Origin: Watersipora subatra
Taxonomy: Eukaryota; Bryozoa; Gymnolaemata; Cheilostomatida; Watersiporidae
DNA length: 64,000 nucleotides
Reading direction: 5' to 3'
NCBI RefSeq assembly: GCF_963576615.1
Contig: NC_088714.1
Span: 42,874,072 to 42,938,071, forward strand
Shown here piece after piece: positions 1-64,000 of this stretch. The number at the start of each line of letters is the position of its first letter. Position 1 is the first letter of the stretch. The notes beneath the pieces were generated by a model. It was not told the origin of the DNA. It saw only the letters and a list, made by a program, of their open reading frames with translations, and did no database searches. A program made the translations under genes and the position numbers.

Positions 1-1889
1 TTTAAAAAATAAACTCAAGTGATGTTCAATTCTAGAAATACCCATAAAACCGACATCAAATTGACAATATTCTACTTAGGTTTGTGACCAAAATCTGTGC
101 TATAGATATAATATATAATATAGATTATATTATATCTATATTATATCATTCTATTAAAGATTAATTATATATAGATATATAATACCGTGTCATCAGCTTT
201 GTACTATAGTAACTTTAATATGTTTGCATGACAATCAGTGGAACGCTTACAAATATACAGGAAATTAGCAAGTGATTGACAAAAATCTTTTGCTATGTTC
301 AGTTTAACTTACTTGACTTCAAAGGACAAGGCATCAACTTCACTGATGTGAGAATGGTAAAGTTTGATATATCGCGGTGTACTCAATATTTCATTACAGA
401 CCACAAGTTCAAACATAGCATGCAACAGCTGGAAACCTTCTATTTGCAGCTACATACATAAAAGGAGACAAAACAGAAAACAAAAATGATACGCACTTTT
501 GGGGAAGCAATTAATAAAATGACAAAGGCTACAGATTTGTGAAACATTTAATAACATAACGATATATAATTTATAAACCATACCTTTTGCCTTTTACATA
601 ACGCTTTATAAGATATTTGAGTTTCTTATTATTATATTTACAGTCATAGCAATGATCATTTTTGGCATCTTTCTTTAAAAAAAAAGGTTATTGAAAACTG
701 AGCAGAATCAGTGCAATAGCGTTGGCGACGAGACAGTAAACTTGAATCAATTAAAGTCTGGACCCAACTCAATCCAGCTTGGCGAGCAGCAAAGATTGTT
801 ATTGTGGCTAAGTCAAATTCCCTTTAAACTACCATAACATAACCCCCACTATACTATATGTGTGCGATAAAACTAACTTGGTGATTTAATTCATGCATTA
901 TTTTCTTGTTTTACCGAACAACAATGGTCAGTAGTGTATGGTACCAGAATTGACAAACTCTGGTTGTGAAAGTGGGTGCCATCATCTTTCCTCATTTCTG
1001 CATAGCGCCTGATTGATAGTGATGGTAAAAATGACGTTATAACAAATATTTCATGCCAAAAATTGTGTAGAAAGTTTGGATCAGGACCAGGAAGTGCTAC
1101 AGCTTAAAGGTTGACTTGCAACAGAAGATACATTACAGTTATTTGTTATCAAAAGGTTCACCATGTCTTACTCTGCTGTGTTGTAGGTTTGAAATATGTG
1201 GAAATGTGATTACAAGCTCTTAAAAACTCGCAAACAAACAGTTACTCGCAGCTATCACAAAAACGGCCGTAGATTAGAATTTTTCTCAAAGCAGCTCAAA
1301 TGTGACGTAGTTGAATACGATGTGCTTATTTTACACTTTCATGCAGCCTCATTCGGCGAAATATTTTCACAGATACACTTCACGCATTTAATAAAACCCT
1401 GTCTATTGTCTTTACGCGTCTATTTCATCACCATTATAATACTGTAACTTTGAGCGGTGATATGTCAAAACCTAGCTTAAAAATCAGTTTAAATTTTCAA
1501 CCTTAGCGCAAGGGAGTGCATATCATCCTCTGATAAACATGAGGAGCCTGTTGGTCGCCTGTGATGGTCAAAAAATGCTGCAGAAATTGTTCGCGCCATT
1601 TGGCAGGAAGTATGGGTCACATGATCAGATTATGACTAGATGATTAAACGAAACTGAAACGAAACTGTAAAGTAGCGAGCATCTACATTTGATTTAAGCT
1701 TTTCGGTGGAATCGAATTGTTTGTCATAAACTAATGCTATGAGAAGTGTTATATTGAGCCTTTTATTGGCCTTTCATTTCACGTGATAACATCACATGTC
1801 AAAACAATAACCATGTCGAGTTGAGTACGTCATCAAAATAAAGGGATTCACACTGATGAAATGAGTGCCATCACTCTGTTGTGATGCAC
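1..1889. other. intergenic, no gene seen
   Basis: AT-rich sequence with only short chance frames. An AT-only palindromic stretch lies at about 100-185. No exon, RNA gene or recognisable element was found. Confidence 0.5.
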
Positions 1890-2100
1890 ATGAGTTTTTG
1901 TGACAGATTCATCTACAGTGAGATGAGACAAGCTGGGTCATTTACTACCAGCATGTGGTTCCATACCTGCAGAAACGTCAAATAAAGTTACAGGGATGAA
2001 TCTTTTCTTGTTTTTTTCACGGTGTTTTCCAATAACACAACAGAATAAGCAAGCATACAAGTTTCATAAAGCTCCAGCAGTATACATGTAATATACATGT
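1890..2100. repeat. dispersed direct repeat, copy 1
   Basis: About 210 bp that recurs in the same orientation at about 7090-7300. Both copies contain the block ttccatacctgcagaaacgt followed by the same AATAAAGTT stretch and an AATAACACAAC block. Divergence is moderate, with small indels. It is an interspersed repeat of unknown class; no terminal inverted repeats were recognised. Confidence 0.7.
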
Positions 2101-3205
2101 AATCTGGATACGGTATATATAAGTCTACAGTATGTAAACTGCTTCCTATCATGCATCATTGCATTCACACCAATTTACATTACATTCTGATCGCAAGCAT
2201 ATTGATCAGAAGCCACCATTAAGTTTTGTACTGGTCGCTAATGCAACATTTCTTTCATTTTAATAATATTAATTATGTAATTAAATCACATAACAATTGT
2301 GAGAGATTATCTCACCTTGAATAACTGATTGGCAGGTACATCAAGCCTAAAAAATAGTCACCTGGTGTTTTTCCCTAGCAGGCCAAATCCTGATTTTGTT
2401 ATGCAGCCTCTGATAGCATGCTTTGTAAATCTGAAAGCCCTTGCAAACAAGTTGAAGGTATGCACTATTGAAAACACCCCGAGTTCTTTAAAAAGCATTT
2501 TCCTGTTGTCTAGACACTAATTGAGTGTTTGATTGGTGTGTTCAGTCAATTTTATCAAATTGTACTCTTTAGAATCATCTAGAAAGCAAGTCAAATCGAA
2601 GCACAGACCATGGATGAATGACATAAAAAATATATTCTAGCTGGCCAAGATTTAACCTTGACCGTCATAATAAATAGACAAACTGTGATTCACTCAACAA
2701 AAAGCCTATCACCCTTCAATGTAAAAGGAGACAACTCCTTAATATCCAATAAACCTAAAAAGTGAAAATTCTCCTGCGAGTGGAATGGTAGGCATGCTAA
2801 CCCATTAGATATGAATTCTACATCAGTGAATATACAAGTAACTAGTAAATGCAAAAAACTGCCACTGAGAGGAGTGCCAACGAAAATGCAAAATTAACTG
2901 CCTTGGCCCACAGCCAACACACCAGGCTAGGCTGTGGAATAGGGAACAGGAGAAAACAATTTTTGCTGAACGCGTGCCAGGCTAATTCCAATAGCTATTA
3001 TGGCAGGTGGCCATAAAAGCTGGTGTCACTTGGTGAGATTGCTGGATCTCTCGAAGAAAGAAAAGCACTCACGTGTGAACAGGCCAAAAACTACCTGAAG
3101 TTGCAAAAGCAATTGCTTTTGGCTTCATGACATCATCATGTGTTGCTACTCTCATCCCACTGTTGTTAATCCAATCTCTAATCTCTCTCTACAGAAGAAA
3201 TCATG
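2101..3205. other. intergenic, no gene seen
   Basis: No coding signal. A stretch near 2920-3010 reuses short words (GCCAGGCTAA, GGCAGGTGGC) also seen near 54,510-54,550, which may mark a shared repeat, but the match is too short to define an element. Confidence 0.4.
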
Positions 3206-3985
3206 GCGCAAGCAAGCAGATTGACAACAACACAGACTAAACCCACTCATCAACATTGTGTATTTGCTTATTACAATAAAGTTACTCTCCTTTCCATTCA
3301 CACATGCATTTTTACTTATCTATACTAATTGCTTATTCAGTTAAGGACAAAATAGCTCATCTCTGAGAAATGTTACAAAAATCAAGTTTGAACAACTCTG
3401 TGTGTGGTATAAAAACAGGTGGTTGTTTAAAGGCATTGTTGTGACATACCGTAAAACATCCAATAGAACACCACCTCCATTTGACTGCCACTATAGAAAA
3501 AGGGTTAAAAACTAGAGCGCCATGGCGTTCAAATAAAGATTTTACGGTATGTGAAGCGTAATGCCTTTTTGAATTATTTTTAGCAGCATTTTCTGGTTGT
3601 ACGATGAGAAGCAGTGATTGGTCAATGTATATTGTAGCAAACAGTAAAAGCACTCTATATTTCCTTATATGGATTGCATTATGCCGTGCTCTCATATCTT
3701 CCTTATATGGTTCCAAGCAGTGACACACAGCTACAGTTGACTTCCACTCAAAGACCTTTCAGTTCACCAGAGATTATTATACAGCTAGTAATGCCATAGC
3801 AACTAGTTGGGAGTTGTTTACCTGAGTAATTCACACAATGGATATGCAGGTGATAATTTACTAATACCAGTATGCAGAGGATTATAAAAACTTAACATAC
3901 CTCTTCCTGGTAGATGCCTAACTAATATTGTGATCATCAGTGAGAAATGGTAAAAGGAAAAATTGGGTACATTGTTTTTCAATAT
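3206..3985 (-). repeat. long inverted repeat, arm 1
   Basis: About 780 bp that matches, as reverse complement, about 8034-8708. Landmarks are the segment around 3700 (reading on the minus strand gtgtcactgcttggaaccat) found again at 8288, and the block around 3880-3960 found again near 8070-8150. Arm 1 is longer because it carries a 103-bp MITE that arm 2 lacks. The arms are about 4 kb apart. They could be two copies of one interspersed repeat in opposite orientation. Confidence 0.8.
3447..3549. mobile_element. MITE with TACCGTAAAA termini
   Basis: A 103-bp insertion bounded by TACCGTAAAA and its perfect inverse TTTTACGGTA. The homologous arm at 8440-8480 lacks it and has a single TA at the junction, so the element appears to be CCGTAAAA...TTTTACGG with a duplicated TA target. 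A TA duplication is typical of Tc1/mariner-type MITEs. Related sequence without two intact ends occurs near 24,140-24,240 and 25,900-26,002. Confidence 0.75.
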
Positions 3986-4352
3986 ACTATGGCAATGCTG
4001 GCAGAGCAAGAATAAAGTACAGACAAGAAGAAGATAGGGTAATAATGGTGTGCTGTTATAGCAATCAACCACATACCATAGAATATTGGCAAACAATGCA
4101 CAGAGCATATTGAAATATGAGGAATGAAGAATGGCTCTTTAGGGAACAAGCATCATCATCAAATGTGGTTTACAGCCGAAGAATTGAAAGAAATCAAGGA
4201 AACTGCTGTTTGAGTAGAAGAAGGGGGGGGGGGGAAGGAAGATGGCACAACCAAGAGCCAGAGAGAGAATTACTGTTATAGAAGGAAGAGAGACAACATG
4301 TGACCATGAAAAGTCAGTGGAGCAGAAACAGGAGCATTGAGAACCACCCGAA

Positions 4353-5690
4353 ATGTATGAGAAAGACAACAGAAATATATTGTATGAGAGAGATAATATA
4401 AACATGTATGAGAGAGATAATATAAACATATATGAGAGAGATAATATAAACATATATGAGAGAGATAATATAAACATGTATGAGAGAGATAATATAAACA
4501 TATATAAGAGAGATAATATAAACATGTATGAGAGAGATAATATAAACATATATGAGAGAGATAATATAAACATATATGAGAGAGATAATATAAACATATA
4601 TGAGAGAGATAATAAAAAACATATGAGAAAGAGATAATATAAACATATATGAGAGAGATAATATAAACATATATAAGAGAGATGATATAAACATATATGA
4701 GAGAGATAATATAAACATATATGAGAGAGATAATATAAACATATATGAGAGAGATAATAAAAAACATATAAGAAAGAGATAATATAAACATATATGAGAG
4801 AGATAATATAAACATATATGAGAGAGATAATATAAACATATATGAGAGAGATAATATAAACATATATAAGAGAGATGATATAAACATATATGAGAGAGAT
4901 AATATAAACATATATGAGAGAGATAATATAAACATATATGAGAGAGATAATAAAAAACATATAAGAAAGAGATAATATAAACATATATGAGAGAGATAAT
5001 ATAAACATATATGAGAGAGATAATATAAACATATATGAGAGAGATAATATAAACATATATGAGAGAGATAATAAAAAACATATAAGAAAGAGATAATATA
5101 AACATATATGAGAGAGATAATAAAAAACATATAAGAAAGAGATAATATAAACATATATGAGAGAGATGATATAAACATATATGAGAGAGATAATATAAAC
5201 ATATATGAGAGAGATAATATAAACATATATGAGAGAGATAATAAAAAACATATAAGAAAGAGATAATATAAACATATATGAGAGAGATAATATAAACATA
5301 TATAAGAGAGATGATATAAACATATATAAGAGAGATGATATAAACATATATGAGAGAGATAATATAAACATATATGAGAGAGATAATATAAACATATATG
5401 AGAGAGATAATATAAACATATTTGAGAGAGATAATATAAACATGTATGAGAGAGATAATATAAACATATATGAGAGAGATAATATAAACATGTATGAGAG
5501 AGATGATATAAACATGTATGAGAGAGGTAATATAAACATGTATGAGAGAGATAATATAAACATATATGAGAGAAATAATATAAACATGTATGAGACAGAT
5601 AATATAAACATATATAAGAGAGATAATATAAACACATATGAGAGAGATAATATAAACATATAAGAGAGAGGTAATACATATAAACATGAA
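4353..5690. repeat. 24-bp tandem array
   Basis: About 54 copies of a 24-bp AT-rich monomer (core gagagataatataaacata). The monomer is a multiple of three and free of stops in several frames, which makes long meaningless frames of up to about 520 codons on the minus strand. A variant monomer with an AATAAAAAACATA block recurs at about 4610, 4757, 4950, 5067, 5121 and 5241, which suggests higher-order duplication. There are no spacers, so it is not a CRISPR array. Confidence 0.95.
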
Positions 5691-5978
5691 TACATAAAAA
5701 GATCCAAGTTGCTACTTCATCTACTGAGAGTTGTACAAAATTGTATGTACACCAAACAGCCCCTGTTCTTGAGAGCTCTTTTGAGAACATTCTCTGAGAT
5801 TGCAAGTTCTGCTGTGACAAGCTCGATAGAAACCAGGCCTCATATAGTTGTTGTTGAGTATAAGATTACAACAACAACAATTATCGATATTACTGAGCAT
5901 TGCAGGGCTCAAAAGAAGAAGAGGAACGTATCAACTAGCAGATCTCTGGCCGAGCTACTAGTTTTCTTAAATACGTGA

Positions 5979-6445
5979 TTAGAGGCGATCTTAAATCCTC
6001 AATCTGAATGACATAGAGCTGTTCTTGGAGCCAATGATTGCCAATGCGGGTGAATAGGCCTTAGCTCGTTTTCTATAGCAAGAAATTATCTTTGTTTTTT
6101 TCAATATTTTAACAACTGTTATTATGAACAAAATTGGGCAGCCTTGCAACCTTAACAGCGACGATATACACCGCCTTTTATCATATGATGGTTGGCTAAT
6201 TGCATGTCGTCAATTGTGTTGCAAGCTAGATAGATAACCCACACCCATAAGAGGGGTGCTAAGCAGTGTTTTTTTCAAGCCATATGCTCAGTGATGCATG
6301 TAAAGCTCGCGGCTAGTTACCCCTCCCTCAAACACTCATAATCTTTTACCAGTCAGTTGTCTAGTGTCGTTGAAATGTATGATTGTTATAAGGCATGCTG
6401 GGGCAGAGCACATAGCAAATTCCTGGCAGAGTCATTCATTAAAAA
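5979..6445. other. intergenic, nothing recognised
   Basis: Separates two tandem arrays. No gene or element was recognised. Confidence 0.4.
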
Positions 6446-6800
6446 AATTTCTAATTGTAAATTTCAGTAAACATAGAGCTATTCTGATAGGAAATTTCAG
6501 TAACCATAGAATTATTCTGATAGTAAAATTCAGTAGCCATAGAGTGACTAGGGTTGTAAATTTCAGTAATCATAGAGCTATTTTAATAGTACATTTCAGC
6601 AAGCATAGAGTTATTCTGGTTGTAAATGTCAGTAACCATAGAGCTATGCTGATTGTAAATTTCAATAACCATAGAGCTGCTCTAATAATAAATTTTAGTA
6701 ACCATAGTGCTATTCTAATTGTAAATTTCAGTAGCCATGGAGTTATTCGGATTGTAAATTTTAGACACCATAGAGCTACTCTGATTTTAAATTTACTGCA
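6446..6800. repeat. 36-bp degenerate minisatellite
   Basis: About ten diverged copies of a 36-bp monomer (core gtaaatttcagtaaccatag, then AGCTATTCTGATT). The 12-residue periodic peptide in one plus-strand frame follows from the repeat length. It lacks codon conservation or exon signals. Confidence 0.85.
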
Positions 6801-7089
6801 TGCTAATACCTTTCAGCTTGTTTTTCTATCGTAATCCATTATTATTTTCACTATTTCTTTCTTCTGCCCCTAAGCAATTCTTTTGATTGTGATTATGTAT
6901 GGAAATGGCACGTAGCCAGCAACACAACTGCCTTCCAAACAAAATATTTGTGGTGCAAACTAATCTATTTTTCCTACAGCGAAATCCACTAGTGGTGTGC
7001 TCAGTCAGGAGTGACCCAGAGGGCATCGAACACTGGACACCCTCCTAAAAATATTTCCTCTCGCATTGCACTCACCTATCTGTACTACC

Positions 7090-7300
7090 CATGAGCCTTT
7101 GTGACATGCGCGTTCATCTACAGTGACATGAGATAGACAAGCTGGGCCATTTAATACTAGCATGCGGTTCCATACCTGCAGAAACGTCAAATAAAGTTGC
7201 AAGGATGAATCTTTTCTCGTTTTTATCGCAATGTTTTTCAATAACACAACAAAATAGCCAAGCATACAACGTTCATAGAGCTCCAAAAGAATACATCTAA
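7090..7300. repeat. dispersed direct repeat, copy 2
   Basis: Second copy of the repeat at 1890-2100, in the same orientation and about 5.2 kb downstream. Confidence 0.7.
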
Positions 7301-8033
7301 CCTGGGTATAACTATATTTAAAAGGATAATATTATGTTGTAGTTCCATAGAACATAAATGACTTACATCTTATCATTCTTCAATACATTTACACTGGCAT
7401 AATTCGGAGTGTTTCTAATAACACTAGTATTGGTGAACAGTCGAATCTTCAACAGTATACAGTCAATGAATATAATGAAATTTTTATCCCTTTCAATACG
7501 GCAGTTTTGTGTCTTAAGTATAACAATTATCAGGCATGTACATTGTTGTCAGCTCTGGCTGATAACATGCAATTTTTCTGCACAGGAATGATAGCTACAT
7601 CAGACAAGTTTGCATTTCCTTGTTTTTATCATTGGACTTTATAACAAATCGCAAATTTAGGTAATGCTTTTTAGTAGCGCTAACCATGGTGAGACTTGCT
7701 ATAGCAATTGGCATATCATGTCCAACAACTCTTAACTGCTGAGGTCTGTTGCTCCGTCCGTCACATTATACTGGTTCACGTAGCCCATTGGAAGCATATA
7801 CCAAAGACCTCTTATCTGTGGGAATATACTAATTCAAGTAGCCATTTGGCAGCATACACTAAAGGCCTCTGGGTGAAGCGTTGGCCAGTGTAGCCATTGG
7901 ATGACTAAGCTAGATAAGATTTATATTTGAAGAGGGGCATGTTTGTGAATTTCATAGTCGGGTGTTTACTGAATACGGAAATAGTCTAGCCTTGTTTAGC
8001 AGCGACAGAAATTCCCAAAGTTTATTGATAAAC
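7301..8033. other. intergenic, no gene seen
   Basis: Short frames only. Two short similar blocks at about 7770-7800 and 7830-7860 (AGCATATACCAAAGACCTCT and AGCATACACTAAAGGCCTCT) hint at a small local duplication. Confidence 0.4.
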
Positions 8034-8708
8034 AATGTAGGCCTACCCATTTTTTCCCTTTTGTCATTTCTCATTGATGATCACAATGTTAGTTAGGCAT
8101 CTACCGGGAAGAGGTATGTTAAGTTTTTATAATCCTCTGCATACTGGTATTAGTAAATTATCACCTGCATATACATTGTGTGTATTACTCAGGTAAACAA
8201 CTCCAAACTAGTTGCTATGGCATTACTAGCTGTATAATAATCTCTGGTGAACTGAAAGGTCTTTGAGTAGAAGTCAACTGTAGCTGTGTGTCACTGCTTG
8301 GAACCATATAAGGAAGATATGAGAGCATGGCATAATGCAATCCATATAAGGAAATATAGAGGGCTTTACTGTTTGGTACAATATACACTGACCAATCACT
8401 GCTTCTCATTTTACAACAAGAAAATGCTACAAACAATAATTCAAAAGGCATTCAACTTCAAGTATGACACAACAATGCCTTAAAACAACCCCCTGTTTTT
8501 ATACCACACACAGAGTTGTTCAAACTTGATTTTTGTAACATTTCTCAAAGATAGCTATTTTGTCCTTAACTGAATAAGCAATTAGTATAGATAAGTAAAA
8601 ATGCATGCATATAACTGGGAAGGAGAGTGACTTTATTGTAATAGGCAAATACACAATGTTGATGAGTGGGTTTAGTCTGTGTTGTTGTCAATTTGCTTGC
8701 GCCGCGAT
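8034..8708 (+). repeat. long inverted repeat, arm 2
   Basis: Reverse-complement partner of 3206-3985, and the empty site for the MITE carried in arm 1. The junction near 8463 keeps a single TA. Confidence 0.8.
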
Positions 8709-8881
8709 TTGTCCGGTAGACTGAGAATAAGGAATGGATTAACAACAGTGAAACGCTAATGGCAGCACAGAAGAAAATGCTGACGAGGATTTCACAAGAA
8801 GTGTAGTTGTTTTGAACTTTAGGTCATGCCTGAGATGGTAAATGTCAAGTAAAATTTTACTAATAAAAATACTAATAACGA

Positions 8882-9107
8882 TCTTTACTATAATAAGAGC
8901 CGTGTTTATCTGTCCATTTGTCTAAAGCCACGCTAAAAGCGTAAGGAAAAAAGATTGTACCAGACAGGTATCAAACTCGGATATTTGGCTTAGTAGCAGG
9001 CATACCAACTACACCACTCTACCACTTTGGTGTCACATGGAATAATTGTGCGTATAGCTATTACACATGACCCTCTCTCTCAGCACATGGAGCTGGCTGG
9101 TTACTAG
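8882..9107 (+). mobile_element. short Helitron-like element with tRNA-like module, copy H1
   Basis: A 226-bp element starting TCTTTACTATAATAAGAG and ending GGTTACTAG, flanked by A (8881) and T (9108) as in Helitron insertions. Between the ends, read on the minus strand, is a tRNA-like module: an A-box-like TGGTGTAGTTGG, then a B-box-like GAGTTTGATACC. The 3' part (GGAATAATTGTG...) is shared with H2, where it is the monomer of a 101-bp satellite. Helitron identity is inferred from the ends and target only. Confidence 0.6.
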
Positions 9108-9590
9108 TAACTATAATACGTGCAAATGTGACTAACAGTCGAAATAATGGAGTTATTAAAAAAGACTTCAAAATTTTAGGGAGAATGCAATGAGGATTAG
9201 GTTAGGCTAGTATGACAGAATAATATGGAGATGAATAGTTGGTCAGAAAGATGTGTAATCTAATCTTAAATATGTATAATGCGGTGAGGAGAAATGACTA
9301 TTCCAAGATTTTGCAAACATGTTGTCGACACAGCAATGCGGTTAGCGAGTAGGTTTGATGGTGCAATAAGATGGATGTAGGAAGAATGATTAATAGATAT
9401 GGCATAACTCTCATTCAGTGACTAGTGAGTGACCATAGAAACCACTAGATAACTTGATTGAAACAGAATAAGTGAAAAAGGCCAGATCGGCTGGCCATCT
9501 CTCGAAAAAGAAAAAGACAAAAAAGGACACCATAAATAATGAATAAAAAAGGATGAGATTTAAACTTAAAAAACATTATAATAAAACACA
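9108..9590. other. intergenic, no gene seen
   Basis: No coding signal or recognised repeat. Confidence 0.4.
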
Positions 9591-9595
9591 GAGAT

Positions 9596-9670
9596 TAGCA
9601 GTAGTGTAGTGGTCTATAACGATTGACCTGCAAACAACAGCTTGGAGGTTCAATTTCCAAAAAAGGTGGC
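9596..9670 (+). mobile_element. tRNA-derived SINE head
   Basis: Contains an A-box-like TGTAGTGGTC and a B-box-like GGTTCAATTTCC at tRNA-like spacing, but does not fold as a full tRNA cloverleaf. It looks like the 5' head of a tRNA-derived SINE; the 3' limit of the SINE was not found. Confidence 0.45.
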
Positions 9671-10071
9671 CGGTGGTTACACGAAGGACATTTAACCTTA
9701 TATAGCTCTCAGCAATTCAGGCAACCAAGGCATGTCTCTAGTCGTCAAGGTTCCCTTGTGACTGGACTCAGACATGTTCAGTCAAGAGCCTTTATTTGTG
9801 CAACGATGCTCTTGCAAACATGCACAGCCTCTGCTTCTGCCTCTGCTAAGCATACAGCAAAATTCTTTCTATGAAGAAACAAGCCTATGATACAGCAGCA
9901 GACCGCTTATCTATGTGGCCAATGATACGAGGCTGCAAGCTGTTGTCAGGGTTAGAATAAGTACCAGACTATCAGAGATGACGACAGTTGAAGAGCTTGA
10001 CTGTTATCACTCTTGTTGATAATCTATATACAACATCTATATCTTTCTTATGTATATAAATTTCAGTTTGG

Positions 10072-10140
10072 TCTTTACTATAATAAGAGAAGTTTCCGTC
10101 CATCCGTCCGTCTACCCGTACATCCGTCTGATGCTATGCT
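10072..10140 (+). mobile_element. 5' fragment of short Helitron-like element, copy H4
   Basis: Starts with the same TCTTTACTATAATAAGAG terminus as H1 and continues with a TCCGTCCATCCGTCCGTC tract as in other copies. No matching ACTAG end was found downstream, so the copy seems truncated. Confidence 0.45.
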
Positions 10141-10870
10141 TAAATTTTGCGTTGATAATAATAATATTAGAAATAGCAATAACCAAAGATAAGGCGAGCT
10201 GAAGGTATTGGTGAAATCATTCAAGAGTTTAACAGGAAATGATAGTGAAATGCAGGTGAAACTGGAGTAACGTGCATATGTGAAGGTGCAGGTGACCTTG
10301 ACAGATAGCGACCTGAGTTAACTTATCTAGAAACAACATCAACGATGACTCAGTGTTGAATGAACTACTGAAATATGAGACTAACCGTGCTTTTGGATTT
10401 CCTGTCCATCATGTAGAGTAATATCTTTCACCAAATACCAAAAAAATTTTTATTATTAAACGGGGGCATGTGATAATCATGTGACAGTTCAAGAAGTATA
10501 TCTAAACATTAAGATATCTTCCGCAAGTCATTTTCAGCAACGCGCGACAGACGCGGTAATTACTCCATCAATAATGATCAACAAAATCAATCAAACATTT
10601 TTACTATTCTGAGTTTGTTGCAAGGCAAGCATTGGGTTATTATAGCCTACAAGTATTCAAACGTTTGAATAAATCCTGGGCTATCGACATGCCTGGCCTC
10701 ATCTCCTCTTAATGAACTTCACCTGATTAGTTTATCATAGAGCTCTGTGTACCATAGTCAAATCCTACATTGTGTGGGATATGCGATTGGCATTGCTTAC
10801 CATAAACGCAAAACCCTACAAGTAGGGGTGTACGCTTAATACCCTTAGGACAGGCTTCTCGACAAGGGGT
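10141..10870. other. intergenic, no gene seen
   Basis: No exon signals or known repeats recognised. Confidence 0.35.
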
Positions 10871-10877
10871 GTTGTTC

Positions 10878-10947
10878 GGGGGGGGGGGTGTTGTTCGGGG
10901 GTGGGGGGGGAAGGGGAGGGGGGGGGGAAGGGGAGGGGGGGGGGCGG
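10878..10947 (+). repeat. G-rich tract with G-quadruplex potential
   Basis: About 70 bp almost entirely G on the plus strand, with many runs of eight or more G broken by TGTTGTTC, T, AA and A. Many combinations of four G-runs could form quadruplexes. It is the only such tract in this AT-rich window. Read as protein on the minus strand it gives a proline-rich frame with no other gene features. Confidence 0.9.
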
Positions 10948-11110
10948 GCTGCAAGAATCAATCACGAAGATGATTGATTATAGTGTATTTATCATTTGTG
11001 TTTATACTTGCTTATGTGAATCTGGATTTTAATCTTTTCTTGACATCCACCATAAACATTGTCATGCCCTCAACCCTAAAAATGATCTGTGCATTTCACT
11101 TACCAACAAG

Positions 11111-11170
11111 GAATCACGTTTTGATAAGGCAATAGCGGAAAAGTGGCAGGAAAAAGTCAAAGATCATAAA
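11111..11170 (+). other. possible isolated exon, unassigned
   Basis: A 60-nt open block encoding a charged peptide (ESRFDKAIAEKWQEKVKDHK) sits between a possible acceptor (AACAAG) and a good donor (AAA, then GTGAGT). The frame is open upstream to about 11,034. No partner exon or family was recognised, so it may be chance or a transposon remnant. Confidence 0.2.
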
Positions 11171-13590
11171 GTGAGTTGTTTTCATATGTTGCTGCTGCGT
11201 GAAAACATAAGATTCTTCTTAAAAAACTTGTGAAGTATTAAATAACTTATGTATAACTTACATAAACTTCTATATATAAGTTATACATATATAACTTATA
11301 TGATCTTCCAATAACGTATTGTTTGTATATATTTCATTATGCTTTAAGCCTTTTTCGTTACATTGAAAACAAGGGAGGTATGAGACTGGCCTCATCAGAT
11401 GTAAAAGGTTCAGCAATGAAAGCGAATAGAGAAGCGCTGGCCTAGAAAGAAAGAAGAAACTTGAATAAATAAATGTGGATCTTGAGTTGGACCGCATCCT
11501 ACTAGATGTGATGCGTAAGTAGTGGGCTCAAGGGAAAGATTGCAGAGAGATTAAATGAAGAGAGAAGCGGAAGGGTTATTGATTGCAGCCCATGGCCAGA
11601 CTTACCAAGAATTATAAAGCCTTACTCAAAAAGTAAGAGAGATTTGAGTGCCACTCATGTGCAGACATAGAGATGAAACTGTGACATAGTTGATCAGTGG
11701 AAGACACATGCTTTTTTAAGAACCACACACTCACTAATATTTCATAGATGGAACCTTAATACTGTAGCCTGGAGCCAAAAGAATTTAGGGAGTTGTTTTC
11801 CCTGTTGATCCTACGCCGGAGTGAACTCAGCCGCATAGTTTTGCTTTGTTTTCTGTACTCTTCTGGCTGGTGTAAGATTACAACATTTTGATCATTATGT
11901 GAGGTATACGTTTTGAGTATAACTCTGAAGTTTCAAGTCGATTGGTTTATTAGTTTTTGAGATATCGACAAAATACCGAGGGCACTTCTCACCGAAAATA
12001 AAAATGGCTGCTGACAGAACATGAGTTTTTAATAACATACTGATTGGTCCAAAATAGACAAAGCTAAAAAGCTAATATTTTATTCATAACAGACATCGAC
12101 ACTCTATCAGTAATCATTTTGTTTCTTCCTATTCTTTTTATTCTTCTTATCTCTAAAACATCACTTTTTTGCAAAAGTTTGAAAAAGTTTATTTACTTCA
12201 TTTGGTTTCTGTTATTTCATAGAGTTCTTCAAGTTTAGAGCTTCAATATGATAAACACTTCAAAAGGAGTTGTGCTATCATAGGTACTTTCACAGTCAAT
12301 TGAAATTGGTTAATACGGTCTAGGATCAGGGGACCTGCTTGTATATACCTTGTTAAGCTTCTAAGTATTAAATTGGCTGCAACCAACAGGTAGATGCAGT
12401 TCAGGATAATGTAAAGTGTAAAGAGGCTGTAGGAATATGCATCCTGACAACAAGGACGGATAGTCTAATTGCTAACAAATCAAACTCAGACGGTCATCAC
12501 AGACGTTGCTGTACCTTGAAATTAGATGATGAAATTTCAATAGAACCAAGAACAATGTAGATGGTGATTAGAAGTGTGATTCCTACATTGGCTGGTTTAG
12601 AGAAATTAAGCACATGCTATGGGAATAGCTAACGTTTCTAGGATTTGAAACGAGACAGCATATCCTACAAAGTAGTGAACCCACGCCTAGGTCGGTAGGC
12701 CTACATACCTCTACCCATGTTATGTAAATCTCACCTTTTTTGGCTGTAGGTCTATGACAGTTTAATCAGGTACTTAATTAGACATTCATTAATCGATGAA
12801 TCAATCAAAATCAATAATAATAACTAATAAAAAGAGAGTATAAAAATTATTAAATGAAAATTAAATTAAAACTAAATGCCGAAACATAAAAATGATCAAT
12901 ACATGAGCTTGAGCTGTTCTCAATTACTTCACAGCAGCTTTGAATGGAAACAGATATTTTTTGGGTTTTTTATTGTTAAATCGTGCAACCAGTGCTATAT
13001 GAATGATACAGAAACCATTTTATTTGGAGATTAACACCAGAAATAATATCCTTATACATTTGGTTCACTTTGTTAATTTGTAAACGGTAAACATTTCAGC
13101 GCAAAATCTGGCACAAACATGATATTTAGTTTTCAGCAAATACCTTAGAGCCACCGTACCAGAAGATGTATTATGCTTATGTAGGAACTATGTCTGACCT
13201 CAAAAAACACACAATCAGCAGGCAATCTCCTCAATATCTTTTAGCAAAATAATCAAAGACCTTATGCAAATAGGATGCAAGGGCATTACATACCAAGACG
13301 TTACATACCATTACATACAAGGGCATTACCATACATCTTTGAATTAACTAAAAAGTTCTTTATAACTTGCAGTCTATAAAATTATGTATAGGCCTATATT
13401 CCGTTATCATAGGCAGTCTGGTGAATTCCTTTAGATAGCTTAAATCAATTTGCTGCATTCGTGATCTTAATGTAAACAAGAACATATTATTGAACACACT
13501 CTGCTTACAAGCACCTGGGAAATTTTGCAATGTCAATCAAAAGATGCCTTTGAACTTCTTACAGCAGGCCTTGTTGGAAATATACACGTG
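11171..13590. other. intergenic, no gene seen
   Basis: AT-rich sequence with stop codons in all frames. An AT palindrome lies at about 11,270-11,305. No gene or element was recognised. Confidence 0.4.
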
Positions 13591-13594
13591 TACC

Positions 13595-14062
13595 AGGGTG
13601 AGTCACGATAGTTCGTTCTTAACTAACTCATCACGTGGGTTTCATCACATGACGCTTGCGCCATAACGCCGTAACTGCTAATGTTATTGCGCAGCATAAA
13701 ACTAAACAGTTAAAAATTTGAAACGTGCCGTTTTTAATGCAAATAAAAATAATATTTAAACACATTTAAATATGCATATAAATACTATAAAATTAAAAAT
13801 TAAATAAAATATTTATTAATAAAAGAATTTTAAACTATTTGAATGGGAATTCCATCAAACGCATAAATACAATAACAAACGTGTGTTGAGTCAGCATTGT
13901 GTAAGAACATGCCCGAACAGGCCGTTCGAGTTTCATTTGGTCGTGAAACCGCTAACGTTAAGGACGGACTATCATTCGCTAGTAATCATTCTCTTTATTT
14001 TAACGCTACTTCAATCTTGCAAAACTGACTAATCAAAGATATACTTTTCACAAGCTGTCGTC
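13595..14062 (+). promoter_or_regulatory. putative bZIP gene promoter and 5' UTR
   Basis: The 470 bp upstream of the inferred start codon contain two perfect AP-1 sites, TGAGTCA at 13,599-13,605 and TGAGTCAGCA at 13,887-13,896; the second also fits a Maf/antioxidant element. A CACGTG E-box lies at about 13,634. Since the downstream gene encodes a Fos/ATF3-type bZIP protein, autoregulation is a reasonable inference. The transcription start is not visible. Confidence 0.4.
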
Positions 14063-14072
14063 ATGCTTACAG
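14063..14072 (+). CDS. bZIP gene exon 1 (coding part)
   Basis: ATG CTT ACA G, followed by a strong donor GTAAAC. It ends in phase 1, exactly what exon 2 needs (G+AT gives Asp). If this exon were not used, translation could still begin at the in-frame ATG inside exon 2 (16694). Confidence 0.65.
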
Positions 14073-17000
14073 GTAAACACACATTTTTGTTACCCTTATG
14101 CAACGCCGAAAACCGAAGCATTGCAGCTATCGCATGATTAATTATTATAGTATTCTAATACGTTCTCTTCGTAAAGTTTTCAAGTTAGAGTTTGTTGCTG
14201 TATTACATTATATTATGTATCTTTATAGTGAGCTGACGAACAGCTAAGTACTGCTTATATTTTATAGTATAATTCAGTTTACCCTACTTACTTTTCTAGA
14301 TGAGCATATCTAACTGCACCACTTCTTGTTGTTGGAAAATTACAATGTATTGGATGTTAGTAACCGTTGGTTATTACTATGACTAACGGATGTTACTTGT
14401 AATGCGTGTAAATTGATCAGTATCTTGCACGTCAAATGCGTACAGATTACTTTGATACACCCTTGCTTCCTGTCTTCTCTACTTGATTTTTTATTATATT
14501 ATGCCTATTTTACCATTTTTAATTGTGGACTACAATGAGGGAGTTGAGGAATAAGGGGAATAGCAGGAATGGACAATGTTAAGGCAGAAAACAGCAAGGC
14601 AGGTGTAAACAATGCAATAAAAACTACCATATCTAAAGTTTTTACACCACAACGTAACATAAAAAATTACAAATATAATAGTTATCGTGAGAAAAGAAAA
14701 CAGGAAGGATATTAAAAACATAGTCCAATATGTCTGTTTTGAAGTCTTTGTACGCTATACACAAATATCCTAACTTTGAGATTATGTACAGTGCTGGATG
14801 GGAAGCAAGCGTGGAACAGGCGGGATTTAAAAGACAGTGCACAGAGCACATGGGAAACAGTCCCAACATCGACAAGTCCGAACCTAGACAAGTCCCAATC
14901 TCGACAGAGGTTGGTCCGAATCTCGACAAAGGTTGGTCCGAACATCGACAAAGGCTGATGCAGTTTTACGATAATTGAATCTTCAACAAACAATAAATGT
15001 CTTTTTGCAGTTCTATCCTCACTTCAAAAAATAAAAAATCAAAGCTACTCACTGAAGTTTAGATTTCAAATAAAACATTTTGCTAGCATAACAGTCAACC
15101 GTATTTATGATTGTTACGTGTTTTAGCATTCGTTCTATATTTAGGTTGGGCAAAATATTGTTAGGCCTACCTAAGCTGGGGAGTGCTGCATCAAATGGAT
15201 CACAAGATATTTTTGCGCAAATAAATCTTTTACATATAAATCGCTCATTTACTATGAAAATAGTAGATGGTAAAATAGTAAAACTGCTGTCGAGATTGGG
15301 CCAACCGTTGTCGATATACAAACTCGTCGAGTTTCAAACCAGTCGAGGTTCGGACTATAAACCGAGCACATGCACACCGTAAATTTACTTAAAGCAAAGG
15401 GTCAAGAATACACCATCCCATTATGAGAAAGCATTGACTCTATGAAAACGATGCAATCTTAAAAGAAATTTTGAAAGACCAGGGTGTAGATAATGTATAT
15501 ATTGATATACTGAGAGACATATATATGTATCAATAGCAAAGCTATAGTAACAATGCACAAAAATGCAAAAGAAATGGAAATTTGGAAAAGTGTAAGACAA
15601 GTAGACACTATATCACCTAAACTCTTCACTGCAGTTTTGAAAAACAAAATCAAGAAGCTCACAAAGTCAAACATAGATGTAGAATATCTTATCCGCTTGA
15701 GGTTTGTAGATGTTAGGCATAACATACAGGAATGGAAAAACAAATGAATGAGCGCAACCACAAGCTAAAGTGAAGGACAAGTGCGCAAGAAAAAAATGAA
15801 TATAGGCTGGACATGTTAGCAGAATGATGGATAAAAGATGGACCATCAGGATTTCAGGTTAGTCTCCAAGATATGGCAAGAGAACCAGAAGAAGGCCAAA
15901 CAAAAGATATAAAGATGAAATAGAACGGTTTTCGAAGAGAACAACCTGGAAAAGAAAGGCGAATGACAGGTGATATCGGAAGGAAAATGCTGAAGCCTTT
16001 GTCCCACAGTGGAAAACAGACATGAACTGAAATGACAATGATGAGAATGATGATCGTTAAATAACAAAACCAAGAAAATACTAATAGCAACAAGATTTTC
16101 TAGATTAAAATTAATAAAATACTAAACCAAGGGCTAAGTTATTTGAAAGTGATACAGATCAGTCCATGTTACCATACTCATTATGTACTTATAAACATTA
16201 GTTTGTTTGTATATATACATGTATGTACCATATATAATAGTATTTACACTTAAGAATAGTGGTAAGTAGCAGCCAAGTAGTTATATTTTGTAAAACTTAT
16301 AACAGCCCAATGCTATCTTAAATTATTTTTGCTGCAATGAGTATTATTCCCAATAGTTAATCTTATTTCTCCATATTTCTATTGAGCTCTTTTTTAGGTT
16401 GTTGTTTTACTTTTATGGCAAACCGAATAAGTACATTTCAGTCTTGCACATATGTTTTAAAATCAGAATCCTTTTTTGTTTTATGATTCTTGTATGGCAA
16501 AATTTGACAAAAAGTTCTGTTTAAAATGAAATTATTGCCAATGCAGTAATAAAAGACATGCTAGAATCAGTTTCTGTGATCTGGGGAAAGTAAGGACTCA
16601 CAAGAAGGTACTGTGAATATTTATAAAACTTGTCAAATGCACATTGATCAGCTGATGATTTTTAAATACCTCTTTTCAGATACACAGTCCGATATGTTGG
16701 AGTCATTTCTTTTGGACCCATTAAACGACCTCACTCCATCTACGCTAGAAGACCTCTCAGATGATGTTAGCTCACTCTCATCAAATACCGAGGAAATAAA
16801 CACACTTTTATCTCCTCATTCTGAAGACTACTCACAATTCTACTGCAATTACACAGAAAAACCTTCATCTGTCTTCAATTACACAGATAAACCTTTATCC
16901 GTCTTCAATCTAGAATCTCCAGGTAAATTTTCCAGTTTTTTTCTTGATTTTTTGTTTCCTTTGCATAGGCTCGGGAGCATTGCAAGATTTACTGTGCTTT

Positions 17001-20000
17001 CCATGTATTTTCCATATTAGGCTTATAGTTGTTCATTCATTCCATATAATACTACAAACTATTTTGCTATTTTGCTATTGAAAACTCCTTTGAACTATCC
17101 ACATGCTTTCAACAGCTTCTTCAACGACTATTTTTCTTTTGCTAGTATTATTATATTTATTATTTCTATTTGTTTTTTTGCTGCAGATGTAGAATTAATT
17201 GGCAATCCCACTGACAGTACTCGGTCAGCTGATCTTCTGGACTTAGATTCTGTCCAGAATAGTTCGATGAACCAGCTGTCTTTTGACCTACTCGATTCAA
17301 ATTGGTTGTCAACATCTGACACTAGACATTTTAACTTAAATCCTACAAGTAATGATGAAATACCAGATGTTTCTCAGGTGAAACGGAAAGCAGCAAAACC
17401 AACAACTACCTTTACAAAAGCCGGGAAGAGACGTCACTCATCTCAGGCATCTGAACTTGAATTACAAATAGAGATCGAAGAATCAACCAAACGAACAAAG
17501 GTTGGTTTGTCGCCTAGTTTCACCACAAGGTTCTGATATCTCATAGTATGGTATATTTTAATAATGGAACATGAAAAACTGTCAGCTTCTAGTCTTACTT
17601 ACCCTCAGGTCCTTTAGTATAGTTTATACCGAATGATTGTTCGGTGGTATGGAGGTCCAGAATCAGTGACTGATACCTCAAACCATTGACAACCTTGACC
17701 TTGATACCTCACCCCATTGACAAGCCTTCCTTTCAACATTTAACGTATAAACTGCCTTCGTGATCATATCTTCTACATTATTGCTTTACATGCATGTGAT
17801 CTTATTGTAACTTGTAATACATTTAATTTGAAATTTCCCTTGGTGACTTTAGCTAGACTAGGTAGCTTCTATACGAATGACAGGATATTGTTACATATAT
17901 ATGTTGATTTTTATGAGTTCATTTATGTGTATATGATTTTATAGAGGTGCACCGCTCCCCTTACTGAAGAGCAGAAAAGATTGAGAAGGAAGGAGCTAAA
18001 CAGGCTTGCGGCCCAGAGATGCAGGAGTAAAAGAAAGAGTCATGCAGATGTGCTCGAAGATGTAAGTCCTAATAGAAGACATCTTACTTATGGTCATTTT
18101 TAGCCAGCTTTAACGTTACTGAGTTTGGAATAGACCGAAGCCCAACTAGGTCATGTTGAGCCAGCTTCAACGGTACTGCGTTTGGAATAGAATAAGGTCA
18201 AACTAGGTCATCTTGATGACGCTTGTTGTGCTATTATTTTACTAGCCAATCACAGCCGTCTCCCATTTTAAACCACAAAAGGTGACACCGGACAGCTTGT
18301 AAAAACTACTTTAAAACCACTGATCTATTAACATAACACAAAAGGTATGACCAAATATGGTCATGTAAAATGAGATCCTTATATGGTACTACTTAATCAA
18401 TATGAGATTGATTAGGAGTCGTGACCAAATATGGCTATCAATCTCATGAGCTATCAGTTCTATCATATGGTCCTAAAGGCAGTGCCATGCTATTACATAG
18501 AGATTTAAAGCTGTGACCACACACATCAACATCAATGACAAGCATCAGTCTCACAACTAATGTATACCCTATAGGCTTCCATTGTTTCTATACCACCATG
18601 TAGGTCTTTGTTATGTAATAACTTACGCCGCCCGCCATTAGCTAACAGAGTCTTTTTATTCATTTCTTAAGTTTTCTTTCCAAAACATCAAAAATAGACA
18701 GTCATGAGCAGCCTTTTCTCCATAGTGGTAGTGCAGGCGTTTGCATAAATGCTTATTTCATTGCCAACTTTTCAGAATCCGTGGTAGAAAATTAAATAAG
18801 TGACTTTGTCTTGGCAAGGATATAGGATGTCATTACCTTCACTTTTTTGTCAACTCTCATTACACTAGGTGTTTTCGTAGCAGATGTTTGCGCTACCCAG
18901 CTACGTATTTCACTTGTTTGATTCCGCATGACATAACTAGCTAATGTCTATAAATAATTCAAGCATTATTAAATACATGTAGTTACATTACTATTAAAGC
19001 AGAGCGACTAAGTGGGATGTCTGCTACCCAAACCGATCAGGAAAGACTAATTTGTGACTATGTCTTTGTTATTATCACCCGTAAATTTGTTTGAGTTTGT
19101 TGCTTGGAAGTATCATGCTTTTGCAACCCTCATTGTCTGTTAGTTGTCGTAGCACTCTTTGACTGCCTGAGGCTAAAAATATACCTGACGCTTTTGATTT
19201 TTTACAGATTCAAAACAAGCAGTTTGCCATGTCGTCTGTAGTCAAAGAGAATAGGTCTCGCTCTAATTATATCCATTGCTTCCATCATTTGGTTATTGGG
19301 AAACAACTGCCTTTTCATATCTAAGACTAAAGGCTGAAATATATATTTAGATTGCGGGTTTAATAAGCTTGGCGATACCCAAATCTATAAAAAGCATGCG
19401 TGTGGAGACATTCACTGCATTGTGTCAGTTGACTCGTGTTAACGCTGTGCGGGCTTGGACAATTAAATGCACCTCAAGATAATCGATATTTGACTTGCGC
19501 AATGCTTGAAAGCTTGGAGTGTTTGTTCATCAGTGAATAAGGTGACGTTGCGACATCGCTATTTAAACAAAGCACGCCTCGCGGTACCTGAGCTGCATGA
19601 GTCATAGTCATGTGCCTGTGTTATGATTGGCTACTTATATTTCACTCTATTGCCGTTGACAGAAATGGCTCGGCATGGGCCCCTGTTAGCAATGCTTACA
19701 CGGCCCTATGATTATCTTTTATCTCCAATTGCTTTCCAAAATTATTGCTCAATAGTCCCAGTTTAAGCGCTGCAGGAGATAAAAAATGACTAATGTTTTA
19801 ACCACTCTGAACCCGCGAGGTGCCACACAACTGCCCTGGAAGTTTCCCTGCCGCATATGCAGTAAGTTAGTGTGTTAGGAGGATGTCCTTGGTCATGCCG
19901 CTTGGAGGCCACTATTATATTTCAAGCAAGACAAGTGACCGACAAAGAGATGCTCCAACTGTAAATGTTGGACATTTCAGGCCGATGTGCCTTAACCCTT

Positions 20001-21221
20001 TTTATCAATACAAAATAGTGCCATTATTTCTTTCATTTTAAATATCATTGATTCATGATTACCAACAAAAATGGTATCTATTGCTGAAAAATTTGACCCA
20101 TAGTTGAAAGAGTTGTGGCGCACAGCCTTGAGTGAGCCACTAGTGATACGTTCATTCTTACTTCGGATAGCGAGTCTATTAGTTTCGTCACTGTTAATAA
20201 AGACTCACATTTTAAATTTTGATGCAATGTATCGTCATTGCGATGCCAACGCATCGCCATGTCTGGACAGACAACACGGTTCATCAGTGTGTGTAGCCAG
20301 GCCGACTCAGCTTAGCTCGCAGTAAGAACTCGCAAACGTCTATTTGTACCATAGGCTATATAGTGCTCCGTAACCTTGGCCTTTGAGCTGTGATTATCTT
20401 TTCATTTAGAAGCGGTGTCTGCAATCAAAGCACTTCTGTTGCACCTAAAGGTGACAGACTATGCGTGCACCTGCACTCACTTGTTCATTGACTAACAATA
20501 CTTAGTCGTATCACGGAACTGAACTGTTAATCCTCGCTTTCAAGGCAGAAGATGGTCTTGCGGTTGCCAGTTGGCTGCGAGTAATGGCTTTATTAATAGA
20601 CAATGATTTTATCTCCTTCAAAGCTTTACTTAAATAACCACCATGGTATTATATTTTCAGATCCGCTTTTGCTTGCCGAGCCCCATTGCATATCGCTCTG
20701 TTGCCACGGCAATCAAGAATTTGCAATCTCATGCTTTTCGAAAGTTCTTTAAGCAACTGTAGACTAGGCTCGTTACCAGGGAGACTGTGGGGAAATCCCT
20801 TACAAATTCCTTCTAGTTCATTCTTTATTCAACTACGTAGTCAATTACACATGAATATTTTTATTTCGTAACAAAACTATACACATATCTCTTGGGTAGA
20901 GGGTGTCATCTTAAAAGATTAGTTGTGAATGATTCAGTTCTGCATGGTAAGAAACGCCCTCAGAGACATGTGAGAATGGTATCATGAAGGCATACATCCT
21001 CGTGACTAGCTAATTATAGCTTCCTAGTTTCCCTTCACACTTCTATGATTTCTGTGAATAATGGACAATATATAGAAGATTTGAATATCTGTTTTTAGGA
21101 GATAGATGTACTCACGATAAAGAATAGAGAACTTAGGGAGAAATTGGACAAACTGGAATCTACAAAGACTGAGCTTTATGACATTATCAAGTTCCATTTC
21201 TCCAACTGCCATAAAGAATAG
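14063..21221 (+). CDS. bZIP transcription factor, Fos/ATF3/BATF type
   Basis: Five exons (14063-14072, 16680-16922, 17187-17500, 17945-18061, 21099-21221) join in phase to give 268 residues. Residues 203-220 form the basic region with the DNA-contacting pattern N-x-x-A-A-x-x-C-R (NRLAAQRCR, 208-216). An unbroken leucine zipper follows, with L226, L233, L240, L247 and L254 and then H261. The tail ends in a histidine-cysteine motif like the end of ATF3 and BATF zippers. The N-terminal half is acidic and Ser/Thr-rich, as in activation domains, with a Lys/Arg-rich patch near 160-172 that may be a nuclear signal. It would bind AP-1 or CRE-like sites as a dimer in the nucleus. Which bZIP subfamily it belongs to is not settled. 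Confidence 0.92.
14863..15368. repeat. inverted-repeat element in bZIP intron 1
   Basis: Left arm (about 14,863-14,960) contains short repeats of the type TCTCGACAAAGGTTGGTCCG and ends GCAGTTTTAC. The right arm (about 15,278-15,368), read in reverse complement, has related CTCGAC/GGTTGG units and the same GCAGTTTTAC end. The whole looks like a foldback or non-autonomous DNA element with subterminal repeats; target duplications were not identified. Confidence 0.5.
15450..16075 (+). pseudogene. non-LTR retrotransposon reverse transcriptase remnant
   Basis: A broken plus-strand frame retains RT-like motifs. Around 15,598-15,710 is a relic of the VRQVDTISPKLFTAVLKN block and an LRFVD relic of the LRFADD active-site region. 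Around 15,810-16,030 is the C-terminal GHVSRMMDKRWT block, followed one frameshift later by GKRTRRRPNKR and a closing AFVPQW motif. A large internal deletion joins the two parts. It lies in bZIP intron 1. Confidence 0.75.
16680..16922 (+). CDS. bZIP gene exon 2
   Basis: Acceptor CTCTTTTCAG, donor G then GTAAAT. Encodes the acidic, Ser/Thr-rich N-terminal region. Confidence 0.85.
17187..17500 (+). CDS. bZIP gene exon 3
   Basis: Acceptor TTTTTTTGCTGCAG, donor AAG then GTTGGT. Phase 1 in, phase 0 out. Encodes a Ser/Asp-rich region followed by a basic patch (KRKAAK and KAGKRRH). Confidence 0.9.
17945..18061 (+). CDS. bZIP gene exon 4 (basic region)
   Basis: Acceptor GATTTTATAG, donor GAT then GTAAGT. 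39 codons in phase 0. Carries the whole basic region and the first zipper leucine. Confidence 0.95.
18103..18218. repeat. 57-bp tandem duplication
   Basis: Two adjacent copies starting CCAGCTT at 18,104 and 18,161, each with an ACTAGGTCAT block. Located in bZIP intron 4. Confidence 0.75.
19208..19324 (+). other. possible alternative terminal exon of bZIP gene
   Basis: After a good acceptor (GATTTTTTACAG) comes a phase-0 frame of 38 codons ending at TAA (19322-19324). Splicing exon 4 to it would replace the leucine zipper with a sequence lacking heptad leucines. No conservation can be judged here, so it may be chance. Confidence 0.25.
19325..21098. other. bZIP intron 4, remainder
   Basis: No repeat or exon recognised. 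A somewhat more GC-rich stretch lies at about 20,100-20,300. Confidence 0.4.
21099..21221 (+). CDS. bZIP gene exon 5 (leucine zipper, stop)
   Basis: Acceptor CTGTTTTTAG. Encodes the remaining zipper heptads and ends at TAG (21219-21221). Confidence 0.95.
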   Translation, partial: EIDVLTIKNRELREKLDKLESTKTELYDIIKFHFSNCHKE

Positions 21222-21588
21222 GAAATTATGAAATGTGATACATATCTCTCTGTTTTATAGCTCTTATTATTATATAGCATTTATTTTATATATTTTATCA
21301 ATTATAAAAACTTCTATTATAGATTGAAAACTTTATACATATGGAGATTTAATTTATATAGTTTGTGTTCCCAGTGCCATTATAGTATTACCTCAGCTCT
21401 GTAGCTCTTCAGTGTCCTACTTGAAGTCTGCGTGCATGCGTAAATTCTTCTGTTTAATAGAAGTAACCCCTGGCCTGCATCAGGTCTCATTCAGCTTTCA
21501 ACAACTCCGTCTAGCATTTTGCTTGAAGTAGATCTTTATTCTTACCTGTTATTATTATTATTGTCAGTCATAAGTCATCTGTACCAGT

Positions 21589-21594
21589 AATAAA
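21589..21594 (+). terminator. poly(A) signal of bZIP gene
   Basis: AATAAA 367 nt after the stop codon; gives a 3' UTR of normal size. Other A/T hexamers nearby are weaker. Confidence 0.6.
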
Positions 21595-21599
21595 CTCAA

Positions 21600-22788
21600 T
21601 GAGATGACCACTATTCTTGGACATTTCCTTTTGATATGACATATGCACACCTCGAAGACAAAGGAAGCAGTTGGCTCATTGGAGAAAAGTCATGTCAAGC
21701 GCATTGCATCTCTTACTTTACAATCAATGCAGTGAATAGCTAAGAATTTTAAGGCAATTTCAAATGACGAAATTGGTCGATTTTTTCCTTTGTGCAGTCA
21801 ACAGTTCAGCCGCCAGAATTTAACTCGACACGCTATTAACTTTTTATTTAAATGAACATCATACTCCAGAGCTTTAGCTACAATATCGAAAACCTACAAG
21901 TGAAGATTATGGCTATCTGGCACAGCAGCTATTTGAAAGTTGCTGAACATTATACAATGTTATTAAAGATCGGCACAGCCTTATTTCCAAGCTTACTAAG
22001 TAGCGTTGACATGCTTTGAGCTGTTCGAAATCATGCTATTGGCTCTACACAAGCAGTCAGCAACTTATTACGCTGCAATTGTACAAGGCATTGCTATGAT
22101 GCATCATAATTCCAATTCACTCACATAGCAAAAATAGAAGTAGGACAATTCCCAGAAATATTGTTCTTGTTCCAATCACCAGGGCTGGCATTATTCACGG
22201 CTATCAATAGATGTTTTTGAACTTCCTGTTTCAGAGAAACAACTGCCTGCCAATCGACTACATCTTGTGATCATGACTAAATCATTACAGTACTAAATAA
22301 ATCAGAGGCTATCACATGCCAAATACTTCCGATTGCCAATGACAACTTAGGACAATACAGTGTATGGACTCCACTGCTAAAGCTACCCTTGTTGCAAGAT
22401 TTATTTATGAGCTGTGATTACCATTTAAGAGATGACCAATACCAATGTGCAGAATTTGCATGTAAAATTAACTTTATCCGTTGATAAGATGTAATATAAG
22501 TATTGTGTGATAAATTAACTCGACTTTTCCAAGAATAATATTTAGGCACTTCTAGCACCCGACTCCGTTGTTGCACCTGAGGGAAAGGTCATGCAGTAGA
22601 AAAGAAATGAAGGAAAAGGCAGGAGTGAATTTGTTGATGAGGAAGACAGCAGCACGCATGTTAGTGATGCAATTAAGTTGATACCAAGTATGAATAATAG
22701 AGGATGAGTTACAGATAAATTCTAATCTAGAGTACATGTATATAATAGATAAAACTCTGAACCATGTTGGAACAATCACAATATATCA
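21600..22788. other. region between convergent genes
   Basis: Lies between the poly(A) signals of the plus-strand bZIP gene and the minus-strand COX7A2L-like gene. No element or gene recognised. Confidence 0.45.
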
Positions 22789-22794
22789 TTTATT
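22789..22794 (-). terminator. poly(A) signal of COX7A2L-like gene
   Basis: TTTATT on the plus strand, read as AATAAA on the minus strand, 122 nt past the stop codon. Confidence 0.6.
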
Positions 22795-22915
22795 AAAGAC
22801 ACAAACGACAGAAACATAAATCGTAAGTGTAAGAACATTCAACCTCTAACTATAGTCTAGCAGTTTCTCTAACATGGCCAGAGCGGAAACGCGCAAGTGG
22901 CCGATCCGTATGAAC

Positions 22916-23053
22916 TCAAGGCTTCTTGTCATACATGAAAAGGTAGAGCCTGTGGCACAAGATGACGCCTGTAACGGCGATAAGGGTGGAGAAAGCTCTG
23001 TAGGATGTCACATCCCTTGGAAGTTTCACGTGAATCTCTCTCCCATCTGGCCT
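22916..23053 (-). CDS. COX7A2L: COX7A2L exon 4
   Basis: Minus-strand acceptor CCTTTTTTCTTGTAG. 45 codons plus TGA. Carries the DGREIHVKL motif and the transmembrane helix. Confidence 0.9.
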   Translation of the reverse strand, partial: RPDGREIHVKLPRDVTSYRAFSTLIAVTGVILCHRLYLFMYDKKP

Positions 23054-26000
23054 CTACAAGAAAAAAGGGTTACAGTAGATATAGCAAGGAAATGAACACT
23101 GCTTGACAATGCCAGTTATGAGCAGTTTAGTGTGACGTTGCCTCTTCTTACTTTGAATTGATACCAAATTTTAATTAAACTTTTCTCCACTGGTCTATCT
23201 TTCGCATGCAGGTATGCTTCAGCTAAGTTACCAGTATGTTACCAGCTATGCGCTTTTATAGCTGCTTACACAAGTGGTTGTTCAGTAGAAAAGATAAAAG
23301 TAGGGTTGCTCGATAATTGAAGAATTTTTACTACACAATTAAAACTAAAAAACTCTGCTTATTTATTTTCATGTTTGTTAAAATGAAAAATCGAGTAATA
23401 ATAGGATTTATTGATTTTTAAAATACTAAACTTGTCATATAATATGACTCGCAATGATAGCCTAAAGCACATAATAGACTAACGTTTTAGCGATGTGATT
23501 TAATGAAAATCAGACTTAATAAAGAAGCAACCAAAATGATATCAGGAGATTATCACTCTAATATCAGGGTGTCTTGATTAAAATTAAACTTAACCGAAGC
23601 AGAGCATAACAAATGCCTTGCATGTGAAAAATCGTTAGATAATAATAATACATTAGCAAGTTGATAATGGACCTAGTCTACAATAGGGATAATAACAATC
23701 TATGTATAATGGACTTCCGCTACTACTTTCATGCATCCCTAGGCATTAAAAAGTACCGTAAAGAAACCATCCCAGACTAAATAAAGGTGTCTGCCTCTTA
23801 ATTCATTTTCCTAAGGTTAACTGCTGTTGCATACCATCCTTTGAAAACATCGTAATTTGAGATTAACTGGGAATTATATCAGACTTATAATGTATTCCAC
23901 ATGAATTATTTCCTTAATTTGTTGGTATGATCAATTCAATAACTTTGGTACAGCGGTTGACTTCTTTGATACTTATTAAACCAGAGTTAGTCATAAATGC
24001 ATCTAATCAAACATCTAGTGCGTGCCTTTTTCAAAGGTAAGACCACTCCCATATATTTTTTAAAATATCTAAAAATAACTATATTTGAAAGGAAAGACAA
24101 CTCTTATATTCTTTCTAAAAATATCTAAAATCACAGTTTGAATGCCGTGACGCTCTAGTTTTCAACCCTTCCCTCAATAGTGACGCTTTATTAGAGGTGA
24201 CGTTCACATAAAGGGTGGCGTTGTATTTTTCAAACACCTCATCAGAATGTTGAGAAATTAAATTTAAACTTTTCATGGGCGAATCGAATGTCGCCTATAT
24301 TTTGCCCTCTCCTTCGGGTGCTGTAGCCCTTTTGGATGCAAGAAAGTTGCTTACTTCTATTACTACCTACTACATTAGATCTCTAAATAAATATGCATGA
24401 GGAAGCTGATACAGGTCTTTACCAGTTGATATCTATTACTTGCAACTAAAATACAATTATCTGTGATCAACATTAATTTGTTGGAGCTTTCAAGTCTTTT
24501 TACCTCATTTCAAATTTGAAGGCATATTTTTATTAAGTTATTATTATAAGTTTTTATTATAACTATATTTAACAAGGATGCATATAAACTCATTGCACTA
24601 ATCGATACGTTTGCAGCCAAAACGGGCTTTCTATGTGTGATAGAACAGGAGTTACGAGCCTCGAGCCATTGTAAGCTGAGTTCAGATTACGACAATCATG
24701 CTATTAAATAATGTTTTAAATCTGCCAATTTATAAGTTTTTTAATAATAATAATCTATCAAATGCTACAAATATATATTCAATAACAAGTGACACAAACA
24801 CACCATAACACATGCAAAAAACAAAATTAACATTCTATCTAATGTATAAAAAAAATACTAACATTAAATGTTACTATTTGTTTTTAAAAATTTTTTAAAT
24901 AAAATACTAGAATCGTTAGCTCAGACAGTTGCGTTCTGATTGCTGATTCAGTTTGGAAGCATTTCATTATCTTCTGGCTGTTCGATACCTGCCACAGCGT
25001 CGTCTGACCTCAATCCATCATCTGTACAGCTGAGCTAGTCGATATTAGCGTCCAAACAATTGTTGGCAGAGCAAAACTTTTACGCGATGCCATATTGCAT
25101 AGACATACTTCTAGCGCAAATAAAGAGAAACCACGTAAAATCAAAATAGAATCAAAATGTTAGCCACTAAATACGTAGTAGCACAGATTTTATTGTAATT
25201 GTGAAAACTTTTTTCACATAAATCGAGAAGCCAAGACCGCGTTGAAAAAGGAACTACCGTACTTTTCGCACTATTAGCCGCTACTTTTTTCTGACGATTT
25301 GAACCATGTGGCTTATAGAAGGGTGCGGCTATTCCGTGGCTTTTTCTTTCACCGCTAGGGCGCATTAACCAGAATCTCCAGTTAGTGCGCCTGGGAGTTA
25401 GCGGTGAAAGAAAATACGAAAAAAATGCCTAACGGTACTGTTCCATTAGATACTAGGTTAAAAAGCATTGGTTAATACGAAACAGTGCCGTTTTAAACAG
25501 CAAAGTTGCTGCCGCGTTAAAAAGCACCATCCTGAGTTTTGCGGCCTATACAAAGGTGCGGACTATGTATTATTTGATTATTATTTTTTTGGAAAATAAA
25601 GCAGATGCGGCTTATATAGGGGTGCGGTTTATAGTCCGAAAAGTACATGTACTATTAGCCTGATACAGTTACCAATTATTTCTATTGGGTTGCAATGAAA
25701 GTTCTTAATGAAAAAACCTACGTCCTTCGAGTTGCAAAACCGACTTCGATACGAACAGAAACAACGAACGAATTAATTGTTATTGATGTAACCGAGTCAT
25801 TATTAGTATGGTTTTATGGAGGCTTTTCTACTGATCACTGCTATTATGGGTTCCTAAAGATCCAAGAATGTCAAATAGTGGCTGTCAAATAGAGGTGGTG
25901 ATCAATTAAAGGGCAGTACTCTATTTTTCAACCTTTCTCCTATAGCAGCGCTCACATAGAGGTAACGTTATAGAAAGATAGCGTTTAAATACAGGTTTTA

Positions 26001-29000
26001 CGGTAACTAGATTTGAAAGAGAACTCTCATTTTAGTAATTAGCATAGACAACTCCAGAGTAGTTAGCATTTTAGGATACGAGGTAATTATACATAACCAA
26101 AACTCTTTACCTTTACAATTGTGATTAGTTACTTTTTGTCCATTAACAGTCATCTAATCATGTAATGCCTCATAGCCTCAGTGCTACTAATAAAACTTTA
26201 GTCCTTTTAATTATCGCTTAAGCATTACTAGTGCTACAGCTATAACAGTGTTGAAACCAATTTAGAGCTATATCAAACAGAAGTCACCTTGACCTCCGCT
26301 TATTACATGTATATAAATATCAGTGTTTGTGTGTTCAGTTATAGCGATAAAGTTTTAGGTGCGAAAAATCCGCTTCGCAGGATTTGAACTCCGAACCTCT
26401 AGGGAGTTAGCGGGAGTTAACCACTACAGTACGTTGACCTTGCCATACTATGAATTATTTAGGCACACACTTATACAGCGCTTGCGAAAATACTGGCACA
26501 CTTGGGTCTTAGCTTGCATGCCACAATCATTGAATACGAACAAAACTTTGCCTCTTTTTTTATTTACAGCTTTATATTTAACTTAATTAAAACTAATTTT
26601 CTTTATAACTATCTTTATTCAATTTCATTTAAAACATAATCATTTGTATGAATATTACCAATTTTTGATTTAATTGGGATATAGTACATTAACATGCACG
26701 ATTTCCTTTCCTCAAATGAGCATTGAGCCCATTACGTGCGTTCAACACGAAAGCTCATTACAATATTTGTTTTGTGTATTATCGTAGACACTTTTCATCG
26801 AATTCGTGATTTACATTTACTCTTCGCTCGCCTGGACAAAAAAGATCAATTACCCACACGCACTTCAGTGATGTATATAATTCCGATACCTCATTTTAAC
26901 GTTTGTACCGGCATCGCCGTATTTAACATTTTGATGGATAGCTTCTACATCAACAGTAATAATTTTTATACACATATTTCTATGTACTCATTGTTATTAT
27001 TAATTCAATATATTCATTATTTTTATTTTGTTTCTCAGGTTGTATTAATTGCATCAGCATCAAATGCTTTATATTGCAATCATTGTAAATAGAACAGATT
27101 CTATCTAGCAATTACTTGCTAATTATTTCCCATTTATTATATACATTTCACGTTTACTAAATGTCTTATTTTTTCTGTAATTTTTTTAACTGCACAAAAC
27201 ACCTTTCTCATGATATGTTTTAGTGGATTTCTATTTTCATTTAAAAAAAACTTCATGTTCAACAATCAAACTCTTTAAATAATAGAAATTGTATAAAATT
27301 TTGGTAGTTGATATGCTTACTGCTCAGCCCGCCACCCTAAAAATGTGTACTGCACCATTGGTCTACCTTCTGGTGGGGTGGAAATGATGACAGTAGGTGT
27401 CAGCCAACTCAAACACACTGACCAAATATAAAAATAATCAAATATATAAATATATAAAAATACCTTCCTTTAAAAGTTAGAATGATATGTTGAATAAAAA
27501 TGAATTTTCTATGCAAAAACTTTTTTAATTACCCATGCAACACTGGGTATTCAGTAGTAGCTTTATATAATACATTTGTTTTAATTCTACTACATGTAGT
27601 TACCAGAGAAGTTATTAAGGATTTATCAAAGGCTTTGAGATGACAGTGAGATGAATAAGTGCATTTGTATGAAGGATACAAGGCAGTAAACGTATGAATC
27701 ACATCTCTCAAAGAAGTAACTTCTTTTATAGAGTTTAAACTGAGTTCTCGATGAAATGCCAGGCTTCTTGCATAACCGCGAGCATGTTGAAGCCTGAGGT
27801 TCTCTGTACTTACGGTCAGTCTTCTCTGCCACTCTTGAATTTTTCTATACTTAGCATTGTCTGGAAACACTCCATGTATCTCCGTCTGTGGGATAATCTT
27901 AGGGGCCTCAACAGGGCTACTCATGTTAGCCACAGCTGAAAGAGTAAAAGCGATCATACAATTGAAAAGGCTGAATGAAATATAATCACCCATGCGGTCC
28001 AGCACATCTTTCACTCAATACTGAGTCATTGACTAATTACACGATGTCTGATCCAAAAGTTTCTGGAATGGAGTTGTATACACTTGCATATTTGCACGCT
28101 GGAAAACCCCATTACAGTGTTCACCAACAGACATCTCAGGAGTGTTGTAACAAAATTTCAGGTCACTAGGACATCATAGTATGAGCCCATGCGATGATGT
28201 CAAGGTCTATCAAGTGTTTCCAGCAATTTATTTAAAAAAAAAAATTTATTAACATGTTTTATCTATTAGAACAGTGTATTTGCATTAAATTTTGTGTGAA
28301 ATTAACGAAAACGAGTACTCAGACAAGTGAAATGTTAAATATTGCTTTCGGAGATGTAGGTATAAAGACAACACAAGTGTTTGAGTGGCACAAACATTTT
28401 CGTGAAGGTAGAGCCAGAACTGTAGATGATGTGAGGTCTGTCGGACCAGCCTCTGCAGGAACTTGCTCACCAATTGACAGTAGTGCGAGGCAATACCAGT
28501 CATGGCAGATAGTCGTTTAACTATTACAGAAATACCTAGAGACTGGACTTGGCTTTGAGACTGTTCAAATGGTTGTAATTGATGATTTGAACATGAGAAG
28601 AGCCGCAGCAAAGTTCGTGCCATGCTTGCTAACAGATAAACAGAAATACTTCCGGATGCACGCTTGTAACGATTTCAAGGAAGCGTCAAGCAATGACAAA
28701 AACTTTCTTTCATTGATAATAACTGGAGATGAGTCTTGGGTGTTTGGTTATGACCCCAAGACTAAATTCCAAAGTAGCCAGTGAAAGTCTCCAGGCTCCC
28801 AAGACAAAAAAAGATGTCTCTGTCAGGTGTAAAGACCATACTGTTCGCGTTTCTTGATACTTATGGAATAGTACACCATGAATACCTACCACAGGGTACT
28901 ACTGTGAATCGGCATGCTTGGATTGAGATTTTGAGATGCCTTAGAGAAAGAGTTGTGAGATCTGGTGCGGAAGTGCTAAACTGTGGCACACAGGTTCATG

Positions 29001-32000
29001 GGTGCTACACCATGATAACGCACCCGCCTAAACTGCACTTTCTGTGAAGCAGTATTGCACTAAAAACAACATGGCTGTTCTACCACATTGTTCATATTCA
29101 CCAGATCTGGCTCCCTGTGACTTCTGGCTATTTTCTAAGTTAAAACTTACTATGAAAGGAACCAGATTTGACAGTATAGTCGATTCAATGTGCAACAACG
29201 AGAGAGGTAAACAACATCGACGCCGATGGCTTTCATCACTGCATGGCATAAGAGATGAGACAAGTGTATTGGTAGTCAAGGAGAGTACTTCGAAAGAGAC
29301 TAACTAGATACTGAAGCAACGCATTTTGAGTTATAGCTCAATTCCTGGAATGTTTAGACCTGACCTTGTACATCTTTAGTAAATGGTCCTTTATAAATGA
29401 GTTGTTTTCTCCTGACATAAACACAGTTGCGGTTTAAAAACTCTACTTACACATTGATAATACAGTTTAACCTTGGTTTCGACTGACCACAATCCACACC
29501 AGTTCAAAAAGTGAATTATTGCCTGTAAAGATGCATATGATGAGCTAGCTATAAGTAAGCACAATAAGCACTAAGAGGAAGGAAATGTGTTGGTTATTGG
29601 CACCTCTAATACATGTAACTCAAATTCCAAACACAGCTAATGGCCTTACATCAACTTTCATAGACATGATACAAAATCAAACTATAGCTGTATATAGTGT
29701 GCTTATCGAGCCGACTACCAATATCACTTTAGGTAGCTCATGTGATAAGACTTGTATATTATGGTTATACAAAATATTTCTATTATCTGCTCTGCTTACA
29801 ATTCTTCAAGTAATGAATGACACCTTCAACCAACCTCATGGCTTCCATACTTCGGTCATACAGCAACCTTCAAGTGCACTTTTGACCTTGTAAGCAATAA
29901 TTTTAGATTTGTGCATGCTTCAGTTTGTGCTTGTAACAGATGACATTCTTTAAAATATTTTATACCTTGGCTCTTTAGCTACCTGTTTCATTAGTTGAGG
30001 TTGATTAGAAACCCAAACCTTACTTGGTTTGTTACTTAAAGATATCGGGCTAACAGACAGCCTTTCACTGACTGAGCCAATGTGTAGAGAGATGTGGGCT
30101 TCATTATAACATTCATAGTAAAATCTAAACCTAACATAATTTCATAGACAGCCAGCAAATTTTCCATGTTTATTCTATTGCAGATGTTTTACACCCTTGA
30201 TATATATTATATTGCAATTAATATCAAACATTTATAGTGAATGAGCTTAACTTTATGATAGCATGAGTATATGTAGTCCAGAGCAAGTGAAACTACACAT
30301 CATGTACAGTGCGCATACTTCACTGAGGGTCTAACTAGCTTGCCCAAAGTTTCCACATACATAAATTAGCAATGATAATATTCAACCTTGGACATATCAA
30401 GTGCCTAACATCTGCTCCAAAAATCGTTCTTATCACTAGTAGTAAAACACGCAATCATGAAAAAGATAAGATAGACCCAAACCTATTGGTAAACCATCTT
30501 GACAAAAATGTAAACGAACCCAACAATACTTGAATAAGTCATGGAGATTGCTATCATGTCGCTCATAGAAACATGAGGCTTGTGCTAAGTAGGCTATCAA
30601 GCCTACTTAGCACAAATAAAAACATTTTTCCTATTCCCTATTTTACAAACTGTAAGAAATACTTTGTAGGTATAAGTAATGCATACTTCTCACAAATGCT
30701 GGCCGCTCTGAAGGAGTCATCTTGGTGATAGGCATCTCCTCTATTGGCTTGAAAGCCTGTTAAAAATATATAACAAAAAAATGATATAACACATAATAGT
30801 AGTATAGTACTAATTAGTAAGCCATGAGACTCATACTAAGTTTTCATACAGAGATAGTGTAGCAGACACCAGGGCGCTATAGTAAAGTTATGGTTGTTGA
30901 TTAGATTTGAGCATTTTAGCGATCAAAAATTCTGCATATGAAGCAACAGGAAAACCAAACCCTATGCGCTCACAAGTGCGACATCGGTGGTCACTACGGC
31001 TGTTTCCAATGCACATAGTTGGCGCATCGCGCAGGTGTCTCGTTTCCTAACAGGGACACTCAATCATGACATAACTAGAGCAACACGTCTGTTTCCATGA
31101 TGACATCGCAGCGCCATACGGAGATGTGTCAATACTAGTGCTGGGCACGAGTAGTAATACTCGCTGAACTCGCGGGTTTATCTTCTCTCGAGTATCGGGT
31201 AATAGAGATTTCGGGTATTCCGGTCTTTCGGGTTCGGGTTTTGACTTTCGAGTTCGGGTTTTGGTACACGGATCCGTAGGGTAGTGTTAACAAAAATTCG
31301 GTTTATTGCACCCTGCGCTCTTAGTCTGGGGCCACAGGGCATTTCTGTGTCATTTTTGCTAAGGAGGCACGACAATGGGGTTCAACGAATCTTTAATTTA
31401 ATAAATAGAATAAAACATATCATACCTTATTTACCATACCTACTAGAAATATTGTAGTCGAGCAGTGATTACTTGTCATTAAAAGGTGAGAAGAAATACA
31501 TCAAATTTTATTTGTGCAATTAGCCAAATCGGCTTCGTAAACAAATCTATGCCTTTTTTAATACGGTGGGCGCGTGTTCGCTATCACCAACACGCTATCA
31601 CCGATAACACATAGGTCCTTAGTCTGTTTCCGCTATCGCCTTGTTAGAAACTGCCATCAGCGTTGATAGTAGCAGTGAAAATTTAATAACTCTGTTTAAA
31701 TTGATTACCACAGCTAGCTATTATGGATTACATAATTCATTATAACTAAGTTTTACTAAGCCAACAAGCCTTACTAACGGGGAAAAAGCCGATAATGTAA
31801 AGGTTTTTATGAGATTTGGAGCACCATCTACAAAAAGTCAGAGAGGTCCATAGAACATGCTTAAGTATTAAGCTACCATAGACCCTATCTTCTACCACCT
31901 GTTGACACGAAAATGCCCTGTGGCCCAGACTATCTTGACTGTTTAACAATCCGCCTGTTAACGCTGCGAGTATGAATGTCAGCCGATAAAAACTGTGAAA

Positions 32001-35000
32001 AATGATAAATAAATTGAAAAGAAATAAAATTGCTTTGTAAATTTGAAGATATATCTGTTTAAAAAATTTAAACAAAATCCATATCAACAAACCCGATACC
32101 CGAAAAACCCGTAGGCAAAGAAATACCCGAGCCTAGCACTACTAGCTACCAGATACTCGAAAAACCCGAACAGAAGGGGGCGGGTCTAAACCCGTTGACC
32201 AAGAAGTACTCGTGCCCAGCACTAGTCACTACGCTATCGCTGAATGGAAACTTAGTATAAAACTAAACGCAAGTCTAAAATTACTTTCCTTTTATTATGA
32301 TAATCTAACAACTGTGAGAAAACATTTTATATAGATGGTCACTAACTTTTATTCAGAGTCAAACACATAACAAAATTTTATACGTTTTAAATATTTGTAA
32401 TACGTAAATACTTGATATATTGTTATTAATATAGGCCTACTACCAAAGGTCAATGGCAAGAAATGGTACAGGAGCAATTACTACATGAGCAGAAATATGC
32501 ACCAAATTTTTTTTAACCAGCTATTAATACAAATACAAACAAGCTGCTCCTTTTCTCAGGTGACCACACCAGATAAGGTATGTGCCAGAGAGAAATATTT
32601 GTCGCAGTTGCAAAGCTGTTGTAATATTTAGTAGTTTTTTTTGTGGCTATAAAAAGTGTGAAAATCTACAATCACATCAGTTTGATCATCTAAGATTTGG
32701 CAATTAATCTAAGTCATACGTAACTTAATGGAAAACTAATATGAAATATGCACAATGCCCGTTGGGTACAGAGAGTTAGAGATGACTTGACTGTAAGGAA
32801 AGTTTCCCAAGATTTTAATGAAGCAGAAAACAGAATCAAATTAGCAAAGCAAAAAGAATAATTACTCTCTCATACATGTTCTTTAGTCAAATCTGTTTTC
32901 CTACATTATACTTTTTGACCGCTCACTTTTTATAAAACAACTTGGTAGTAGAAAATCCTATGCATTTTAGCTAAGGTTACCATAAACAAAGCAAAAACTT
33001 TGAATTGGATGTCCTAAACCACAATGTAAGGAAAGACCGTAACCTAACATGGAAATACATTTTTTATTTTACCATTTTTCCAATATAGAAAACGATTATT
33101 TTGAGGAACTAGATTTTACTGCATTGGTGCTGCATGAAACAATGCTCATACCATAATTTTTTACTGTGACTTTAAACAATGAAAATAGATTACGATAGTT
33201 AACAACTGTGAAAACTTGTAATAATGAAGTTATAATCTGTACAGTGAATGTTCAGTAAAAACATGGTATAAACATAAAGATGGTTGTAAACTTATGAACA
33301 CTTCAGCTGTACAAGGGTGTGTTATGGACCAACACTACACCTGGAATATTGTTGATTAGGACTTAATGAACTATAGACTTGTTTACATTAGCACCAGAAT
33401 AAATCGCAGCTTTTAAATAAATACGACTTAATTTGCAGAAATGTAGCGTATTTATAAAGCTTATAGAAATAATTATATTTGTCAAACAGCTCTCCAAGAA
33501 AGAAGCTGAAAAAGTTGATGATAATAAACTAATTAAAACAGCACCAATCGAACCAAACTGACACGTAGTTGCTTTGCATGCACGATGATCGAGTTTATGG
33601 CTCTGAAAAAAAAATTTTAATTTTAATAAACAAGAATTTTAATAAACATGAACTGCCTACAATAGCAAAAATAATTGCTGAATAAGCTTGCAAATGGCAT
33701 TTATATGATTCACAGAAGAAAAAAAATAACAATTTATCGCCTAAAACAGTGAATTATAGATAAACCAAATGGTGGATATGTGAATATAACTTTAAATCTT
33801 GAAAGATCAATGCGACCGACTCATTTACTCTTGGATTGTTTCACGAAGTATACTAGCTTCTTAAACATAATGATATATAGATCAAGTAAACTATCTGACA
33901 AAAAGTTGGTTATTTCTCTTATAAATATTGAATACTGATGGAATAGCTCTTGAACAGCACCTAACTATTGTGGTATACATTTATTTATGGCTGCATTGAA
34001 ACCATAATAGGTTTGCGCTCATTTTGTTTTACACGAACTAGTCATTTTGGAATTAGGAGTGCAAATGAAGTTTGGATTATGGATTTTAGACTAGACTCAG
34101 AACGAATCTCATTGCCTTTGATACCACAGAGCATACCACTGGCATCAATGACCTTGCCTAGCAGAATTTACCATAGGTATAATGATGGCCGTTCTATTCA
34201 CAATTTATAAAAAAACCTGTGATGAGATTAATGTGAAATTGTGAGCTGACCATACAGCAAAACTTTCCACAGATGAAAGGCTTTGTCATATAAACAACTC
34301 GACAGATCGTTTTCGCTGGAACTGCTGACAAAACTACATACATACTTAAAAATACTCTCGACAACGAAAAAAAACGTTTCTAATACAGAAAACTAGATGG
34401 CATTGAAAACATGTTTTATTTATCTTTTTGACTTTTTGAACGTTCGTTCACAATTAGCTTTAAAAAATGCTTACATGTCAAGCTTGTTTTGACCTATTGG
34501 AGATAGATTTTTTAAATTATTAGAGCTGGAAATAGTGTCGATACCAAAAATCTGAATAGGGTTTTCAGAGAACTTGAACATGGTAAGATAGAGAATAATG
34601 ATGGTTATCACCACTTTAGGCTTGTGGGGATTACCACCACTGTGCAGGCCGGCCGTATTATAATGTAATTTTTTAAAGTTCTGTCATTTACTCTGTAAGC
34701 AAAGCTAGTCTCGAACAATTTTTTGTTTGAAAATGTCAAAAATGTATTGATACCAATACTTACGACCAAATGGTGAATGGTTAGTACGACTTCGAAAAAC
34801 AGTAAATTAATTTAAATGATATGGCTTGTCACGCGTAGCTTTTTTAAATAAAGGGTAGTTGACGTTATGTAACATGAAAAAAGAAACGAGCTGGAGAATA
34901 AAAATTTTATTCCTGTGTTGAAGTCACACAAATAAAATAACGGCCGAAAATCAAACCACATGGTCACATTACCGTATTAGTTCAGTTAACATTGATTTAG

Positions 35001-35087
35001 AACAGAAACCTGTGGACTGTATGTCATTTTACTTGACGAGCCTACCAATCTTCCAGAAAAGCCATCAAATCGATATCCAATTGGCAT
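22916..35087 (-). CDS. COX7A2L: COX7A2L/SCAF1-like cytochrome c oxidase 7A family protein
   Basis: Four minus-strand exons (35087-35010, 30756-30687, 27935-27814, 23053-22916) join in phase to 135 residues. The N-terminus (YRFDGFSGRLVG...YSPQ) follows the COX7A2L-specific start, which in vertebrates reads YKFSGF...AYSPQ. An EAPKII segment at about 58-63 recalls its EAPPII. Residues 80-101 match the COX7A core (KIQEWQRR, then DGREIHVKL), and residues 107-131 form the single membrane helix, with a short lysine-rich tail. In vertebrates this protein helps link respiratory complexes III and IV in the inner mitochondrial membrane. The same role here is inferred. The long N-terminus favours COX7A2L over ordinary COX7A. 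Divergent neighbour: NPHP1. Confidence 0.88.
23054..25250. other. COX7A2L intron 3, left part
   Basis: Contains, at about 24,130-24,240, diverged sequence resembling the interior of the TACCGTAAAA MITE. Otherwise AT-rich and unrecognised. Confidence 0.4.
25255..25652. mobile_element. MITE with TACCGTACTTTTCG termini
   Basis: About 398 bp. It starts TACCGTACTTTTCGCACTAT and ends with the approximate inverse TAGTCCGAAAAGTACA. GCGGCTAATAG/GCGGTTTATAG blocks extend the inverted ends to about 25 bp. A second, truncated copy lies inside the Helitron at 49,822. No coding capacity. Confidence 0.75.
25890..26002. repeat. partial copy of TACCGTAAAA MITE family
   Basis: Resembles the interior of the 3447-3549 MITE and ends in TTTTACGGTA; the opposite terminus is not recognisable. 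Confidence 0.4.
26334..26450 (-). mobile_element. tRNA-derived SINE
   Basis: On the minus strand: an A-box-like TGTAGTGGTTAACTC, a B-box-like GGAGTTCAAATCC, then a tail with AAAACTTTATCGCTATAACT. The same tail and a similar head occur at 53,953-54,080, which defines a family. Confidence 0.6.
26451..27813. other. COX7A2L intron 3, right part
   Basis: AT-rich, no element recognised. The 118-codon frame at 26,736 has no family features and is taken as chance. Confidence 0.4.
27814..27935 (-). CDS. COX7A2L: COX7A2L exon 3
   Basis: Minus-strand acceptor CTTTTACTCTTTCAG, donor ACC then GTAAGT. Phase 1 in, phase 0 out. Encodes VEAPKII and the KYRKIQEWQRRLT segment just before the COX7A core. Confidence 0.88.
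28040..29368 (+). mobile_element. decayed mariner transposon
   Basis: 1329 bp, the usual size for mariner, bounded on both sides by TA and by imperfect inverted termini of about 33 bp. The plus-strand transposase is broken by frameshifts and stops but keeps family blocks: QVFEWHKHFREGR near 28,375, ITGDESWVFGYDPKTK with the first catalytic Asp near 28,728, GIVHHEYLPQG near 28,870 and YSPDLAPCDFWLF with the last catalytic Asp near 29,096. The middle HHDNAPAH-type block is unreadable. Inactive; lies in COX7A2L intron 2. Confidence 0.9.
29369..30686. other. COX7A2L intron 2, remainder
   Basis: No gene or transposon recognised apart from a 16-bp hairpin at 30,580-30,615. The 102-codon frame at 29,585 has no recognisable feature. 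Confidence 0.4.
30580..30615. repeat. perfect 16-bp hairpin
   Basis: TTGTGCTAAGTAGGCT, a four-base loop ATCA, then its exact reverse complement. It lies about 70 bp from COX7A2L exon 2. Function unknown. Confidence 0.9.
30687..30756 (-). CDS. COX7A2L: COX7A2L exon 2
   Basis: Minus-strand acceptor TTTTTAACAG, donor AGAA then GTATGC. 70 nt, phase 0 in and 1 out. A nearby donor (TTT then GTGAGA) would cause a frameshift and early stop, so phase decides this boundary. AFKPIEEMPI continues the YSPQ end of exon 1 as in COX7A2L. Confidence 0.8.
31136..32224. mobile_element. non-autonomous hAT element
   Basis: 1089 bp. Termini TAGTGCTGGGCACGAGTA and TACTCGTGCCCAGCACTA are inverse over at least 16 bp. 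They are flanked by 8-bp repeats GTCAATAC (31128-31135) and GTCACTAC (32225-32232), which differ at one base; an 8-bp duplication is the hAT signature. Both subterminal zones are full of short CGGGT/ACCCG motifs, as in hAT transposase-binding regions. No transposase is readable. Lies in COX7A2L intron 1. Confidence 0.85.
32225..35009. other. COX7A2L intron 1, remainder
   Basis: AT-rich and unrecognised. The 80-codon frame at 33,968 has no coding support. Confidence 0.4.
35010..35087 (-). CDS. COX7A2L: COX7A2L exon 1 (start codon)
   Basis: Begins at the ATG of MPIGYRFDGFSG; donor CAG then GTTTCT. The frame is open further upstream to an ATG at 35210, but similarity to COX7A2L begins at GYRF, so the nearer ATG is preferred. 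Confidence 0.8.
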
Positions 35088-35486
35088 GGCGAAAACGACA
35101 AAATAGTACAAGCTCGACGATCTGTTCACCGGCCACCAGCTCCTATCATGTGGCCTAAGCTCCAACTTATATTGGTAAATCGTAATATGAATGAGGAATA
35201 CAAACAACAATTTACATTTACCTTAGCGCTGAGGCTGAGTGTTAAAAACAGTAGCAGTCTTAAGCCCTTAAGACTTTAAGACTTGAATGCCACACTATAT
35301 GTATATGAAAAACTGATCATCTAGAGTGAATATTGCAAGACCACATGGCTTCTCTAGATACTTGCCATAAAAAGGAACATCTGAACCTGCTTTACGATAT
35401 GCTTGTATGAATGTCTAGTGTGCCCGTGCAGCACTATTTATGACAATTCAGCATTGGTTATTATCAATTTACAGCAATTTCAAATC
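35088..35486. promoter_or_regulatory. shared head-to-head promoter of COX7A2L and NPHP1
   Basis: 399 bp separate the minus-strand COX7A2L ATG from the plus-strand NPHP1 ATG. The interval must hold both 5' UTRs and at least one promoter. On the minus strand, CTAAG then GTAAAT near 35,220 could be a 5' UTR donor. No clear TATA box was found at either side, and no RFX X-box, which many ciliary genes carry. Confidence 0.55.
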
Positions 35487-35552
35487 ATGGGTAAATCGTC
35501 TAACCCTTCTCTGAAGCAATATGCTAAGGAAGCTGATGGATATAAAAAGAAG
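35487..35552 (+). CDS. NPHP1: NPHP1 exon 1
   Basis: ATG and 22 codons in phase 0; donor AAG then GTACAT. The peptide end (LKQYAKEADGYKKK) and exon 2 start (LDKLQKE) align without gap to the vertebrate nephrocystin N-terminus. An in-frame stop follows two codons past the donor. Confidence 0.82.
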
Positions 35553-38500
35553 GTACATTAGGTCGACCTAACAAAATACATTGCCTTTAATGGCTCTTTT
35601 TGGAGTCATTTTTAAATCGGTTTTTGACGCTTATCTTAGTGGTACAGACCGTTTTTTGCAAGACGAGTATTGCAAAAGTTTAATTGCCAAATCGTATCTT
35701 AGAACGTTCTATGATCGTATCTTATGCCAACTGGAAATCACGGTTTGCTTATATTTCTCGCAACGTGTTCGTAAAAATAAAACTGTGCAGGGATCTGCAA
35801 TTGGATTGGCGCAGTTGTTATTTTTATTTAATCTCTGCGTTTACTGAAGTTTCTCATGTGATATGATTTTAATAATTATCACATGGGAAACATTATCACA
35901 TATCATTACTAATACCAATGATATACAGCCCCCCCCAGTGGGGGCTGTATATCATTGGTATTAGTAATGATTGTTGTAAGGCTATAAATGCCACAAAATT
36001 TGACATGGCACACAGATTTTGCTATCTCTGCTCTAGTTCTCAAGTATCCAGACCCATTTAAGAGTTTATTTTGGACACAAGCGCTAGTGGTAGCGGAGTT
36101 AGCGCAGTACTGTCACAAAATGGTAACAATGATGAGGTTGTCATCTTCTAATAAAGGAAAACATTTAGCCATTCAAGGAGAAATTACTGTAAATCAAGAT
36201 AAAAATTACTGGTTGTCATCACGGCAGTCCGAAGTTTTCGTCCATACCTAAATGAAAACAGATTCAAGATTCGCACTTACCATGCATTTTCTGTTATAGT
36301 TTGGGTGAAAAACAAAGCTGACTGGCTAAACAAACTACTGGCTAGAGTTATTATCAGATTTTTTCTTTGTCATAAAACCCAAACCAGGAGCAAAATATAC
36401 TGATGTCACAGTCGCCACCCATGCGATGGGTGTAAACAATGCGTTTGAATACAAGAAATAATCCCTGTCTGACTCTGGAATGGAAATAACTATGCTCCTA
36501 TAACACTAAAGTAAGGTAATCTAGAAACAAAGAAACTAGTGATAGATAAAAAGAGATCAACCATCTCGACTATCTGGAGTTAAACGCTAAACCAAAAGAT
36601 CAGATTTAAGCTGTGACTTAACTAGCTAAAGTACAACAAGAAGACAATGGAGAGGTGGTTTCGGTATATCAGTTAGTCGCTGAACAAAGACAACTGAAAA
36701 GTGATTAGCTGCAAAAAGTTCACAAGAACTGAGACAGCTTGTGAGATGGGACAACCTTATCATTAAACAGAATGACATTCTCTGAACTACAGTACAGAAA
36801 TCTAGAGAGGACTTCTAAGCAGTTATCTGTTCGGGGTTACTATGTGCAGAAGTTATGTGAAAGTGTGACAAGCTAACTCATACTGCGGCAAAAAGAACTA
36901 AACAAAGATTAAAGCAAGATTGGCATTGACTAGACATGGGGGAATTGTTGGAAGAATAAATTTCTGTGTGTATATCTCAAAGTGTTCTTTGTATGGTTTA
37001 TGTAAGATTTGTGAGCTTTCCACTAGCTTTTCTGTTCTGCATTCACCTTATAGCTAATATAGCAGCAACGCGTGTTATGTCGCAAGTCCGTATGAGAAAA
37101 TAGTCGAATTAAGCAAGGTACGCAAAAGAGAGGTAAGTGAGATGCAGAGAATTGTCAATACACTCAAGAACAACAGAAGTGAGATGAGAGTAGAAAAATA
37201 CTGTAAAATTCAGTCACTCCGAAACTCGCGCCTTCTGTGGAAGAGACTGTGTTTTGATAAATGTAGTCTATAAAGAACATGCACATTTATGAGTTGTTGT
37301 TAATAACTGTGTTTACACAGGTTACTCATGTGAGGACATGTTTTAAATTTCTTTTTAGGAATTCCTTTAACAACTTAAAGCTATATGAGAAATGGCGTTA
37401 AACTAATTTTATGGTTTTTTTCATTTAGACACCTATGAATAGGTACTACACTACGGCTTTGTTACAGGGTCATTGTTGAGCTGTTTTTTTACCTCTTATC
37501 AGGCCTGTATTTTATTTGTGCTGAATAAAATCTGGGATCTTCACACCAGTTCTCCTATCTGTTTTGGTAATGACTGGTTTAAAGCCATAGAGACCATGGA
37601 ATTCGACATGACTAACAGATTCCACAGTAGGTAAACACTGTTGAATGTAATAAATTTTTATTTACAGACACTATTTGCTGGGTTGCATTGTTTTATTGCA
37701 AAGAGTGATTTGTTTTAATAAAAATGATGTGACCAATGTCTGATATTGCATTACTAATGTGCTGTTATACAATTACATATGTATATTATTAATACAAAAT
37801 ATCTACCGAAAACCAAGTACTATACTATCAGAATTAAAAACAAAATGGTGATAACACGATAATAAAATTAGACAAGGAGCGGCTGCAAAATGGGTCGCCC
37901 CTGGTTGGATTTTGGTTAGCTAATTTGTGTTTGCTATTGCATGAAAATAGTTGATTTGTTTTCTGCAGCTTTTAAGTGAAGCAATATTCGAGCTCAACCT
38001 GAGCAGTTGATCAAACTGTTTTACATGGTTTAGCTTAATCTGGCTGCTTGTCTTACAACTCCGAACTATAAAATAAGGTTTTCTAATTTGCTTCAGAGCC
38101 TTAGGTCTTTTACTCTTAATTGTTTTCTTGCGTACTACACATTTTGTGCTGGAACTTAACCGTATGTAAGCATCTACTAGATATTACATATTCCAAATCT
38201 CTGTTATATGTATTGGTAGAAATTTTTTCATCAACTTTAATACTTATAGACAAATATTAATCACAAAATTATGAGTTACTTGGTTTTGGTATAACATGCA
38301 GAGGCGTGGTTATTCACAGATATCATTTACTTTTCTCCAATGAAGATTATTTGAGATTTCACTGCAACACTGGTTGAGAGTGTTAGAAACTGTTGGAACA
38401 CAGGCTAGAACATTTACATTACAGGCAACATTTACTGCTCACATTTGCGGAATGAATATCAGTTAAACTAAAATCTGTTTCATTATGCTGTATCAGCATT

Positions 38501-41500
38501 TTAACTACCAGTGACTGCTTCGTGTCTAGTTGACATATTTTCTCCCATATGTTTTGTTAGTGACAATACTACATATAAGATTAGTGGTAACTTAGCTACA
38601 ACAGCATAGCAGTCACAAATGGTGTAATTACTTGGGCAAGTTACCTTTGACTGAGATGGGTAGTCTAAACAAAACTGATGTTTTTGGAGTAAACTGACTG
38701 AGGCTTGGATCTTTACAGAAATGGAAGCAAGCTTTACAACTCTTTATTTGAAGTTAGGAGGTTCTAGTGTCAATAAAGCAAGTACTCTTTGCTATTATAG
38801 CTGGACAAACTGCAGAAAGAATGTGCTGCAACATTGAAGAATCCTTCAATGTCAGACAGAGCGGAGAAGTTAAAGACTCAATACCAAGAGTTGGTGTTAT
38901 TAGAATTATTTCAAGTCTCTTCCAGTCTCCAGTGTTTATTTAGCAGCTGGTCTGCAAATATATGAGGTCTTTACTAATTGTTGAACTGTTGCATGTGCCT
39001 AAATACTCTATTATCTCCTGTGCTCTGTTGCTGTTTAAATTGCTCAATTTTTGTACAGTCAGTGTATAGGGTCTCCATTACTTGTCTGTTGTAGGTGTAT
39101 AGTGTCTCTATTACTTGTCTGCTGTAGGTGTATAGTGTCTCTATTACTTGTTTGCTGTAGGTGTATAGGGTCTGTATTACTTGTCTGTTGTAGGTGTATA
39201 GGGTCTCCATTACTTGTCTGTTGTAGGTGTATAGTGTCTCTATTACTTGTCTGCTGTAGGTGTATAGTGTCTCTATTACTTGTTTGCTGTAGGTGTATAG
39301 GGTCTCCATTACTTGTCTGTTGTAGGTGTATAGGGTCTCTATTACTTGTCTGCTGTAGGTGTATATGGTCTCTATTACTTGTCTGCTGTAGGTGTATAGG
39401 GTCTCTATTACTTGTCTGCTGTAGGTGTATAGGGTCTCTATTACTTGTCTGTTGTAGGTGTATAGGGTCTCTATTACTTGTCTGTTGTAGGTTTATAGCG
39501 TCTCTATTACTTGTCTGCTGTAGGTGTATAGTGTCTCTATTACTTGTCTGTTGCAGGTTTATAAGGTCTCTAGTACTTGTCTGTTGTAGGTGTATAGTGT
39601 CTCTATTACTTGTCTGCTGTAGGTGTATAGGGTCTTTATTCCTTGTCTGCTGTAGGTTTATAGTGTCTCTATTACTTGTCTGTTGTACGTGTATAGGGTC
39701 TCTATTACTTGTCTGTTGTAGGTGTATAAGGTCTCTATTACTTGTCTGCTGTAGGTGTATAGTGTCTCTATTACTTGTCTGTTGTAGGTTTATAAGGTCT
39801 CTAGTACTTGTCTGTTGTAGGTGTATAAGGTCTCTATTACTTGTCTGCTGTAGGTGTATAGGGTCTCTATTCCTTGTCTGTTGTAGGTTTATAAGGTCTC
39901 TAGTACTTGTCTGTTGTAAGTGTATATGGTCTCTATTCCTTGTCTGTTGTAGGTTTATAGGGTTTCCATTACTTGTCTTCTGTAGATTTAAGTCTCTATC
40001 ACTTGTCTGCTGTAGGTGTGTAGATCTGAGAAATGACATGACTGATTTGCAGAAGAGAATCAGTGAACTTACCAAGTCAACTGAGCCGACAAAAATATCT
40101 AATTTTGATGGAAAAAAGGAAGATGAACTGAAGAGATTAAACAATTTTCTGGCAAGTACTGTGATCTGAAGTTCTGAGAGAAATGACTCTTCAATTGCTT
40201 CTTTTATAGTTTTATAGTATGCGAGGAAATTTAGAATTTTTTGGCTCATATGACACAAAAGTGTGCTACAAGACTGGATAGCTTGGGATCACATTACAAA
40301 TATCCAAGTTCACATGGAACAATATTGCGCTACCGGATTATACAAAAATATAAAAAAACATGATTATGTAAACAAACAGATTTCAGGTGTGCACATGACT
40401 AGAATAGGACCACTAAGGCTGAAAAAGCCCTCATTTTCATATTCAGCTTTCACCCTATAAAAATTCAATTAATGTTTTCACATATTCTAAAAGCTTAGTT
40501 TTGAACAAATGGTTGACAACAGTACGTGTAACTTTACTGTTCAGATGGTTGACAACAGTACGTGTAACTTTACTGTTCAGACGGTTGACAACAGTACGTG
40601 TAACTTTACTGTTCAGATGGTTGACAACAGTATGTGTAACTTTACTGTTCAGATGGTTGACAACAGTACGTGTAACTTTACTGTTCAGATGGTTGACAAC
40701 AGTACGTGTAACTTGACTGTTCAGATGGTTGACAACAGTACGTGTAACTTGACTGTTCAGATGGTTGACAACAGTACGTGTAACTTTACTGTTCAGATGG
40801 TTGACAACAGTACGTGTAACTTTACTGTTCAGATGGTTGACAACAGTATGTGTAACTTTACTATTCAGATGGTTGACAACAGTATGTGTAACTTTACTGT
40901 TCAGATGGTTGACAACAGAATGTGTAACTTTACTGTTCAGATGGTTGACAACAGTACGTGTAACTTTACTGTTCAGATAGTTGACAACAGTACGTGTAAC
41001 TTTACTGTTCAGATGGTTGACAACAGTACGTGTAACTTTACTGTTCAGATGGTTGACAACAGTACGTGTAACTTTACTGTTCAGATGGTTGACAACAGTA
41101 CGTGTAATTTTACTGTTCAGATGGTTGACAACAGTACGTGTAACTTTACTATTTAGATGGTTGACAACAGTATGTGTAACTTTATTGTTCAGATGGTTGA
41201 CAACAGAATGTGTAACTTTACTGTTCAGATGGTTGACAACAGTACGTGTAACTTTACTATTCAGATGGTTGACAACAGTACGTGTAACTTTACTATTCAG
41301 ATGGTTGACAACAGTACGTGTAACTTTACTGTTCAGATGGTTGACAACAGTATGTGTAACTTTACTATTCAGATGGTTGACAACAGTATGTGTAACTTTA
41401 CTGTTCAGATGGTTGACAACAGTACGTGTAACTTTACTATTCAGATGGTTGACAACAGTACGTGTAACTTTACTGTTCAGATGGTTGACAACAGTATGTG

Positions 41501-44500
41501 TAACTTTACTATTCAGATGGTTGACAACAGTATGTGTAACTTTACTGTTCAGATGGTTGACAACAGTACGTGTAACTTTACTATTCAGACGGTTGACAAC
41601 AGTACGTGTAACTTTACTATTCAGATGGTTGACAACAGTACGTGTAACTTTACTGTTCAGATGGTTGACAACAGTATGTGTAACTTTACTATTCAGATGG
41701 TTGACAACAGTATGTGTAACTTTACTGTTCAGATGGTTGACAACAGTACGTGTAACTTTACTTTTCAGATGGTTGACAACAGTATGTGTAACTTTACTGT
41801 TCAGATGGTTGACAACAGTATGTGTAACTTTACTATTCAGATGGTTGACAACAGTACGTGTAACTTTACTGTTCAGATGGTTGACAACAGTACGTGTAAC
41901 TTTACTATTCAGATGGTTGACAACAGTACGTGTAACTTTACTTTTCAGATGGTTGACAACAGTATGTGTAACTTTACTATTCAGATGGTTGACAACAGTA
42001 TGTGTAACTTTACTGTTCAGATGGTTGACAACAGTACGTGTAACTTTACTTTTCAGATGGTTGACAACAGTATGTGTAACTTTACTGTTCAGATGGTTGA
42101 CAACAGTACGTGTAACTTTACTTTTCAGATGGTTGACAACAGTATGTGTAACTTTACTGTTCAGATGGTTGACAACAGTACGTGTAACTTTACTGTTCAG
42201 ACTACTTGAAGTATACTTTGCATTAATAAAAGCTTTCTTAGGTGTTCAGCGAATGTTCAAATCTTTGGTAATCATCAATTTATATTTGTTGACTGTTTTG
42301 GAGTTAAGCGAGTCACTGCTGTGAGTAAGTGACTACTGTTGTTAGTGTCCTTGCTGATACATCTCAAGGATTTGAGTGAACTGTTATGAAATGTTCTATT
42401 ATTTATATTTGGATTTAATTTTGCTCATGATTTTAAATTTTTATTTGTAATAATCAGTTGCAGATTAATACTTCAGTATTTGGTAATGTCTAGCATACCT
42501 AGCAGGTGTTTGCTTATTTTCCATTAGTTTCTGTCATAAGTTCTTGGTTTGCTAAATCATCCAATTTTTGAGAGAGCCACTGTCATTGGCAGCGACTGCA
42601 TATCAATGCAAGGCGGAGCCAGTACAAGAGATTAGCAGGTCTTTTCTAGGCTCATTTTGATGGTATCTCATCTGTGCTTAAAAAGCCTTGGTACCACCAT
42701 AAATAGAAACCCTCCAGCTAGTTCTATCAGTGACACCATTTGTCCATGTCTCCTATCTTATAAAACAGAGAATGAGATATCGCTTGATGGTGTCCTTGTC
42801 TTGTTTTCTTTGAAGACCCTGATTACGTTTTGCACTTGTTAAATTTGAGTGAAAGACTTGGCTGGTAAGTCTGACATTATTCATACATATTAATATGGCA
42901 GCCCACTGTAGCTGATTCTTGACAATCATTGTCTCAATACTCAAGTGACTTCAGGTTACCCCTGTAAGTGACTTCAGGTTACCACTGTAAGTGACTTCAG
43001 GTTACCGTTGTAAGTGACTTCAGGTTATCCCTGTAAGTAACCCATGTTTCTGTTTCATGCCGACATGTAGATAGACATTTGCTTTCTAAGCCTTGAGTTT
43101 CGCAGAAGGTAAAATAGGTGTCTCTGCTTTCAAAGAAACGAGACTTAAGATTGCCAATTGCTTCATTTCTGGTTTGAAGACATCTCACAATCTCGACGTC
43201 TATGTTAGCTTTCCGAAAGAGGCAACTGTCAGGTTAATTGAATGACTACTAAACTTAACTCCTGTTTTTCCACTGTAATGTGAGGTGCAACAAATCACTT
43301 TTAAATCTCAATTTAACTTGCCAACACATTACAACACTCGTCATTCCTTATTTTCATTACCTCTTTCACCCTCCTCTTCTACTGGTGGCCATAGACAGGC
43401 TGCCTATTGGGTGTCATCAGCATGGAATTCCTTGCTAATTTGGATAAGGAAAATTGACAGTCATGATGGTTTTAGGGCTGCTTTGAAGCAGTACTTACTG
43501 GACTCTTTGGAATAGATTTGTTCTGATTTCTTATGCTTAGACTATCCATGTTTTCTTCATTAACAATCCCATCTGTTAACTCAGGCTTTGCACCTTGAAT
43601 AGCCATGCTACTGCCCTCACATGGGCCCTCATTGCACCTTACATTTTCTATCATCTTGTTATGTTGGGATTTAATGTAAATAAAACAAACAAGCTCTGAT
43701 TGTTACTTGGTGGTGGTTGGTGAAGTACTTGAGTTTCCTTTGTATTCCCTTTGGGGCTGAGAGCATTATGTGCATGATGGAAAGCCTCAGGGTATTTCTG
43801 AAGGTCTTTCACAGTATGCGCCACTATAGCATTATCATGCGAGTATTGTAGTTCATAGAAAGTGGTAACTTTAGTTTTTGTTTTGGCCTTCTGATGAGGG
43901 ATGCTGAAGCTATCATTAATTTTGTACCAGATTTAGATACCTGTGGTTAAATGTAGTTTAACTAACTTTAAGAGTTCCAGCAAGTACACAGAGAAAACTG
44001 TTAAGCGCACAACTTTGTTGTACAGTAGTTTAAGCATTCGATTTCCCAGTGTTATATCCCTCAACAAGTACAGAAGCCTGCAGCGTCACACAGTCGTGAT
44101 GCAGCAGTTGACTGATTCTTGTGAGTCTATCAGGGCATCCAGTATCATATAAAACTTTTCAGTGTCCTACCTTTTAATGTATTAAACACTTTGGTGAGAT
44201 CGATACAAGCCACATAGATTTCCCTGTGCTATTTTTTGCTCTTTTCCTTTATTTGCCTGGCAGCATAGATCCTGTCCACAGCGCCTCGGTTAGACTCAGT
44301 ACCACATGGACATTTGGGTAGACAATCTTCCGCATTATATCCTAGATGCCTGCATAGAATCCGCGCTAGAGTCTTAACGCTAAAGACAGCAAAAATATTA
44401 GCATTTATTCAGTACCATTCTTTTATCATTTTATTGACATAACATTATTGCATGAAAGTCAGCAAATGTCATTTTATGGTAGATTCTGATAGGAAGATTA

Positions 44501-47500
44501 AGTTTATTATCACGAGTCAATGAAGTTCAAAGCAAATTAGACCATAAAACACAAAATTGAATCAAATAAACTAAATTTATGTGTATTGGGAGAAAAAGCT
44601 TTTCGCATAGTGCTGTTCTATAATTTGGATTGGCAAGGCTTTGATGTTTGGTATAAGATGTTGGGCATTTTTGGGAAAGTAGGAATGTAATGGATACTCA
44701 TGCAGATTGGAGATCTGATCAGAGTATTTCAGACAACATATATCTAATAACACATATAGCTCATCAGTGTTAAGGGCTGTTAGACATGATATATTACTAG
44801 TACCCTAGGTTAGGTCAAAGCTTACACTTTTTTGGTATCATAAAGCCCAGCACCATCTGTCACATAGACAGATCGTTGGTCTCCGAACTGGTACCCCTCC
44901 TTCAACTCTCTCAGGAAAGGAGGTTATGTAAAATCTTGCAGAATGAAATACAACACCTGACAAAGGTCAGAAGATTTCTCGTGAACAATGGCCATCTCGT
45001 CCAGCTACCAGCTTCTCCAGTCATCTTGGTATCCTTGCCAGTGGTTTGATGCTGTGGTCCTGAGCTGTGCGCTTAAGTAACAGACTGAATCCATGCACAC
45101 ATTCTGCTTGGAATATGGAACACCCCAGTAGAAAAACAAGAGGGTAGCACTTAGATAGGGTACATATGTCAAGTACACGGACCTCATCAAGATGGCCTTC
45201 TATATTCTGGTTTCTCTTCTTTATTCTATTCCCCTCTTTAGTTTCCGTTATGAAGTCAATTTGACGTCTGATTTCAGACTCAGGTTGGAGAGATGGAGAA
45301 GAAATTGGAGCCAGACCTTACTGAGGAAGACTACTTCAAGTAAGAGCCCCGCTCAGTGGTTATTCTCATTCTTGTAGAGAATCCTTTTTTCAGATGTAAA
45401 GTGTTTTCATCTTTTTGGCACATTGATTGCTGTTATAGCATACTCTTTAATACTTTGAAGTCTAGCCTTGTATATACAAGCAGATGTATGTAGGTTATAG
45501 GGTGATCGGATAGGCAAGTTGCTAGCAATATAATCATGTATCTCATGTTGAGTTGCCAGGCAGTTGGCCAGTCGGGCCTCTCCCTGGCTCGTTTGGGCGT
45601 GCAAAAGAACACAATCAACTTTTTAACTTAACTTAGACAACATATTCAATCACCAAACCCGTAGAACTAGATGAAAAAAAAAGCAGAAATCAAGTAGAGT
45701 AAATAGTTTTGTTTCACACTCTTTCAAATTTGTGATGTTTTAGAGGTAACTGAAGAAACAGTCATTGATGTACACCGAGTCTGATAGAGTGTGTATTTTT
45801 TATAAATAGGAAAACAAATAGTTTTAGCGTAAAGCTCTTGTTGCCGAAGAGAAGATGTTTTCTATCCTTGTCTACTTCTGACCCTTCATTACCAGGAATT
45901 TTAATCAGTGTGTCTTTAGAAACTAATGTTCTGTTGGCTGCCATTTTTATTTCTCGGTTGGTTAGATGTACCCTCGGAATTTTGACAACGTCTCAAAAAT
46001 TAGTAGTCCAATTGATTAAAAACCTAGGAATTGTTCTGAAAACATGTATCGCACAAAGCGACCAAAATTTTATAGTTCTACGTAAATTATAAATATGGAA
46101 AAACAAAGCAGAACTACACAGCCGAGTTTACACAGGTGTAGGATCAGGTGGAAAAAAATGTTCCTGAAGTATCTCAGGTCTAACTGTACTGATAGTATTT
46201 TACTTGCTTCAAGTTTCCTTTTCTTTCATTAGGCAGCAGTTATAATTTATGTGTCACACAATCTGTATTCTTTGTTTGGCATTCTCTTTACGAGTCGGTA
46301 TGCAAGGCGACTCTTTCAGGGGCTGCTGGTCTGACGCCATCTCATTACTTTTTTTTGCTTTCTGTCTAATTCCAATGTTTATAAAGTTGTTGCTATCAAG
46401 TAATAGGTTTGTTAGATTGGCCAAGTAGTATTGAACTGGATGTATGTTGTCTCAGTGTTTTCTACCTCACGTCTTACTTCTCAATTTGTGTATTGTTTCT
46501 CACACCAATTGTTCTACTCAGAAAGTGGATCTCTCACACCTCGTATATTTGTAGCCTTATAGAATTTGATACTCAGTCAGGATGCTAGCATTAGATCAGT
46601 GACAAGTAACTTGAGTGTTCAGTTTGCAGTATATGACTGTATAAGTTTCACTCTATATTACATAGCACTATTACTGCTGCATAAGGAAAGAAAGGGAAAC
46701 GTGGAGCAAGTAGTATACTATCAGTACAATTAGACAATGATTTAGATGACCATATAGTGGCTTGTTAACATCAAGTGATCTCCAAGTTATTTTTGTTCTA
46801 TTCATAAAAAATATACACACTTGATCAGTCTCGGTGTACATCAACCATTATGTCTCTTCAGTTGCCTCTAAAACATTATTTCTTTAATAGAGCGTCAAAA
46901 AAATTAATTACTAAATTTGATTTCTGTTTTTGTTTCTGTTTCTAATATAATTCTACAAGCTTGGAGATTTAATATAATAATCAGTTGAACAGGAATTGAA
47001 ACATCATTTTACCACTCTATTGGTTAACAGCTGCAGATGATAGTATGCGAGATAAAATAGTTGAGATCATGAAGTCAGGTTTACTGCAAAAACTACAACA
47101 AAGAGATTTCTGGTGTGTCGGCTCATAGCTTTAGTAGCACCATTCTTAGTTCATGCTAATTCGACCCGAGAGCTAATGCTACAATCATTGGGTTTCCGCG
47201 CTTCGAATTGCTCGCTACCGACGGCTTCGCACCTTACCGGTTCAACGATTCGAAGTTGCACTATATAGATCTATGTATAGACCTATGTATAGATCACGAT
47301 GTATCCCTCAAAACGAAAGTTGTTAAGGTAGACTCACCTTCAGGTCAAGGTCACTTTTCAATTCATGGGTAGTCAGTCAACTATTTGCACTAAGCCAGGA
47401 TGCCTGAATGTGATTTTATTTTGTGTTCTGATTGCTCTGCTCTATATTACAAGATATCAACAGAATTTACTGCTTAGTATTAATACATGTCATACTTTAA

Positions 47501-50500
47501 TCGTTTCTAGTAACAACCTTTTTAAGCTAAAAGTTCAGTCTAGGAAGAATCTTTTTACCTCCACTGGATAGAACTTTATCGTCGAATATCATCAATTTAG
47601 ATCCAGCAGCAGTGAGTGTTTTCATGATGTTGACTAGTATTCTCACTGCAAATGTCTTTAGACTAATTTAGCGAAGCAAAGTGGCGTTAAATCCATTCAG
47701 ATTTTACCGTTTCTTTGATTCGGAGCAGAAGCAATTCTGAACCCATTCGAAGCTTTGCAACACGCAAATTAATAAGTCGCTTTCAATAACTGAGATTATA
47801 GGAGTGATCGTTTCTATTTCAAACTTTTAACTTCAGCATGAATGTGTCAAGAATTGAGTTGAGAAAAGCCTTTTGCTCAGGTTCATTGTCATGAACCACC
47901 TTTTTCTTATGGCTAACATTGCAGCTAGTAGATTATACTGATCTAATATAACATGGCTCTAACCTAAGAAGAGGAACCCATGGATAACCTAGCTGTACGA
48001 GTCAGTTTGTTGACCGAACATTCAACCCTGGTTCTTGTGTAAATGCATATCTGTAGTCATACAGTAGCATATCTGTAGTCATACAGTTGCATATCTGTAA
48101 GCATACAGTTGCATATCTGTAGGCATACAGTTACACATCTGTAGTCATACAGTTGCATATCTGTAGTCATACAGTTGCACATCTGTAGGCATACAGTTGC
48201 ACATCTGTAGTCATACAGTTGCATATCTGTAGGTGCATAGCTGCGTATCTGGAAACATGTAGTTGCATATCTGTAGTCACATAGTCGAATATCTGTAGAC
48301 ATGTAGTTGTATATCAGTAGTCATAAGTTGAACATCTGTATTCATATAGTTGTGTATATCTGTAGTCATGCAGCTTCACTTTTGTAGGCATATAATTGCA
48401 CACATCAGGAGGCATATAGCTGTCTATTTACATGATCGAGATCAACTCCCTTATAGCTTCAGACCAGCCAGTTTCAATATGGAAGTTCTCAGCTAGCTGT
48501 TGTTGTTGTAGCGTCTCATTTAGATTAATTTTAGTTGTTTTAAATTAGTTACAGGTCAAAGGTCATTGATGGAAAAAGACATGTTTATTGATAACTTGGG
48601 ATACGTGAATAAAAAACGTAGTGGTGTTAGTAAAAAAATATCGTCTCCTTTTTTCTCTGTTGAGTTGCCTTGTTGTTTATTCTAGCTGTATAAACCTGTA
48701 ATCAGCCACTGTTGTAGGCACTGGTGCTCCTCTGTTTACCAGAGTCTTGTCTCGCTGTTTTTACAAAATGCAAACAAATGTTTCTGTTGCTGCAGAAAGA
48801 TTCAAGAAGACCTCCACTCGGAAGAGGAGGGGTATGAGGAGGAGGAGGATGTAGAAGAAGAGAAGGGTGAGGAGGAAGCTGAAGAAGAGGGAGAGGAGTG
48901 TGAGGAAGAAGGTAGCTGCCACTGAGACAATGCACTTCTTTTTATATTTTTTGTCATTTCTTAGAAAGACAGGATGTGATAATAGGTTCTGCTCTCTAAG
49001 CAGGCTACATATTATTATCACTGTATTAACATATGTGACCCCTGAATTGCTAGTGAGCTCAGTTCTCCCCTTTTTACACGATTGGTTTTTATTCTTTGTT
49101 AATCATGTTTGCTTGATTTCTCAAACTTGTTCATCTCCTTTGCAAGCAGAGTTTTCGGACGAGTATGAGGAGGAAGAGGAGGGGTATGAGGAGGAAGAGG
49201 GGTCATATGAGGGGTCAGAGAATGAGGAAGAGGAAGAAGAGGAACAAGCAACTGATGAGGAAACAAAAGCAGAGGTATTTCTTATGAGCTATTGCTAAGT
49301 ATAGGTATAACTAGCTAGATGCTCGGTATATGCTCGGTATATGCTTGCTGATCTTTACTTTGCTATGATTGCAATATCGTTGATCTGAGCGTTTTAACAA
49401 CGATATCAACTAATGACATCATTTCACATGTATTTTTCTTCTAAGCGTTTTAACCATGATAAATTTTCGATCTAAACAGATTTTTTCGATTTAAACCATC
49501 GATTTTCATCTTGAAACATCCTGGCAGCCAGATCACCTCAAACATCAAACAATCGCAAATTATAAAAAATACCGATGCTTTCTAATAAAATGTACCAAAG
49601 TTTCTGTGCAAGTTCATCTTTAGCATAAATAAAGAGAAGAAAATATGTCTGAAATTGGTAAGATTCTCATGTTAGATATCTGTCAAAGGACAATATCTCT
49701 GCCTTTTAATATTAATAAGATTCATATATATAATATAATTCATAAATATAATTATATACATATATAATCTACTATATAAACGGCAATCGTTGTGTGTGTG
49801 ATTGATTGTCCGCCTTATAGAGTACCGTACTTTTCGGACTATTACCCGCTACTAGGTATCTAGGGCGCGTTAACGGGAATCGACGGTTAATACACGCATC
49901 TATACATATTACATAACCTACCTATTCATCGGTTTTACACAAAATCACGTCACCTTCGGTTAGCGCTTGCCTCTTTACGGCGCCCAACGACACTGGCGCG
50001 TTTGAAACAGTAAATTTGCTGCCGTGTTATAAAGCACCGTCCTGAGTTCGGCTGCCTATACAGCTATACAAATGTACTAATCATTACATAAAATAAATTA
50101 ATGAGTAGTAATTTACATGCGATTAATTTTTACTGCCAACGTGTACCGAGAAGGTCACGCGAACGTTGGTTTCTTGCGGTCACTGGAAAACGCAGTTCTC
50201 TCCTACTAAATTTCTACATAAAAAAGGTAAGTATTTCTTAATCAATGTTGTATTGTATATGAATTGCCACACTTCCACTACATAACCCTTTCACTCGCGT
50301 CCGTGTACAAATTTAGCTACCGGCCTACTGCCAGCCATTTTGCCAATATTGCTTAATATGTATATATTATTTTTTCAATTTCAATCTCGATCTAGAACGT
50401 TTGTTTTGGTTATATACTTCATTTTGCCAACATGTTAACAAGCACTGTTATACAAAAAATTCGTTGTGTCTATACTTTGTGCATTTTAATTATCTGTGTA

Positions 50501-53500
50501 ATCACAAAAATTTGATATGGCTATAATTTCATCAACATAAGTAGTTATTTGTTTTTTAACTCGGACGCATTTAATGAACTCGCACAAAAATCTTCATTTT
50601 TAAGTTGGAAATTCTCAAACGAAGATTTAAAGTTAAATTTTAGGCTAATTTTATAGAGAAATCTTTGGACAACACTGTCACTACTATAAAAGTCTTAAAG
50701 ATCATTGGTTATGTTATCAACGAATAATAAAATTCAGTTGCTAGCAATTGCTGGGAAAGTCGCAAATATTGCGTCTACGGCGGTCGACCATAGAAAACGC
50801 ATAAATGAGTCTACTTCGGTGAAAGGGTTAAAAACGTTGGATTTGCCACTGTTTGTGATAGTAAACATGTTCATTTCCTTCCGCAGCTGAGTTACTTTTA
50901 CTTATTTTCCAGCTACGAGTACTACAGCTACTACAGAACTTGCACGGGTACTGCTACTGCGTTTTACCTACTAAATTTCTACATTGAAAAGGTTAGTAGG
51001 CCTACGTCTTATTCAATGTTGTATTGCCTACGAATTGCCACAGTTCCACTACATAACCTTTTCACTTGCATCCACGTACAAATTTAGTTATCGGCCTACT
51101 GCCAGCCATTTTGCCGATATTGCTTCATGATATTTTTTCAATTTGAAACTCCATCTAGAACGTTTGTTTTGGTTATATAGTAGATTTTGCCAACATGTTA
51201 ACAAGCACTGCTATGCAAAAAATTCATTGTATCTATACTTTGTGCATTTTAATTATCTGTGTAATCACAAAAATCTGAAATGGCTATAGTGTCATCAACA
51301 TAAGTAGTTATTTGTTTTTTAACTCGGACGCATTTAATGAACTCGCACAAAAAATCTTCGTTTTCAAGTTGGAAATTCTCAAACGAAGATTTAAAATCAA
51401 ATTTTAGGCTAATTTTATAGAGAAATCTTTGGAACACACTGTCATTACTATAAAAGTCTTAAAGATCGTTGGTTATGTTATCAACGAATAATAAAATTCA
51501 GTTGCTAGCAATTGCTGGGAAAGTGGCAAAAATGTGTTTACGGCGGTCGACCATGGAAAGCGCATGAATGAGTCTACTTCAGTGAAAGGGTTGAAAACGT
51601 TGGATTTGCCACTGTTTGTGATAGTAAACATGTTCATTTCCTTCCGCAGCTGAGTTACTTTTACTTTTTTTCCAGCTACAAGTACTACAGATCTACAGCT
51701 ACTACAGAACTTGCACGGGCACTCCGAGCGTTGCAATAGGCGACGGTGAGAAGAAAGCGAGCAGGTATATTACAAAAAAAGCACACAATCTCATTCAATT
51801 TTAAAAATGCTTGAAGCAGTGCAATGCCTTCTAAAAAGCCTACTGCTCAAACGCAAGAACAAATTGATTCCCGTAGAGAAAGGGACCAAATTCTCAAAGC
51901 AGCAGCTAGACGAGCAGAAACTGCAGAGCAAACCCAGCTACGCCCACAACGAAACGGAACTGCTACTGCATCTGCTAGAAGTGCAGAAACTGCAGAGCAA
52001 ACACAGCTACGCCTACAACGAAACAGAATAGCAGCTGCTAAAAGAGCAGAAACTGCTGAACAAACACAGGTACATCGAGAGCAGGCCAGAATAGATGCTG
52101 CAGCCGCTAGAAGTGCAGAGACTACTGAACCAACCCAGCAGCGACTCAAACGGCTCAGAGCAGCCGCTACATCGGCCAGACATGCAGAAACCTCCAAGCA
52201 GATGCAGCGGCGACAAGAACATGATGCACTAGCTACAACAGCTGCTCGGTGAGCTGAATTTCCTGAGCAGATGAAACGGCGACAACAGCGTGATGCACTA
52301 ACTACAGCAGCTGCTACCAGGCGCCGTGTATGGCCAGAAAACTTTGCACTTGACTACAGTCCTGCAACATAGTATAGGGCCGAATTTTTCTATGGGACGA
52401 ATGTCCAAAAATGCTCCAGATGTAATGCCTTACGTTGAAAAGGCGAGAGGCCATATATGTAGTTTATATAGTAGATTTTATTGATAATAAATTTTATCAA
52501 CACGGCCACATTACTGCTGCACAGTTTGTATATACCATGTCAAAACACAGGCTATAGACGAAGAACTGGTGAGTCATGATTAGTGTTTCAAGCATGTAGA
52601 AATCTCAATTCAATAAATGCTGCTGATAGCTAAGCAGTGCAATAGGAAAATATTTTCTAGAATTTCTTAAAATATGTAAAACTTTTCAATACTGCCAGTT
52701 TGAAGAACATCAGTTTGCCTAGCAATGTCAATTTCATTATCAGTTCTGTGTACAAAATTAGGACAAGTCCGATTTGAGTAGTCCGAGACTGATGCATTGT
52801 AAACTAGCTGTAAAACACATCGCATATTTCTATTGGTCTCCAACATTATTGACATATACAACTGCATATGTGTATGCAGTCAGATCAGCACAAAAATTTC
52901 AGTAGATTGCATATTTGGAGTTGTTTTACAGTATGAAAGACAACTCTCAATAAAACTATTGCTTTGTGTAAATCTGTTCCCGAACACGGGTAATGCAGCT
53001 AGTATAATATAATTCATAATTTGAGATTGTCCACCATGTAAATATTTTGGGTCATCCGACAGCATATGCTATGCTCATTATTCACCTTTTATATTCAGAG
53101 CCATACATGAGGCTGAGTTGAAATAAGCAACCTATCTGAGAGTCAACAAAGCTTTCCACCGATCCTATGAATATAAATTTATCAAGCTAATCAATATAGT
53201 ACTCGATTGAAGCAATGCAGATCTCAGGAGTATTTCTATCAAACAGATGCAAGACAAATTGAGGTTGGCACCTTGAGATAGGAGTGTCTTAGCTTTGTCA
53301 ATAAGCTCCTTGGTTCCATCCGTAAAAGTTGCTAGACTCTCACACACTTCCTTCCTGTTCAGTTTGCTTGAAGATGTAGAGTGGAAGCCTTCCATCATAC
53401 ACTTGCAGCTTTACTGATTTTCCAGCATTGCTTATAAGCTGATGTATCAACCAATGGTGTGAAATGAGAAGTTTTGCTCCTGCTACAAAGAATGTGAATG

Positions 53501-56500
53501 AGGAGACAAAACATCAAAAACAATCGCAAAAGATAGAAACATACTGATATTTTGTAATAAAATCTATTAAAATTGGGATAAAAATTTCATCTTTAATTAT
53601 AGTAATAGATTCCAGTTTTTGAAACAATCAATTTGCTAATAAATATTTTGTCAGCGAATTCCTCAGGTTGTAGAGAATAGAAATCATTCTGAAACACCAA
53701 TAAATAAAGAACTACATACAGTTGGTCATTGTTTTAATTGCAATATATAGCAATTATATGTATTACATTTGCAAAACTTATCGTCAATGAAACAAAATTG
53801 TTGAAATAGCTGTTGTAGTCTATGAATAACTATCCAATACTGTACTCTGTAGCTTTTTGCAAGTCTGAACAAGATAACATTTACTAACAGTTACTAGGTA
53901 TTTTCACATTGAAGATTGCCAGGCGCACAATTATTCCACAGTGGTATCAGTTGGACGCGTAGTCTAATGGATAACATGCCTCTCATCAGAACTGGAAGTT
54001 TAGAGTTCAAATCTAGTTCCAAGCGAAGTATTCCTTTGTAAAACTTTATCGCTATAACTGGACACTAATGACAGAATGACAAACATTGCGATATAGATTA
54101 CATTATTATATTTATTACTAACTACTATTACGCGACTAGAATAACTGTTAAAAGCTCCTGGTTAACAATGGTAAAATTGCAGCATCTATATAAATCTCAA
54201 AGTTTGTGTGTGATTCTGTGTGTCTAGTTATATAACTATATAACTATAGCTAATAGCTAGACACACAGATTTTAGTAGCTATTACAATCTTGGAATAAAG
54301 AATCCGTATCGCATAAGATTTGATCTCGGAACCTTTTTTAGATAATAGGCTAAACCATTAAGCTACACAAGATTGATGGATTCATTGGGCGATGTGAGTC
54401 GATACCTGGGTGAAAATATGCTTAGTGATATGCGTTACGCACCGTGATTAAAACGTGCTCTCACGGTTCTTATTAGTAAGTTTAGCAATACGGATACTAG
54501 CTTATTCAAATTAGCCATTGGCAATGTGCCAGGCTAATGGCAAGTGGCAGGTAACTACATTACCTGTCATTGTTCATAAGCTGATTTTTAATAGTTGTAT
54601 GATAATTCATGCAGGACATAAGAATATACTTTGTAATATCTTACTTTGGATTTGTGTTCTTTCAATATTAAGATTGGATTTTTAGTCATGTGAGAGTGTT
54701 CATACTGCTATATTGTCTAAATTTGGTATTGCCCTGATTGTATGCTCTGACTATGTGCTCCGACTGTATGCTCCACCTACAGGCTCCTATTAAATGCTCC
54801 GATTATAAGCTCGACTACATGCTCCGACTACAAACTCTTCACTAGATTATCCGACTATATGCTCTTACTACAGGCTCCGACTATATGTCCTGACTATATA
54901 CTCTGACATTATGCTCTGGCTATAAATTCCGACCATACGCTCTAACCATATGCTCAAACTATATACTCTTACTACAGACTTCGACTATATGTCCTGACTT
55001 TACTCTCTGGTTATATGCTCCGATTATATACTCCTACTATATACTCTAATTATATGCTCTGACTACATACTCCGATTATATACTCCGACTATATACTCCA
55101 ACTATATACTCCGACAATATACTCCGACTATATACTCCGATTATATACTCCGACTATATACTCCGACTATATACTCCGACTACATACTCCGACTATATAC
55201 TCCGACTGTATACTCCGACTGTATACTCCGACTATATACTCCGACTATATACTCCGACTATATACTCCGACTATATACTCCAATTATATACTCCGACTAT
55301 ATACTCCGATTATATACTCCGATTATATACTCCGACTATATACTCCGATTATATATTCCGACTATATACTCCGACTATATACTCCGACTATATACTCCGA
55401 CTATATACTCCGACTATATACTCCGACTATATACTCCGACTATATACTCCGACTATATACTCTGACTATATACTCCGACTATAGGTTCTGACTAACATTT
55501 TAGTTTAAGTATCAATCCATTTATTCTTTGCTTTTTGGGATACTTACCGATACAGTAAGGTTTAAAATTCACAAACAATGTTGCTATTATTTTATTATAA
55601 TTTATAGCATGTTTATTGTATACGATCTATTTTAAAGAGCAAGGAAAACTTGTGTTTGAATGTAACATATAATCTGCGCTGAAAAACAATCGTGTTAAAA
55701 ATAAATCGCCCAAAAATCATAAAAGGCTATTAACCAAACAATGACGTACTCTCTGTTGCTACAACAATAATGGTGCACATATCAACTGGCAGAGTAGTCA
55801 ATATTGCAAATATTTGTCACAATACAAATCTAAAGGTATGGCTTAGTTTGAAATTGATCAAATGCAACCAATAGAGAATACTTTGGGAGTTTTTCATTTT
55901 TATTTGAACTTCATTCAAATGAAATACCATAACAACTGCATTATTTGAATAATCATGGGAAATTTTAACAAGCTCGCGAGACATGACCCATTTCTCTGTA
56001 AATAAGCTAGCAGTGAACGGACAAACATTCTATATGTAGTTTATGATCTTCAGCAATCGTTCTGTGAGGCTAAGGCTATAGGCATTTCCTTATACCAAGG
56101 TCAGCCACATGTCACGCCAGTTGATAACATTGATATATTAAAAGCGTATAGACACACATAAGCGGAGCTCTTATTTTTCTGTAGGTATGTTTTTACATAG
56201 AGGTATGCATCTTTCGATGGTTTAGTCTTCACAAGTAGATGTACATTGTATACGGGTTAAGTGCGCGTATGTTCTATTGCAGACTCGGATAAACTATGAG
56301 GTCCTTCATGACTTTGAAAAGCAGGAGAAGGGAGACTTGAGTGTAAAGAAGGGAGAAATTGTGACTCTGTGTTCTGTAAGGTAAGATAGTGGGTGTAAGT
56401 AAATCCACCTAGGCACTTGTAATTGACTTTGCATTCACCATGGAGTTGCCTTCTTTTATTTTGGTATATGTTTGGTACATAAAGTAATTTACTTATGATT

Positions 56501-59500
56501 TAGTGAGGTGTTTCGCCATGCATTAATCCCTCCTACTACACTGTTTTAACTACGGCAGCATTGCTGTATCACTATGGCTGCATTGCTGTATCACTATGGC
56601 AGCATTGATGTATCGCTATGGCAGCATTGCTGTATCGCTATGGCAGCATTGCTGTATCGCTATGGCAGCATTGCTGTATCGCTATGGCAGCATTGCTGTG
56701 TCGCTATGGCAGCATAGCTGTATCGCTATGGCAGCATAGCTGTATAGCTATGGCAGCATAACAGTATCGCTATGGCAGCATAGCTGTATCGCTATGGCAA
56801 CATAGCTGTATCGCTATGGCAGCATAGCTGTATCACTATGGCAGCATAGCTGTATCACTATGGCAGCATTGCTGTATCACTATGGCAGCATTGCTGTATC
56901 ACTATGGCAGCATAGCTGTATCACTATGGCAGCAGTGCTGCATCACTATGGCAGCATTGCTGCATCACAAGTTTTTGGTGGCCTTTGTTTGCATGTGTAT
57001 AGTAATTAACTGCCAGTCTTGTCACTGAGACATGAAAGGGAGCGGACAGTCTATCCACTATGAACGTTCTTTAGTAGCAAGCTGGTTGATGTCAGCAATC
57101 TTTACTATAATAACAGTTGTGTCTGTTCGTCCGATGCCATGGTTGCATGTTGGGAAAAATTATGCATCCAACAAGATTCAAACTTGAACATTTAGTTTAA
57201 CCTGCAGACACGCGACCATCTACACAAGTCGACCACTGTGTTCTATTTTGGAATAATTGTGAACATAGTTATTACACCTGATGATCTCTCGCAACACACT
57301 AGACTACCTGGGTACTAGTATTAATAATAACAACCATCTTGTTACATAGTGGAATAATTATGCTCATAGTTATTACACCTGATGATCTCTCACAGTACAC
57401 TAGACTACCCGGATACTAGTATTAATAATAAAAACCATATTGTTACATTGTGGAATAATTATGCTCATAGTTATTACACCTGATGATCTCTCACAGCACA
57501 AGAGACTACCCGGATACTAGTATTAATAATAAAAACCATATTGTTACATTGTGGAATAATTGTGCACATAGTTATTACACCTGATGATGTCTCACAGCAC
57601 ACTAGACTACCAGGGTACTAGTATTAATAATAACAACCATCTTGTTACATTGTGGAATAATTGTGCACATAGTTATTACACCTGATGATCTCTCACATTA
57701 CACTAGACTACCAGAGTACTAGTATTAATAATAACAACCATCTTGTTACAATGTGGAATAATTGTGCACATAGTTATTACACCTGTTGATCTCTCATGGT
57801 ACACTAGACTACCAGAGTACTAGTATTAATAATAACAACCATCTTGTTACAATGTGGAATAATTGTGCACATAGTTATTACACCTGTTGATCTCTCATGG
57901 TACACTAGACTACCAGAGTACTAGTATTAATAATAACAACCATCTTGTTACATAGTGGAATAGTTGTGCACATAGTTATTACACACAATGATCTCTCACA
58001 TTACACTAGACTACCAGGGTACTAGTAATAGCAAGGTATTTACCAAGAGTACCTCGAGACTAATTTTAACTATTTGAATGGAATTTGACCAACCCTCCTC
58101 CTTCATCTACAAAAAATAGTCGATGAACACTTTCCATCGATATGCTATCCTGGCACTGATTGGTTCAAGAGTATTTAGCACTAATTTTACCTCATTGATT
58201 TTTATCCAAGTTATTCTTTTCTGTCCAGTTTTTGTTAGTTCCTCATAGTTCGAGTATTATATGTGTAATGTATTATACAAATATATAGCATGTACAATGA
58301 CATATATACGCTTACTTACATGTATAACAATTGTGAAAGTTTAGAAAGCAGTGTAAGTGTTCTTAAGTGTTTACATTATTGTTCATATTTAAAAGAATCT
58401 CATTTCTTTTTCTCAGTAATTCCCATTTTGCTAGTCGGTTTATAAGGTAAAGCCCCTCCCTGAAGTAGAAAAGCTTACTATATTCTCAAATTATATCAAT
58501 GCTTAAAAACCATTCTATATAAAGAATGGCAGTTATTGTACTTGAGCTGAGTAATTGGTGCTTGCTGAAATATGATGAGGTTACAATAGACATCTTGCTT
58601 CAACAGTGATGTGGATAGCTCGCAGATCTCTCCTGGCAGCCCTTGCCAAGATCATTATAAAAACAATCTGTATCAATTTGCCATTTGTCTGCATTGAATG
58701 GGACTACTTAGGTCAAAAGTGCAATGCTGATACAGTTGCTAAACCTCAGGGCCATGTAATCGTGAGTTCTATCCCTAGTTATGACATATTTAGCAAAAAT
58801 CAACTTTCAGCCCTCTTGCGCATTTGGCCTATTTGGTGGTCTATAGTATGAGTCTTCATTTAGCAATGTAAAAGGCTCATAGAGGCTGTTGTACTTATTT
58901 AGGGAAGATGGGTGGTGGCAATGTGAGAATGCTCAGGGTGACACAGGCTTTCTCCCAAAAACCTTCCTCAAGCAGCACATTATGTATTCTGACCTTATGC
59001 AAGAGGATGACAGTCCCACGAGTCCGAGAACTGGCAAAGCGTTATGGGGCAGTGTCAAAAAGGCTTTGACCGAGGTATGTGGCGCTATAAACACAAGAAT
59101 GGCTATTCCTTGATGTAGTCCTGCTAATTGTTGAAGTTTGAATATATTTCCTGTTTTCAGATAATTTAGTTTGACTCACACAATCAGTGTTTACTTTACA
59201 CATATTCAAGATTAACATCCTGTAAACACCTCATTCTTTCACTCTTATATCTCTCACTCTTATATCTCTCACTCTTATATCTTTCACTCTTATATCTCTC
59301 ATTTTTATATTTCTCACTCTTATATCTCTCACTCTTATATCTCTCACTCTTATATCTCTCATTCTTATATCTCTCACTCTTATATCTCTCGCTCTTATAT
59401 CTCTCACTCTTATATCTCTCACTCTTATATCTCTCACTCTTATATCTCTCATTCTTATATTTCTCACTCTTATATCTCTCGCTCTTATATCTCTCACTCT

Positions 59501-62500
59501 TATATCTCTCGCTCTTATATCTCTCGCTCTTATATCTCTCACTCTTATATCTCTCACTCTTATATCTCTCACTCTTATATCTCTCACTCTTATATCTCTC
59601 ATTCTTATATCTCTCACTCTTATATCTCTCGCTCTTATATCTCTCGCTCTTATATCTCTCGCTCTTATATCTCTCGCTCTTATATCTCTCGCTCTTATAT
59701 CTCTCACTCTTATATCTCTCACTCTTATATCTCTCAATCTCATATCTCTCACTCTTATATCTTTCATATCTCTCACTCTTTTATCTTTCATATCTCTCAC
59801 TCTTATATCTCTCACTCTTATATCTCTCACTTTTATATCTCTCACTCTTATATCTCTCAGTCTTATACCTCTCACTCTTATATCTCTCACTCTTATATTT
59901 CTCACTCTTGTATCTCTCACTCTTATATCTCTCACTCTTATATCTCTCACTCTTATATCTCTCATTCTTATATCTCTCACTCTTATATCTCTCGCTCTTA
60001 TATCTCTCGCTCTTATATCTCTCGCTCTTATATCTCTCGCTCTTATATCTCTCGCTCTTATATCTCTCGCTCTTATATCTCTCGCTCTTATATCTCTCGC
60101 TCTTATATCTCTCGCTCTTATATCTCTCGCTCTTATATCTCTCGCTCTTATATCTCTCGCTCTTATATCTCTCGCTCTTATATCTCTCGCTCTTATATCT
60201 CTCGCTCTTATATCTCTCACTCTTATATCTCTCACTCTTATATCTCTCAATCTCATATCTCTCACTCTTATATCTTTCATATCTCTCACTCTTTTATCTT
60301 TCATATCTCTCACTCTTATATCTCTCACTCTTATATCTCTCACTTTTATATCTCTCACTCTTATATCTCTCAGTCTTATACCTCTCACTCTTATATCTCT
60401 CACTCTTATATCTCTCAGTCTTATACCTCTCACTCTTATATCTCTCACTCTTATATCTCTCACTCTTATATCTCTCACTCTTATATCTTTCATATCTCTC
60501 ATTCTTATATTTCTCACTCTTATATCTCTCACTCTTATATCTCTCAGTCTTATATCTCTCATTCTTATATCTCTCACTCTTATATCTCTCAGTCTTATAT
60601 CTCTCAGTCTTATATCTCTCAGTCTTATATCTCTCACTTTTATATCTCTCAGTCTTATATCTCTCACTCTTATATCTCTCACTCTTATATCTCTCACTCT
60701 TATATCTCTCACTCTTATATCTCTCAGTCTTATATCTCTCACTCTTATATTTCTCAGTCTTATATCTCTCACTCTTATATATCTCAGTCTTATATCTCTC
60801 ACTCTTGTATCTCTCACTCTTATATCTCTCACTCTTGTATCTCTCACTCTTATATCTCTCACTCTTATATCTCTCACTCTTATATCTCTCAGTCTTATAT
60901 CTCTCATTCTTATATCTCTCATTCTTATATCTCTCACTCTTATATTTCTCAGTCTTATATCTCTCACTCTTATATTTCTCAGTCTTATATCTCTCACTCT
61001 TATATATCTCAGTCTTATATCTCTCACTCTTGTATCTCTCACTCTTATATCTCTCACTCTTATATCTCTCACTCTTATATCTCTCACTCTTATATCTCTC
61101 ACTCTTATATCTCTCAGTCTTATATCTCTCATTCTTATATCTCTCATTCTTATATCTCTCACTCTTATATCTCTCACTCTTATATCTCTCAGTCTTATAT
61201 CTCTCACTCTTATATCTCTCAGTCTTATATCTCTCACTCTTATATCTCTCACTCTTATATCTCTCACTCTTATATCTCTCACTCTTATATCTCTCACTCT
61301 TATATCTCTCACTCTTATATCTCTCACTCTTATATCTCTCACTCTTATATCTCTCACTCTTATATCTCTCACTCTTATATCTCTCACTCTTATATCTCTC
61401 ATTCTTATATCTCTCACTCTTATATCTCTCACTCTTATATCTCTCAGTCTTATATCTCTCACTCTTATATCTCTCAGTCTTATATCTTTCACTCTTATAT
61501 CTCTCACTCTTATATCTCTCAGTCTTATATCTCTCACTCTTATATCTCTCACTCTTATATCTCTCACTTTTATATTTCTCACTCTTATATCTCCCAGTCT
61601 GATCCTGAAGTTCCTCGTATCTACTGCAGATATCTCTTTGACTCTCTGTAGACTAGTGCCACAGATGTGCTGCATGCGCTAGGAGCTGTACCTGCAGGCT
61701 TTAGAGAGCCTACCTGTGCCAAGCTACTTGCACTGGATGATAAGCACACCCATGTTAACTACAGCAGTGTTAAACTCAGCAACTCCAATGTCTTCTACAA
61801 GGATCTTTTTTACAACCCTATCACACAGCGTGTAAGTTCACTCCTTTTTTCTATTACTTACTTTGGTTTAGTTGTTATAGACTAATTCGCTAGCTTATCT
61901 CTGATACTTACTGCCGGTTGAAAGGCCATCCAGAGCAGCCCATTAAACTAAGTGGTATCATAGCGCAAACAGGAAGAACAACTTCAACATTTCTCTTTCT
62001 TTTGTCTGAGTATTTCTCATATATGCAGGTTTGCAAGGCTGAAACGTGCTCGAACAAAAAAATAAGCTTTGTGAAAGTTTTGCAACAATACTTCAAAATT
62101 TTTCGTAACATTTTAAAAAACTAAATTTCTTAATATGAGTTGGATATTTTTATATTCATTTTTGATTATGTTTGTAACACATAATATTTCTTAACATCAT
62201 CTTGTATTATAGATTATTTGAGTTTATACCGTAAGTTGAACTACTTGATTTATATGAGTTTCATTAAAAATATTTTTCCTGACAATGAGCTGCTCAATCA
62301 TAACAAAGCAGCAGGCATAAATCATGAGCTCCCCGAATGCACGCGATTACGCCTCATTCATTGCTAGTATCAGCCGCAGTGTAAAAGTTCGTGAATTTGT
62401 CAGCTAATTCTTTGATACTACCCTCATTCGTTTCAAGCTTTATTTACCCATCAGTCCTTTGATCAGATGTTTGCAGCGAAAAGTATGCAAGGAGATTAAT

Positions 62501-63900
62501 AGAATCGTTTAAATAGTTTACCCTGTTTGCATGAGTCGTTTGCTCATGCAAACAGCAGCAATTCAATCAACCCTTACACGTCTTTTTATCTGCTTGGTCA
62601 AGTTCAGAATATAGATAGCATGTTAGTGTAACAACTTTTTATTTTAGCAAAGAAAGCATTCTGTATTCGTTTGTCAAAGGTCATCATTTTAGTGTACTAT
62701 ATATATGTAAGTACTACAGTAAAACTTGTACACACTGAGTCAATTTGCTTCAAGGTTTGTTGTATGTTTGAGAAGGCATTCATATAAGAATACACTGTAC
62801 CTCAACTGCAAAAACCTGCCTGCCAAAGGTTTTTAATAAACACAACAGGTAATTACAAATGCCTATAATTACAATAAATACATGATGAAATCATTCAAAA
62901 CTGAACTACATATACATGTATATGCAAGTTATATGATGACAAGGTAACAATCAATAGAGGTAACGAGGTAACAATCAATAGAGGTAACAAGGTAACAATC
63001 AATAGATGTTTCTATTGTTACTTTACCTCAGAGACACGGGAGCTCTGAGGGAAGGGTATGCTCAGCAGAGCTTAGGTTTGTGGTAGAGGTTGTGGTGGAG
63101 ATACAACAATTTACTCTAATTTATTCTATGTGAAGTTTACCCTACATTCATATGTTTTATATGATTATTTATACATCATCTTTACTTACATTAATTTTTA
63201 TTAACTTTTTTATTTGCACTTACAGAGCTGCATTATCATAACAAATTTCTGATTTTGCATATTAGAAGTCGCTTTGTGTCTAGAATCAAGTATTCGTTTA
63301 AACTTTTCATCGTATGTTTAAAAATTTGTCGAGGTGATCATAGGTAGACAGTTTACTGTATCTTTTGATCTTGAGATAGCAAGACAATCGTTACTATAAT
63401 AACGCTGTGTCCGTCTGTCTAAACTCTAAAGCCTCTATTCGAGGCTGGAAGAATTATTGCATCATGTTGGATTCGAATGCGCAACTTTCAGTTTTAACAC
63501 CTAGCAGGCTACCTACCAAATGCGACAACCATTCACTGTCAATGTCAGTAGAATTACTGTACATGTACATATCCAATGCATTTTGCATACACACAGGATA
63601 ATCTCTCACAGCACTCGAGTCTGCTAGGGTCAAGGTTCAAGGAGCTTTGAGGGTACTAGCAATAATAAAAACGAGTAATTTTCATGTTTGAATTTTAGCT
63701 GTTGTTCTGCCAAGGATTTTGCAAGGGTAAATCGTGTGTAATGCAATGCAGTAATCATATATGTTGTGTAGGTGCGACCAAGAACGGCCCGAATACAGAA
63801 GACTGTTACGATAACAGAGGCTAAAAATATCCCTCTACCCGGTAGCAACACAGTTGTTATCAACAGACTGGCTAGACTGTGTCTCTTTGATGGGAATAAG
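35487..63900 (+). CDS. NPHP1: nephrocystin-1, 3' part beyond window
   Basis: Ten exons join in phase to about 396 residues; the gene continues past the window. Residues 1-100 form the N-terminal coiled coil (LDKLQKEC..., LRNDMTDLQKRISEL). Residues 125-200 are an acidic, Glu-rich segment. An SH3 domain at about 208-265 shows VLHDF for ALYDF, GDLSVKKGE, the DGWWQ tryptophan pair and GFLPKTFL. The nephrocystin C-terminal domain follows, with VLHALGAVPAGFR at about 299-311, IPLPG and RLCLFDGNK. Order and spacing match animal NPHP1. The protein is a scaffold of the ciliary transition zone and cell junctions, partnering NPHP4 and others through this region. A transition-zone role here is inferred from homology. 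Confidence 0.92.
35904..35969. repeat. perfect 30-bp palindrome in NPHP1 intron 1
   Basis: Two exactly complementary 30-base arms (35904-35933 and 35940-35969) around the loop CCCAGT; two more base pairs extend the stem outward. It lies 350 bp after exon 1. It may be a recent foldback insertion or a structural RNA element. Confidence 0.95.
36010..36970 (+). pseudogene. Ty3/Gypsy retrotransposon pol remnant
   Basis: Broken plus-strand frames keep an RNase H start (GSGVSAVLSQ near 36,090), its FRPYL and FKIRT blocks near 36,225-36,270, a KPGAKYTD block near 36,385 and a weak integrase zinc-binding relic near 36,880. Stops and frameshifts are frequent, so it is inactive. LTRs were not found. 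Located in NPHP1 intron 1. Confidence 0.7.
36971..38800. other. NPHP1 intron 1, right part
   Basis: AT-rich, no element or exon recognised. Confidence 0.4.
38801..38895 (+). CDS. NPHP1: NPHP1 exon 2
   Basis: Acceptor TTGCTATTATAG. Encodes coiled-coil residues up to YQEL. The 3' limit is uncertain: ending at 38895 (TTGGT then GTTATT) gives the right phase for exon 3 starting at 40016; 38893 is a better donor but out of phase. Confidence 0.7.
39056..40019 (+). repeat. 33-bp tandem array at NPHP1 exon 3 acceptor
   Basis: About 29 copies of TCTCTATTACTTGTCTGCTG plus TAGGTGTATAGGG. Each monomer holds a pyrimidine-rich tract ending in TGTAG or TATAG, so each looks like a 3' splice site. The array ends at exon 3 itself. 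It gives stop-free frames of 370-400 codons on both strands that are not genes. Confidence 0.95.
40016..40160 (+). CDS. NPHP1: NPHP1 exon 3
   Basis: Encodes DLRNDMTDLQKRISEL and FDGKKEDELKRLNNFLAS, matching the second half of the coiled coil. The acceptor (CTTGTCTGCTGTAG) is part of the last monomer of the adjoining 33-bp array; alternatives are 40024 and 40053. The end is set by phase with exon 4 (ACT then GTGATC); a donor at 40155 (GGCAA then GTACTG) would need an unseen extra exon. Confidence 0.72.
40505..42200 (+). repeat. 36-bp tandem array in NPHP1 intron 3
   Basis: About 47 copies of GTTGACAACAGTACGTGTAA plus CTTTACTGTTCAGATG, with ACG/ATG, GTT/ATT and similar single-base variants. 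The part TAACTTTACTGTTCAG resembles a branch point plus acceptor. The variants occur in blocks, indicating segmental amplification. The long frames with MVDNSTCNFTVQ repeats come from the array. Confidence 0.97.
42945..43036 (+). repeat. 23-bp short tandem repeat with GTAAGT
   Basis: Four copies of GTAAGTGACTTCAGGTTACC plus a few bases. It grew inside the minus-strand retrotransposon remnant. Each unit has a perfect GTAAGT donor-like word on the NPHP1 sense strand. Confidence 0.9.
43285..43515 (+). pseudogene. 3' end of another non-LTR element
   Basis: A 76-codon frame keeps the C-terminal pattern common in animal retrotransposon RT proteins: YNTRHSLFSLP, then SSAWNSLLIWIR, then FRAALKQYLLDSL. 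It lies in the opposite orientation inside the minus-strand remnant, so it inserted later. Confidence 0.65.
45278..45339 (+). CDS. NPHP1: NPHP1 exon 4
   Basis: Acceptor GTCTGATTTCAG, donor AA then GTAAGA. Encodes TQVGEMEKKLEPDLTEEDYF, matching the start of the acidic segment. Confidence 0.82.
45735..46876. mobile_element. element with about 80-bp inverted termini
   Basis: The sequence at 45735-45815 recurs inverted at 46795-46876 with about 80% identity by eye; shared blocks include ATGTTTTAGAGG and TCGGTGTACATCAA. Total length 1.14 kb. The inside has no recognisable protein. It is probably a non-autonomous DNA transposon with long terminal inverted repeats. Target duplications were not clear. 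Located in NPHP1 intron 4. Confidence 0.65.
46880..48039. other. NPHP1 intron 4, middle part
   Basis: No exon or element recognised. Confidence 0.4.
48040..48425 (+). repeat. 22-bp tandem array in NPHP1 intron 4
   Basis: About 17 copies of ATCTGTAGTCATACAGTTGC plus AT. Each unit contains ATCTGTAG and ATACAG, acceptor-like on the sense strand. Exon 5 lies 370 bp downstream. Confidence 0.93.
48796..48911 (+). CDS. NPHP1: NPHP1 exon 5
   Basis: Acceptor TTCTGTTGCTGCAG, donor G then GTAGCT. Glu-rich acidic segment, phase 2 in and 1 out. Confidence 0.85.
49150..49274 (+). CDS. NPHP1: NPHP1 exon 6
   Basis: Acceptor CCTTTGCAAGCAG, donor GAG then GTATTT. Second Glu-rich exon, similar in codons to exon 5, which suggests the acidic segment grew by duplication. 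Confidence 0.88.
49822..50072. mobile_element. truncated TACCGTACTTTTCG MITE
   Basis: Same 5' terminus as the element at 25,255 (TACCGTACTTTTCGGACTAT) and a shared interior (TTTGCTGCCGTGTTATAAAG against TTGCTGCCGCGTTAAAAAGC). The 3' terminus is missing. Inserted 54 bp inside the Helitron. Confidence 0.65.
50195..51722 (+). repeat. 763-bp tandem duplication within Helitron
   Basis: Two adjacent copies (about 50195-50957 and 50958-51722) about 763 bp apart, e.g. ATTTTGCCAACATGTTAACA at 50421 and 51184. High identity with a few indels. The second copy leads straight into the Helitron frame, so the unit probably includes its leader. Confidence 0.9.
51824..52252 (+). pseudogene. Helitron Rep/helicase N-terminal fragment
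   Basis: 142 codons with five or so repeats of the type AETAEQTQLRLQRNR, the alanine/glutamine/arginine-rich repeats found at the start of many animal Helitron proteins. A stop at 52250-52252 ends it. Downstream, broken frames keep FALDYSP and a CSRCNALR motif like the cysteine motif that follows in Helitrons. Rep and helicase domains are absent, so it is a dead fragment. Confidence 0.75.
53003..53950. other. NPHP1 intron 6, after Helitron
   Basis: No element recognised; AT-rich. Confidence 0.4.
53953..54080 (+). mobile_element. tRNA-derived SINE
   Basis: Starts GGACGCGTAGTCTAATGGAT (A box TAGTCTAATGG), B box GAGTTCAAATCT, then a tail with AAAACTTTATCGCTATAACT shared with the copy at 26,334. 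The head recalls tRNA-Arg but the stems do not pair, so it is not a tRNA gene. Confidence 0.65.
54185..54500 (+). mobile_element. short Helitron-like element with tRNA-like module, copy H5
   Basis: Starts TCTATATAAATCTCAAAG after A and ends GGATACTAG. It contains a hairpin with arms CTGTGTGTCTAG (54216-54227 and 54257-54268) and, on the minus strand, an A-box-like TGTAGCTTAATGG and a B-box-like GAGATCAAATC. The base after the end is C, not T, so the 3' limit is less sure than in H1 and H2. Confidence 0.45.
54720..55490. repeat. 13-bp tandem array in NPHP1 intron 6
   Basis: About 58 copies of CTCCGACTATATA. The right two thirds are nearly perfect and the left third is degenerate, which suggests growth from the right. 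A 13-bp period shifts frame, so no long frames arise. Confidence 0.95.
55491..56282. other. NPHP1 intron 6, end
   Basis: No element recognised before exon 7. Confidence 0.4.
56283..56380 (+). CDS. NPHP1: NPHP1 exon 7 (SH3, first half)
   Basis: Acceptor TTCTATTGCAG, donor AG then GTAAGA. Encodes VLHDF and GDLSVKKGEIV. Confidence 0.95.
56548..56970. repeat. 22-bp tandem array in NPHP1 intron 7
   Basis: About 19 copies of TGGCAGCATTGCTGTATCGC plus TA, with TTGCTG/TAGCTG and TCGC/TCAC variants in blocks. Confidence 0.95.
57099..58025 (+). mobile_element. Helitron-like element with 101-bp internal satellite, copy H2
   Basis: Starts TCTTTACTATAATAACAG after A and ends GGGTACTAG before T, like H1. 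The first 150 bp hold a minus-strand tRNA-like module (TGTGTAGATGG, then AAGTTTGAATC). From 57,250 to the end, the 3' region is repeated eight times with a regular 101-bp period; each monomer runs from GGAATAATTGTG through TTATTACACCTGATGATCTC to GTACTAG and then an AT linker. Similar element-plus-satellite structures are known for Helentron-type elements in molluscs and flies. Confidence 0.75.
58026..58902. other. NPHP1 intron 7, end
   Basis: No element recognised. The 81-codon frame at 58,606 has no features and ends before the exon 8 acceptor. Confidence 0.4.
58903..59074 (+). CDS. NPHP1: NPHP1 exon 8 (SH3, second half)
   Basis: Acceptor GTACTTATTTAG, donor GAG then GTATGT. Encodes EDGWWQCENAQGDTGFLPKT and then the linker ending GSVKKALTE, as in other nephrocystins. 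Confidence 0.95.
59236..61605. repeat. 15-bp pyrimidine-rich array in NPHP1 intron 8
   Basis: About 158 copies of CTCTCACTCTTATAT, filling nearly the whole 2.58-kb intron. Variants (GCTC, AGTC, ATTC, TTTCATATC) form blocks, and longer segments are duplicated, e.g. the block with TATCTTTCATATCTCTCACT at about 59,757 and 60,268. A pyrimidine-rich sense strand runs to within about 47 bp of the exon 9 acceptor. It yields an 814-codon frame on the minus strand with no gene features. Confidence 0.97.
61652..61831 (+). CDS. NPHP1: NPHP1 exon 9
   Basis: Acceptor TTGACTCTCTGTAG, donor CGT then GTAAGT. 60 codons in phase 0. Contains VLHALGAVPAGFREPT, a highly conserved nephrocystin block. Confidence 0.95.
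61832..63387. other. NPHP1 intron 9, left part
   Basis: No exon seen. At 62,938-63,025 there are three copies of GAGGTAACAATCAATA-type units followed by an inverted TATTGTTACTTTACCTC, so the stretch can fold on itself. Confidence 0.5.
63388..63659 (+). mobile_element. short Helitron-like element with tRNA-like module, copy H3
   Basis: Starts TCGTTACTATAATAACGC after A and ends GGGTACTAG; the next base is C where H1 and H2 have T. On the minus strand it has a B-box-like GCATTCGAATCC preceded by a TTTGGTAGGTAGCCTGC A-box-like stretch. 272 bp. Confidence 0.55.
63772..63900 (+). CDS. NPHP1: NPHP1 exon 10 (last in window)
   Basis: Acceptor ATGTTGTGTAG, donor AAG then GTTGGT. 43 codons with NIPLPG and LARLCLFDGNK, conserved in nephrocystin-1. 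Later exons lie beyond the window. Confidence 0.93.
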
Positions 63901-63904
63901 GTTG

Positions 63905-64000
63905 GTAACTATTGACTATTCTAACCAATGGCTGTGTATCGTTGACTATTCTAACCAATGGCTGTATATCATTGACTATTCTAACCAATGGCTGTGTATC
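63905..64000. repeat. 30-bp tandem repeat in NPHP1 intron 10, cut by window end
   Basis: Three copies of GACTATTCTAACCAATGGCT plus GTATATCATT, beginning right after the exon 10 donor and continuing to the window edge. Each unit has TTCTAAC, which fits a branch-point consensus. Confidence 0.9.

Follow-up and report, generated by a model that had tools for sequence, protein, structure and literature searches.

A 33-bp minisatellite with tandem acceptor-like sites adjoins a coiled-coil exon of an NPHP1-like gene and appears to cross its intron/exon boundary

Minisatellite-like tandem repeats that lie across intron/exon boundaries have been described in amphioxus genes as “mirages”, many of them with AG/GT signals (PMC3087553, PMC3902484; here and below, a slash marks the splice junction). 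The genes reported to carry them are Adh3, the globins Gb6 and Gb9, TnC and PGBD5, and both 5′ and 3′ boundaries are affected (PMC3087553, PMC3902484); PGBD5 is the addition of PMC3902484, which states the same for Adh and TnC. As presented in PMC3087553, RT-PCR suggests that regular splicing is undisturbed by the mirages, their inner units are homogenised while edge copies escape, and a model of intron gain is built on them.

An array with several of these properties is found in an NPHP1-like gene within the 64,000-nucleotide stretch of DNA that we analyzed (termed “the window”). Like the mirages described for amphioxus, the NPHP1 array appears to cross an intron/exon boundary and carries AG/GT signals, in this case at 25 of its 28 full-unit ends. 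Its exon-side copy is divergent, but its first unit is near consensus (32 of 33 matches). The unit length of 33 bp is within the range of 10-72 bp given for the Adh3 mirage, whereas the Gb6 globin mirage is described as having 6 and 3 units of 150-160 bp. Unlike the amphioxus arrays, that of NPHP1 comprises about 29 units of 33 bp, of which 25 bp are predicted to be intronic, and nearly all of these units are acceptor-competent by score.

A human minisatellite with multiple splice donor sites is reportedly the subject of a 1995 study, the gene being IFI6 (6-16, G1P3). Multiple splice sites are thus common to both repeats, although those of the human minisatellite are donors and those of the NPHP1 array are acceptors. 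Tandem acceptors of the NAGNAG type, as described in PMC3250501, likewise place competing AGs before one exon and provide in-frame alternatives, but they do so in 3-base steps, compared with steps of 33 bases and 26 decoys, each with its own pyrimidine tract, in the NPHP1 array. The recursive-splicing ratchet points of Drosophila also juxtapose an acceptor and a donor within an intron according to PMC8605326. The NPHP1 copies differ from these in being arranged in close tandem with weak donor halves. In human segmental-duplication genes, minisatellites are reported to alter gene structure, in some cases by activating cryptic splice sites (PMC2812944); the survey described there targeted repeats within exons, whereas the NPHP1 unit is mostly intronic. 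We read the NPHP1 array as an acceptor-dense mirage, and hence as a member of a boundary-spanning kind of minisatellite that is already known. A literature search, in which NPHP1 itself was sparsely queried, found no publication that describes an array of this kind in NPHP1 or one built from this unit.

The gene that carries the array is NPHP1-like. Two open reading frames (56226-56384 and 58883-59113) contain the halves of an SH3 domain as recognized by Pfam, and the joined SH3 exons have nephrocystin-1 (1s1n, E 1.6e-11) as their top PDB match and a neutrophil cytosol factor 1 entry (7yxw, E 3.2e-11) as runner-up among the best 60 of 468 matches with E up to 10. For the spliced upstream exons, the top of five PDB matches is 6o1q, the N-terminal coiled coil of nephrocystin-1 (E 0.0039). 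An earlier sequence-only reading of this DNA had named the gene NPHP1, and these SH3 and coiled-coil matches bear out that assignment as an NPHP1-like gene. Glu-rich open reading frames are situated between the coiled-coil and SH3 exons, an order of domains (coiled coil, Glu-rich stretch, SH3) that we take to agree with that of NPHP1. Exons at 61652 and 63772 presumably resemble the C-terminal nephrocystin region; when these are joined, a PDB search gives two matches only, with E values of 0.35 and 0.97 that we judge to be chance. A Pfam search yields no match for the pieces from exon 2, exon 3, 61652 and 63772, and a FlaF match of the first exon lies below the Pfam cut-off and was likewise judged to be chance. 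The donor of the most upstream exon listed in Table 1 scores 7.58 (top 0.06% of GTs); exons 2 and 3 are numbered as in the sequence-only reading.

Table 1. Putative NPHP1 coding exons and parts of the 33-bp array (positions in the window)
Feature	Position	Strand	Description
Upstream NPHP1 coding exon	37058..37132	+	Open reading frame; ends GAG/GTAAGT; assigned by phase and by alignment within the spliced model; 5′ limit uncertain
NPHP1 exon 2, coiled coil	38801..38889	+	6o1q match; donor end uncertain, 38890 best of 10 by homology
Intron portion outside the TRF array	38890..39061	+	Weakly unit-like, perhaps decayed units
28 full 33-bp units	39062..39985	+	Each with an 8-bp exon-like head and a 25-bp intron-like end; 26 end in AG
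29th unit, divergent, 30 bp	39986..40015	+	Holds the putative authentic acceptor CTGCTGTAG; score 4.56, top 1.05%
GTGTGTAG, putative first 8 bases of exon 3	40016..40023	+	7/8 match to unit head
NPHP1 exon 3, coiled coil, 136 nt	40016..40151	+	6o1q match; GC donor CTG/GCAAGT at 40152

TRF run over positions 36000-43000 calls a single array at 39062-40023, with 29.2 copies of 33 bp, 89% matches and a score of 1490, the copy number being that of one assembly. The sequence-only reading had let the array start at 38896. The array itself stands, but a start at 38896 does not, as this position is 166 bp upstream of the TRF start in DNA that is not called repeated. Local alignment of 38890-39061 with the unit gives a score of 23, compared with a shuffle mean of 16.3, and 3.2% of 500 shuffles reach it. 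The units fall into 18 types and differ from the consensus, GTGTATAGGGTCTCTATTACTTGTCTGTTGTAG, by 54 substitutions. The full units end in TGTAG in 25 cases and in TGCAG, TGTAC and TGTAA in one case each (n = 28), and 21 of the 28 also contain a further AG, in TATAG, that is weaker. Of the two edges of the array, that on the exon side alone is divergent and is its most divergent part, as the 28th unit retains 28 of 33 matches to consensus and the 29th is three bases short. An exact 112-bp block recurs at a lag of 132 bp, equivalent to four units, and suggests that exchange of several units at once took place recently.

The start of exon 3 was assessed with 80 splice models, in which ten donors were combined with eight acceptors (the sites at 40016, 40024 and 40053, and the ends of five units farther upstream, of which that at 39920 is without AG) and each product was aligned to 77 residues of 6o1q. 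The top model pairs donor 38890 with acceptor 40016 and scores 87, compared with a maximum of 55 among 500 shuffles. Next are models scoring 79 (donor 38896 with 40016) and 78 (donor 38932 joined to the last decoy, which precedes 40016 by 30 bp). Because 40016 gives the highest homology score of the 80 models, we favor this position as the start of exon 3. It is also the final site of the series, in line with the suggestion of the sequence-only reading that the authentic acceptor is the last of many tandem sites. The position of the exon 2 donor is uncertain. The best candidate by homology, 38890, is weak (AGA/GTTGGT, -3.46, top 32% of GTs). As a separate observation, the GC donor at which exon 3 apparently ends is the top donor in 40101-40180, with a score of 6.57 from a matrix that ignores the second base.

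An exon beginning at 40016 would open in phase 2, and its first codons, which fall within the array, include one for a Cys that aligns with a Cys of 6o1q. The exon start GTGTGTAG is identical to the unit head GTGTATAG at seven of eight positions. Equally close matches to the consensus head are found at 32 of 63,011 8-mers elsewhere in the window and at 3 of 3,843 8-mers that follow AG; if any unit head is allowed, 198 of 63,011 8-mers match as well. Since the first eight exon bases lie inside the array, the unit appears to consist of 25 bp of intron end and 8 bp of exon start. With exon 3 placed at 40016, the tandem unit thus crosses the intron/exon boundary, and the array overlaps the predicted exon start by 8 nt. 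An array ending exactly at exon 3, as had been proposed, is therefore correct in that it adjoins the exon and incorrect in its end point, which is 8 bp into the exon. Past these bases, exon 3 does not resemble the unit, its alignment score being reached by 91.2% of 500 shuffles, and nor does exon 2 (97.2% of 500 shuffles). The exonic share of the unit is consequently a matter of eight bases, as the remainder of exon 3 is unlike the unit.

Splice sites were scored with an approximate, untrained Shapiro-Senapathy-type matrix. On this matrix, the 26 AG-bearing unit ends score 3.5 to 6.3, with a median in the top 1.5% of 3,903 AGs, and the site favored as authentic falls within this range at 4.56. 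This median, together with the TRF score, confirms that the array is beyond chance. Acceptors of seven other exons score between -1.39 and 3.74, where three of these exons have tested homology (38801, 56283 and 58903), two are presumed (61652 and 63772) and two are guesses (48796 and 49150). The eight comparison donors similarly include alternatives for one junction (63901/63905) and two guesses (48912 and 49275). The “about 29” near-identical acceptors of the sequence-only reading thus hold up as a tandem series of acceptors, though their number is corrected to 26 decoys plus the authentic site.

Nearly every unit combines a branch-point-like ATTAC, a pyrimidine tract and YAG. Under the scanning model (PMC1431707), the branch point of each acceptor should sit in its own unit, because AGs recur in every unit. 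The last unit has no AG from 39993 to the authentic AG, and has ATCAC at 39998.

Other repeats are present in the window, where 13 chosen arrays cover 14.7% of positions 1-64000. The next intron contains a 36-bp minisatellite of 47 copies (40509-42201, 96% matches), whose unit ends in TTTACTGTTCAG and has GT sites. Its acceptor median of 0.89 is below that of the 33-bp array, and it adjoins no recognized exon. A pyrimidine-rich array of 157 copies of 15 bp (59235-61593) stops 58 bp short of 61652, where a putative exon of NPHP1 begins. Presumably, about 50 residues of human NPHP1 should be encoded between the exon ending at 59074 and that at 61652; inspection by eye revealed no exon for them in this interval, which is mostly 15-bp array. 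A 30-bp array (63911-64000) begins 10 bp downstream of AAG/GTTGGT (63901), a putative donor of NPHP1, and reaches the end of the window. We considered this donor-side array as a second mirage and rejected it, as it has no boundary similarity (38.9% of 1,000 shuffles score as high). A degenerate mariner-like remnant lies at 28236-29307, with a match to the Mos1 transposase HTH (PF17906, E 0.00015) that is below the Pfam cut-off and a motif, SPDLAPCDFWLF, that we take to be of mariner type; two further pieces of this remnant give no transposase match. Searches of the window with Rfam at the gathering score and with a tRNA scan found none.

We propose that the array is probably a mirage-type minisatellite, generated by tandem duplication of an NPHP1 intron/exon boundary and expanded to about 29 copies. 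In this scenario, whose direction of duplication we infer, the final 25 bp of the intron and the first 8 bp of the next exon would have been duplicated in tandem, and the resulting array would have expanded and been homogenised by unequal exchange. The exon-adjacent copy, retained through selection and through its place at the edge, would have diverged. We expect the spliceosome to choose mainly this exon-proximal copy (cleaving between 40015 and 40016) by exon definition, because an exon of ordinary size that ends at the downstream donor results only from the proximal copy (136 nt) and from its nearest neighbors; copies farther upstream would be treated as intron. If a decoy were used now and then, this would be tolerated, because every decoy lengthens the exon by a stop-free multiple of 3 nt, and the array may persist neutrally. 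Against this proposal, an array close to an exon is unsurprising in itself, since minisatellites abound in the window (chosen arrays occupy 28.7% of 37-64 kb).

The same reading frame could instead be exploited, with several acceptors used in a regulated or noisy manner to make NPHP1 isoforms that differ by blocks of ~11 residues in the coiled coil. All 26 AG-bearing decoys are in phase with 40016, at offsets that are multiples of 3 and extend from 30 to 921 nt, and the exon 3 frame is stop-free through the whole array, just as the sequence-only reading had it. The 11-codon steps that it anticipated agree with the 33-bp spacing but not with the nearest decoy, which would add 10 codons because the last unit is 30 bp. 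Variable inclusion is compatible with these in-phase decoys that score like the authentic site, and the human minisatellite with multiple donor sites can be cited as a precedent. Nevertheless, we consider it unlikely. The 17 distinct plus-frame unit variants comprise 13 non-synonymous and 4 synonymous changes and no stop, against a possible 69:25:5, which in a comparison of low power gives no sign of frame selection. Routine inclusion in the protein is unsupported because the variants show no coding constraint, and their pattern argues against it while leaving room for rare use. Moreover, the predicted insert peptide is rich in Cys, Val and Leu and would fall inside the region aligned to the coiled coil, and the amphioxus arrays are reported to be accompanied by normal splicing (PMC3087553, PMC3902484). 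The proposal that units are variably included in the coiled coil therefore finds no support.

We also rejected a coding minisatellite on either strand. The consensus unit is stop-free in the plus exon frame and in two minus frames, and the distinct variants give no sign of coding at this low power; non-synonymous, synonymous and stop changes number 13:4:0 in minus frame 0 (possible 76:20:3) and 10:6:1 in minus frame 1 (possible 70:22:7).

The order of events might alternatively have been the reverse, such that a minisatellite of acceptor-like units, already present in the intron, extended to the exon, whose acceptor was then replaced by one of the units; the resulting anatomy would be the same. 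The many arrays of other kinds in this NPHP1-like gene would fit such an origin, as would the loss of exon similarity after 8 bases. We regard it as a serious rival but nonetheless as improbable in light of a comparison among the 13 arrays, which were picked from 37 TRF rows by leaving out short rows, rows that overlapped within a single array and two rows of Glu-rich coding sequence. The median of the best acceptor per unit is 4.31 in the 33-bp array, the highest of the 13 on this strand. One of the other 12 is without AG on this strand, ten range from -12.35 to 1.23, and the 15-bp array attains 3.27 but has AG in only 21 of 157 units; on the opposite strand, a short array of three units (51898-52101) reaches 3.69. 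Because the 33-bp array tops those compared, acceptor-likeness is not a general property of minisatellites in the window. The alignment of the first exon codons, Cys included, with 6o1q from within the array also argues against an array that came first.

Coincidence, in which an ordinary intronic minisatellite happens to border the exon while the true acceptor is at another position, is quite unlikely despite the abundance of minisatellites in the window and the weakness of the donor paired with 40016, given that the best models with 40024 and with 40053, the latter an acceptor outside the array that the sequence-only reading had offered as an alternative, reach 64 and 60 versus 87 for 40016, and that these sites score 0.1 and -1.21 as acceptors versus 4.56.

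A further scheme builds on the AG/GT unit ends. A mistaken splice to a decoy would place a new GT directly after exon 2, such that further splicing to a later unit is possible, and the array could in principle be a self-correcting ladder in which mis-spliced decoys, as tandem zero-length-exon ratchet points, are re-spliced to later units up to the authentic boundary. If true, the ladder would explain how boundary-spanning arrays grow within genes without damage to the mRNA. There are 29 AGGT sites in the window above an equal loose cut-off, 21 of which are inside the array and 8 outside. Even so, we hold the ladder to be very unlikely. The regenerated donors are weak, at -4.7 for AGA/GTGTAT (top 45% of GTs) and -9.26 for AGA/GTTTAT, compared with -3.46 for the putative exon 2 donor, and the unit ends do not provide the good regenerated 5′ splice site that a recursive-splicing ratchet array requires. 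The AG/GT at unit ends also follows simply from the fact that the exon begins with GT.

We did not adopt RNA structure as a means of hiding the decoys. The whole-array fold has a z of -4.1 relative to 20 shuffles in which periodicity was broken by the shuffling, whereas periodic shuffles fold equally well in 22.1% of 1,000 cases for three units and in 10% of 300 for six units. In local folds, the openness of the authentic UAG exceeds that of every one of the 28 unit ends (two of which lack AG) when the window is 150 or 240 nt, and that of 27 of them when it is 100 nt, but with a 70-nt window 11 of the 28 equal it. Measured over 8 nt, 28, 27, 26 and 19 of the 28 unit ends are more open than the authentic site in the four windows.

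With the array interpreted as a mirage-type minisatellite, NPHP1 joins the genes that have a boundary-spanning minisatellite. Mirages are described for amphioxus genes in two reports (PMC3087553, PMC3902484), and the kind would be broader than those reports state if the host of this gene is not a lancelet. Because the decoys are similarly strong, site sequence alone cannot name the winning cue, whether exon definition, transcription order or distance. The 26 in-frame decoys of similar strength that precede one exon thus constitute a natural experiment on the choice of 3′ splice sites.
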